DNA from: Lachnospiraceae bacterium
GTDB taxonomy: Bacteria > Bacillota > Clostridia > Lachnospirales > Lachnospiraceae
Direction of reading: 5' to 3'
Assembly: GCA_022510525.1 (NCBI GenBank)
Contig: JAFLTH010000015.1
Span: forward strand, 1 to 45,382
Length of the DNA: 45,382 nucleotides
The translations under genes and the position numbers were made by a program. The stretch's first letter is position 1. Every line of letters starts with the position of its first letter. The notes below the pieces were generated by a model. It saw only the letters and a program-made list of their open reading frames with translations, did no database searches and was not told the origin of the DNA. Shown one piece after another: positions 1 through 45,382 of this stretch.

Positions 1-163
1 CGCCCCGACTCCGACGCCTCTCCATCCGTCCCCCTTACACAAATTTCAATTTACAACTATAAATTCCACAACAAAAAAACGCCGGCACTACGCATCTTAA
101 TTAAGATACAAATACCAACGCCTGCGATACATATAATTTGTTCAAAGACACACAATGCAGCGC

Positions 164-337
164 CTACCCTATGATCTGATACTGCATAAACTCATATAAA
201 AGCTTCGTCCCCTCCGCAATCTCCGGCGGAAGAAGCGCCCTGGCCACAAGTTTAACCTCATCACTTTCTATATCAATACGTCTGAGATTGGCATAGTCCC
301 CGTCAATACTCTCAACCTGATACTGAAACGTATTCAT
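164..337 (-). CDS. DUF3006-like small protein
   Basis: This 57-residue gene was found by reading the minus strand directly. It starts MNTFQYQVESIDGDYANLRR and ends near YEFMQYQIIG. The pattern of an early IDGDYA, a short variable stretch and then ALLPPEIAEGTKL is what I associate with DUF3006, a family of small proteins of unknown function often found beside secreted metallo-beta-lactamase-fold or ComEC-like proteins. The start lies 2 bases after the stop of the upstream small gene. Its ribosome binding site (GAGGA) sits inside the last codons of that gene, so the two are probably translationally coupled. No signal peptide or membrane segment is present, so it should be cytoplasmic. The family call rests on the motif pattern only; the coding call is firmer. 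Confidence 0.6.
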   Translation of the reverse strand: MNTFQYQVESIDGDYANLRRIDIESDEVKLVARALLPPEIAEGTKLLYEFMQYQIIG

Positions 338-339
338 AC

Positions 340-456
340 TTAGTCTTCCTCATCTTCTACTGCTGCCGCTATTCCTGATACAACCGAAGAAACCACCGAA
401 ATCACAACCGGAATTAAAATAATAACAAAACCGCCTGCCAATAAAAAGAATTCCAT
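340..456 (-). CDS. small single-helix membrane protein
   Basis: This 38-residue gene has a strong ribosome binding site (GGGGGGAAAG) 4 to 5 bases before its ATG. It encodes a hydrophobic helix from about residue 2 to 30 (MEFFLLAGGFVIILIPVVIS, then VVSSVVSGIAAA) followed by an acidic tail, VEDEED. The shape is that of a one-pass membrane microprotein. It precedes the DUF3006-like gene by 2 bases, so both are likely read from one message whose promoter lies in the AT-rich stretch 457-735. No family is recognised and no function can be assigned. Confidence in coding comes from the ribosome binding site, the coherent hydrophobic/acidic layout and the coupling to the next gene. Confidence 0.55.
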   Translation of the reverse strand: MEFFLLAGGFVIILIPVVISVVSSVVSGIAAAVEDEED

Positions 457-644
457 AATCTTTCCCCCCACTAAATGTATATTATATAACCGTATATTTT
501 AAAAATTATTATAAAATCAGCTCTGTATCTAACAGTTTATATTTTACATGAATATTTATAAAATGTAAAGTATACAAGTTAAAATTATTAACTAGTCGTT
601 GATATTTCGTTTCTTTTTCAATTATTTATTTTTATAAAAAAATA

Positions 645-672
645 TTTCAATTTCTAACTTTTATGATATACT
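645..672 (+). promoter_or_regulatory. possible sigma-A promoter for the hemerythrin fusion gene
   Basis: A TATACT -10 box (667-672) lies 16 bases after a weak TTTCAA -35 (645-650), in a very AT-rich 279-base gene-free stretch (457-735). The downstream gene has a good ribosome binding site, AAGGGGG, about 9 bases before its ATG at 736. The -35 is poor, so this is only a plausible assignment. Nothing else recognisable is seen in this stretch. Confidence 0.35.
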
Positions 673-735
673 ATATAAATGTATGTAGCAGAATAACCAT
701 AACACTATTTATCGTGTTTAAGGGGGCATATTTTT

Positions 736-2103
736 ATGAATGCAAAACTTGAATGGCGTGAACGGTTTAATACCGGTGTGGATTTTATAGACAAAGACCA
801 TAAAAAGCTTTTTTCCATTATGAAAAGACTGTTAAGCATGAGTAAGGAAGAAGATAACAGACAGTGGATATGCAATGAGGGAATTAAGTATTTTAAGAAT
901 CACGTAGAGGAGCATTTTGCCAGAGAAGAAGAATATATGCAGTCTATCGGCTATGAGGGATATCCCATGCACAAACGTCTGCATGATACATTTAAAAATA
1001 TGACCCTGCCTGAACTGGAAAACGAGTTAGTTAAGACTAATTGTTCTCTTGACTCAGTAAGGCATTTCCTTGGTGTGTGCATCGGATGGATGACTGCACA
1101 TACCTTGACCGAAGACTGTGAGATTGTCGGTAAAACGATTGGCAGGCGTAAAAGCAAGTGGACTAATCTTCCTCCCGAGGAAGTTATAAATGCAATTGAG
1201 CACTCAATAACGGGCGCTCTCAATAAAATGTTTCGACTTGATACCAGAGTTGTCAGCGACCAATACGGCGGAGAGGATTTTGGTACCTCACTTTACTATA
1301 GACTGACATACTCTACCGATAAAGGGCAGAAACGTGACGTAATTCTAATATACGAAGAAGAGTTTCTTATAAATACAGTCGGTCAGCTCTTACAAATCAG
1401 ATTTAACAAGATTGATGACCTTATAATTAATGCCGCCAGATATATTTCGATTCAGTTTATGTCAACCGTCATTGCAGACTTCCCTACAATCGGGTTGGTT
1501 GAGATGGAAAAAGAGAGCCTGCTTACATATGACCAGTTTCTGAATATATTTGATATGCAGACTCCTGAATACAGTCTGTTATTTAATACAGGCGAAGGCT
1601 ACTTTGGTTTCTGCATTCTTACGACTGATACATCCATTGATGAGGTGGATATCACTATTACAGCCAAAACTGCTACAAGTAAAATCAAGAACTATCTGGA
1701 TAAAGTACAGACACCTAAGAAGTCCCAGATACTTGTGGTGGACGATTCAGATGTTGTTACGCATGCAATGAAGATGCTTTTAGGATCCGACTATGACGTT
1801 GTGCTTGCCAACTCTGCAACCGCTGCGTTTAAATGCATCGGCAGAAATAAGCCGGATATGATTCTGCTTGACTATGACATGCCGGTCTGTGACGGCAGGC
1901 AGACTCTTGAAATGATTCGTTCCGACGAGGAGATGGCGGATATCCCCGTTGTTTTCTTAACGGGCAAAGCCGATAAAGAAAGTGTCAATAATGTAAAAGC
2001 CTTGAAACCGGCCGGATATCTGCTAAAAACCATGAAAAATGAAGATATCAAAATGGTGATTGACGGCCTGTTCGAAACAATAAATAATGCACCTGAAATT
2101 TAA
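736..2103 (+). CDS. hemerythrin / CheX-like / receiver fusion protein
   Basis: This is a cytoplasmic 455-residue protein with three parts. Residues 5-135 are a bacteriohemerythrin domain with every expected di-iron ligand: H22, H60, E64, H79, H83 (HKRLH), H122 and D127. Residues about 145-325 resemble a CheX/CheC-type alpha/beta domain (EEVINAIEHSITGALNKMF onward), but the E-x2-N phosphatase motif is not evident, so this call is weak. Residues 332-450 are a response-regulator receiver with acidic pair D336-D337, phosphoacceptor D379 in LLDYDMP, a threonine in VVFLTG and K424 before proline. There is no DNA-binding or enzymatic output domain. The likely role is coupling oxygen or redox state to a phosphorelay or chemotaxis-like pathway. 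The gene is monocistronic, with a terminator right after it and a convergent operon beyond. Each outer domain is clear; the combined role is inferred. Confidence 0.88.
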   Translation: MNAKLEWRERFNTGVDFIDKDHKKLFSIMKRLLSMSKEEDNRQWICNEGIKYFKNHVEEHFAREEEYMQSIGYEGYPMHKRLHDTFKNMTLPELENELVKTNCSLDSVRHFLGVCIGWMTAHTLTEDCEIVGKTIGRRKSKWTNLPPEEVINAIEHSITGALNKMFRLDTRVVSDQYGGEDFGTSLYYRLTYSTDKGQKRDVILIYEEEFLINTVGQLLQIRFNKIDDLIINAARYISIQFMSTVIADFPTIGLVEMEKESLLTYDQFLNIFDMQTPEYSLLFNTGEGYFGFCILTTDTSIDEVDITITAKTATSKIKNYLDKVQTPKKSQILVVDDSDVVTHAMKMLLGSDYDVVLANSATAAFKCIGRNKPDMILLDYDMPVCDGRQTLEMIRSDEEMADIPVVFLTGKADKESVNNVKALKPAGYLLKTMKNEDIKMVIDGLFETINNAPEI

Positions 2104-2120
2104 TAATCTATATGACTTAC

Positions 2121-2160
2121 TATATAAGACAGGCGGTATAATCGCCACCTGTCTTATATA
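2121..2160. terminator. bidirectional terminator between convergent genes
   Basis: The arms 2121-2136 and 2145-2160 pair at 15 of 16 positions (TATATAAGACAGG core) around an 8-base loop. The hairpin fills the short gap between the plus-strand hemerythrin gene and the minus-strand transglutaminase gene, so it probably ends transcription from both sides. Confidence 0.75.
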
Positions 2161-2174
2161 ATACAATTTATCTC

Positions 2175-4583
2175 CTACCTTATGAGTTTTTCCATTCTAT
2201 TAAATTCTTCCTCGGACACTTCATACTGAGAGAATCCGGCCTTCTCCAATATCCTAACGCACTCCGCCGCCTCGTTTTCATCCGCCTTTATGAAGCCTTT
2301 ATATATCAGCCAGGAGATTTGCTCTTCATAATTGACCATTTTGGTCAATTCTTTGTTTTTACCTGCTATTTTACGTATATAATTTTGATATAGTATTACC
2401 AGCTTTCCGTTCCTGTCGGAATTACGGTAATCAGAAACAGCCTTTATCTTTTTAACAATCGGACGACATATTAATATAATTATAAATAATATTGCGGCAA
2501 CAGACAGTATCCGGGCATACAGCCTTCTTGTCTCTTCATCCAATATGGCGGTATTCTGGTCATCTTCAGCCTCTTCATATTCAGACTCCGAATCCTGTCC
2601 TCCCGTCAGGAAATCCATAAGCCGCTGCCACAAACTTTCACCCTCTTCATCTTCATAAGAGTATGGCGTTACTTCCGCAACAATCCAACCGTATTCATCA
2701 TCATAAACCTCTACCCAGGCATGTGCATTGGCATCCGTGGCATCCACGGAAACTACCGCAGTAGTCATAAGCGGCGAATATCCGTCATAATAGTCCTCAT
2801 AATTTTCATCAGATAAAAGTTCGCCCCTGCTTGCAATATCCGACGGATCGATGGCATAGCCTTCCACATATCTTGCGGGAATCCCAAGATATCTGAAAAT
2901 AAGTGTGGCCGCACTTGCAAAATGCGCACAATAACCTCTTTTATTTTCCGCCAGAAAATAATTTATAAAGTCTCTTCTATACGGCGTCATTCCCGGACGC
3001 AGCGTATATGGTATATTGTCCTGATAATACGCTGCAAGCGCATTAACGACATCCTCAGTATTCCCGGTCGTAAGTCCCGCCTGCTCTACAAAATCAGCTA
3101 TAACATCAATATTCTCATCCGGAACTATAAGACACAGTTCCATTTCGGAATCATATGTATCAGAATCACCTCTTTCTAAAGAATCATTCTCAGATTCAAC
3201 GTTTCCGGAATCGTCAGCCTCAGACTCAAGATTTTCAGAATCGTACAGCTCAGGCTCAACGCTTTCAGAAGCCTCCCTGAGACGCGGATAATAAGTATAT
3301 TCCTGAGTCCGCATCGGATAAATTACTTTGTCAATATCCTCTGAGTAATAAGGCAGATATGCACCGACAGCCGCCGCCACATTTGTGACTTTCATGATAC
3401 CTTTTGCGGAATACTCTGCGCCTTCCTCATACCTTTTTTTAAGTCCGGCAGCAGTCTCATCTTCTTCTATCACTATCTCCCCGTTGCTGTCCGTAATTGT
3501 GCTCCACATATTACTATACGGAAGATATGTTGCTCCCACAAATGTTTTTAAATACACTCTCTCATCATTATATGGTGTAAACTCAACCGTTAAATCAGTT
3601 TCAAAGTCAAATCTTACGGAATTAACGCTTCCCAATTCTCCGTTTCTGATTCCTCCGGTATTGGGATAAAAATTAAACAATCCCATTATTCCCAAAACCG
3701 ATATATTTTCAACGGTATCCATTGTACTTTGCTTAAGCGGACTCATAAGACGCCCCGTATTGTGCTGCTCTTTCGGATAAAAAATTGACGATATACCGAT
3801 AACGACCGTAATTAGTAAAAAAGTAACCGCCACAATTCCGGCCATCGCACGCACCGAATATACATATGAAATGTGTCTGTCTTTAGAGCGGAACTCATAC
3901 GCATTATTATCCTGTGTCAGTTTGTAATGATCCCCATACTTAATTATGTAAGCCGAAAACAAACCGGCAAGAAACATGACCACATATATCCCGTCCGGTT
4001 CCAGCTCCAGATACAGAGGGATAAGCATCACTGTCAGACCATCAGACCAAGGTGCCTTATAACGCATATTTCTGGAAATCATGATGTTGGAAAAAACACA
4101 GCTTACACAACCGATAAAACACATAGATATGGTTACTGCCAAATAACGGTTTCTAACCTGTTCTCCATAATTACGCATTGCACTCGTATCAAAAAAAACC
4201 GCAGCCCTCTCTGATATAATATTGACTAATGCATAAAATCCACTGTTTATATAAGTACTAAATGTACTTCCAAACCAGACAATAAACGCAAAAAGGATAA
4301 GGTATCCGATTTTTTCCCATCTTCTACTGTAGTAAAGACTTGAACAAAACAGCGCAGCTAAAAGAACCGCTACATTAAGCACCGGTGCGGAATACTCTGC
4401 TCCCAATGAAGATAAAAAGCAGCCCATTATGCCCATCACAATCAGATATACAATCAGCCCTTTAAGGAGCAGCGTATATTTTCGGTTTTCTTCCTGATAT
4501 TTGGCATTTGGGGTTATAACAATTCCCTTTGCCAGGAACACACTCCATTTTTCCGCATTTTTATTTTTTTTCTTACCAAACAT
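2175..4583 (-). CDS. membrane transglutaminase-like protein
   Basis: This 802-residue membrane protein has several N-terminal membrane helices (about residues 30-260), then a large extracytoplasmic region holding a transglutaminase-like core, a further membrane helix near residue 690-710 and a cytoplasmic tail. The core shows the catalytic cysteine C552 in GYCAHFASA, H621 in NAHAWVEVY and an acidic third residue, E637, in VAEVTP, where Asp is more usual. Between roughly residues 440 and 490 there is a Ser/Asp/Glu-rich insert with repeated SEN and DSE units. It is the last gene of a MoxR - DUF58 - transglutaminase operon, a widespread trio thought to act in envelope protein processing or stress. 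It begins 36 bases after the DUF58 gene, with only a weak ribosome binding site. The substrate is unknown. Confidence 0.88.
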   Translation of the reverse strand: MFGKKKNKNAEKWSVFLAKGIVITPNAKYQEENRKYTLLLKGLIVYLIVMGIMGCFLSSLGAEYSAPVLNVAVLLAALFCSSLYYSRRWEKIGYLILFAFIVWFGSTFSTYINSGFYALVNIISERAAVFFDTSAMRNYGEQVRNRYLAVTISMCFIGCVSCVFSNIMISRNMRYKAPWSDGLTVMLIPLYLELEPDGIYVVMFLAGLFSAYIIKYGDHYKLTQDNNAYEFRSKDRHISYVYSVRAMAGIVAVTFLLITVVIGISSIFYPKEQHNTGRLMSPLKQSTMDTVENISVLGIMGLFNFYPNTGGIRNGELGSVNSVRFDFETDLTVEFTPYNDERVYLKTFVGATYLPYSNMWSTITDSNGEIVIEEDETAAGLKKRYEEGAEYSAKGIMKVTNVAAAVGAYLPYYSEDIDKVIYPMRTQEYTYYPRLREASESVEPELYDSENLESEADDSGNVESENDSLERGDSDTYDSEMELCLIVPDENIDVIADFVEQAGLTTGNTEDVVNALAAYYQDNIPYTLRPGMTPYRRDFINYFLAENKRGYCAHFASAATLIFRYLGIPARYVEGYAIDPSDIASRGELLSDENYEDYYDGYSPLMTTAVVSVDATDANAHAWVEVYDDEYGWIVAEVTPYSYEDEEGESLWQRLMDFLTGGQDSESEYEEAEDDQNTAILDEETRRLYARILSVAAILFIIILICRPIVKKIKAVSDYRNSDRNGKLVILYQNYIRKIAGKNKELTKMVNYEEQISWLIYKGFIKADENEAAECVRILEKAGFSQYEVSEEEFNRMEKLIR

Positions 4584-4619
4584 TAATTTTCTTCAATTCT
4601 GCCTTTCAAAGATAATCAT

Positions 4620-5675
4620 CTAGTTATTCTCTCGCATCTCTACTCCAACAATACCGTCCCTTACTTCAACCCTGAGATACGAAGTCAGATAAGGATAAGT
4701 ATTACTTAAAAATCTGATCAGGTCCTCGTTAATATGATTGGATAATGCTGTTTTAAAGATTTCGGAGTATGCATCGCCTAACTCATCTACCGTAATGCAG
4801 CGATACTCCTCAAAACAATACTCGGCCTGGTTCCAACACATTATACATACAGGCATCCTCTGCTGCATAAAGCTTTTGGCAAAACAATATCCAAGCTCCA
4901 GTATCTGCTGAGTGAGTTCATCATCTTTTACCAGATCAAGTAATATCACCATCTCACTTCCTGCAGTTGCAACTCTTTCCTTGACCATAAGATTGTCATT
5001 TCTTGCGGAAAGCTTCCAGTGAATATCACGTATGCGGTCTCCTGCAACATACTCACGAATATCGCTTACTTCGCTGAAATCATTACCCTTGTGTTTACTC
5101 TCTTCAACTTCTGCGGCGCCTGCCATGAAGCCGGTAACATCCGGAGGCATATTTCGGCTGCCATCAGGCATCACATACAATTCTTTGGAAAGTTCAATAT
5201 TCCTTCTTAAAACAATGAATCCCAACAGGTCCTGAAGTTCCAGACTATCACATTCTATGGAAAACTTACCGAGATTCACAACACTTAGCGACAACTGCAG
5301 CAGGCTCATATCATGCATTTTAACCGGCATATCCACAGACCATTTCACATTATTTTCCAAAAAAGTATTGGCTAATAAAAGACTGACTTTACTTTGCAGC
5401 GCCGGAAACCAGGTGGGGTTGCTTAAACGAAGCTCCAATAATACCTCTTCCCCATGTATGAGCCTGTCTTTACCTATTCCAAACTCAAGATTAAGCCTTT
5501 TATACATGTAAATGGCCCCAACTAATGATACCGGAATTATAGTTAACATAACAGCTGCAATAAGCCACAGAAAATAACTTTGAAAAAAGACATACAGAAA
5601 AATATCCCAGGCAAGCATTAACAGATAATTTATAATTCTTAGAGGGCGCAGTCTGAAACGAATTTTCTCTTCCAT
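4620..5675 (-). CDS. DUF58 domain protein
   Basis: The product is 351 residues. Two membrane helices lie near the N-terminus (about residues 15-55), followed by a beta-rich stretch and the DUF58 core, which has the family hallmark SDIREYVAGDRIRDIHWKLS followed by AR and a VKE. DUF58 proteins have a von Willebrand A-like fold and accompany MoxR ATPases. The start is taken at ATG 5675 rather than the in-frame GTG at 5681, because GAGG in the message sits 7 bases before that ATG and would overlap the GTG. Stop of moxR and this start are separated by 11 bases, so they are probably coupled. The molecular role of the MoxR/DUF58/transglutaminase set is not established in detail. Confidence 0.88.
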   Translation of the reverse strand: MEEKIRFRLRPLRIINYLLMLAWDIFLYVFFQSYFLWLIAAVMLTIIPVSLVGAIYMYKRLNLEFGIGKDRLIHGEEVLLELRLSNPTWFPALQSKVSLLLANTFLENNVKWSVDMPVKMHDMSLLQLSLSVVNLGKFSIECDSLELQDLLGFIVLRRNIELSKELYVMPDGSRNMPPDVTGFMAGAAEVEESKHKGNDFSEVSDIREYVAGDRIRDIHWKLSARNDNLMVKERVATAGSEMVILLDLVKDDELTQQILELGYCFAKSFMQQRMPVCIMCWNQAEYCFEEYRCITVDELGDAYSEIFKTALSNHINEDLIRFLSNTYPYLTSYLRVEVRDGIVGVEMRENN

Positions 5676-5686
5676 AAGCACCTCAT

Positions 5687-6616
5687 CTAACTCCGCGGGC
5701 TTTTTACGGTATGAAGAAGCTCATTTATACAGGCCCACATGTTCTTTCCCTCTGCCCGCGCCCTTGAGCTGAGTTTTACGCGGTGCCCGAGCACATCAAG
5801 AAGCACATTCTGCACATCCTGTGCAGTCACAAAATCCCTGCCCTCCAGAAGCGCCATTGCCTTTGACATACGAAGCAGGGCGATTCCTCCTCTTGGGCTT
5901 GCGCCCATTGAAAAAAGCCCGTTCTTTCTTGTAGCCTCTACCAGAGACACTATATATTCATAGATAGAATCATGTACAAAAATCTTTTCCGTCTGCTCAC
6001 GCAAGGCCTTAAACTCCTCCAGTGAAATCATCTGCCTGACGTCAGCAAGCTGCTTCCACACTTCATCCTTAAGCATAGCTACCTCTGCCCCATGCTCGGG
6101 ATAACCCATTGATAAACAAATAAGGAATCTATCAAGCTGTGAGTCAGGAAGCATCTGCGTACCTGACGAACCTGTAGGATTCTGCGTAGCAATAACAATA
6201 AAAGGTTCCTCCAGCTTTCTTGTCTCTCCTTCAACACTCACCTGCCGTTCTTCCATAACCTCCAGAAGCGCAGACTGGGTTTTGGGCGAAGTACGGTTTA
6301 TCTCATCCGCAAGAAAAAGATTGCAAAAAATCGGTCCCTCCCTAAACTCAAACTCACGGCTGTTGCTATTGTACATGGAAAAGCCCAGAATATCGCTTGG
6401 AAGCACATCAGGCGTAAACTGCACCCTGCGGTAGTCCAAAGAAAGTGCTTTGGCAAAAGTAGTTGCAAGCGTAGTCTTACCTACTCCCGGAATATCCTCC
6501 ATAAGTATGTGCCCGCCGCCAAGCATGGCCGCCAGTACTTTACGTACTACATAATCCTTGCCGCGCAGTATATGGTTTACCTCATCCTGTATATTTTGAA
6601 GCTTTTCCTGATACAT
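5687..6616 (-). CDS. MoxR-family AAA+ ATPase
   Basis: This is a 309-residue AAA+ ATPase, full length for the family. The Walker A motif is GVGKTT at residues 44-49 (K47) and Walker B is LFLADEINR with D104-E105. Also visible are the sensor-1 region ending in ATQNP and the DRFL arginine-finger region. MoxR ATPases act as chaperone-like factors that help mature or regulate partner proteins; here the partners are the DUF58 and transglutaminase proteins encoded directly downstream. A strong GGAGGAAG ribosome binding site lies 8 bases before the ATG. It is the first gene of the three-gene operon, so the promoter must lie in the AT-rich stretch 6617-6721, but I could not single out a convincing one. 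Confidence 0.93.
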   Translation of the reverse strand: MYQEKLQNIQDEVNHILRGKDYVVRKVLAAMLGGGHILMEDIPGVGKTTLATTFAKALSLDYRRVQFTPDVLPSDILGFSMYNSNSREFEFREGPIFCNLFLADEINRTSPKTQSALLEVMEERQVSVEGETRKLEEPFIVIATQNPTGSSGTQMLPDSQLDRFLICLSMGYPEHGAEVAMLKDEVWKQLADVRQMISLEEFKALREQTEKIFVHDSIYEYIVSLVEATRKNGLFSMGASPRGGIALLRMSKAMALLEGRDFVTAQDVQNVLLDVLGHRVKLSSRARAEGKNMWACINELLHTVKSPRS

Positions 6617-6721
6617 ATTACAATCTTCCTCCGAAAGTTTAAATTAATTAACTAACTATATATTACTATTTATTACGGAAAAAAGACAGCTTATTTTCAT
6701 TAAAATATAATAAACAGGGAA

Positions 6722-8098
6722 TTATTCTATCATCAACATGACTACCAGAGAAAACGCTTGATCACCCTGTTCTATTTCTATATCCCCAAAATATTTTTGC
6801 GACATTTTTCTAATATTGGCAAGTCCAAAACCATGCCCTTCACCCGACTTGGTAGTAAATGGCAAGCCACTGTTTTCATCAATCTCCCTTTTCCCAACAA
6901 AACTATTTTTTATTTCTATCATATATGCATTGTCTTTCCGGTAAGAAGAAAGATAGATATATGGATTCTCACACTCTACGGCAGCTTCTATAGCATTGTT
7001 AACCGCATTATTCAAAATCACACTGACATCAAATGCATTCAACTTTGAATTCTCCGGATAATGGAACTCATATTGAAGATCTATGCCTTTTTCTTTTGCT
7101 TCCTTTTGCTTTTCCCTGATTATAATATCAGTAACGGGATTACCGCTTTTTATTTCCGCCGACAATGTGGTTTCATCAATCTGCTTCATTAACTGTGTTA
7201 CATATCTGCTTGCTTCCTCATTTTTTCCACAGAGTTTCTCAAGAACCATCACATGGTTTTTCATATCATGTTTAAGACTTCGGATATCACGGTACAATTC
7301 CTCCACTTCGCCTATATGATTTTTCATATCTTCCATCTGCCTTGCCAGTATTGTTTCCTCCTTTTCCTTCCTCTCAGATGCTTTTATGTTCTGATATGTC
7401 TTGATCACGGTAATCATTGCTGCAAAGGTTATAAGCTGATACAAAAACAGTATAAAGTTATAGCCATAATGATAGTCCCAGATATATCTTTTTAAATCCA
7501 TTTCATATACATCATTAAAATAACGAAATATCTGTCTTCCCATAATAAATGAAGCAAAGGGCGCAAGTATAAGCGCAAGCTCATTTTGGGTCATATTTTC
7601 ACTCTTGTAGATATAGAGCCTGTGCATAAGATTGACTAACAGCCTCATAATGATAATCTCCATAACAACCCACAATATCAGTCTTATCACATATGCCACA
7701 AACTGCAACAAAAATGACTCACGAACGGCAGGTACCAGCATTGAAATATTATAAGTTATATTCCATACTGCAGTAATAATCCCCCATGCAATCCACTCCA
7801 ATAGATAAAATGCAACCGATAAAAATAATTTTTTCTCCCAGTTTCTTTTATCCATAATGTACATGACAACAAATACCGCCACCGCTCCAACTGCATCAGC
7901 TAAACCGCCCCTTATCTCAAATGGAACAATAAACTGTATAGACATTATAATTATGTGGGTTATCCCTATAAGGTATATATGCCGGTTTTCACTCAAAAAA
8001 GGTTTTACAAACCGATAAAAATACCAGCCTATGATAAAGATAGACAATGCTCTCGCCGTATCCGATACAATTTTCCAATAGAATTCGCTAACTATCAT
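6722..8098 (-). CDS. AgrC-like GHKL sensor histidine kinase
   Basis: The 458-residue product has six or so membrane helices in residues 1-235, a short coiled linker and a cytoplasmic kinase core. The phosphoacceptor is H277 in SLKHDMKNHV, a sequence typical of AgrC/ComD/VirS-type kinases. The ATP-binding part has an N-box, NNAVNNAIEAA, and a glycine box, GHGFGLANI. Such kinases usually sense peptides and pair with a LytTR-type response regulator, but none lies next to it, so its partner is elsewhere or it has an unusual one. It is divergent from the DUF3892 gene across a 289-base gap that contains phased repeats. The ligand is unknown. Confidence 0.9.
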   Translation of the reverse strand: MIVSEFYWKIVSDTARALSIFIIGWYFYRFVKPFLSENRHIYLIGITHIIIMSIQFIVPFEIRGGLADAVGAVAVFVVMYIMDKRNWEKKLFLSVAFYLLEWIAWGIITAVWNITYNISMLVPAVRESFLLQFVAYVIRLILWVVMEIIIMRLLVNLMHRLYIYKSENMTQNELALILAPFASFIMGRQIFRYFNDVYEMDLKRYIWDYHYGYNFILFLYQLITFAAMITVIKTYQNIKASERKEKEETILARQMEDMKNHIGEVEELYRDIRSLKHDMKNHVMVLEKLCGKNEEASRYVTQLMKQIDETTLSAEIKSGNPVTDIIIREKQKEAKEKGIDLQYEFHYPENSKLNAFDVSVILNNAVNNAIEAAVECENPYIYLSSYRKDNAYMIEIKNSFVGKREIDENSGLPFTTKSGEGHGFGLANIRKMSQKYFGDIEIEQGDQAFSLVVMLMIE

Positions 8099-8218
8099 AT
8101 TTATCCGCCATTCCTGCTTTTTATCTCTTATATGTGATTCTCGTGCTGACGCCCATGCTTATTTCACACTATGCTAACACAAATTATACAGGAATCTGCC
8201 TGACATGCGAGTGTTAGA

Positions 8219-8319
8219 TGTTGTAAAATGTTGTTTTTTTGTTGTGAAATATGTTACTTCAAAATTTCTCCAGCATAATAGCATTTTTTCTCAGACATAA
8301 TATAATTACAATATTATGT
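8219..8319. promoter_or_regulatory. phased repeats and palindrome in a divergent promoter region
   Basis: The 289-base gap 8099-8387 between two divergent genes holds three TGTTGT units starting at 8219, 8229 and 8240, which is 10 and 11 bases apart. It also holds a perfect 9-base inverted repeat, ACATAATAT at 8295-8303 and ATATTATGT at 8311-8319, with a 7-base spacer. Both resemble operator sites. A clear -35/-10 pair for either gene was not found. Confidence 0.35.
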
Positions 8320-8387
8320 TTATATAAATTTTGTTGATATATATTAATTTTAAATAACATTATTTATTATATGAAAGGAGAATTATT

Positions 8388-8696
8388 ATGGACGATAAAG
8401 ACTTTACCGCCTCACTGGCGAAGAATACCTTATATGACATCCCCACACCAAAGAGCGATGCCAAAGATATAGTAGGACTGGTTAAAAACAGCGGCCGCAT
8501 AACCGGATACCAGCTATCCGACGGCAGAACCGTCTCCAAAGAAGAAGGTGTTTCCCTTGCCAAGGCGGGCGAAATCAACGGTGTAGGCGTTGCTCATCGT
8601 GGTGACACCGAATATTTAAAGAGTATCCCTGACGAAACGGATGGAAATAATTTAACCAATCTTCCGTCCGTATCGGAACACGACAGTTACCGGTAA
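8388..8696 (+). CDS. DUF3892 domain protein
   Basis: This 102-residue protein has an AAAGGAG ribosome binding site about 8 bases before its ATG. The segment from DIVGLVKNSGRITGYQLSDG through KEEGVSLAKAGEINGVGVAH matches my recollection of DUF3892, a small domain of unknown function found singly in Clostridia. The flanks, an Asp/Lys-rich start and a polar C-terminus, look unstructured. No signal peptide or membrane segment is present. It is divergent from the sensor kinase gene, and the 8219-8319 repeats could control either. It is convergent with sigF, the hairpin at 8715-8745 separating them. No function can be given. Confidence 0.8.
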   Translation: MDDKDFTASLAKNTLYDIPTPKSDAKDIVGLVKNSGRITGYQLSDGRTVSKEEGVSLAKAGEINGVGVAHRGDTEYLKSIPDETDGNNLTNLPSVSEHDSYR

Positions 8697-8714
8697 TCTT
8701 CATTTTCGGTTAAA

Positions 8715-8745
8715 AATCGGAGAACCCTAAGCAAGTTCTCCGATT
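8715..8745 (-). terminator. terminator of the spoIIA-sigF operon
   Basis: A perfect 11-base stem (AATCGGAGAAC / GTTCTCCGATT) with a 9-base loop is followed on the minus strand by TTTTTAA. The T-run orientation fits termination of the sigF message. The hairpin may also stop the plus-strand DUF3892 message, although no T-run follows on that side. Confidence 0.85.
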
Positions 8746-8790
8746 ATATACGTATTATAGTATAATACTTTACGCAATTTTAATATTACT

Positions 8791-9567
8791 CTACAAAACT
8801 TTACGCAAATTCAATAATATCTTCTTCTCCATCCTACTGACCTGCACCTGGCTTATCCCCAGCTTCTTTGCAACCTCAACCTGTGTCTTATCCTGAAAAT
8901 ACCTCAAATCAATCAATTCCCTCTCCTTTTCCTCCAGACCCTCTAGCAGCTGTTCCAACAGCATATGATTGAGCAGTCTTTCCTTTTCCGTATCCTCACA
9001 GATTCCGCCACCTCCATGCAGACTCCCCTCCAATACGGAATGACCGACTCCGCCAATTTCACCGACCACCTGATCCACCAGATAGATTTCGTTTCCATCC
9101 GACTGATAGACCGATTTATATATGGATTCCACTTCCACATTGGCATCCAGCGCCAGAACTATATCCTCTATACTAAGTTCCGTTTCCTCCGACAGTTCAT
9201 TAAGCGTGGCATCCCTGCCATACAGATGCGCCAGTTTTTCTGATGCCTGCTTAATCTTCCAGCCATTCTCCTTAAGCGTCCGGCTCACCTTAACCATACC
9301 GTCGTCACGAAGAAACCGCTTAATCTCTCCCTGTATCATCGGAACAGCATATGTGGAAAATTTCACCTCAAAACTCAAATCAAACTTGTCGATTGCCTTC
9401 ATCAAACCAATGCAGCCAATTTGAAATAAGTCTTCCGCATCATATCCTCTGTCCAAAAATCTTTTTACAATGTGTCTTACCAATCCCAGATTTTCCTCTA
9501 TAAGTTTCTCTCTTGCCTCTTTATCTCCTGCCTGTGAACGTCCAATCAATACGGCAGTTTCTTCCAT
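8791..9567 (-). CDS. sigF: forespore sigma factor sigma-F
   Basis: The 258-residue sigma-70 family protein matches SigF. Region 2 carries DLFQIGCIGLMKAIDKFDLS and FSTYAVPMIQGEIKRFLRDD, and the region 4 helix-turn-helix is KTQVEVAKKLGISQVQVSRM. It directs the first forespore-specific genes and is held inactive by SpoIIAB. It is third in the operon after spoIIAA and spoIIAB, with an AAAGGAG ribosome binding site 7 bases from the ATG. Compared with the Bacillus protein as I remember it, the N-terminus is about 20 residues shorter. There is also an extra Gly-rich segment of about 22 residues (IGGVGHSVLEGSLHGGGG) between regions 3 and 4. The identification is firm because of the operon context. 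Confidence 0.95.
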   Translation of the reverse strand: MEETAVLIGRSQAGDKEAREKLIEENLGLVRHIVKRFLDRGYDAEDLFQIGCIGLMKAIDKFDLSFEVKFSTYAVPMIQGEIKRFLRDDGMVKVSRTLKENGWKIKQASEKLAHLYGRDATLNELSEETELSIEDIVLALDANVEVESIYKSVYQSDGNEIYLVDQVVGEIGGVGHSVLEGSLHGGGGICEDTEKERLLNHMLLEQLLEGLEEKERELIDLRYFQDKTQVEVAKKLGISQVQVSRMEKKILLNLRKVL

Positions 9568-9603
9568 TAAAATACTCCTTTCCTCTTATAGACGAAAAAC
9601 CGT

Positions 9604-10092
9604 TTATTCTTCATTAATAATCCACGAACTCACTCCAAGCTTCTTGACCATATGTACACTTGTTCCCCGCCCCGGCTCGGAAGAGACCTCCAGATCATCC
9701 ATAAATGCCTCCATAAAAGCAAAACCCATTCCCGAACGGTCAAGTTCAGGCTTGGTTGTAAAAAGAGGCTGCATCGCTTTCTCTATATTTTCGATTCCGA
9801 CCCCGGTATCGCGGACCTCCACGTCCAACACATCATTTTTGATTAGACAAGTCAGCCATACCCAATTTTCCTCCCGCACCATCCCGTCATACCCATGAAT
9901 GATTGCATTGGTTACCGCCTCGGAAACCGCCGTCTTAATATCCGAAATCTCCTCAAGCGTCGGATTAAGCTGTGTCACAAAAGCCGCCACCGCCGTCCTT
10001 GCAAACGCCTCATTCTCCGAAATTGCCCGAAATTCCAGTCTCATCTCATTCTTTACCTGTGTATCCTGATTCACATTCACTATCTCTATCAT
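9604..10092 (-). CDS. spoIIAB: anti-sigma-F factor and kinase SpoIIAB
   Basis: The 162-residue protein is a GHKL-fold serine kinase that binds sigma-F and phosphorylates SpoIIAA. The N-box includes the catalytic glutamate E58 and magnesium-binding N62 in SEAVTNAIIHGY. The glycine region reads RDTGVGI, then PLFTTKPELDRSGMGFAFME, all as in known SpoIIAB. The chosen ATG has GGAG 4 bases ahead, which adds about 12 residues before the KNEMRLEF at which Bacillus SpoIIAB begins, so a slightly later start is possible. It lies 46 bases after spoIIAA and 36 bases before sigF. It is cytoplasmic. Confidence 0.95.
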   Translation of the reverse strand: MIEIVNVNQDTQVKNEMRLEFRAISENEAFARTAVAAFVTQLNPTLEEISDIKTAVSEAVTNAIIHGYDGMVREENWVWLTCLIKNDVLDVEVRDTGVGIENIEKAMQPLFTTKPELDRSGMGFAFMEAFMDDLEVSSEPGRGTSVHMVKKLGVSSWIINEE

Positions 10093-10138
10093 TTACTCCA
10101 TCCTTTCTATATCTATAAACATATATTATCCCAAAGAA

Positions 10139-10447
10139 TCATTCCATAATCTCAACTATATTCTCCAACCCCGAAAGTATCATAATCCTCTTTATCCGCT
10201 TATCCACATTAATTGCAAACACCTTCCCTCCAAAACAGGATATCTTCTTATATCTTCCAACGATGACCCCGATTCCGGAGCTGTCCATAAAACTTGTCCT
10301 GTCAAAATCAAAAACAACATTTCCAACCTGTTCATTCATTATATATTTATCCGCCATCTTACTTATGTAATCCGACTGATGATGATCAATTTCATTCGGC
10401 ATCCTTATCATCAGGTAATTGTCAATAATCTTAAATTCCTCTTCCAT
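10139..10447 (-). CDS. spoIIAA: anti-anti-sigma factor SpoIIAA
   Basis: This 102-residue STAS-domain protein contains the diagnostic FMDSSGIGVIVGRYK. S57 is the equivalent of the serine phosphorylated by SpoIIAB. In the unphosphorylated form it releases sigma-F from SpoIIAB after septation, when SpoIIE dephosphorylates it. The ribosome binding site GGAAGGAG is 9 bases before the ATG. It is the first gene of the operon. In Bacillus the operon is transcribed by sigma-H, but only a very weak sigma-H-like pair is visible upstream here. The length and motif are standard. Confidence 0.95.
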   Translation of the reverse strand: MEEEFKIIDNYLMIRMPNEIDHHQSDYISKMADKYIMNEQVGNVVFDFDRTSFMDSSGIGVIVGRYKKISCFGGKVFAINVDKRIKRIMILSGLENIVEIME

Positions 10448-10535
10448 GATGCGATACTCCTTCCTATAAAAGTGTAAAATATGCGTCCGGACAAAAGCGG
10501 ATGTTCCCTTATCTCATCTCCCTCCTCCACGCAAA

Positions 10536-10564
10536 AAGAGAACAAGGTTCAACCTTGCTCTCTT
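10536..10564 (-). terminator. terminator after the TPR protein gene
   Basis: On the minus strand AAGAGAGCAAGG pairs with CCTTGTTCTCTT around a 5-base loop, with one G-U pair, and is followed by TTTTTGC. It lies about 45 bases after the stop at 10608 and separates the folC-TPR operon from the spoIIA operon. Confidence 0.85.
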
Positions 10565-10607
10565 TCGTATCTTAAAATTCTTAAATTTATCTTAGCTGTC
10601 TGTGGAC

Positions 10608-12026
10608 TTACTCCCCGTCCTCCAGCTCTGCCAGAAACGCCGTTGACCTTGTTGCCTTCACCGTTCCGGGGAACAATTCTATAACCTGCCTGTATGCCTC
10701 TTTTGCATCTTCAATACGGCCTACGCTGCTATAACAGCTTGCCAGATAATAAAGCGCTTCTCCATTATGCGGGTCATACAACACTGCTTTTTCCAGATTG
10801 GGAATAGCAGCTTCAAAATCCTCCCGCTTATAATCTTCATAACCGGCATCATAATAAGACCCCGCTGCCGAAGGACCTAACAGTGCAAGAAGCGTATTGT
10901 GCAGTTTCTCAAATGACTCGGATTTATCTGTTTCTTCCTTCTCAATCTGCTCTGTAAGATCTTCAAGATAGCCTGCCACCGTCGTTATATCCTCGGGATT
11001 GGTCAGATAGGCATCCGCCGCTGCAGCAAGAATGTCATATGACTGAACGCTGCCGTCCCTTCCCATAAACGCTTCAAGATCCTGTTCCAGTGAAGCATTC
11101 TCTTCTCTAAGGTCTGCAAGCTGCTGTTCAAGTTCGTCAATCGTGGCAGTCTTAGCATCCAACTGCTCGCTTACAACCCGAAGATCCTCGTTGATCGTGG
11201 CTTGTCCCGCCTGAATCCTTGCCGGCAGAATAAGACTCATGGCTATGGCCAGTCCAATCAAGATGCCGATTCCCAGATTGAGCAGTGAACCTACTCCCTT
11301 GCCCTCATTTATATTCACAGGCTGGATAATGGTCTCATTTCCGCTCTGGTATTTAACAACCTCATCAGAATGGGCCTTTTTCTTCGACTTGGGTTTAACA
11401 CCCTCTTCCGGTGTGAGCATCTCATCTACTTCTTTAAGATATCTCAAAGTTGTCGTATTGTTTGTGTCAATCTGGATACACTTGGTCAGCTCTCTTTTAG
11501 CTTTCTCCCACTCTTCACTGTTTATATAAAGGAGAGCCAGAAGCTGATGCGCCCTGATAAATTTAGGATTTAGCGACAACACCTTTTTAAGCTGGATAAC
11601 AGCCAGATCCAGACTTTCCTGATGACAGTAAGTCAAAGCCTGGTTATACTTCTTAATCGTCTGATTAATGGTATCCAGTCTTGCAGGATTGGTCTGTATC
11701 ATATTTATATAATCATCCGCTATATTTTTCTTTGGCTGCAGGTTCTTACTTATAACCCACTCACTAAGAGCCGCCACAACCTCACCGGTCTCAAAATAGA
11801 CCAGTCCCAGCAGATTTCTTGCTTCCACATTATTTTTATTAAATTTCAAACACTGTCGTAAACTTGCTATAGCACCGGTTAAGTCTCTGACGCCTGCTTT
11901 ATCCAGGCCATCATTATAAAACCTATTGGAAATATATATGATTTTCTTATAAAGGGATACATCAACACCACAACTGGTACAAAAATCATGTTCAGACAGG
12001 TTACACCCGCAATTAAAACAATTCAT
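10608..12026 (-). CDS. zinc-ribbon TPR membrane protein
   Basis: The 472-residue protein begins with a zinc ribbon (C3, C6, C16, C19). Cytoplasmic tetratricopeptide repeats follow (about 30-205), then a charged linker and one membrane helix near 245-270 (LNLGIGILIGLAIAMSLILP). After that come a coiled coil (about 275-325) and a second set of TPRs at the C-terminus (about 395-465). The TPRs would therefore sit on both sides of the membrane, an arrangement suited to scaffolding a cell-envelope complex. It starts 6 bases after the 50-residue gene and is the last gene of the DUF342-folC operon, before the terminator at 10536-10564. The partner proteins are unknown. Coding is certain; the role is inferred from domains only. 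Confidence 0.88.
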   Translation of the reverse strand: MNCFNCGCNLSEHDFCTSCGVDVSLYKKIIYISNRFYNDGLDKAGVRDLTGAIASLRQCLKFNKNNVEARNLLGLVYFETGEVVAALSEWVISKNLQPKKNIADDYINMIQTNPARLDTINQTIKKYNQALTYCHQESLDLAVIQLKKVLSLNPKFIRAHQLLALLYINSEEWEKAKRELTKCIQIDTNNTTTLRYLKEVDEMLTPEEGVKPKSKKKAHSDEVVKYQSGNETIIQPVNINEGKGVGSLLNLGIGILIGLAIAMSLILPARIQAGQATINEDLRVVSEQLDAKTATIDELEQQLADLREENASLEQDLEAFMGRDGSVQSYDILAAAADAYLTNPEDITTVAGYLEDLTEQIEKEETDKSESFEKLHNTLLALLGPSAAGSYYDAGYEDYKREDFEAAIPNLEKAVLYDPHNGEALYYLASCYSSVGRIEDAKEAYRQVIELFPGTVKATRSTAFLAELEDGE

Positions 12027-12032
12027 TTGTGA

Positions 12033-12185
12033 TTATCCCCTATCCTTTACTGTCTTTGAATCCTTTATAACTTTAATCATCAAATCCGCCATATCTGTCA
12101 TATCCTGATTATAAATTGCTTCTTCAGCATCCTCAACCTCAAGGCTGGGATGAAATTTCTTAATTTCTTCTTCAAAATTAATCAT
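12033..12185 (-). CDS. small acidic protein coupled to folC
   Basis: This 50-residue gene begins MINFEEEIKKFHPSLEVEDA and ends VIKDSKTVKDRG. Its ATG overlaps the folC stop codon (ATGATTAA), and GGAGG in the folC 3' end lies 7 bases upstream, so it is very probably translated by coupling. The next gene starts 6 bases after its stop. The sequence is helical and acidic with no membrane segment. I believe similar short proteins occur in this position in related genomes, but cannot name a family. The tight fit on both sides is the main support. Confidence 0.65.
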   Translation of the reverse strand: MINFEEEIKKFHPSLEVEDAEEAIYNQDMTDMADLMIKVIKDSKTVKDRG

Positions 12186-13515
12186 GAGAGGTCCTCCTTA
12201 TAAGGGCTTTTATCTCGCCCGCTAAATATAATGAACCGACAATATACACTCTGTCTGCCTCCCCGCGCAAAGCTGTAAATTCATCTAATGCGTTATCCGA
12301 TTTTTCGTATATTTGTACTTGTAAATCTGTATATTGTCCAAAGTAATCTGCCATAATCTGCGCCGGCAATGCCCTTTTATCCTGCAATGCCACTACGCCA
12401 ATCATACCAAACAGCCCTGAAGCTGCAAGCATGTCCATAACAGCCTTATACTGTTTGTCTTTTACCATAGAAAAGAGCAAAAGTCTTTTCCCGATACAGC
12501 CATCCTGCTTCACTGTCTGCAAAAAGGCTTCGATTCCATCGGTATTGTGCGCCCCGTCCAAAAACACTGACGGCATAATCTCTTCCATTCTGCCTTCCCA
12601 GTGCATCTTATTTATCCCATTTACCAAATGCTCTCTTGTTATATATTGCCTGTCAACGAGCTTCTCAATCGCCGCTACCGCAAGTACGGCATTCTCTACC
12701 TGATATAATGCAATGGTAGGCACACTAAACCTAATATAACCATAATAATTTGATTGGAAAGAAAAATCAATAGTTTTATGTGTACTATTTATATCTTTTA
12801 TCGCATAAAATGATATTGGAACAGCCTCGGCCTGCACCTTTACGGCACATTCCGTCAAAATACGGGTCACTTCTTTTTTTTTGTCCAAAAATACCGCCGG
12901 AACATTTTTACGAAAAATTCCTGCTTTTTCTGCCGCAATTTCAGCAAGTGTTTCCCCCAGATATTCTGTATGGTCATAGCCTATTGACGTAATTACGCAC
13001 ACTTCTTTGCTATCTATAGCATTTGTGGCATCCAGTCTGCCACCCAGTCCGGTCTCAAGTATCATATACTCTACATTATAATGTGCAAAAAGTTCTATTG
13101 CCATAAAAAAAAGATATTCAAAAAAAGTCGGATGATAATCCGCTTTCTGTAATTCTTCCGGCATATCGGCCAGTTTAGCTGCCACGCTTTTAAATGCCCA
13201 CACAAAATCTTCTTTAGAAACCATACTGCCGTTTATGATAAAGCGCTCACGCATACTCACAAGATGCGGAGATATAAACATTCCTGTAGAAAAGCCTGCT
13301 TCATTTAATATAGAACGCAAATAAGCACAAACAGAACCTTTTCCGTTTGTGCCCGCAACATGAATCGTCTTGACTTTCAAATCCGGATTCCCCAGACAAT
13401 TCAAAAAGCATCTGGTGTTTTCCATGCTGTTTTTGCTTGTAAATCTGGGAATGTCCAGGATATATTTTTCCACTGCCCCATAAGTGTCCAAAGAATCAGT
13501 TATGCACGATAACAC
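12178..13515 (-). CDS. folC: folylpolyglutamate / dihydrofolate synthase
   Basis: The 445-residue protein is a Mur-ligase-family enzyme that adds glutamate to folates (and to dihydropteroate in bifunctional forms) using ATP in the cytoplasm. The P-loop is GTNGKGS at residues 55-61. Other hallmarks are ETGLGGRLDATNAI, the IGYDHTEYLG region with AAEKAGIF, and DGAHNTDGI in the C-terminal domain. The N-terminal YILDIPRFT is typical. The start is a GTG at 13515 that overlaps the end of the DUF342 gene by 20 bases, with AAGGAG about 13 bases upstream, so the exact start is uncertain. It is the second gene of the operon. Confidence 0.93.
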   Translation of the reverse strand: MLSCITDSLDTYGAVEKYILDIPRFTSKNSMENTRCFLNCLGNPDLKVKTIHVAGTNGKGSVCAYLRSILNEAGFSTGMFISPHLVSMRERFIINGSMVSKEDFVWAFKSVAAKLADMPEELQKADYHPTFFEYLFFMAIELFAHYNVEYMILETGLGGRLDATNAIDSKEVCVITSIGYDHTEYLGETLAEIAAEKAGIFRKNVPAVFLDKKKEVTRILTECAVKVQAEAVPISFYAIKDINSTHKTIDFSFQSNYYGYIRFSVPTIALYQVENAVLAVAAIEKLVDRQYITREHLVNGINKMHWEGRMEEIMPSVFLDGAHNTDGIEAFLQTVKQDGCIGKRLLLFSMVKDKQYKAVMDMLAASGLFGMIGVVALQDKRALPAQIMADYFGQYTDLQVQIYEKSDNALDEFTALRGEADRVYIVGSLYLAGEIKALIRRTSHD

Positions 13516-15007
13516 TGCCTTCTATCACTCCTTTATTGGCATTGTATTTCATAAACATAGTATTGCGCTCAATCATCATCTGCTCCGCATTGATACAAAT
13601 AACAACACCGCGGTATATATTACCGTCAATCTTAATCTCGGCACCCTTACTCTGTTCAATCAGATCCTCCAGACTGGCTCTGTCCTTATCGACATCATCA
13701 AGTTCAATAAAATACTGATCCTTCAATTTATTCCATTCTGCCAGCTTTTTCTCGGTCTCTTCGGAGGTACTTGAACCACGCAGACGTTTCTCACGCAAAG
13801 CGCCTGTCATAGTATCAACCAGATCTGCTATCTTGGTCTTAATTTCGGTTTCTTTTCGTTTTATCTGAAGCAGACGTTCATGGGTCTGTGCCTCATAACC
13901 ACAATGAATAACTGTTCTAAGCTCCACATCATTGCCTACATTGGCAGCTTCCACACCCTTGATTGCATCTATATAACCACCGATGATCATACCTTTCTTA
14001 CCGGTTGCAATAACCTTTTCTTTAGCATATATACTGGAATTCATAAAAATATTAGCCTGTACGCTTCCGCCTGCCTCTACGGTAGTATGCTCAATAAATT
14101 CAGCAAACACACTGCCCCTTGCCGATACTTTGGATTTATTTCCTCCCTGAATACCGCGTGACAGTATTATATCACCGCCTGCATACAGGTTGGCGAGACT
14201 GGTTGAGCCGTGAATCTCTATATTTCTTCCGGCACGTATAGTAACGCCTTCTTCAACATTTCCATAAATAATGATATCACCGAAAAACTCCACCTTACCG
14301 ATAATCATATCCACATCACCGGAAATCTCATGCACATTCTGAATATCTATCTTACCGTCTTTAACCTCTATCTTGCCGTCGTTCTGTGCATAATATGACT
14401 CATCTTCGCGACGGATACCTTTACCTCGCATCGGCGGAAGGTCACGATAGAGCTGCCCTTTCATTACAGTGCCAAGAACGGTACAGCCGTCGATAGCCTG
14501 GATAGCCTGATGATAAACCGCTACTTTCTGACCTGCCTTAACATTTTGAAGCGCGCTCATATTAGTATAGTCCACGGAGCCGTCTTCTCTGATCTTAGGT
14601 ACTCCATACTCCTCCGGAGTAAAAAGATATTCAAAGTAGCCGTCAGCGCCCTCCTGTACCTCACGCCCACGTGCAACAAGTATCTCTCTATTGTATACCT
14701 TCTTCTTGATCATAGCTGAAAGATTGGATTGATGCAGTCCCTCTACAACACCATGCTTCGCCAGATAATCTATTAAATCTTTCTTTGTATAAGTTATGTC
14801 CGGTTCGGGAGGCATCAGATAGAGCCACGCTTCCATCTCATCTTCCGTTACACGAAGATAGGTCCCTCTGGTTAATATACTGTCTTCTTCTTCCTGTGGA
14901 AGATCTTCCACTACTTCTTCCGGTTCCGGTACTTCTACGGTTTCCTGCAGCTTCGCCATAGCCAGTTTCAGTTTTTCCAATTGTTCAGAAGAAAAATCCT
15001 TTACCAC
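13496..15007 (-). CDS. DUF342 (FapA-like) protein
   Basis: The 503-residue protein matches the DUF342 / flagellar assembly protein A family. After a helical, acidic N-terminal region come a conserved domain (EVQEGADGYFEYLF) and a polymer-type beta-helix (GRNIEIHGSTSLANLYAGGD through ATGKKGMIIGGYIDA). A coiled coil follows (ERLLQIKRKETEIKTKI), with a short beta C-terminus. No flagellar genes lie nearby, so a flagellar role cannot be assumed. The start is set at GTG 15007, because the excellent AGGAGGTGA signal lies just upstream of it and would fall inside the coding region of the earlier ATG at 15025. It heads the operon and overlaps folC by 20 bases. Confidence 0.85.
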   Translation of the reverse strand: MVKDFSSEQLEKLKLAMAKLQETVEVPEPEEVVEDLPQEEEDSILTRGTYLRVTEDEMEAWLYLMPPEPDITYTKKDLIDYLAKHGVVEGLHQSNLSAMIKKKVYNREILVARGREVQEGADGYFEYLFTPEEYGVPKIREDGSVDYTNMSALQNVKAGQKVAVYHQAIQAIDGCTVLGTVMKGQLYRDLPPMRGKGIRREDESYYAQNDGKIEVKDGKIDIQNVHEISGDVDMIIGKVEFFGDIIIYGNVEEGVTIRAGRNIEIHGSTSLANLYAGGDIILSRGIQGGNKSKVSARGSVFAEFIEHTTVEAGGSVQANIFMNSSIYAKEKVIATGKKGMIIGGYIDAIKGVEAANVGNDVELRTVIHCGYEAQTHERLLQIKRKETEIKTKIADLVDTMTGALREKRLRGSSTSEETEKKLAEWNKLKDQYFIELDDVDKDRASLEDLIEQSKGAEIKIDGNIYRGVVICINAEQMMIERNTMFMKYNANKGVIEGSVIVHN

Positions 15008-15041
15008 GTGACTCACCTCCTCCATACTAACCTTTTTATTT

Positions 15042-15070
15042 ATTGTATACCAAAATGCTTCTCTTTTCCA
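15042..15070 (-). promoter_or_regulatory. possible promoter of the DUF342-folC operon
   Basis: TGGAAA (15070-15065) and TACAAT (15047-15042) are spaced by 17 bases, about 35 bases before the GTG start. The -10 is good and the -35 moderate. The gap 15026-15109 otherwise holds only an AT-only palindrome. Confidence 0.4.
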
Positions 15071-15109
15071 GTAAAAACATAATATTTATAAAATTTTTAA
15101 AATATCCTG

Positions 15110-17809
15110 CTATGCCTGAAGCTGTGTAAGTCTCTCTCTTACCTGCTCCATCATCTGGGTGTACTTCTTAAGCTTCTCACGTTCTTCTTCTATCTTGGCC
15201 TCCGGCGCCTTGGAAATAAACCGCTCGTTGTTAAGCATACCGTTTACACGCGCAAGCTCTCCCTCCAGACGCTTCTGCTCTTTCGTAAGACGCTCAATTT
15301 CCTGTTTTATGTCAACCAATTCCGCAAACGGAATATATACTGTCGCATCCGGAATTACTACCGATACCGCATCATCGGCTATGCCTGCCCTATCAGCCTG
15401 TATGGTTACCTCCGAAGCACCGGCAAGTGAAGCAAAGAACAGTCTTCCGTCGTCAAAGATATTCCGGACTTCCTCTTTATCGCTGACTACATATACGGCA
15501 GCCTTCCTGCTTGGTGCCACATTCATCTGTGTGCGCACATTACGGATACCGCGTACCGCTTCCTTAATCAGGGTTATGGCAGTCTCTTCTTTTACAAAAT
15601 TCTTCTCATCCGCATATACCGGCCAGTCGGAAACCATAATGGAGTCTTCCTCAGACTGTATAGTACAGAAAATTTCTTCGGTTATAAAAGGCATATACGG
15701 GTGCAGGAGCTTAAGCGCATCAATCAGCACATTTTTCAATGTCCACAAAGCGGCATTCCTGCTTGATACATCGGAACCCTCCTTATCATACAGACGGGGT
15801 TTAACCATCTCAATATACCAGTCGCAGAATTCATCCCATATAAAATCATATACCTTCTGTACCGCTATACCAAGCTCATAATGCTCCATATTTTCCGTTA
15901 CATCTTTAACCAGTGTATTCAGCTTGGATATGATCCACTTATCCACGGGCTCAAGACTTTCTCTTATTTCATCATATGAAACTTCCCAGCCACATGAGCC
16001 AGTCTGCTCTTTGGCCTGCTCCATATTCATCATTATGAAACGTGAAGCATTCCATGCCTTGTTGGCAAAGTTGCGGTTTGCTTCAACCCTCTCATAATAA
16101 AAACGCATATCATTGCCCGGTGCATTACCTGTTATCAGAGTCAGTCTCAGCGCATCGGCACCGTACTTATCGATAATCTCAAGCGGGTCAATACCGTTTC
16201 CGAGAGATTTACTCATCTTTCTTCCCTGCGAATCCCTTATGAGTCCGTGGAAAAGTACGGTATTGAACGGTTTTTCGTTCATATTTTCATAGCCTGAGAA
16301 TATCATACGGATAACCCAGAAGAAAATAATATCGTAACCCGTTACCAGTACATCGGTAGGATAGAAGTATTCCAAATCTTCGGTTTTATCCGGCCATCCC
16401 AGAGTGGAAAAAGGCCAGAGTGCCGATGAAAACCAGGTATCCAGGGTATCCGGATCCTGTGTCAGATGAGCCTCACCACACTTAGGACAGGATGATGGAG
16501 CTTCTCTTGAAACAATAATCTCACCGCATTTATCGCAATAATACGCCGGAATCCTGTGCCCCCACCACAGCTGGCGGCTGATACACCAGTCTCTTATATT
16601 GTCGGTCCAGTTAAAATAAATCTTGTTCATCCTCTCGGGGACAAGCCTGATATCGCCGTTCTTTACTGCTTCTACCGCAGGCTTGATAAGTTCATCCATC
16701 TTAACGAACCACTGCTTTTTAATTAGCGGCTCAATGGTAGTCTTGCAGCGGTCATGCGTTCCGACATTATGAGTGTAATCTTCTATCTTTACCAAAAGTC
16801 CTTCTGCTTTAAGCTGCTCTACTATCTGCCTTCTTGCCTCATAACGCTCCAGACCTGCATATTTTCCGCCGTTTTCATTTATAGTCGCATCATCGTTCAT
16901 AATGTTGACTTCCGGCAGAGCATGGCGCTTACCAACCTCAAAATCGTTAGGGTCGTGTGCCGGAGTAATCTTAACGACACCGGTTCCGAATTCCATATCA
17001 ACATAATCATCTTCCACAATGGGAATCTGTTTATTTACAATTGGCAGCCATACCTTTCTGCCTTTTAAATGAGTGTATCTTTCATCATTCGGGTTGATTG
17101 CCACCGCAGTATCACCAAGCATCGTCTCCGGACGTGTCGTGGCAAATTCGAGGAACTCCGTCTTGCTGGGCTCACCGTTTTCATCTACCAAAGGATACTT
17201 GATATGCCATAAATGTCCGGCCTGTTCCTCATACTCTACTTCGGCATCGGAAATGGAAGTATTACATACAGGGCACCAGTTGATAATCCTGCTGCCCTTA
17301 TATATCCAGCCTTTTTCATGCATCTTACAGAATACTTCGGTAACCGCACGATTACAGCCCTCATCCATAGTAAAGCGTTCCCTGTCCCAGTCACAGGATG
17401 AGCCCAGTTTCTTAAGCTGCTCTATGATACGCCCGCCGTATTCTTTCTTCCATTCCCAGGCTCTTTCAAGGAAACCCTCACGGCCAAGGTCTTCTTTTTC
17501 TATGCCCTCTTCTTTGAGTTTCTCAATGATACGAACTTCGGTTGCAATTGAAGCATGGTCCGTTCCCGGCTGCCAGAGCGCATTGTAGCCCTGCATCCTC
17601 TTAAAACGGATTAAAATATCCTGCATAGTATTGTCAAGGGCGTGTCCCATATGGAGCTGCCCTGTGATATTCGGAGGGGGAATCACTATTGTAAACGGAG
17701 TTTTAGACTTGTCCACTTCGGCATGAAAATATTTCTTATCCAGCCATTTCTGATATAATCTGTCTTCTATTCCCTTGGGGTCGTATGTTTTTGCAAGTTC
17801 TTTACTCAT
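15110..17809 (-). CDS. valS: valyl-tRNA synthetase
   Basis: This 899-residue class Ia aminoacyl-tRNA synthetase charges tRNA-Val. It has the HIGH-type signature HMGH at residues 53-56 in PPPNITGQLHMGHALDN and KMSKS at 531-535. The editing domain lies in the middle (TTRPETMLGDTAVAINP), and zinc-binding CNTS- and CDKCGE-type segments are present. It ends with the C-terminal coiled coil typical of ValRS (about residues 830-899), which includes LTKEQKRLEGELARVNGML. The length is normal. A promoter at 17921-17949 and a terminator-like hairpin at 17846-17874 precede it, suggesting leader control, but no T-box motif is seen. Confidence 0.97.
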   Translation of the reverse strand: MSKELAKTYDPKGIEDRLYQKWLDKKYFHAEVDKSKTPFTIVIPPPNITGQLHMGHALDNTMQDILIRFKRMQGYNALWQPGTDHASIATEVRIIEKLKEEGIEKEDLGREGFLERAWEWKKEYGGRIIEQLKKLGSSCDWDRERFTMDEGCNRAVTEVFCKMHEKGWIYKGSRIINWCPVCNTSISDAEVEYEEQAGHLWHIKYPLVDENGEPSKTEFLEFATTRPETMLGDTAVAINPNDERYTHLKGRKVWLPIVNKQIPIVEDDYVDMEFGTGVVKITPAHDPNDFEVGKRHALPEVNIMNDDATINENGGKYAGLERYEARRQIVEQLKAEGLLVKIEDYTHNVGTHDRCKTTIEPLIKKQWFVKMDELIKPAVEAVKNGDIRLVPERMNKIYFNWTDNIRDWCISRQLWWGHRIPAYYCDKCGEIIVSREAPSSCPKCGEAHLTQDPDTLDTWFSSALWPFSTLGWPDKTEDLEYFYPTDVLVTGYDIIFFWVIRMIFSGYENMNEKPFNTVLFHGLIRDSQGRKMSKSLGNGIDPLEIIDKYGADALRLTLITGNAPGNDMRFYYERVEANRNFANKAWNASRFIMMNMEQAKEQTGSCGWEVSYDEIRESLEPVDKWIISKLNTLVKDVTENMEHYELGIAVQKVYDFIWDEFCDWYIEMVKPRLYDKEGSDVSSRNAALWTLKNVLIDALKLLHPYMPFITEEIFCTIQSEEDSIMVSDWPVYADEKNFVKEETAITLIKEAVRGIRNVRTQMNVAPSRKAAVYVVSDKEEVRNIFDDGRLFFASLAGASEVTIQADRAGIADDAVSVVIPDATVYIPFAELVDIKQEIERLTKEQKRLEGELARVNGMLNNERFISKAPEAKIEEEREKLKKYTQMMEQVRERLTQLQA

Positions 17810-17840
17810 TGAAGTGTCTCTCTCCTTTGCTTTGATATAT

Positions 17841-17874
17841 TAAAAGCCCTCTGCCGATGTTATCAGCAAAGGGC
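17841..17874 (-). terminator. intrinsic terminator or attenuator upstream of valS
   Basis: On the minus strand GCCCTTTGCTG pairs with CGGCAGAGGGC (11 base pairs, two G-U) around ATAACAT, followed by TTTTA. It lies about 85 bases after the stop of the pectate lyase gene and about 35 bases before valS. Because the promoter at 17921-17949 is upstream of it, any valS message from that promoter must cross it. It may be simply the terminator of the upstream gene, or an attenuator. Confidence 0.7.
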
Positions 17875-17920
17875 GTTCAATAACTTTTCTTTGAAACGGT
17901 CACTTAGCTTACCTTTATCT

Positions 17921-17949
17921 ACTGTATCAGACTTCTTTTGTGGTGTCAA
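17921..17949 (-). promoter_or_regulatory. strong sigma-A promoter for valS
   Basis: A perfect TTGACA (17949-17944) is separated by 17 bases from TACAGT (17926-17921), with a TGn extension in front of the -10. Transcription would begin near 17914, giving a leader of about 105 bases before the valS ATG. It lies immediately after the stop of the upstream pectate lyase gene. Confidence 0.75.
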
Positions 17950-17960
17950 TAGGGAAGCGT

Positions 17961-20900
17961 TTACTCTTCTTCTTTAAAAATATCCATCTTCTTCGCCACT
18001 ATCTTGAACTTAAGAGTCTTGGTACCGCTGTACTCTCCGATACCTTTTATTATTACCGTGGCGGTTCCCTTATTGATGTTGTTGGTATATCCTACAATTT
18101 CATACCCCTCGTCAATACCGTTATGACTTCCCTTCATATACAGTGTCTTTGTTTTACCGTCTTCCTTAATTGTTACCGTAATGTCATCAGCATCAAGAGT
18201 GATTTCATCACCTGTATACATCTTAGCCGCCTTACCTGTTTCACTGTTCTTATTAACGGTAAATTTAGCCTTGGCTATATTCTTACCAACTCCAAATGCA
18301 TCAGCGGTCTCTAAAGGTGTACTACTATCAGCAACAAGATTTTTTGTATCCTTAGCCCTTGCCACTACATAAATATTGTTTTCTTCTCCGGACTTAAGGA
18401 CTTCCGAATCTGCACACTTTACTTTTTTACCGTCTGCCGGTTTATAGACCTCGACTGTATACTGTGAAGCTTTAAGTATATTTCCGCTCTTATCAAGTAC
18501 CGTTGCCTTTACCTTTCCGGCTTTAATTCCGTCATATGCTGTTACTGCCGAAATCTCCAACTCTTCCATATCGAGCTTATCAATAGCATATGTTATTTTA
18601 TTCGTGGGCTTCTTAGCGAAGTTACCCTTACCGGTAATCACAACATTAGCTGTCTTTGCCCCGTTTGTAGCATTTTTGTTTGACGTGAACTTAACCGTAT
18701 AATCTATACCGTTTTTAAGTTCAATCGTCTTTTTATCAGGTCCGATTCCGTTGACTTTAACAACTATCTTTTCATTAGGCACTACCGCACCTTTTACGGA
18801 ATACGGCACCGGAGCAATCTCCTCAACACCTACATCAGCCTTACTTAAGTCTATGGCATTAATCTTGAAAGTCTTCTTAAGCGTTGTCGCCTTACCGTTG
18901 CTGCCCGCTGCACCTGTTAAAAGAAGTGTTGCGGTTCCCTTATTGAGGTTATTGGAAACGGCCCAGTTTACATTGATTGGTTCGTATGTAATTGCTGCCG
19001 TCTCTTTATCTTCCACTTTAGTAACATAAGTTACCCCATCATACTCATATGTTTTAGGCGTTTTATTCTTTATGGTAAGCGTGAATTTCGGATACTGATA
19101 ATCTCCTGTATACGTCAGCGGATCAATCTTATCAATTTTTGCTCCCTTAAGGTCTGCCAATTCTACGGCAGAATCTCCAAAACGGTCAGCAATAATTATT
19201 TCAAACGTTTCCTCAGTATCTTTGCCCGTATAATTACCTTTACCGGTTACTGTAACCTTTGCCTTTCCGACTTTATTAGTCGGGTCTGCCGTGGCCTTAA
19301 CATTATTGGAATACTTGACGGTATAGTCAACTCCCGGCGTTAAAACTTTACCGTAGTTACCATCATAATCCTTAACACTATAATCCTTAACGGTTATGTC
19401 GGGAATTATCTTAGCGCCTGTGTAATAAAACGGTCCTTCAAGTCCTTCTATCCTGATGCCAGTTTTATCACCGGTATCAGGCGGGCCGGGCGGATTGACT
19501 TCTTCTTTCTTAGAAGCAGTGATAACAACTTCCGTATCAGCCGATACCGTTATAACATAGTATCCTTCCCCATTAACTGTAACAGCATCTCCGCTTGCTC
19601 CTCCAACCTTTACGGATTCTATCTCATATTCTTCATCAGGTACAGGTTTAAATGAAACCTCGCTTTCTGCCTCTACGCTGATCTTATTATCAGCCAGCGT
19701 ATGTTCATTACCCTTAAAGGATATTGTAACTGTTTCGGGATAAGTGAATGTGACGGTAAACATTACCGGTCCATCTCCACCGCCTTGAGGGCCATTGTCA
19801 GTATATACTGCCCTAAGCGTAATTTCATTGTTCTCATCTGCGTCTACTGCCTTAACAATATAAGTCGAAGTTAATACTTCCGTGGAATTACCTACCGACC
19901 ATCCGGTGAAAGTCTTGTTGGTCGGTGGCGTACAGCCGGGAAGTGATACGTTAGCGCCTGCCAATGCGGTAACGCTTGCTGATGCTCCATCTGAGAGCGT
20001 ACCTTCACCTGCATCAAATTTGACTGTATATTGTTTAGGATTCTCTTCTATTGCAGTATATACAGCATTAAGAGTAATTATATTATTATCATCTGCATCC
20101 GCTGCGTTAACAATATAAGTCGAAGTTAATACTTCCGTGGAATTACCTACCAACCATCCGGTGAAAGTCTTGTTGACCGGTGGTGTACAGCCGGGAAGTG
20201 ATACGTTAGCGCCTGCAAATGCGGTAACGCTTGCTGCCGCCCCATCTGAGAGTGTACCTTCACCAGCATCAAATTTGACTGTGTACTCCTCAGGCTGAAC
20301 CACTTCTTCATCCTCGATGCCTTGAACATTCAAGGTATAATAAACTACTCCTTTATCTCCTTCAGGATACAAATAATATGTTCCGGCTTCGTCAAATTCA
20401 AATATAAACGTCGTCTTTGTCGTTCCATTTGTAATAGAATGACTTACAACCTCTTCCAAAGAACCGTTTGACGACTTTCTACCAAGAACAATATTGTATT
20501 TTTTACCAGATTCAGTTGATCCTGACAATGCCATTTCTGCAGTCAAAACTCCCTGACCCTTTGTCGTAAACTCTATGGATTTCAAAAGTCCGTCTTCATT
20601 GCCCGGAATAGTCTTATCCGTTATAAGTACACCGTTTGTACCTAATGTCTTAGGGGTGACGTCCTTAATAGTCATATAGTATTTAATAGTGGTTTTTTCA
20701 TCCACTTTCTTACTGCCCGATGCTGCATGAATTATAAATCCATTGATCGGCTCAGTAGTCTCGGTAATATTCCAACCCTTGTCATCGCTATCAGCAGTAC
20801 CGACAACAAACTGGTCAAGATCCTTTGAGCAGTCAAGCGAAAGTGTATAAGGCTTTCCCTGTTTCTTCCAGTGAGCGTATAAGGTAATATCTCCGGTCAG

Positions 20901-23375
20901 AGCGGAACCGTCAATACTGCTCACTTTATTACCGCCTTCCCTTGCACTATACCAACCTTCGAAATCATAACCGTCTCTGGTTGGTACCTTCGTAATTTCA
21001 TATCTTTGATTACTGTATATAGTATCAGATTCAACTTGAGAACCATCGTTATGATCGAAATATATGGTATAAGTTTGAACACCCGTTCCGCCGGTAATTT
21101 CCAGGCTCTTAACTGTAATATCATTAAAAACTGCCGGTGTTCCTGTACAGTCTGCTTTTGAATAACTTGCAACAGATTTTACCGCAGCTGACAGTATCAT
21201 ATAAGTACCTGCCGGTAAGCTTCTAATGCTTCCGTTTCCTTTAAGTAGATTTTCACCTGCCGCATTTACAAAGACTCCTGCATTTTGAGCATCGGCATAT
21301 TCAATCTTTAAATCAAAAGGCTTATCAACTTTAAAAGCATATCCTTTGCTTGTTATACTAAAAGGCCCCTTAGTCTTTGGCACATCTATTGTATCAACAG
21401 TTACATCCATATCTTTTATTACAGAATAATCATTTTCAATAACATTTGTTACCGATTTAGGTTCTCTTGCCTGCACGCCTGTCTGTGATGCAATTACTTT
21501 TGCTAAATCGGTAAAATCCGTCTGAAGCTGATAATCATTGCCGGGTATATAAGAAAGGTTAGCCTCTGTATCAAACTTATCATATTTAACTCCTCCGGCC
21601 GCATACCCACAGCTGTTTATCACAGAATCTGATTTATTCGTGACAACAGTTCCCTTTGTGGCATTATTCCATTTTACGCTTGAAAAAGAATCGTTATAAC
21701 TTTTAATCGCACCTTTATTATAACCGGCTTTAGGTTCCGAAATATTCTGTGGGTTCTGGCATGCATAAAATATGTTATATTCTGAGAAAATATAGGAATT
21801 TTCTCTTGCATTCTGTGCATAATTCGTCTGCATATAAACAAGATTATTATACATATGCACGTTGGCATTACGTGTAAGCGGTCCTCTGGACTTACACATA
21901 TACCAATAATTATGATGATATGTCAGGTTATACTGTAGATTCGTTTCACTTGCACCTACCAGGTGACTCTTATGACAACCCTCAAAATAGTTATAGCTGC
22001 ATGTAAGATACTGACCCCTCTTAAAGTCTATTGAACCGTCACCTTCATATTTATCCTCTGCCAGGGGTTCTAAAATATTCGGACAATACAATGAATTATT
22101 ATGAATCCAGCACCGCTCAATGCCCACCGTAATAGTTGAATCTTCCTGCTGCCCTTCCATTCCGATAGCATCTTCGGGAGTATTAATGAATGTAAGATTA
22201 CGCACCTCTATGCTCTTTGCAGCATTAGGTTTATTTTTATCGGCAGTAAACTGGAAACCCCAGCCATCAATCGTTGCATCATATCCGATACCTTCAATCG
22301 TTAAATCCTTAGTCGCTGTGATAGTGGCCATATGCCCGTTATCACCGTCCGGTTCACCATTATTATCTGTTTTTTCTTCATATTTGGAAAGACCTGTAAT
22401 TAATTTCTCACCAGTCCGGACTTTATATTCGCCTCTTTCGTAAAGCCCCGATTCTGATACGGTACCGACAAACCTTACTACAAGCGGTATATTTTTATCT
22501 GCCAGCGTTTTTACAATATTACTATTCTTAGTAAAAATATTACCTATACCTTTCGTAGAATCATTATTATAAGGAATTTTAACACTATTTTTATTCTCAT
22601 CCGTAACATAAATAACTATTGCATTATCCTTTAATGTACCGTCATCATTATATGCTCCGACACCCTTGGTATAATTAAAATGCGCATATCCGGAACGGTC
22701 ATATGCAGTTACTTCAATATCATCCTTCGTAATCGTCTTTCCACCCACCTTTACGGTAAGTGTATATGTACCTGCCTTGAGTCCGGGAATATCAATGCGG
22801 ACACCTTTGTTGGTGGACTGATTCCTATTATCAGCAATGTTTCTTACAAGATATTCAAAATCCTCATCTTCAAGCGTTCCGCTCACAGGACCTGTATAGC
22901 TGACTTCCGTAACGTCAGCATCCTGCACTCCCGCTATCTCAGCATAAATGCTTTCATTCCAGCCGCCGACATTGGAAAACTCGGTTGCTGAAACTGCATA
23001 TAATTCTTCGTCGAGAGTCAGTGAGGCTTCATCGTCAAATATTTCCTCAGTATCCGCTTCTTCTATATCTTCGCCGGTTTCCCCTTCGTCAGTTCCTTCT
23101 GAGGTTTCACTATCGGAAACATTTTCGTCCATTGATTCATTTTCAGAATTACTTTCATTTGAATCTTCATCCTCGAAATCGGTTTCGTCTGACCCCCCAT
23201 TATCAGATTCAGAGTTACCCGGTTCACCATCATCTTGCAGCGTAGTATCAGTTTCTGCTTCAATTCCGATTTCCGTTGCATACACCGGCATACTCGGCAA
23301 TATGGTAGTAAGTATCATAGCTATACTTAATAGTGCTGCCATTAACTTGTTACTTAAGTTTTTTGCTTTTCCCAT
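17961..23375 (-). CDS. secreted PL1 pectate lyase with repeat domains
   Basis: The 1804-residue secreted protein has a signal peptide (likely cut after A33 in PVYA) and a Ser/Asp/Glu-rich linker (about 35-125). A PL1 pectate lyase beta-helix follows (about 130-650), with DGSIDFKRGQ, HKSHLVGAS, LTYHHNYWY and the catalytic RGPLTR (R497, R502). Next come an InlB/Listeria-Bacteroides repeat (about 769-838), two near-identical 85-residue repeats of the same class (about 1031-1200), and Ig-like modules from about 1312 to the end with motifs such as DYTVKYSNN and VTGKGNYTGK. No LPXTG or S-layer motif is seen, so surface attachment may use the repeats. It should cleave polygalacturonate by calcium-dependent beta-elimination. 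It is the second of two tandem paralogs. A ribosome binding site, AAGGGAG, precedes the ATG. Confidence 0.92.
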   Translation of the reverse strand: MGKAKNLSNKLMAALLSIAMILTTILPSMPVYATEIGIEAETDTTLQDDGEPGNSESDNGGSDETDFEDEDSNESNSENESMDENVSDSETSEGTDEGETGEDIEEADTEEIFDDEASLTLDEELYAVSATEFSNVGGWNESIYAEIAGVQDADVTEVSYTGPVSGTLEDEDFEYLVRNIADNRNQSTNKGVRIDIPGLKAGTYTLTVKVGGKTITKDDIEVTAYDRSGYAHFNYTKGVGAYNDDGTLKDNAIVIYVTDENKNSVKIPYNNDSTKGIGNIFTKNSNIVKTLADKNIPLVVRFVGTVSESGLYERGEYKVRTGEKLITGLSKYEEKTDNNGEPDGDNGHMATITATKDLTIEGIGYDATIDGWGFQFTADKNKPNAAKSIEVRNLTFINTPEDAIGMEGQQEDSTITVGIERCWIHNNSLYCPNILEPLAEDKYEGDGSIDFKRGQYLTCSYNYFEGCHKSHLVGASETNLQYNLTYHHNYWYMCKSRGPLTRNANVHMYNNLVYMQTNYAQNARENSYIFSEYNIFYACQNPQNISEPKAGYNKGAIKSYNDSFSSVKWNNATKGTVVTNKSDSVINSCGYAAGGVKYDKFDTEANLSYIPGNDYQLQTDFTDLAKVIASQTGVQAREPKSVTNVIENDYSVIKDMDVTVDTIDVPKTKGPFSITSKGYAFKVDKPFDLKIEYADAQNAGVFVNAAGENLLKGNGSIRSLPAGTYMILSAAVKSVASYSKADCTGTPAVFNDITVKSLEITGGTGVQTYTIYFDHNDGSQVESDTIYSNQRYEITKVPTRDGYDFEGWYSAREGGNKVSSIDGSALTGDITLYAHWKKQGKPYTLSLDCSKDLDQFVVGTADSDDKGWNITETTEPINGFIIHAASGSKKVDEKTTIKYYMTIKDVTPKTLGTNGVLITDKTIPGNEDGLLKSIEFTTKGQGVLTAEMALSGSTESGKKYNIVLGRKSSNGSLEEVVSHSITNGTTKTTFIFEFDEAGTYYLYPEGDKGVVYYTLNVQGIEDEEVVQPEEYTVKFDAGEGTLSDGAAASVTAFAGANVSLPGCTPPVNKTFTGWLVGNSTEVLTSTYIVNAADADDNNIITLNAVYTAIEENPKQYTVKFDAGEGTLSDGASASVTALAGANVSLPGCTPPTNKTFTGWSVGNSTEVLTSTYIVKAVDADENNEITLRAVYTDNGPQGGGDGPVMFTVTFTYPETVTISFKGNEHTLADNKISVEAESEVSFKPVPDEEYEIESVKVGGASGDAVTVNGEGYYVITVSADTEVVITASKKEEVNPPGPPDTGDKTGIRIEGLEGPFYYTGAKIIPDITVKDYSVKDYDGNYGKVLTPGVDYTVKYSNNVKATADPTNKVGKAKVTVTGKGNYTGKDTEETFEIIIADRFGDSAVELADLKGAKIDKIDPLTYTGDYQYPKFTLTIKNKTPKTYEYDGVTYVTKVEDKETAAITYEPINVNWAVSNNLNKGTATLLLTGAAGSNGKATTLKKTFKINAIDLSKADVGVEEIAPVPYSVKGAVVPNEKIVVKVNGIGPDKKTIELKNGIDYTVKFTSNKNATNGAKTANVVITGKGNFAKKPTNKITYAIDKLDMEELEISAVTAYDGIKAGKVKATVLDKSGNILKASQYTVEVYKPADGKKVKCADSEVLKSGEENNIYVVARAKDTKNLVADSSTPLETADAFGVGKNIAKAKFTVNKNSETGKAAKMYTGDEITLDADDITVTIKEDGKTKTLYMKGSHNGIDEGYEIVGYTNNINKGTATVIIKGIGEYSGTKTLKFKIVAKKMDIFKEEE
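19797..20290. repeat. 255-base tandem duplication in a pectate lyase gene
   Basis: Two copies of a segment recur with a period of 255 bases (85 codons); for example TAAGTCGAAGTTAATACTTC starts at 19861 and again at 20116. Each copy encodes an FDAGEGTLSDGA / GCTPP / KTFTGW module of the InlB type. The near-identity at DNA level points to a recent in-frame duplication. Confidence 0.85.
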
Positions 23376-23469
23376 TTTACTCCCTTCCTGCTGCTTATCA
23401 ATGCAAACAGCGTACTACCGCTCTAATTAATATTTTATTTAAGTAAAAATAAAATAACTCTATAATAAA

Positions 23470-23497
23470 ATTTTACCATAAAATAAATACTATTCAA
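23470..23497 (-). promoter_or_regulatory. possible promoter of the shorter pectate lyase gene
   Basis: TTGAAT (23497-23492), a 16-base spacer and TAAAAT (23475-23470) with a TGG extension lie about 95 bases before the ATG. The same arrangement (TTGTAT-16-TAAAAT) occurs before the paralog. The gap 23376-23744 (369 bases) holds this promoter and the two hairpins below and no gene. Confidence 0.45.
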
Positions 23498-23597
23498 GAA
23501 TAGAAATGTGAAAATTATACAAGGAATTAATCATAAAAATTTTCTAAAAACAAGTATTGCATATCACTCACACATATTGGCCAAACGGCATTTCTAG

Positions 23598-23628
23598 AAA
23601 AAAGGGTTGCATTATGCAACTCTTTTTT
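23598..23628. terminator. bidirectional terminator between the pectate lyase genes
   Basis: A 15-base-pair stem, AAAAAAGGGTTGCAT with ATGCAACTCTTTTTT (one G-U pair), has a single-base gap at its centre, so the real loop is a few bases. A- and T-runs on the two sides make it a classic bidirectional terminator. It lies about 120 bases after the stop of the 1984-residue gene. Confidence 0.8.
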
Positions 23629-23646
23629 CATGTATATTTTTGTAGA

Positions 23647-23693
23647 AAGAGGGCATCCCTCAAGTCATTTCATGACTTTTGGTACACCCTCTT
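23647..23693 (-). terminator. long imperfect hairpin after the larger pectate lyase gene
   Basis: AAGAGGG and CCCTCTT form the outer stem and AAGTCAT / ATGACTT the inner stem around a GAA loop, separated by partly pairable 8-base internal strands. It comes first in the message after the stop at 23745 and is followed 20 bases later by the A/T-flanked terminator. It could be a 3'-end protective structure or a first terminator. Confidence 0.5.
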
Positions 23694-23744
23694 ATCTTGT
23701 GTAAACTATACGATTTTTCGTTCAATTTTTAACATTAACACTTT

Positions 23745-26700
23745 TTAGTTGAAAAGGTCATTAACAAAGCTCATTATATTACTGGTGACAGAGTCCCATG
23801 TACTCTCGCTCTTAGTAATATTCATCTGCTTAGCTACAATCTTGAACTTGACATTCTTAGTACCACTGTACTTGCCAATACCTTTGATTACTGCTGTTGC
23901 AGTTCCCTTATTGATATTGTTAGAGTATTCTGCGATTACATAATCTGTACCCATTGTAAGATTACCGGACACACCCTTCATCGTTACTGTAAGATCACCA
24001 TTCTCAAGCTTGATTTCAGAACCTGTATACGTCTTAGCTGCCTTATTGAGCTTAGGATCCTTTTTAACAACGAATTTTGCCTTGGCTATGTTCTCACCAA
24101 CAGTAAACTCTGCAGCAGGTGTAGCACTATCTTTTTTAAGGTTCTTTATATCCTTAGCTTTTGCTACTACATAAATCTTGTTTTCGTCTCCGGACTTAAG
24201 TACATCTTTGTCACCGTACTTCCCTGCACAATCGGCGTCTTTATAAACTTCAACTGTGTATTGTGAAGCTTTAAGTATATTGCCATTCGCATCAAGTACC
24301 GTAGCCTTTACCTTGCCTGCGGTCATTCCTGAGTATGCAGTTACAGCCGCAACCTCCAGGTCGTTCATATCAAGATTCTTAATCTCAAATGTTGTCTGTT
24401 TCGTCGGTTTCTTAGCATAGTTGCCTTTACCTGTAATCGTAATATTAGCTGATTTAGTAACAGTTTTATTAGCTGAATACTTAACTGTATAATCTGTACC
24501 CTCTATAAGTTCTGCACCGTTAACCGTAACCTCTACTTTAGGTGTTGCGCCCTTAACTGAATAGTATATGGCTTCTTCATCAAGCACCTTCACATCTATA
24601 TCACTGGCTTTAACCTTGCTCAAATCTATGGCATTGATTTTGAAGGTCTTCTTAACTGTAGTTGCTTTTTTATTGGTACCTACTTTACCTGTTAAAAGAA
24701 GGGTTGCGGTTCCTTTATTACGGTTATTTGACAAAGCCCAGTTTGCAGGAAGAATCTCGGTTGTGATTGCTCCACTTTCTACTTTATAATAATTACCATT
24801 ATCATATCTGTATGTTACAGCCGATTTTCCACTCAATGTAAGCTTAAAGTCAGGATACTGCTCTTCTCCATTAAAGTCCATCGGCTCAATCTTATCAATC
24901 TTAGCTCCCTTAAGGTCTGCCAGGTCACCAGTATAAGTTTCCGCACTCACAATCTCGAAGGTTTCGTCTACATCCTTGCCTGTATAGTTACCCTTACCTG
25001 TTACTGTAACTTTGGCTTTTCCGGCTTTATTGTCTTTTGTGAGCTTAACATTATTTGAATACTTAACAGTGTAATCAATGCCGGGTGATAAGAGTTTACC
25101 TTCTTCTCCAATATTGTAATCTACAACACCGATATTTGGCGTAATCTTAGCGCCGGTGTAAATGTATTCTTTCTCAAGACCTACGATGACAAGACCGCTT
25201 TCCGGATCTGGATCGCCTTCGTCACCGCCTCCGCCGCCAGAACCTCCCGGCTTATAGTTAGGATCTACGTCATAAAGTGCAGTAAATGTTATAACGCCGC
25301 CAACGGCATCCTCACCTTTAACAATATATGTATTATCCTCAAGCTCCAGCGGTGTTGTGCCACCGTCTACAGACCAGCCCGTGAATATATATCCTCCAAA
25401 TGGAGTACAATCGGGCAGTTTCACTTCTGCTCCTTCCGGCTTAGGTGCGGTATCAAGATTCTTAGCTGTTCCGGTTCCTATTTTGTATACAATAGTGTAT
25501 ACAGGCTGTGAGAACTTAATGCTTGTGTAAGCTACACCCTTGGTTCCACCAGCATATAAATAATATGTACCTGCTTCATTAATATCGAATTCCTTTGTAG
25601 TTTTTGAAGTGCTTGTTATATCCAATATTTTAATAGGAGCAGCTAATGAAGTACCTGAAGATGACATTTGTGCAAGGTTAAGATTGCATGTATATGTTAT
25701 ACCTTTCTCTTCATCTATAAGTTTTCCTGATGCTTGAACTTCTACATATAGAGTACCCGGACCATCGGTTGTAAATTCTATGGATTTTAAGAGTCCTTTT
25801 TCATTACCCTGAATACTCTTATCAGCGTCACTATTTAAGAGCACGCCATTTGTATACAACATATTATCTTTAACGGTCATATAGTATTTAGGACTATCCT
25901 GATTTGAGCCGCCACCGCCTGGAGCCGCATGAATCGTAAATCCTCTAACCTCTTTATTTGAGGTAATATCACCATTTACAAGATCCGTTGCACAAATCAA
26001 AGTAAGGTCAGGATCATCTAATTCCGTTTTACTCCAATGTGCATATACGGTAACATCGCTAGTAGGATTTTCAATTGCATCTATCGGATTACCGTCCTTA
26101 TCAAACCAGCCTGCAAAAATATAACCAGGTTTTGTAGTTGTCTGCGTTATATAGTACGTTTGGCCTTTGGTCATCTTGACTGTTGCAACTGTTGAGCCGC
26201 CATCTGTTTCAAAAAGCAAATTATAAGTAACTTCCGGAACACCGCCGCTGCTGCTATCATCTTCCCAATTTGCATAAAGTGTTGCATTTGCATTAACTGT
26301 ATATGGGAAAGTAACTTTTGTATCACATGATGCATCTTTATATAAACCTTCAAGTGTATAACCCGTCCTTGTAAATGATGCAGCAGATACTAATTCTTCT
26401 AATGTTGCATATGTTGTATTTTCAAGAACCGATAATGCTTTCGGTTCAGATGGTGCATCCTCATCATTGTAGTCCAATGTAAGCGTATAATAAACTTCAT
26501 CTGATTCTTTATTATCTACGGATACATAAAATAGATTTATAGTATCCCCTTTTGTTATCGTATGCGTACCTGCTGATAAATTATCAACGGTAACAGTTGC
26601 ATAAGCATCTGTTGTCTTTGCTATACCATCAACCTTAACCGTTTTACCTGTTTCAGTTGATGCAAATGCCATACGCAAAACTGCTCCATCATTACATCTG

Positions 26701-29699
26701 AAAGATACGCTTGTACTTGTCTCCATCTTAAGGCATTCGGTATATGTTTCTTCATTGACTGTGGCTGAACCCTTTGAATTTGAATAATTTCCCGACACGG
26801 TAAAGAAATTATCCGCATCATTTTCTCTCATACCTTCAAAAGTCAGTATATAATTTCCTGCTAAAGTGCTGCCGCCTCCAGAACCACTGTCACCAGTTCC
26901 GCCACCGCTTCCGGAACCGCTCGAAACCTTTTTATATGATTCTTCTACCGTAGTATTACATCTTGAGCATGTATGCTTTCTTAAACCTTCCGCTTCATCA
27001 GTGGCTGCCGTAATTATTTCCCAGCTTCCCCAAGAATGACCAAGAGCTGCCACAGGTTCTCTCTTTTCTGGCTCATTGCACTTATCAACATTTACTGTAG
27101 ATACACAGTCATATACATTGTAACCAGCCGCTGTACAAGTTGCTGCTACCGCCTTCGTCTTTTCTACATTCAACACATATTGATGATAATGTGCATTTTC
27201 ATCAACCGGCTCAATGAGCAGCTTAGTAATTGGAATTTCCTTAAATGTAGCTATTGTACCCTTTGCAGGATCTCCCGGCTGGACATCCTCCATAGACTGT
27301 ATAATATATGTGCCTGCAAGCAATACGCGGCTCCCCTCGTTTCCGGCTTTAATTTCAAGCAGACTCTCACCCTCTTCATTTACGAGCACTGCACCACCAT
27401 TCTTACTTGTACTGGAAACTCCAATTGTTACATTAAACGATCCGCCTACATTAAAAGCATAGCCGTTTTTACCAATTTTCTTTTGGCTATCTTTTAAACC
27501 GGCAAAGAGATCATTACCTGGACTAGGTACAACAGTCTTAGGATTTGAATCATATTTTTTTACCACAGAATAATCACTCGTAGTAATTTCTGAGTCTAAT
27601 CTGGGATTTTTCTCCTGTACACCTGTCTGGGATACAATAACTTTTCTTAACTTAGCAAAATCTGTCTGAAGCTGATAATCATTATCGGGAATATAAGAAA
27701 GAGAGGACTTTGTATCAAACTCACTATAATCAATATTTCCTGCCGTATACTTACAGTTATTTGGCACCTTCTCTGATTTGTCTGTAACAACAGTTCCCGG
27801 AACGCCCTCCTTCCACAGTGCGCTTGCAAAAGTATCGTTATAACTCTTGATCGCACCGCCTTCTACAGCCTGCGGACTCTTGCATGCATAGAACATATTA
27901 TATTCAGAGAATATATAGGCATCTGCCCTTGTGTTCATAGCATAGTCTCTCTGCATCTCAAATATGTTATTGTACATATGTACATTCGCATTACGTGTAA
28001 GCGGTCCTCTTGCCCTACACATATACCAGTAATTGTGGTGATATGTCAGGTTATACTGAAGACTGTAGTCGGCTGAACCTACCAGATTAGTCTTATGGCA
28101 ATCTTCAAAGTAGTTATAACTACATGTAAAATACTGACCTCTCTTAAAGTCCACGGAACCGTCACCTTCAGATTTATCTGATTCTGCTGGCTTGTCAATA
28201 TGTGGGCAGTAAAATTCGTTGTTATGAACCCAGCAGCGTTCAACACTTGAAGTAATTCTGTCAGTTACCTTTTTACCTTCCTGCTGTCCTTCCATACCTA
28301 CAGCATCCTCGGGAGTATTGATAAAGGTAAGGTTACGAACTTCAAAACTCTTTCCCAAATCAGTATCTGATCCCTGCGCTATATAATGGAAGCCCCAGCC
28401 ATCGATTGTGGCATCATATCCGATACCTTCAAGCGTTACATATTTACCGGACTGAATACGAGCCATATGCCCGTTATCACCCTCTGAACCACCATTATCC
28501 AGTGAGTTATATACTGTCAGACCGGTAATCTTACATGGAGAATTTGCACTAAATGTACCCTTTTCATAAAGACCTGAGTCTGATACAGTACCGATAAACC
28601 TTACTACAAGCGGTTTGCCTGCTCTAGCAAGCTCTTTAATTATTCCTTTATTGCTGTTTGCTTTTCCTCTTTTGCCTTTAGAATTAGGTTTTGTCTGACC
28701 GGGAGCCGCAGGGTCTTCCTGTCCAACGGAATTCAGAATATTACCAATACCTGTTACGGTAATACCATTAACTGTAAGTTTTACATCATTTTTATTTGCA
28801 TCTGTAACATAAAGAATTTCGGCTTTGTCCTTTATGGTACCGTCATCCTTATATGCACCTACACCTTCAGTATAGTTAAAATGTGCATAGCCTGAACGGT
28901 CGTATGCATAGACTTCAAGATTTGATTTCTTAATAGTACTGGAACCAACTTCAATAGTCAATTCATATGTACCTGCTTTGATTCCGGGGATGTCAATACG
29001 GACAACTCCGTCCACCTTCCTTACAAGATAATCAAGATCTTTTGTCGGATCGTTTCTGGTATATCCACCTGAATAACCGGTATTGCCTGACCATCTTACT
29101 GCAGCAACATCACTGGGCTCAACGTTCCCTGTTATTTCCGCATAGAGGCTTTCATTCCAGCCTCCGGCAGTAACCGCGGAGTCAGCAACCGTAATGTTTG
29201 ATCTCACATAACCGTTATCCTCAAGGAGTTCAACATCTTCAAGCGGATCCTCAGCCTCGATTTCCTCACCGGTCTCTTCGCCCTCTGCATTCTCATCGGA
29301 GCCTTCAGCGTCGGCATCGTTCTCATCCGAGCCATCTTCTCCCAAACCGGGTTCATCTGTTTCTTCGTCTCCCGGTGTGGTTTCACCGGAGTTTTCTTCT
29401 CCTGAACCGGGCTCATTTGTTTCTCCATCTCCGGGGAGGGTATCTTCATCTCCTGGAAGTGTCTCTTCGCCTCCGGGTGTGGTCTCACCGGAGCCTTCTT
29501 CTGAACCTGTTTCATTTTCAGTACCGATTCCGTCCGGCACTTCATTATCAGAAGCAGAATCTTCTGATCCGGCTGTCTCTGCTTCGATTGCGGGTTCAGC
29601 GGCATACACCGTCGTACTCGGCAATACAGTCGTAAGTATCATAGCCATACTTAAGAGCGCAGCCATTAACTTGTTGCTTAATCTTTTTGCCTTTTTCAT
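23745..29699 (-). CDS. large secreted PL1 pectate lyase with repeat domains
   Basis: The 1984-residue paralog of the adjacent protein has a near-identical signal peptide (cut after A33). A Glu/Gly/Pro/Thr-rich linker with repeated TLPGDE- and TTPGDE-type units spans about 40-150. The PL1 beta-helix (about 160-740) carries DGSVDFKRGQ and the catalytic RGPLTR (R564, R569). A Cys-containing segment follows (about 837-925, HTCSRCNTTVEES). After a Ser/Gly linker comes a beta-rich module (about 947-1065) resembling a carbohydrate-binding domain. InlB-type repeats (about 1070-1480) and Ig-like modules (about 1507-1955) complete it, and it ends in an amphipathic tail, IMSFVNDLFN. It should be exported and degrade pectin. 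Promoter 29932-29959 and a leader of about 225 bases with a long hairpin precede it. The binding-module call is tentative. Confidence 0.92.
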   Translation of the reverse strand: MKKAKRLSNKLMAALLSMAMILTTVLPSTTVYAAEPAIEAETAGSEDSASDNEVPDGIGTENETGSEEGSGETTPGGEETLPGDEDTLPGDGETNEPGSGEENSGETTPGDEETDEPGLGEDGSDENDADAEGSDENAEGEETGEEIEAEDPLEDVELLEDNGYVRSNITVADSAVTAGGWNESLYAEITGNVEPSDVAAVRWSGNTGYSGGYTRNDPTKDLDYLVRKVDGVVRIDIPGIKAGTYELTIEVGSSTIKKSNLEVYAYDRSGYAHFNYTEGVGAYKDDGTIKDKAEILYVTDANKNDVKLTVNGITVTGIGNILNSVGQEDPAAPGQTKPNSKGKRGKANSNKGIIKELARAGKPLVVRFIGTVSDSGLYEKGTFSANSPCKITGLTVYNSLDNGGSEGDNGHMARIQSGKYVTLEGIGYDATIDGWGFHYIAQGSDTDLGKSFEVRNLTFINTPEDAVGMEGQQEGKKVTDRITSSVERCWVHNNEFYCPHIDKPAESDKSEGDGSVDFKRGQYFTCSYNYFEDCHKTNLVGSADYSLQYNLTYHHNYWYMCRARGPLTRNANVHMYNNIFEMQRDYAMNTRADAYIFSEYNMFYACKSPQAVEGGAIKSYNDTFASALWKEGVPGTVVTDKSEKVPNNCKYTAGNIDYSEFDTKSSLSYIPDNDYQLQTDFAKLRKVIVSQTGVQEKNPRLDSEITTSDYSVVKKYDSNPKTVVPSPGNDLFAGLKDSQKKIGKNGYAFNVGGSFNVTIGVSSTSKNGGAVLVNEEGESLLEIKAGNEGSRVLLAGTYIIQSMEDVQPGDPAKGTIATFKEIPITKLLIEPVDENAHYHQYVLNVEKTKAVAATCTAAGYNVYDCVSTVNVDKCNEPEKREPVAALGHSWGSWEIITAATDEAEGLRKHTCSRCNTTVEESYKKVSSGSGSGGGTGDSGSGGGSTLAGNYILTFEGMRENDADNFFTVSGNYSNSKGSATVNEETYTECLKMETSTSVSFRCNDGAVLRMAFASTETGKTVKVDGIAKTTDAYATVTVDNLSAGTHTITKGDTINLFYVSVDNKESDEVYYTLTLDYNDEDAPSEPKALSVLENTTYATLEELVSAASFTRTGYTLEGLYKDASCDTKVTFPYTVNANATLYANWEDDSSSGGVPEVTYNLLFETDGGSTVATVKMTKGQTYYITQTTTKPGYIFAGWFDKDGNPIDAIENPTSDVTVYAHWSKTELDDPDLTLICATDLVNGDITSNKEVRGFTIHAAPGGGGSNQDSPKYYMTVKDNMLYTNGVLLNSDADKSIQGNEKGLLKSIEFTTDGPGTLYVEVQASGKLIDEEKGITYTCNLNLAQMSSSGTSLAAPIKILDITSTSKTTKEFDINEAGTYYLYAGGTKGVAYTSIKFSQPVYTIVYKIGTGTAKNLDTAPKPEGAEVKLPDCTPFGGYIFTGWSVDGGTTPLELEDNTYIVKGEDAVGGVITFTALYDVDPNYKPGGSGGGGGDEGDPDPESGLVIVGLEKEYIYTGAKITPNIGVVDYNIGEEGKLLSPGIDYTVKYSNNVKLTKDNKAGKAKVTVTGKGNYTGKDVDETFEIVSAETYTGDLADLKGAKIDKIEPMDFNGEEQYPDFKLTLSGKSAVTYRYDNGNYYKVESGAITTEILPANWALSNNRNKGTATLLLTGKVGTNKKATTVKKTFKINAIDLSKVKASDIDVKVLDEEAIYYSVKGATPKVEVTVNGAELIEGTDYTVKYSANKTVTKSANITITGKGNYAKKPTKQTTFEIKNLDMNDLEVAAVTAYSGMTAGKVKATVLDANGNILKASQYTVEVYKDADCAGKYGDKDVLKSGDENKIYVVAKAKDIKNLKKDSATPAAEFTVGENIAKAKFVVKKDPKLNKAAKTYTGSEIKLENGDLTVTMKGVSGNLTMGTDYVIAEYSNNINKGTATAVIKGIGKYSGTKNVKFKIVAKQMNITKSESTWDSVTSNIMSFVNDLFN

Positions 29700-29793
29700 T
29701 TTACCCTTTCCTGCTGTTTATAGAAGCGAAAGCAGCATAATCCTTTCTTTGTTGTAAATCAGATAAATTGCAGGTGTTATTAAATATGAATAG

Positions 29794-29867
29794 CGATGAC
29801 GGCTTCTATGTGTTGGCCCCTGAACCCGAATCATTCGGACAGGGCAACATCATCATCGGTTTTTATC
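29794..29867. other. GC-rich structured element in the pectate lyase leader
   Basis: Nested pairings are CGATGA (29794) with TCATCG (29853-29858), TGTTG (29811) with CAACA (29845), CCCTG (29818) with CAGGG (29840), and CCGAA with TTCGG around TCA. The element is much richer in G+C than its flanks. It sits about 95 bases before the ATG at 29699, inside the predicted minus-strand leader. On the plus strand it is followed by TTTTT. A plus-strand reading frame from ATG 29786 (MNSDDGFYVLAPEPESFGQG) to 29998 also covers it and has AGGTG 9 bases upstream, so a small gene or gene remnant is the alternative. The rest of the gap 29700-30018 holds the promoter and terminator listed separately. Confidence 0.45.
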
Positions 29868-29931
29868 AAATCCGGCCCCCTTTTTATGCAATGTGTATAC
29901 TATATTTGTGGTATATAATTTCTCATATTAA

Positions 29932-29959
29932 ATTTTACTACAAAACAAGAGGCATACAA
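29932..29959 (-). promoter_or_regulatory. possible promoter of the larger pectate lyase gene
   Basis: TTGTAT (29959-29954), a 16-base spacer and TAAAAT (29937-29932) mirror the promoter proposed for the paralog. Transcription from here gives a leader of about 225 bases that includes the structured element at 29794-29858. Confidence 0.45.
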
Positions 29960-29977
29960 TATAATTTTGCGCAAAAT

Positions 29978-30012
29978 AATTACCCAAATTTTGAGTGAAA
30001 ATTTGGGCAATT
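29978..30012. terminator. terminator after the HNH endonuclease gene
   Basis: AATTACCCAAATTTT (29978-29992) pairs with AAAATTTGGGCAATT (29998-30012) at 14 of 15 positions, with a 5-base loop. It begins 7 bases after the stop of the HNH gene and closes the four-gene cassette. Confidence 0.8.
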
Positions 30013-30018
30013 TTACTA

Positions 30019-30942
30019 TTAATATTTTACACATCCCTCTTCCAAACAAACAGGGTCAACATCCTCTTCGCCTATAATATACAAATCCAATTTCCCCGTT
30101 TTAATGTAGTAATATAAAAAACCAAAATTTCCAATCATAGTTTCCCATTTTTCTATTTGTTCCTTTTTTAAACGCATATTCCTAACAGTTTTCTCTGCCG
30201 TATCATTTAAAACAATTTCACACAAATATTCTTTGTCATTATATTGAATTTTAATATCTAGGTCATCCTCTGCAAAGAGTAATTCATATGAAATTTCCAA
30301 CTCATCCAGGATTGCGAGAACCTCCTGAAAAGCTTGTCCCGCCTTTGAACGTCCACACTTGAATGATGGGGTCTGATAACTATCTGCTTGAACCAAAAAA
30401 TTATTACTGACCAATGTATTCAATTTATGTAATAATTCTCCCGGAATATCTGAACAATCCGAAATCAGATTTAATAATTTCTTTAGTTCCTCATCATTTT
30501 TATCCGATTGCTCCTGCGCTTTCCTCATTTCTCTGTAATATTTTGAATTTAATTTCAGACTATCTATGAACTGTTTCCCTTCCGGTGTCTGTTCGGCAAG
30601 CTGATAATCTTCACTCTCCCCAAGACGTATAACATGAGGATTTACTCCTGAGTAAATATCGTCTTTACATGGATTTAACAACATCTCGGTATTCATATTT
30701 GATTTGGTACTATTACACTTTTCACATGCATAAATCATATTGTCATATGCGTCAAGATCAATATCTTCTCCGGAGGATATTGCAACAAAATGGTCCTTTT
30801 GAAAATTATCCTCTTGTACAACACCTGTGTCTTTCTCCCGTAATCGGCAATATGCACATTCAAAGTTAAAATCGTTGCGCAGATACATCTTACATTTCAT
30901 ATGATTATATCGTACCCAACGCCTTTTTCTGATGTAATCCAT
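30019..30942 (-). CDS. HNH endonuclease-domain protein
   Basis: The 307-residue protein begins with a basic helix (IRKRRWVRY) and then an HNH nuclease fold. This has zinc cysteines C29/C32 (CAYC) and C73/C76 (CEKC), the metal/catalytic D50-H51 (KDHF), N68 and K80 in CNSTKSN. Residues about 95-180 are helical and charged, and about 200-300 form a separate beta-rich domain with no family I recognise. It is the last gene of the methyltransferase - ATPase/kinase - receiver - HNH cassette, starting 3 bases after the receiver gene stop. The most likely role is the DNA-cutting effector of a restriction or anti-phage system. The HNH call is firm; target and control are inferred from context. Confidence 0.85.
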   Translation of the reverse strand: MDYIRKRRWVRYNHMKCKMYLRNDFNFECAYCRLREKDTGVVQEDNFQKDHFVAISSGEDIDLDAYDNMIYACEKCNSTKSNMNTEMLLNPCKDDIYSGVNPHVIRLGESEDYQLAEQTPEGKQFIDSLKLNSKYYREMRKAQEQSDKNDEELKKLLNLISDCSDIPGELLHKLNTLVSNNFLVQADSYQTPSFKCGRSKAGQAFQEVLAILDELEISYELLFAEDDLDIKIQYNDKEYLCEIVLNDTAEKTVRNMRLKKEQIEKWETMIGNFGFLYYYIKTGKLDLYIIGEEDVDPVCLEEGCVKY

Positions 30943-30945
30943 CTT

Positions 30946-31449
30946 TTATCCTTTCTTATCATCAACAGTAAAACTCTTTAACTCATTTATTAATTCTTCT
31001 TTTTCCCTGTTTCTTTTCTCCATTTCCGCCAATAATTTATTGTCATATCTCAGTTCACACGCTCTCTTAATCTTTTGTACAACTTCGGCAATCTTGCCTT
31101 CCTCCGCCATTTCCTTTTTTGTCAATTGATAATCATATGCTCCCAATTCTTCTTTGTAATCTTCCAAAGTATAATTGGTTAAAAGAATTGCATATATTGT
31201 ACTGTCATTTTTACGTATTTCATTTAATGCGTCGCTGCCTTTGTAGGATACCGTCTGCTTATCTAATTCATGATCGATTATCAGAAAATCTATATGCTCT
31301 TTTACAATGATTGAATAGAAGTCTTCAATATTTTCCGGTAATTTTTCCAGCCCCATTATATTGATACCTTCAAACAAATCGAATCTGGCCTGTTGCACCA
31401 TAACATTATTCATATCATCTTCAATATATAATCCCAGCAATTCTTTCAC
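30946..31449 (-). CDS. stand-alone receiver-domain protein
   Basis: The 167-residue protein has a divergent response-regulator receiver fold with an acidic pair (D11-D12 in YIEDD), predicted phosphoacceptor D59 in FLIIDHELD, T91 in ILLTN and K111 in QLTKKE. After residue about 125 there is only a charged, probably coiled tail (KLLAEMEKRNREKEELINEL), so there is no DNA-binding output domain. Its GTG start overlaps the stop of the upstream ATPase/kinase gene by one base (TAGTG), and the HNH gene follows 3 bases after its stop. That layout suggests equal, coupled production and a direct partnership with the kinase. It may relay a signal to the HNH protein. The receiver assignment is good; the partner assignment is inference. 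Confidence 0.82.
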   Translation of the reverse strand: MKELLGLYIEDDMNNVMVQQARFDLFEGINIMGLEKLPENIEDFYSIIVKEHIDFLIIDHELDKQTVSYKGSDALNEIRKNDSTIYAILLTNYTLEDYKEELGAYDYQLTKKEMAEEGKIAEVVQKIKRACELRYDNKLLAEMEKRNREKEELINELKSFTVDDKKG

Positions 31450-33875
31450 TATTTTTTCTCCTTTTTCTTCAGATGAATCAGGAATCTGGCACCTCCAAGT
31501 CTTTCAGAATCCGATACACTTATTGTCCCTCCATAGCTTGATACAATATCCTTTACAATATTAAGTCCAAGACCAATTCCATCTTCCTTGGTCGTGACAA
31601 AAGCCTGAAATATTTCCTCACGCTTATTTACAGGAACTCCTCTTCCACTGTCTTCAAACTCCAAAATAATATTTTCTTCATCCTGACTAAACAGAATACT
31701 TATAAACCTATGAGATCTTCCCTTTAGTTGTTCAAAAGCATTTGTTATCATATTAATTATGATAGACTCCAAGTCAATCTGCCGCATAGTATAATATATA
31801 TTATTCTGTGAATTCCATGATAAGTTAATACCAAATTCCTGCAGCATACTAAAATACAGACGGCAGATATTATCCAAAACCATGCCAAAATCCAGATTAT
31901 CCCTAACACTTCTTTTATGTTTACGAAGGAATTCCACAATCATGGAACTATATCCTTCTATCCTGGCAAAATCAGATTTTAAAATGTTAGTTATATTTCC
32001 AAAATGACTATTTCCTATTGTTGGTATCAGAGCCTCAAAATATGCAATGCTATTACTGATTCTTGAAATAATATCCTGGGTCTCATGTCCGAAATTACCG
32101 GTTAGAATTCCCAAGGTTGCAAGATTTTTGTACATAGACAGTTCGTTTTCCTGAAATTCTAACACTTTCTGATATGCAGATTCTGTCTGTTCATACTGTT
32201 CTTCTTTTTCTTTTTGAAACAGTTCCTCGTATCGTTTATACCGTTCAAATGCACTAAATACAACAGTTGCGGAAGCTCCGCTTCTCATTAACTCCATCGT
32301 ATCTTGAAAACGTTTATCCTGATCACGTTTATGCTTTTCTGATTTCTGCTGCTGCTTCTTCCTGTTTTCTTTAGCCTTGTCTAACTCCGATTGAGAATTC
32401 CTGAATGCCTCTAATCTAACATTTGAAATAATTGAAATACACTTGAGTATAAATTCTTTTAATTGCTCATATGCCTGATTTTCAATGATTCCTTCTCGAT
32501 TTGTAGCATCAATCAACAGTGGATTTTTACTGTCAGAGATCTTAATTACTCCAATAGTCTGGTTATTTCCCACCCTATATGCATGAGTATCTTTTACCTT
32601 ACTGCTATCCAGTTCCAACCAGTCATTGCCAATGTCACCATAAGGTTTTACTCTAAAATTATCCCTGTATATTTTTATTCCACAATATGTATCCAAAATA
32701 CGCAATGCAAATCTGTAATCATATGTTTCATTCTTCATATGTGCGGCATCTCTTAGAAAATAATATAGTTCGAAGGAAATTTCCCCGCAAAGTAACGGTA
32801 TTTCATATTCACTATTAACTTCTTTATAATTTCCATCATTATCCTTATATCGAATTACAGATTGCTTTCCCTCATTTGTAATTTCAGCATCAAGTTTAGC
32901 ATGTCTCATATTAAAAATGTCATTTACAGACATTTCTTCAGGTATATCAAACTGATCTGCAATAAGTTCAATATGAAAAGGATCCTTCTCAATAAATTCC
33001 GGTGCAACAAGAAGCCGCAGCTCCTTCTGAAGCTTGTCAATATCTTTTTGACGCCAATCATCCCTCAGTCGATCCAAAACCAGCACCATTCCGGTTAGTT
33101 TATCATTTTCTCCTATACTTTTCTCTCTGTCTTTCAACTTCTCCAGCAGTTTATAATTTTCTTCCCCGTCTCTGCCTGCTATTTGCTCCAGAGGATTGCC
33201 AATTTCATCAATGCCATATTCTTCACCCTCGTACTTTTCCAATACAGGCAGCACAACCTTCTCTAACTCTGACAAGACACTTTTGCTAAATAGAATCGTA
33301 TAATCATCAACAATATCTGCATACTTTTCCACAATCCTTTTGTCCTGTACATCCGTATTTGATAATAGCAGATAATATTCCAATTGATTGGCAATAAACT
33401 TTGCAGCAGAGACATCTCTTCCCTCTCGCAGTATCCTGATTCTCTGCCTCAGTGCCTCCACTGAAATCTCTTCATACCGGTTCCAATTTATGTAAACCTT
33501 GAAATCCTCATGCTCAGTAAATGAATAGATCGTGACTCTTTCAGCCAGTCTTTCTACAGAGAAACGCCCAATTCCTTTTTTACCTGTACGTTTCCTTCCA
33601 TTAGGCGTATATGGCTCACTAACCTTATTACTGGTACCTATGACCATCCATTTTTTCTCAAATTCCTCCTGAGTCATACCAGTACCAGTATCTATAACGA
33701 CAATTCTGCTGTTTGGTGTATTAGCATTCTCAATCTTAATCTGTACACTTCCGGCATCTGCATCATAGGAATTTTTGACAAGCTCAACTAAGGCAGTAAC
33801 AAAATCCGTCACAAGTTCTCTGCCCAATTGTCCAATATGTCTTGAGTTTGTTCTAAAATAAAGATTTCTGGCCAT
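31449..33875 (-). CDS. double-GHKL ATPase / histidine kinase-like protein
   Basis: The 808-residue soluble protein carries two GHKL ATPase domains. The first (about 1-190) is of Hsp90/MORC/MutL type: E31 and N35 in ELVKNSYDAD, D62-G64-G66 in DTGTGM, and GKKGIGRFS at 98-106. A middle region (about 200-490) has no family I can name. A long coiled coil (about 490-590) leads to a HisKA-like helix with H597-E598 in LTGNFGHETQDI. A second histidine-kinase-type ATPase follows, with NMITNAFEQLKG, EDSGRGVP and GIGLGLNIVKDIV. No membrane segment or PAS domain is seen, so the signal must be cytoplasmic, perhaps DNA or a DNA-bound state. It begins 12 bases after the methyltransferase gene and overlaps the receiver gene by 1 base. 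Confidence 0.85.
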   Translation of the reverse strand: MARNLYFRTNSRHIGQLGRELVTDFVTALVELVKNSYDADAGSVQIKIENANTPNSRIVVIDTGTGMTQEEFEKKWMVIGTSNKVSEPYTPNGRKRTGKKGIGRFSVERLAERVTIYSFTEHEDFKVYINWNRYEEISVEALRQRIRILREGRDVSAAKFIANQLEYYLLLSNTDVQDKRIVEKYADIVDDYTILFSKSVLSELEKVVLPVLEKYEGEEYGIDEIGNPLEQIAGRDGEENYKLLEKLKDREKSIGENDKLTGMVLVLDRLRDDWRQKDIDKLQKELRLLVAPEFIEKDPFHIELIADQFDIPEEMSVNDIFNMRHAKLDAEITNEGKQSVIRYKDNDGNYKEVNSEYEIPLLCGEISFELYYFLRDAAHMKNETYDYRFALRILDTYCGIKIYRDNFRVKPYGDIGNDWLELDSSKVKDTHAYRVGNNQTIGVIKISDSKNPLLIDATNREGIIENQAYEQLKEFILKCISIISNVRLEAFRNSQSELDKAKENRKKQQQKSEKHKRDQDKRFQDTMELMRSGASATVVFSAFERYKRYEELFQKEKEEQYEQTESAYQKVLEFQENELSMYKNLATLGILTGNFGHETQDIISRISNSIAYFEALIPTIGNSHFGNITNILKSDFARIEGYSSMIVEFLRKHKRSVRDNLDFGMVLDNICRLYFSMLQEFGINLSWNSQNNIYYTMRQIDLESIIINMITNAFEQLKGRSHRFISILFSQDEENIILEFEDSGRGVPVNKREEIFQAFVTTKEDGIGLGLNIVKDIVSSYGGTISVSDSERLGGARFLIHLKKKEKK

Positions 33876-33887
33876 GCATACCTCTCA

Positions 33888-35318
33888 CTAAAACCTATAT
33901 TCGCTAATATCATGCACAGATACTCTGTATGAAGATAATGTCGTAGGAGTTCCAACATCTTTTACATATTGATAAAAGTGCGGACTCTCAAGCAATTTCT
34001 TAGCATCCTGCAAAGTCATATTGCAGTTATTATTCATTGTGATAAAATATCCTGCATAGGGAATCGAGTCTTGATCTGCAATACAGATTCCGGTTGTTTC
34101 TGTTATAACCATAGGTATGATAAGCTTCTCACCAAATATCTCTGTCAACGCCTGGCTACGTCCGTACTCAAACCACTTAGCTTTCTTATCCGCATTTCTT
34201 TTATCCAAATCTTCATCAAACTGATGCAAATACTCACAAGTACAAGGATATAATTTCTTAAATTCCGCTTCCATGTAATGAGCGATTTTTCCGTTTATCC
34301 TTTTATACGGGAAAATAATTCTTGTCTCACAATTCCCTTTTTTTAATGTTCGGATACTTTTGGTACTGACTGCCGGTAAGGTGACCTCTTTTTCTACAGG
34401 TATATCTTTAATGAAATAGTATTGCTCATCTTCCTTTTCAACAGAAAAAAGAAATGCCTTATTACATAATGTTGCCACACTATTGTGGACATGAAAGTAA
34501 TCTCCAAACCTTTTACTTCCGCCATTATTATTTTGAAAAATCCATTTTTCACCATTCTTGCTTAATGTCGAACGCTGTATATTATAACTTTTATGTGAAA
34601 AAACGTCTTCGTATCCAATACAGTTTGGAACATTTTGCTTTTCACATAAAATAAGAGAAGTTGAACATGTAATCCCCGGAAATACATTAATACTTCTGTA
34701 ATCAATAATCTTAGTAATATAATCTCTGATAAATCCTCTCACCCCATTGGCATATCTGTTTCGAAAAATACTAAATGGTATCAGATATATCATTTTGCCG
34801 TTATGTGCTAATGCTTTAAGACTTGCCTCTATAAAAGCATAGCAATAATCAAATCGTCCCTGCTTACAAACAACATATTTTTTCTGTAGAATATCTCTTT
34901 CTTTTTGTGTGAGATCATGATATGTAATATATGGCGGATTACCTATGATAAATTCTATATTATTCTCTTTACTTTTTAAGAAATCCTGATGCTTGATATT
35001 CCATGTGACTTCAGGTAGTCTTTCATCAGACACCAGATCGTTTAAACGTGTTAAACAAATGTCTATTTTTACCCGGTCTATTTCATATGCTATAATATCT
35101 TTCTCCAGTCCTTCTACAATTTCTTCTGGAGTATTGTTATTTTTTCTGGCGTCAATTATATATCTTTTGACAATTTCTATAAGTATATTACCCTCTCCGC
35201 AGGAATTTTCCAGTACTTTGTGTCCCCGTAAATTATATTTGTATCCCACATAGTCAAGCATCTGTTCTACATATTTAACAGGAGTAGGGATTTGACAATT
35301 TTTATCCTGCTTTGACAT
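33888..35318 (-). CDS. adenine-specific DNA methyltransferase
   Basis: The 476-residue protein has a class I SAM-dependent methyltransferase core with motif I at about 36-43 (LENSCGEG) and the catalytic NPPY at 127-130 (IIGNPPYITY), which is typical of N6-adenine methylation. The order motif I then NPPY, with a large C-terminal target-recognition region (about 250-476, including TTLSSYRVSVHDI), resembles Eco57I-type methyltransferases but without a fused nuclease. It is the first gene of the cassette, behind a strong promoter at 35375-35403, with AAAGG about 11 bases before the ATG. Context suggests it marks host DNA so that the downstream system spares it. The specificity cannot be read from the sequence. 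Confidence 0.88.
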   Translation of the reverse strand: MSKQDKNCQIPTPVKYVEQMLDYVGYKYNLRGHKVLENSCGEGNILIEIVKRYIIDARKNNNTPEEIVEGLEKDIIAYEIDRVKIDICLTRLNDLVSDERLPEVTWNIKHQDFLKSKENNIEFIIGNPPYITYHDLTQKERDILQKKYVVCKQGRFDYCYAFIEASLKALAHNGKMIYLIPFSIFRNRYANGVRGFIRDYITKIIDYRSINVFPGITCSTSLILCEKQNVPNCIGYEDVFSHKSYNIQRSTLSKNGEKWIFQNNNGGSKRFGDYFHVHNSVATLCNKAFLFSVEKEDEQYYFIKDIPVEKEVTLPAVSTKSIRTLKKGNCETRIIFPYKRINGKIAHYMEAEFKKLYPCTCEYLHQFDEDLDKRNADKKAKWFEYGRSQALTEIFGEKLIIPMVITETTGICIADQDSIPYAGYFITMNNNCNMTLQDAKKLLESPHFYQYVKDVGTPTTLSSYRVSVHDISEYRF

Positions 35319-35374
35319 AATAGCATTTGCCTTTCTGATCTTTACAAACCGTACACTCTAAAATCATCTATAGT

Positions 35375-35403
35375 ATTGTATCATAAGGCAAAAATATCGT
35401 CAA
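35375..35403 (-). promoter_or_regulatory. strong promoter of the methyltransferase-HNH cassette
   Basis: TTGACG (35403-35398), a 17-base spacer and TACAAT (35380-35375) with a TGA extension form a near-consensus sigma-A promoter. Its -35 begins 2 bases from the last codon of the deacetylase gene. It gives the cassette its own transcription start about 50 bases before the methyltransferase ATG. Confidence 0.75.
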
Positions 35404-35404
35404 T

Positions 35405-36139
35405 TCAGTCAAACAATATCTCATCCACCGTCACAAACTCATACCCTTCTTTCTTCAGTTTATCAATGATGTTCAACGCAGCCGTAACGGTAGATTCATA
35501 ATAGTCATGCATAAGTATTATATCGTTCTCATCAGCCTTGGATACCACCTTGTCGGTAATGCGGGATGCATTGCTTGAACTCCAGTCAAGCGGGTCCAGC
35601 GTCCAAAGTACCGGAAACATATTTAATTCAGTCTCAAACTTTTTATCCCAGGTGCCGTATGGCGGCCTGATATACAGTACTTCTTTACCCGTAATTTCGT
35701 TAATAATTTCGTTGGTTTTTACAATCTGATTCTTAAATTCATCTCTGTTTCTTGAGCTTAATTGAATATGGCTGTATGTGTGGTTTCCTATGAGATGTCC
35801 CTCTTCGTTCATCCTTTCAATGATGTCGGGATGCAGCTCGGCATGTTCTCCCGTAACGAAGAATGTTGCTTTTACATCCCGCTCCCTTAATCCGTCCAAA
35901 AGCTGTTCAGTATAGCAGGGGTGGGGTCCGTCATCAAAGGTAAGCGCAATTTTTTTCGGTTCCGCATTGTCTTCCTCTATTATAATCTTTTCGACTATGA
36001 TACTGTTACCGGTTTTGGTTGTCCTTGCAGCTATCCTGGCCTGCTGCTCCTTACCGTGGGTTCTGCCTAAAAAATAAAAAAGCAGACCCACAATAAATAT
36101 TACGGAAAAAATGAAAAGGCGTACTTTCTTATTGTTCAT
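35405..36139 (-). CDS. membrane-anchored polysaccharide deacetylase
   Basis: The 244-residue protein has an N-terminal membrane anchor (about residues 7-25) and an extracellular NodB-type deacetylase domain. All catalytic motifs are present: TFDDGP with D69-D70, HTYSH, RPPYG, DPLDW and LMHD. It should remove acetyl groups from a cell-wall polymer such as peptidoglycan or another N-acetylated glycan; the exact substrate cannot be told. It starts 51 bases after the VanS-like kinase gene with a GGAG signal 7 bases before its ATG, and is the last gene of the DUF975 - regulator - kinase - deacetylase operon. This suggests the two-component pair controls wall modification. Confidence 0.9.
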   Translation of the reverse strand: MNNKKVRLFIFSVIFIVGLLFYFLGRTHGKEQQARIAARTTKTGNSIIVEKIIIEEDNAEPKKIALTFDDGPHPCYTEQLLDGLRERDVKATFFVTGEHAELHPDIIERMNEEGHLIGNHTYSHIQLSSRNRDEFKNQIVKTNEIINEITGKEVLYIRPPYGTWDKKFETELNMFPVLWTLDPLDWSSSNASRITDKVVSKADENDIILMHDYYESTVTAALNIIDKLKKEGYEFVTVDEILFD

Positions 36140-36190
36140 GAATCTGCTCCATATCGGTATTCAATTATATATATGCCTGCTTTGGGGATT

Positions 36191-37375
36191 TTAGGATAGC
36201 GTTATCACAAATGCCTTTGTATAACCGTCGCCACAGTCTCTTTTTAGTTCAAGTTTACCGCCATGCATGTGTACGATCTTATGGGCAATGCTTAGACCAA
36301 GGCCGCTGCCTCCCCGGCTGCTCCTTGACTTATCTCCGCGGGAGAAGGGTTCAAAGATGTGCATAGCAAGCTCATCGTCTATGGGGATGCCGTTGTCTGC
36401 TATGATAATTTGAATATGTGGCTCAATATTCAGTTTTATGCGGACTTTGGTATTTGCACCGTTGTATTTGACTGAATTAGTCAATATATTTGCAATCACA
36501 CGGCTAAACTGGATTTTATCCAGCTCAAATATGACTTCCTTTTCGGGTATATCAATCTCAAGCTGCATTCCTTTTTCCTCAAAATCGGAATACAAAAGTG
36601 CAATATTCTCTCTCAGCAGTTCACCCGGGTCAACAGGTTCTTTGTTCAGTTTGAAGCCGCTGCTGTCAAGCCTTACATATTCAAACAAGAGGTTTATCAG
36701 CTCATCCACACGGATTGATTTGGCATAGATAGCATTAAGGTATTCTTTTCTTTTTTCCTCATCAGGCACTACACCGTCCGCAAGAGCCCTTGCATAGCCG
36801 CTGACTGTTGTGATTGGGGTTTTGATGTCATGGGCTATGTCTGACAGAAGCAGGTTACGCTGTCTGTCATATTCCTCCTGCTGTTCTTCCTGTGCCTGCA
36901 AAAGCTCGCCCACTTTTCCCGAGACTGTTTTATAGTACCAGTATGCGGAAATTATATACGGCAGCAAAGTTATAATAAGGAGAAGTGCGAAAATAATAAT
37001 TACCGCAAATTGGTATAATCTTGCAATCATTGGACTTACTCCATCCAAAAGCGATGATGTGATATTAATCCGCATCCCCGTTTCCAGGTTTATTCCTGTC
37101 ATCGCCTGTATAACTCTTGATATATTTTCGGGTAAAAGTGCCACTCCTGCCAGAAAAAGTATTTTAAGCGTCAAAAGCATCAGGTTGCCGTCATCTGTTG
37201 TCACAGTAAGGATTTCTACATGCATTGTATCTACTAACAACGGAGCAATCCAGACGCGATAAGCCATACTCAGCAGTTCCTCGCATATAAAAATGAATAA
37301 CATAATTATCACAAAGCGACGTATCAAAAACCATTTCAGAGATTGTACAGCTTCTTTCGATGTATGTTGATTCAT
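36191..37375 (-). CDS. VanS-like sensor histidine kinase
   Basis: The 394-residue membrane kinase has two membrane helices (about 15-37 and 118-140) flanking an extracellular loop of about 80 residues. A cytoplasmic linker, a HisKA domain with phosphoacceptor H182 in SDIAHDIKTPITTVSGYA, and an HATPase domain follow (NILTNSVKYN, IIADNGIPID, SSRGGSGLGLSIAHKI). It resembles the kinases that pair with OmpR-type regulators in VanRS-like systems and is encoded 39 bases after such a regulator. A moderate ribosome binding site, AAAGGA, lies about 12 bases before the ATG. The sensed signal is probably related to the envelope, given the deacetylase and DUF975 neighbours. Confidence 0.92.
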   Translation of the reverse strand: MNQHTSKEAVQSLKWFLIRRFVIIMLFIFICEELLSMAYRVWIAPLLVDTMHVEILTVTTDDGNLMLLTLKILFLAGVALLPENISRVIQAMTGINLETGMRINITSSLLDGVSPMIARLYQFAVIIIFALLLIITLLPYIISAYWYYKTVSGKVGELLQAQEEQQEEYDRQRNLLLSDIAHDIKTPITTVSGYARALADGVVPDEEKRKEYLNAIYAKSIRVDELINLLFEYVRLDSSGFKLNKEPVDPGELLRENIALLYSDFEEKGMQLEIDIPEKEVIFELDKIQFSRVIANILTNSVKYNGANTKVRIKLNIEPHIQIIIADNGIPIDDELAMHIFEPFSRGDKSRSSRGGSGLGLSIAHKIVHMHGGKLELKRDCGDGYTKAFVITLS

Positions 37376-37414
37376 TTTAAATTATTATCCTTTCAACAAG
37401 AATATATTTTTGAT

Positions 37415-38101
37415 TTATTTCTCAAGCCGGTACCCAAGCCCGCGTATTGTCTTAATATACGCATTACCGTCATCACTTAACTTGGAGCGCAGTTTGCTGA
37501 TGCATACCATTATGTTATTATCGGATGCAAGGTATTCAGCACCCCAGCCCTCCTCGAAGAGCTGTTGTTTGGTGAATACCCTTCCGGGATTTTCCATAAA
37601 AAGTTTCATTATCTTAAATTCCACGGATGTCAGTTCAATCGTTTTTTCTCCCTGTGTTAAAAGGCAAGAGCCCAAATCCAGCTTCAGGTCACGTACTATA
37701 AGTTCATCCGGCTGATTCTGTTTGCCGGAGCCTAATGAATAAAAGCGTCTGATATTGGAATTGACCCTTGCTACAGCCTCAAGGGGTTTAAAAGGTTTGG
37801 TTATATAATCGTCCGCTCCCAGATCAAGGCCGAGAATCTTATCGGAATCTTCGCTTTGGGCAGAAAGGATTATAACCGGAATGTTGTTGTTTTCTCTGAT
37901 ATTGCGCAGCACACGGTAACCGTCAATCCCGGGCATCATGATATCAAGTATGATCAAATCAATTGTTTCATCCTTTATTGCTGTCATAGCCTCTATGCCG
38001 TCTGCAGCTTCAATTATGTCATATCCGTCTTTTTCCAGATACAGCCGCAGAATGTCACGGATTTCGGGTTCGTCATCTGCTATTAAAACTTTGTAGGACA
38101 T
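37415..38101 (-). CDS. OmpR-family (VanR-like) response regulator
   Basis: The 228-residue regulator has a receiver domain (acidic pair D9-D10, phosphoacceptor D53 in LIILDIMMPG, lysine in DYITKPF) and a C-terminal winged-helix domain (about 130-226) that ends with IKTIRGLGYRLEK. It should bind tandem direct repeats on DNA. The phased TAAGGTT-type repeats upstream of the operon at 38989-39028 are good candidates. AAGGAG lies 6 bases before the ATG. The cognate kinase gene follows at 39 bases and the DUF975 gene precedes it at 34 bases, so this is one operon and probably autoregulated. Confidence 0.94.
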   Translation of the reverse strand: MSYKVLIADDEPEIRDILRLYLEKDGYDIIEAADGIEAMTAIKDETIDLIILDIMMPGIDGYRVLRNIRENNNIPVIILSAQSEDSDKILGLDLGADDYITKPFKPLEAVARVNSNIRRFYSLGSGKQNQPDELIVRDLKLDLGSCLLTQGEKTIELTSVEFKIMKLFMENPGRVFTKQQLFEEGWGAEYLASDNNIMVCISKLRSKLSDDGNAYIKTIRGLGYRLEK

Positions 38102-38135
38102 CTTCTACTCCTTGCCATCATTAAGTCATTTATTT

Positions 38136-38936
38136 TCAAACATATTCGTTACTTTTAGCATATGCACGACAAAGCTCATAATAAAGTGACGCACGTGTCA
38201 GTTGTGCGTAAGGCTGTACATATAGTACTTCCGCTATACCGCAAGTCACCACTCCAAGTATATGCCAGAGGATAAAAGACAGATCCAGTACAAAGGTGTT
38301 CCATTTGTGTCCGTCCATCATTCGTGTACTGAGCTCCAGCACTTCCTTATGCGGCATCTCAGGATTCCTTGCAAGTATATACTCTACCATATAATATTGG
38401 TACTTTTTATAGATTCCCGGGATTACAAATAAAAGCGCCCACAAAAAAATATACATTTCCCGGAAAAACATTGCTTTTACACAATTTAAGTATGAATGGT
38501 CAAAGGCATATCCTACATCTGCAATATCACCTTTATCTTCAACGCACTTTAACATAAAGCGCTTTGCCCCGACTATTAGCGGATTAATCAATAGCATCTC
38601 TACTACCATAATGCCAACTATTACAATCAGTATAAAAACAATCATTGCAATGGAAGCCGCAAATATAACCACGGGGTCTATCTGCTGTAATCTGTCAACT
38701 ACGGAAGAGACTATGGAATATGCTGCAACATCCGTTCCGATTTCAGATATGATCTCAAATGTGCCTTCCTGTATTTCATTGCGAGAAGAATCGGTATTAT
38801 TTCCGCCTCCTGCTGCCGTAGCAGGACCAAACCCGTCACCAAGGATTATAAGAAACAATGCTACCAAAACTGCCTTCCAGTAGTTTCTTTTTAGTGCTTC
38901 TTTTGCTTTTTGCTTTAACTCTTTTCTTGTCCACAT
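38136..38936 (-). CDS. DUF975 family membrane protein
   Basis: The 266-residue protein begins MWTRKELKQKAKEALKRNYW, the standard opening of DUF975 proteins. Several membrane helices follow (about 25-45, 95-125, 160-190, 220-245), with motifs such as PGIYKKYQYYMVEYILA. The start is taken at ATG 38936 rather than the upstream in-frame GTG at 38954, because GAGGAG lies 9 bases before it and the family sequence begins there. DUF975 proteins are integral membrane proteins of unknown function. Here the gene leads an operon with a two-component system and a polysaccharide deacetylase, consistent with an envelope stress or antibiotic response role. That role is inferred. Confidence 0.85.
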   Translation of the reverse strand: MWTRKELKQKAKEALKRNYWKAVLVALFLIILGDGFGPATAAGGGNNTDSSRNEIQEGTFEIISEIGTDVAAYSIVSSVVDRLQQIDPVVIFAASIAMIVFILIVIVGIMVVEMLLINPLIVGAKRFMLKCVEDKGDIADVGYAFDHSYLNCVKAMFFREMYIFLWALLFVIPGIYKKYQYYMVEYILARNPEMPHKEVLELSTRMMDGHKWNTFVLDLSFILWHILGVVTCGIAEVLYVQPYAQLTRASLYYELCRAYAKSNEYV

Positions 38937-38977
38937 AACCCGGACTCCTCTCACTGTTTGTGTTTTGATATAAACAG

Positions 38978-39028
38978 ATTATGGCAGGATTCTTAACGAT
39001 AGGACGGGAGAACCTTAACATAACCTTA
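38978..39028 (-). promoter_or_regulatory. phased direct repeats and -10 box, likely regulator sites
   Basis: On the minus strand TAAGGTT (39028-39022), TAAGGTT (39017-39011) and TAAGAAT (38995-38989) lie on an 11-base grid, with one position empty. They end just upstream of a CATAAT -10 box (38983-38978) that has no good -35. This is the usual layout for activation by an OmpR-family regulator, here probably the VanR-like protein of the same operon. Confidence 0.55.
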
Positions 39029-39040
39029 TTATGCCTATTT

Positions 39041-40690
39041 TTATGTGTTCCTGCCATTGTCAAAATTAAGATAGCTAATATATAACCTGTCAAAATCATC
39101 TTCCTGCGCCAGGTTGATGCTTTCTATCTGCTGGATACGGTTTTCAAGGGCGTGCTTGTTGACTATTTTGGTCAATATATCCCTGCCGATATCATAAGCA
39201 CCTGCCAATGAAGTGTTGCCTGCTGCCTGAGTACAATCCCGCAGGTTTGCAGGCAAAAGTCCGATGGTGACTGCAGCATTTACATCCAGGTAGTAACCAA
39301 ATCCACCTGCAAGATAGACGTTGTCGATTTTAGGGTTGCCTGCTTTTTGGCATAAAATATCGATACCGGCCCGGACTGCGGCCTTGGCCATCTGCAGGGC
39401 GCGGATGTCGGACTGAGTCAGGTGGATGCTGTTTGAATCTGATTGGGTTGCATCTGAGATTGACGGTATTGTAATATCAACTCCATTTTCAAAATAGGGC
39501 TCAGTTAAAAGTCCGGTTTCGTCTATGATTCCCTGCTCTAATAACGAAGCTGTGATTTTGATCATATCACTTCCCGGAACCGCTGCTCCTGCGCCGCCCT
39601 CAAAGGCGGGACCTGCGGCGGTTGCCGTAACTATTACCCTGTTGCCGGATTTTATAGCCATTTCTCCGTTGGTTCCCAGATCTATAAACAGCTGCGCTCC
39701 GGTTTCTTTTGAAAATTCTGAAACCTCTTCGGTTAGGGACGGAAGCAAATTACAATGATAGAGACCTGCTACAATATCGCCGCCTACGAAGGTTGAAATC
39801 CCTGGTGTTATGTAAACCACAGAGCCACATCCGGGCATTGTGCATTTCTGTAAGCCAAGCTCTACCGGGGTAAACGGACTTTGTCCCAAACCTTCCGTGG
39901 AAAGACCCATAAGTATATGCTCCATAGTGGTATTGCCTGCAATGCATATGCAATCTATATTTATCTGCGGATTATTGTTTACTGTATTGTGATTTGCAAT
40001 ATTGCGATTTGAGGTATTATTGTTTGAGATATTAAGGAAGGCCCCTACACCATCGGAAATTACTTTCCGGACACTTTCTTTCATGGAGTCAGCCTGTCCT
40101 GAATTGGCAGCCTGTATTCTGGATAAAACATCGGAACCGTACACTCTCTGGGGATTCATTGCACAGTAAGTATCTATGACTTTGCCGGTTCCAAGCTCTA
40201 CCAACTGCATAGCTATGGTGGTTGTGCCAAGGTCTACGGCTATTATGTGATTATTCTGATATATTGGTCGAATCTGAGATTTTGACTTATTCTGAGATAT
40301 TGATTGATTTAGGAATTCCGATTGACCATTTGGATCAACAGCGATATCCGTTACATTCGTTACAATATCAATCTCCCTATTATTTATAAATTCTAAGCGT
40401 ATGACACAGTCACTTTGAGGTTTGGCCATACAGGCAAGACGATATCCCTGTCTAAGTTCCTCCGGATTAAAAGTATTTCTTTCAATTCCTGTTGGAATGG
40501 GTGCATAAGTTAGAAAACGTATACGGCATCTTCCGCAAGTTCCTCTGCCGCCACAGTTATCCACTGACATAAGCCCCTCTTTTAACAAAGTTGACATGAG
40601 TGTCATATTTTTATTATGTGTCATCTTTGCTTCTCTTGGGCTTTTCTGTCCATCTTCAATTATAATTGTAATATTAATTGATGCTGACAA
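39041..40690 (-). CDS. RACo-like ferredoxin/ASKHA protein (DUF4445)
   Basis: The 549-residue protein has an N-terminal 2Fe-2S ferredoxin domain (cysteines in DNCGGRGTCGRC and a later LACMA). A linker rich in Ser/Gln/Asn follows, then an actin-like ATPase fold of the DUF4445 / reductive activator of corrinoid proteins type (AVDLGTTTIAMQL, CIAGNTTMEHILMG, FIDLGTNGEMAI, AGGFGYYLDV). Such proteins reduce inactive cob(II)amide proteins in methyltransferase systems. No corrinoid protein or methyltransferase is encoded nearby. The ASKHA region carries an Asn-rich insertion (about 220-245). The start is taken as TTG 40690, with GAGGAG 10 bases upstream. It follows the DUF4250 gene by 29 bases. Confidence 0.85.
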   Translation of the reverse strand: MSASINITIIIEDGQKSPREAKMTHNKNMTLMSTLLKEGLMSVDNCGGRGTCGRCRIRFLTYAPIPTGIERNTFNPEELRQGYRLACMAKPQSDCVIRLEFINNREIDIVTNVTDIAVDPNGQSEFLNQSISQNKSKSQIRPIYQNNHIIAVDLGTTTIAMQLVELGTGKVIDTYCAMNPQRVYGSDVLSRIQAANSGQADSMKESVRKVISDGVGAFLNISNNNTSNRNIANHNTVNNNPQINIDCICIAGNTTMEHILMGLSTEGLGQSPFTPVELGLQKCTMPGCGSVVYITPGISTFVGGDIVAGLYHCNLLPSLTEEVSEFSKETGAQLFIDLGTNGEMAIKSGNRVIVTATAAGPAFEGGAGAAVPGSDMIKITASLLEQGIIDETGLLTEPYFENGVDITIPSISDATQSDSNSIHLTQSDIRALQMAKAAVRAGIDILCQKAGNPKIDNVYLAGGFGYYLDVNAAVTIGLLPANLRDCTQAAGNTSLAGAYDIGRDILTKIVNKHALENRIQQIESINLAQEDDFDRLYISYLNFDNGRNT

Positions 40691-40719
40691 GTTGACCGTT
40701 CTCCTCAATAAATGTGATT

Positions 40720-40893
40720 TTACACAAACTGATTTTTCTCACTGTCGTAATGGTAATCTATAGATGACAATTTTTCAATAACCTCTGCTTTATCTATATC
40801 CAAATCGTCACATAAACTGTCGAGATTTCCGTAGAAATCTCTTAATTTTAAATTGACGAAACTAAGAAGCATTACAGGGTCTTTCGGTATCAT
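40720..40893 (-). CDS. DUF4250 small protein
   Basis: This 57-residue protein begins MIPKDPVMLLSFVNLKLRD and ends DYHYDSEKNQFV. The MIPKDPxMLLSxVNxKLRD opening is the signature of DUF4250, a short family of unknown function common in Clostridia. The ribosome binding site GGAAAGGAAAG lies 5 bases before the ATG. It is cytoplasmic with no membrane segment. It is followed closely by the RACo-like gene and preceded by the LD-carboxypeptidase gene at 67 bases, all on the minus strand, so it may share a message with either. No function can be given. Confidence 0.85.
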   Translation of the reverse strand: MIPKDPVMLLSFVNLKLRDFYGNLDSLCDDLDIDKAEVIEKLSSIDYHYDSEKNQFV

Positions 40894-40960
40894 AATTACT
40901 TTCCTTTCCGTTTTACTATATATGTTTTCTATTATTTCTGATTTTTAATTGCTGCTTTAC

Positions 40961-42031
40961 TTATCTCAGTTCCATCTCAACCGTATATTGGTCCCCCTGA
41001 GCGTGTATTTTCGCCATACTTCCGCACACAATCGGCATCATCGGCGGGATATGCCCTATATCCACATCCATTACAACCGGCACGTTATATTTTTTGATAA
41101 CCTCATACACTGCCTTATATTGGTCGAGCCCCATCATTTCCTGACCGTGACACAGCGGTCTGCCAATCAAAAAGCCACTGCAATGCTTAAACCAGCCCGC
41201 ATGCTCCATCTGCCACATAGCACGGCGGATACCCATTACATTCAAATCACAGGCCTCTAAAAACCAAACGATTCCGTCATCCTTATATTTTTCAATAAAA
41301 TCGGTTACTCTATCATATTTCGTTCCAAGCAGATTGACCAGACAGTCCACGCATCCACCCAGCAATCTTCCGCCAAAATCAAGGGTTTCATCCGGAAATC
41401 TGCGGATTACCGAAGGTTCCGTAACGTTATACGGCTCCAACGGATTTTCCTCATTTTTTAAAGACTCTTTTTCCCATTTATCATAGCCTTGCAGTTTCAA
41501 GACCGGCACTGACGCGTTCATATCTCTGCGGACCGGATACAATTCTATGGCTTGTCCTGTTAGGAAATTCATTGCATCATTAAGCGCAGGATGCCATGGC
41601 TCCATGCCAAAAGCCGCCGCGCAGGGACCATAAATAGCTGCTGTGTCACAGATGGTCGTAAGCAAAAAAGTCATATTCGTATTGTCGGAATATCCCATAT
41701 ACCATTTTGGTTTGGCTTCCTTTATCCTGTCAAAATCAACATAATCCAGAATTTCGCACATAAGCTCTCCGCCGCCGCAGGAAATAAGGCAGTCGTTGTC
41801 ATCCGCACAATAAAAGTCCTCAAGTTCTTCCCCACAGGCCTTCGGGGTATTACTGATTCCGATTCCGTTTTCCACATAGCAGTTAGGTCCAAGCTTTAAG
41901 CTGTATCCTGTCGCCTCCCACTTCTTCTGTGCATTTATGAATGCGGTTTTGTAGGGCTCTGTCGCACATCCAAACGAGGGAGCAACGAAGCCTATGGTTC
42001 CGTTTGATGGTAAAAATCCGGGGTATCTCAT
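40961..42031 (-). CDS. S66-family LD-carboxypeptidase / MccF-like peptidase
   Basis: This is a 356-residue cytoplasmic serine peptidase of family S66. The nucleophile is S115 in YMGYSDNTNM, with the glutamate in WFLEACD and histidine in DVDIGHIPPMMP completing the triad. The N-terminal PSNGTIGFVAPSFG and GGELMCEILDYVDF fit the family. Members cut the L,D-peptide bond in recycled muropeptides or detoxify microcin C-like nucleotide peptides; the sequence does not decide between them. The start is set at ATG 42031, 14 codons inside a GTG at 42073, because AAAGGAAG lies 12 bases before it and the family sequence begins MRYPGFLP-like. The DUF4250 and RACo-like genes follow on the same strand. Confidence 0.88.
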   Translation of the reverse strand: MRYPGFLPSNGTIGFVAPSFGCATEPYKTAFINAQKKWEATGYSLKLGPNCYVENGIGISNTPKACGEELEDFYCADDNDCLISCGGGELMCEILDYVDFDRIKEAKPKWYMGYSDNTNMTFLLTTICDTAAIYGPCAAAFGMEPWHPALNDAMNFLTGQAIELYPVRRDMNASVPVLKLQGYDKWEKESLKNEENPLEPYNVTEPSVIRRFPDETLDFGGRLLGGCVDCLVNLLGTKYDRVTDFIEKYKDDGIVWFLEACDLNVMGIRRAMWQMEHAGWFKHCSGFLIGRPLCHGQEMMGLDQYKAVYEVIKKYNVPVVMDVDIGHIPPMMPIVCGSMAKIHAQGDQYTVEMELR

Positions 42032-42118
42032 TTTTGATTGTCCGCTTCCTTTCAAATAAATTAAGTCTATCACCTAATTAATACAGGCGCATAGGTTCGA
42101 TTGACTATATCGGTCAAA

Positions 42119-42162
42119 ATAATACAGGTATGTAAGCACATTGACTTACATACCTGTATTAT
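42119..42162. terminator. clpB terminator
   Basis: A perfect 18-base-pair hairpin (ATAATACAGGTATGTAAG and its complement) has an 8-base loop and is followed on the minus strand by TTTTGAC. It lies about 70 bases after the clpB stop. Confidence 0.88.
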
Positions 42163-42234
42163 ACAGTCTTCCTTAAATAATTACCATGCATTTTTACAGC
42201 TTATGCTTTATCTCAGCAAACACTATTCATCTGT

Positions 42235-44817
42235 TTACTTCTTTGCCGCCGTCAGCTTATCATTCTCCACATCAATCCGAATCACATCCTTAGCCAACAC
42301 TTGGTCCGCCAGAATCAGCTTAGCCGACAAAGTCTCCACATACTTCTGAATATAACGCTTCAGCGGTCTTGCACCATATACCGGATCATATGCATTTTCC
42401 ACTATAAAACTTTCCGCCTTAGGCGTCAGCTCTATAACAAGCTCCCTGTCTGATAAGCGCATATTCAGATCCTTAATAATAAGCCGGATAATTCCGCCAA
42501 TAGCTTCTTTGGTCAGCGGTTTAAACAAAATCGTTTCATCCAGACGGTTCAAAAACTCCGGGCGGAAGTGATTACGTAAATCGTTCATAACCATCTCTTC
42601 GGCTTCCGGTCTTATATTGCCATCCTCGTCAATTCCATCCAAAAGATACTCTGCGCCGATATTGGATGTCATGATCAATATCGTATTCTTGAAGTCCACT
42701 GTTCTTCCCTGCGAATCGGTAATGCGCCCGTCATCCAGTACCTGCAAGAGAACGTTAAACACGTCAGGATGCGCCTTTTCAATCTCGTCAAACAATACTA
42801 CCGAATATGGTTTTCTTCTGACTGCTTCGGTCAATTGTCCGCCTTCCTCATATCCCACATATCCGGGAGGCGCACCAATCAATCTGGAAACCGAGTATTT
42901 CTCCATATACTCACTCATATCAATCCTGACCATATTGTTTTCGTCATCAAAAAGTGATGCCGCCAAAGCCTTGGCAAGCTCGGTCTTACCCACACCTGTG
43001 GGACCCAGAAACAAAAAGGAGCCAATCGGTTTTGTAGGATCTTTGATACCCGCCTTGGAGCGGATAATCGCCTCTGTTACCTTAGTAACGCCCTCTTCCT
43101 GACCAATAACACGCTTATGCAGTTCATCATCCAGATGCAGAGTCTTATTGCGCTCGCTTTCGGTCAGCTTAGCTACCGGAATTCCTGTCCATCTTGAAAT
43201 GATTCTTGCAATCTCTTCATCAGATACACTTTCATGCACAAGTGAAAAGTCCTGATCTTTTACCTTTTCTTCCTCTATTTCAAGCTGTTGTTTCAAAGCC
43301 GGAAGTTTGCCGTAACTGAGTTCGGCTGCCTTCTCATAATCTCCTTCACGCTGTGCAATCTGTATCTGATTGTTTACTTCGTCAATTTCTTCACGTATTT
43401 TCGATAATTTCTCAACGGAATTTTTCTCATTTTCCCACTGAGCCATTCTGTTATCCAACTCGGACTTTAGTTCCGCCAGCTCGCGCTGAAGATGCTCAAG
43501 GCGCTCATGACTTAACCGGTCATCCTCTTTTTTCAATGCAGTTTCTTCTATCTCAAGCTGCATTACCTTGCGCTTCAGTTCGTCCAGCTCGGTCGGCATT
43601 GAATCCAGCTCGGTCTTAATCAATGCGCAGGCCTCATCCACCAGGTCAATCGCCTTATCCGGTAAAAATCTGTCGGAAATATAACGATGTGAAAGCACCG
43701 CTGCACTGACCAGCGCGGTATCCATAATTTTCACCCCATGATAGACTTCATAACGCTCTTTAAGTCCGCGCAGAATAGATATCGTATCTTCCACAGTCGG
43801 CTCCTCAACCATAACAGGCTGGAAACGACGCTCCAGTGCGGCGTCCTTTTCAATATACTGCCTGTATTCGTCCAAAGTCGTGGCACCGATACAATGGAGT
43901 TCACCCCTTGCAAGCATAGGTTTAAGCATATTTCCCGCATCCAGTGCGCCGTCTGTCTTGCCTGCGCCTACGATTGTGTGGAGCTCATCAATGAAAAGTA
44001 TAATCTGCCCGTCACTGCTTTTTACATCATCCAGCACCGCTTTCAACCGTTCCTCAAACTCCCCGCGGTATTTTGCTCCGGCAACTAGGGCGCCCATATC
44101 CAGTGCAAAGATTTTTTTATCCTTAAGTCCCTCCGGAACATCTCCGCGCACAATACGCTGTGCCAGTCCTTCCGCCACCGCGGTTTTACCGACACCCGGT
44201 TCGCCGATGAGAACCGGATTGTTTTTCGTTTTTCTTGAAAGGATACGGATGACATTACGAATCTCATTATCTCTGCCGATAACAGGGTCAAGCTTCTGGT
44301 TTCTGGCTTTTTCCACCAGATCCTGCCCGTATTTTTCCAGGGTATCGTAAGTTGCTTCAGGGTTGTCGGAAGTCACACGCTGATTGCCCCGTACGGTAGA
44401 AAGTGCCTGTAAAAATCTCTCTCCCGTAATTCCAAACTCCCTGAAAATCTCTTTGATTTCCCGGTTCGGATGCTTTATCATCGATAAAAATAAATGCTCC
44501 ACGGAAACATATTCGTCACCAAGACGCTTTGCTTCATCCTCCGCAGTAACAAGCACCTTATTTAAGTCCTGTCCAACGTATATCTGCCCTCCCTGGACTT
44601 TCACCCGTTTTTCAAGTCCCTGCTCTACACGGTTTACGAAATAATCCGTGTTTATTTCCATTTTTTCGATGAGTTTTAAAATCAGGCTGTCATCTATGGT
44701 AAGAAGCGCATAGAGAAGATGTTCCTGCTCAATTTCCTGATTTCCGTACTCATATGCAAGCTTTTCACACTGTTCCACAGCCTGAATGGATTTTTGGGTA
44801 AACTTCGTCAAATTCAT
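42235..44817 (-). CDS. clpB: ClpB protein disaggregase
   Basis: This 860-residue Hsp100 ATPase, with DnaK, extracts proteins from aggregates. It has the N-terminal Clp repeat domain (about 1-145) and AAA-1 with Walker [10 protein letters not shown] (K211). The coiled-coil middle domain (about 405-525) distinguishes ClpB from ClpA/ClpC, and AAA-2 has GPTGVGKTE (K611). The length is normal. It has an AGGAGG ribosome binding site 9 bases before the ATG. It is preceded by a sigma-A promoter embedded in a CIRCE element, so it is likely repressed by HrcA and induced by heat. A perfect hairpin terminator follows, so it is monocistronic. Confidence 0.97.
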
Positions 44818-44862
44818 ACTCTCTGCCTCCTTTTTATTTGTGTTTGTTCTATTTACAGTATA

Positions 44863-44891
44863 ACAATATGACTTTTTGTTAGCACTGTCAA
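44863..44891 (-). promoter_or_regulatory. clpB sigma-A promoter
   Basis: TTGACA (44891-44886), a 17-base spacer and TATTGT (44868-44863) lie upstream of clpB. The -35 sits inside the CIRCE element, which would let HrcA block RNA polymerase. Confidence 0.7.
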
Positions 44892-44905
44892 GAGGTGAGT
44901 GCTAA
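44879..44905. promoter_or_regulatory. CIRCE operator (HrcA site)
   Basis: TTAGCACTG, 9 bases, GAGTGCTAA match the CIRCE consensus TTAGCACTC-N9-GAGTGCTAA with one mismatch at the last base of the left arm. This is the HrcA repressor site of heat-shock operons, and it overlaps the clpB promoter. Confidence 0.9.
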
Positions 44906-45002
44906 AATTGTCTGATAATTTTTACAAGCCCAGTGTTTATGCGGGTTTGCAAGTTATAAAATTTTTCTAAACTTATATAATGTCTTGGTTTTTATTATAT
45001 GA

Positions 45003-45008
45003 TATAAT
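45003..45008 (+). promoter_or_regulatory. extended -10 promoter of the serine hydrolase gene
   Basis: A perfect TATAAT preceded by TGA lies about 40 bases before the ATG at 45048. No good -35 is found at the usual distance, which the extended -10 can compensate for. Confidence 0.5.
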
Positions 45009-45047
45009 TATGATGTCAAAAAAATCGGAATTTGGGGGAAAATCGAA

Positions 45048-45382
45048 ATGAGAAGAAAAACAGGAAAAAGTATGGCAAAGGAAATCATAGCCGGCATGGC
45101 TGCACTGTTGCTATTTGCCAATACTTCAATCAGTGTTTTTGCTTCATCAGACCGCCTTACGCCGTCCGGGCTGGCTCTTGAGGACGTTGGCAGCAAAATT
45201 GAAGAATGGGCAGATGAGAATTCTGATGAGTATGTTTCATTTGCCGCAGCGATCTTTTGTAAAGATGATATCGTGTATCAGGGTGCATTCGGATATGCAG
45301 ACCGCGAGAATGGAATTGTGGCTGATAAAGATACGGTGTATGAATGGGGAAGCGCTACAAAGACAATTGTCTGGGTAAGTGT
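45048..45382 (+). CDS. secreted serine hydrolase, beta-lactamase-like (partial)
   Basis: The gene runs off the right edge; 111 codons are present. An ATG with GGGGGAAAA about 9 bases upstream opens MRRKTGKSMAKEIIAGMAAL, a signal peptide with a hydrophobic core, probably cleaved after SVFA near residue 31. The mature part begins with a helix (VGSKIEEWADEN) and a beta pair (GAFGYADREN), and reaches SATK, the SxxK catalytic serine/lysine motif of class C beta-lactamase / penicillin-binding-protein-like hydrolases. It is probably an exported or surface serine hydrolase acting on peptides or the wall. It is divergent from clpB, with an extended -10 TATAAT about 40 bases upstream. Further domains lie outside the window. 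Confidence 0.85.
   Translation, partial: MRRKTGKSMAKEIIAGMAALLLFANTSISVFASSDRLTPSGLALEDVGSKIEEWADENSDEYVSFAAAIFCKDDIVYQGAFGYADRENGIVADKDTVYEWGSATKTIVWVS

Follow-up and report, generated by a model that had tools for sequence, protein, structure and literature searches.

A probable methylation-linked two-component defence module with exchangeable effectors in a Lachnospiraceae bacterium

Four minus-strand genes in a 45,382-nucleotide stretch of Lachnospiraceae DNA (assembly GCA_022510525.1, contig JAFLTH010000015.1; hereafter the window) probably form a real, unnamed defence module in which a two-component pair is linked to DNA methylation and the effector is swapped among lineages. The gene set, its conserved residues, its recurrence elsewhere, the exchange of methyltransferase (MTase) and effector, and the defence-rich flanks of close relatives were all observed. 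We put at an even chance that the four genes work together as a single module against invaders (phages), with the MTase marking host DNA and phosphate passing from H597 of the kinase to D59 of the receiver to switch on the HNH nuclease. A wider reading falls just short of that: an unnamed, cross-phylum immunity class built on a phosphorelay that reads methylation, consists of an MTase, a cytosolic double-GHKL kinase and a receiver, and arms effectors that can replace one another, these being, under the same joint estimate, a PtuB-like HNH enzyme with a resolvase-fold tail, a CHAT/caspase-like protease, a metallo-beta-lactamase (MBL)-fold enzyme and a receiver-fused HEPN-like domain. If true, His-Asp phosphotransfer would link restriction-like marking of self and non-self to each lineage's own weapon, caspase-fold protein included, joining restriction-modification (R-M), two-component signalling and abortive immunity, fields usually studied apart; the kinase-receiver pairing beside R-M genes that was reported in 2021 as a prediction (in the available text of PMC8011034) would also gain a possible role.

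The first-pass annotation placed four open reading frames on the minus strand in the order MTase, kinase, receiver, HNH nuclease, with gaps of 12, −1 and 3 bases, and this layout was reproduced exactly (Table 1). The strong promoter that it described ahead of the cassette was not borne out, as the 28 such sites in the stretch are at chance level (25.9 ± 5.3 after shuffling). Its hairpin terminator survives in part: the hairpin exists and is A+T-rich (3 of 10 pairs G-C; fold z −2.82; 2 of 200 shuffles equally good), but terminator-like structures number 3 against 2.2 ± 1.5, again at chance.

Table 1. Features of the four-gene cassette, in window coordinates.
Feature	Position	Strand	Basis
Promoter-like site TTGACG-17-TACAAT upstream of gene 1	35375..35403	-	10/12 consensus matches
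Gene 1, Eco57I-type DNA adenine methyltransferase (predicted), 476 aa	33888..35318	-	Pfam Eco57I 3.1e-19, N6_Mtase 3.7e-8
NPPY of MTase, residues 127-130	34940-34929	-	NPP[YFW]-type motif in 21/21 sets
Gene 2, double-GHKL kinase, 808 aa	31449..33875	-	HATPase_c_3 + HATPase_c
N-terminal GHKL ATPase domain, HATPase_c_3, residues 25-135	33471..33803	-	PF13589 5.6e-24
H597, predicted phosphate-accepting His (H-box)	32085..32087	-	alignment to ZraS
C-terminal histidine-kinase ATPase domain, residues 699-805	31461..31781	-	PF02518 1.5e-27
Gene 3, stand-alone receiver, 167 aa, GTG start	30946..31449	-	NF052378
D59, predicted receiver phosphoacceptor	31273..31275	-	conserved in near sets
Gene 4, HNH nuclease (predicted), 307 aa	30019..30942	-	PF01844 5e-7; PADLOC PtuB 4.3e-11
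H51 of HNH site (with D50, N68, N77, four Cys)	30790..30792	-	alignment A5
C-terminal domain of gene 4, residues 200-302, Holliday-junction-resolvase / SPARDA-nuclease-like fold	30037..30345	-	fold match
Hairpin after gene 4, possible terminator	29983..30007	.	10-pair stem

The domain assignments of the first-pass annotation held for all four proteins, and every active-site residue checked is the same in the window and in all 20 related sets (21 of 21). Gene 1 carries Eco57I/N6_Mtase domains with NPPY beginning at residue 127, as expected of the adenine MTase that had been proposed, and an NPP[YFW]-type motif is present in all 21 sets; its PADLOC matches, among the 25 of 35 listed, are mainly to generic MTase models. 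The kinase has both of the ATPase domains ascribed to it, one of MORC/Hsp90 type (E31, N35, D38, D62, G64, G66, G98, G101 and G103 invariant in 18/18 sequences) and one of histidine-kinase type (N708, N712, D742, G744, G746, G766, G768 and G770 likewise invariant, 18/18). H597 lies where it had been placed, is aligned to the H-box His of ZraS (9jfj), a histidine kinase of solved structure, and is kept in 18 of 18 diverse kinases and 21 of 21 near sets. The region following HATPase_c_3, checked for the GHKL plus S5-type layout of MORC/paraMORC proteins, is conserved, and the kinase has no membrane-like segment (maximum 19-residue hydropathy 1.28).

The receiver matches Pfam Response_reg weakly (22.9 bits, below the 30.2 cut-off) and exceeds the curated cut-off of NCBIfam NF052378, the LM5578_1851 family response regulator (248.6 bits against 150). 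This subtype is sparse, being over cut-off in 1 of 299 family genomes, the window's own. The phosphoacceptor Asp attributed to the protein is present as D59, accompanied by E10, D11, T91 and K111 in 21/21 near sets. Among Pfam DNA-binding families none exceeded its cut-off, the weak ORC1_wHTH match reaching 15.2 bits against 24.3. For gene 4, the HNH domain was confirmed (PF01844, 30.2 bits against a 21.4 cut-off) and nuclease activity is predicted; H51 stands at the position given for it and is present in 20/20 sequences of alignment A5, and D50, H51, N68 and N77 are kept in 21/21 sets. The resolvase-like domain of this protein is a middling fold match lacking the catalytic Lys position, and five models of HNH proteins range in pLDDT from 82.9 (the window protein) down to 58.5.

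Under the anti-invader reading, the adenine MTase would mark host DNA, and the N-terminal MORC-type part of the kinase, alone or with the MTase, might sense unmarked DNA or a blocked MTase. Sensing would lead the C-terminal kinase domain to autophosphorylate H597, and phosphate on D59 could then alter how the receiver, a protein lacking any recognised DNA-binding output domain, contacts the nuclease. The HNH enzyme so freed would cut DNA, perhaps guided by its resolvase-like tail.

Co-occurrence of the four genes in other genomes, which the first-pass annotation had put forward as a check, was found widely: the complete MTase-kinase-receiver-effector set is present in 80 of 85 related loci across phyla, a count whose C5-MTase and CHAT profiles derive from genes occupying those same positions and in which the related Bacteroidota loci are non-independent observations. 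The count leaves out L051 and L055, whose contigs end within the kinase; L004, where the kinase is annotated in three pieces (the HNH gene of L004 does match); the window copies L001 and L119; and generic-kinase loci. As an independent check, 53/53 upstream genes matched the MTase of L072 (Pfam DNA_methylase) and carry PCQ, and 54 of 55 effector genes matched the modelled L060 protein. In 397 family-level genomes surveyed with an N-terminal kinase profile (A6), every non-own kinase (21/21) is directly followed downstream by a receiver-like gene, and an MTase lies within three genes of 20 of the 21. Profile A6 was made after a full-length kinase profile had found ordinary histidine kinases; at 19 non-own places across the phylum the full-length profile had matched the C-terminal part alone in 18 and the N-terminal part alone in one. 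An ordinary regulatory two-component system that adjoins an MTase and a nuclease by chance would account for the kinase and receiver domains, but it is disfavoured and very improbable, given a neighbourhood conserved at so many loci across phyla, a receiver with no DNA-binding family over cut-off and a kinase with no membrane-like segment.

The first-pass annotation missed that both the MTase and the effector can be exchanged, a point that alters the likely mechanism. The MTase has been exchanged once (18-19% identity) while the kinase, receiver and HNH protein stay alike, the last at 51-52% identity. The effector slot holds a PtuB-like HNH enzyme with a resolvase-like tail in the window and, elsewhere, a CHAT/caspase-fold protein, an MBL-fold protein or an extended receiver. 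It is in Bacteroidota that the CHAT/caspase-fold protein takes the place of the nuclease. That assignment is made from the fold model rather than from Pfam, which was uninformative (Peptidase_C25 in 2 of 55), or from a profile search of solved structures, which returned weak caspase-6 matches alone (E ≥ 0.14); a tblastn search gave no plasmid match of this effector. Because relatives place such a protein, hardly a site-specific restriction enzyme, in this slot, the effector probably serves the signalling core as a toxic or abortive weapon rather than forming one half of a classical R-M pair. These exchanges weigh against a type II R-M pair, in which MTase and HNH enzyme would have matching specificity and the two-component pair would merely time or restrain the restriction enzyme: the MTase was replaced while its supposed partner was kept, and the nuclease position is filled by CHAT/caspase-fold or MBL-fold genes in other lineages. 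The R-M explanation, which we consider unlikely, draws on the adenine MTase (predicted from sequence to be a DNA MTase with catalytic NPPY) adjoining a nuclease within one operon, and on the association of same-layout kinases with R-M in the available text of PMC8011034; sequence-divergent MTases may also have a common recognition site.

The kinase could alternatively belong to a DNA-remodelling or restriction machine that is MORC-like and driven by ATP, with both GHKL domains serving as ATPases, a receiver switch that is phosphate-independent or nucleotide-responsive, and no His-Asp phosphotransfer. Its N-terminal domain does resemble the GHKL restriction enzymes BbrUII/HgiDII (NF050001), a likeness over residues 15-126 (73.3 bits, the cut-off being 550), and kinase-less receiver action has been proposed for conflict systems (available text of PMC8195603). 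The receiver could be a phosphorylation-independent switch. However, the near sets show no change at H597, in the N and G boxes of the kinase or at E10, D11, D59, T91 and K111 of the receiver, and at all 21 surveyed places the kinase has a receiver-like neighbour, which makes such a machine improbable. The R-M ATPases of the MORC/paraMORC type (Iyer et al., 2008, PMC2292703) likewise have an N-terminal GHKL domain with MTase and HNH neighbours, whereas the window kinase adds a C-terminal kinase domain and a receiver gene; the words "receiver" and "two-component" are absent from the available text of that paper.

The claim that the system is new stands in part. PADLOC (2023 models) returned no named system for the cassette, the kinase matching two restriction-enzyme models and TmtA only, over its N-terminal part, and the receiver matching no model; kinases of like layout with a nearby receiver in R-M neighbourhoods were, however, published in 2021. 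As far as the available text shows, these HEF_HK/Response_reg_2 two-component-like pairs (Bellieny-Rabelo et al., 2021, PMC8011034) share with the window a soluble kinase of HATPase_c_3, His-bearing helix region and HATPase_c, a receiver gene at most three genes away and neighbourhoods rich in MTase, Vsr and HNH genes, and the window has the HEF_HK-type layout with its H-box, nearby receiver gene and MTase neighbour. That text stresses C5 MTases, whereas the window MTase is of Eco57I type, and a word search of the main text found none of phage, caspase, peptidase, lactamase or Eco57I. The Pfam family for HEF_HK (PF19191) did not match the window kinase at E ≤ 1, and a scan of the window's own genome at E ≤ 10, with a profile library that contains this family, gave no hit within the cassette; that for Response_reg_2 (PF19192) likewise did not match the window receiver at E ≤ 1 and had no hit within the cassette at E ≤ 10. 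PF19192 also had no match in 398 genomes of the phylum, but control genomes were equally silent and absence is thus not established.

Detocs is an HK-RR-effector anti-phage system. Like it, the window set combines a kinase, a receiver and a toxic effector (here predicted); Detocs is not known to have an MTase or a MORC-type N-terminal domain, both of which the window set has. The Detocs effector is a nucleoside phosphorylase (available text of PMC10952713), and in its place the window has the HNH protein of gene 4; no Detocs-named PADLOC model matched the kinase or receiver in the 2023 release, which may lack Detocs models. Gene 4 is a PtuB-type HNH enzyme, as in Septu, by family and fold similarity. 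Unlike the PtuB of Septu and retrons, the window enzyme accompanies a kinase and receiver and has a resolvase-like tail; no PtuA ATPase was matched by gene 1 (among the 25 of 35 matches listed) or by genes 2 and 3 (all matches), and the HNH region of gene 4 overlaps PtuA models only weakly in PADLOC. The Bacteroidota effector has the fold and His/Cys pair of CHAT proteases (SAVED-CHAT and others); SAVED-CHAT is fused to SAVED, whereas this effector is unfused to SAVED and adjoins the receiver. No paper naming this gene set was found in the open-licence PubMed Central literature, although the set may overlap with the predicted systems of DefensePredictor, whose figure abbreviations include HATPase and REC (available text of PMC13092281).

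The 120 proteins flanking the cassettes of close relatives matched 103 PADLOC models at E ≤ 1e-20, whereas the 101 controls (genes of 11 same-genus loci, species not matched) matched one; mad3 matches were uninformative (4 of 120 flank proteins against 7 of 101 controls). The window neighbours looked at are a polysaccharide deacetylase, a sensor kinase and a long secreted-looking protein, none of them a defence gene. The richness of the relatives' flanks in defence genes, together with the separate turnover of MTase and effector, speaks against an addiction module by which mobile DNA would selfishly stabilise itself, killing cells that lose the MTase, with an anti-phage effect only secondarily. 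This explanation, which we hold to be quite improbable, would fit the patchy distribution within the genus and the presence of the set on several plasmids and one viral contig. The viral contig is a P2-like prophage with one related set inside it; this set had no DNA-level match in E. coli genomes, and among the 23 records that the kinase matched in a tblastn search of a phage collection, no single place covered 80% of the query. Seven plasmid records (L165-L171) were read outside the 85-locus count, and in 3 of 11 plasmid records (L167, L169 and L170) no MTase gene adjoins the kinase on its strand. L165 has a C5 MTase and the kinase only, with no annotated receiver; L167 has the kinase, a receiver-like gene, MBL pieces and a transposase, with no MTase listed; L169 has the kinase, a response regulator and, on the opposite strand, an N-6 MTase; and L170 has the kinase and a receiver-like gene with no MTase. 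L168 carries an MTase, the kinase and a receiver-like gene, and L171 the kinase, a receiver-like gene, one gene of unknown kind and then an N-6 MTase (the receiver-like genes of L167, L168, L170 and L171 being identified by eye). L166 has the order MTase, kinase, receiver and MBL.

The first-pass annotation had described four packed minus-strand genes coding for an adenine methyltransferase (MTase), a kinase with two GHKL-type ATPase domains, a receiver and an HNH enzyme; the packing (intergenic gaps of 12, −1 and 3 bases) and the domain content (the MTase being Eco57I/N6 type) were confirmed, and the four-gene unit is real and recurrent. The kinase matches HATPase_c_3 at residues 25–135 and HATPase_c at 699–805, and its H597 aligns to the H-box histidine of ZraS (structure 9jfj). 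The receiver scores 248.6 bits against NCBIfam NF052378 (cut-off 150), and a membrane-like segment is absent from all four proteins (maximum 19-residue hydropathy 1.28). A promoter-like site and a closing hairpin, proposed as strong promoter and terminator of the cassette, are both present, but each is of ordinary strength and counts of such sites in the window are at chance. In the window and 20 near sets (n = 21), the NPP[YFW]-type motif of the MTase, kinase N35, D62, H597, N708, and D742, receiver E10, D11, D59, T91, and K111, and HNH D50, H51, N68, and N77 are kept in 21/21. H597 and every residue checked in the two ATP-binding sites are also invariant across a set of 18 kinases of greater diversity; of 15 diverse receivers none lacks D11 or T91, and D59 (one gap) and K111 are each present in 14.

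Features and their coordinates in the window and in related loci (L-numbers)
Feature	Record	Coordinates	Strand
MTase	window	35318–33888	minus
Kinase	window	33875–31449	minus
Receiver	window	31449–30946	minus
HNH enzyme	window	30942–30019	minus
Polysaccharide deacetylase	window	35405–36139	
Repeat-bearing protein	window	23745–29699	
Related set, viral contig	L115	1015–14756	
162-residue protein	L058	6490–6975	
Vsr-like gene	L103	13350–13772	
Klebsiella plasmid relative	L004	4676–9545	

When genomes were scanned with an alignment of the near-family kinases, a pattern was matched at 135 stretches, 95 of which encode a relative. The best 80 of the 95 were joined by seven further loci, three on plasmids (L002, L003, L005) and four in viral contigs; less two ending inside the kinase, this gave 85 related loci. 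The MTase-kinase-receiver-effector set is complete in 80/85, in records titled Bacillota, Bacteroidota, Pseudomonadota, a Deinococcus plasmid and one spirochaete. In 27 loci an Eco57I-type MTase is combined with HNH (the receiver being called from D, T, and K residues, not from a profile, in five of the 27), and in 53, mostly Bacteroidota, a C5 MTase is combined with a CHAT-type effector; one of the latter, L103, has an additional N6-type MTase nearby. The receiver profile matches in 79/85 loci. Because the C5-MTase and CHAT profiles were built from the counted loci themselves, both were checked separately: PCQ and a match to the L072 MTase, itself confirmed by Pfam, are found in all 53 upstream genes, and 54/55 effectors match the modelled L060 protein. 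In the mostly Bacteroidota loci L060–L114 (except L098) and L116, the CHAT/caspase-fold gene lies two places after the kinase, partnered by C5 MTase, kinase and receiver, and can be followed by a Vsr-like gene (by eye, in L103). Five loci are incomplete: L052 and L065 are cut by a contig edge, L100 is without an adjacent MTase, and the effector place is taken in L003 by an MBL-fold gene and in the archaeal (Micrarchaeota) L058 by a protein of 162 residues that matches no Pfam family and may, as judged by eye, be HEPN-like. In L004 the kinase gene is annotated as three pieces and is probably broken; its HNH gene matches the profile.

In a survey not selected by context, the kinase N-terminal profile (A6; E ≤ 1e-40) matched 22 places in 21 of 397 genomes of the same family, and the 21 non-own places were compared. 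A receiver-like gene with invariant D9 and D58 lies immediately downstream of the kinase in 21/21 (Pfam detects nine of these), and an MTase is found within three genes in 20/21 (directly upstream in 19, three genes downstream in L216; Eco57I-type 12, C5 4, N6_N4 4); none was detected at L199. HNH follows the receiver in 13/21 (12 by profile, L216 by Pfam); receivers in the remaining eight are longer, at 309–460 residues, four of them carrying by eye a HEPN-like R-x4-H motif, and for one of the 21 proteins a HEPN-family hit was obtained (E 0.0019). The four motif-bearing loci (L207, L209, L210, L211) consist of C5 MTase, kinase and receiver, with the motif in the C-terminal extension and no separate effector recognised; in L208, L212, L213, and L214 the kinase stands with an MTase of N6_N4 type (Pfam count) and with a receiver 425–460 residues long. 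Two of the 21 matching genomes (G060, G793) are same-genus siblings, with a distant version at a different place.

In a classical matched pair of MTase and restriction enzyme, MTase and nuclease would be expected to change jointly. Between L043 and L046/L048/L054, identity is 66–68% for the kinase, 66–71% for the receiver and 51–52% for HNH, but only 18–19% for the MTase; distances correlate at 0.93–0.96 among kinase, receiver and HNH, and at 0.82–0.91 between the MTase and those three. By these higher values, kinase, receiver and effector are a tighter travelling unit than the MTase. Since a protease-fold effector on the same kind of core could hardly serve as a restriction enzyme, a signalling core whose output is toxic is the better fit than a plain restriction-modification (R-M) pair. 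The gene set, residues, recurrence, exchanges and flanks are observations, and every biochemical step of the best reading is inferred: the MTase would mark self DNA, the cytosolic double-ATPase kinase would read the state of DNA or of the MTase, phosphate would pass from H597 to D59, and the phospho-receiver would arm the effector. The four-gene unit likely has a defence role.

The association of GHKL kinase and receiver with R-M is already known. Such pairs were placed in R-M neighbourhoods in 2021, with HNH_2 and Vsr neighbours reported (Bellieny-Rabelo et al., 2021; PMC8011034), and MORC-type ATPases have been described within R-M operons (PMC2292703). Neither HEF_HK (PF19191) nor Response_reg_2 (PF19192), the two models of the 2021 paper, has a match in the window proteins or in the further proteins tested, two kinases from Bacteroidota and two receivers; a word search of that paper's main text returned none of caspase, peptidase, lactamase, Eco57I or phage. 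The part not found in print, in the literature searched, is thus the four-gene unit with an Eco57I-type MTase, effector swapping and the defence reading; the libraries used hold no name for the unit.

Flanking proteins of 20 near loci (up to seven nearest genes per locus, 120 proteins) match 103 PADLOC models at E ≤ 1e-20, several models per protein being possible, and among the matches listed (25 of the 103 models) are AbiEi/AbiEii, type I and III MTases, and Wadjet JetA/JetB; 101 control proteins from 11 cassette-free same-genus loci match one model, mad3. Resolvase, a site-specific recombinase, occurs in 7/120 flank proteins, a figure for the case flanks alone. A related MTase-kinase-receiver-HNH set in the viral contig L115 has a phage integrase on one side and a CI-type repressor on the other, and next come a CII-like gene and one for a replication nickase; this context is a P2-like prophage. 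The deacetylase adjoining the cassette is found in 30/31 genomes of the genus, own included, and is followed by the cassette MTase in six genomes (the window, L035, L036, L037, L051, L057); the MTase was not found in the ~1.5 kb beside the deacetylase at 14/14 sibling loci examined, and no cassette gene was matched at E ≤ 1e-15 in any of 11 longer sibling stretches. With the deacetylase near-universal in the genus, and the cassette beside it in six genomes and missing there at 14 sibling loci, the cassette is patchy at a fixed, variable site. Also adjoining the cassette is a gene for a repeat-bearing, secreted-looking protein of 1984 residues.
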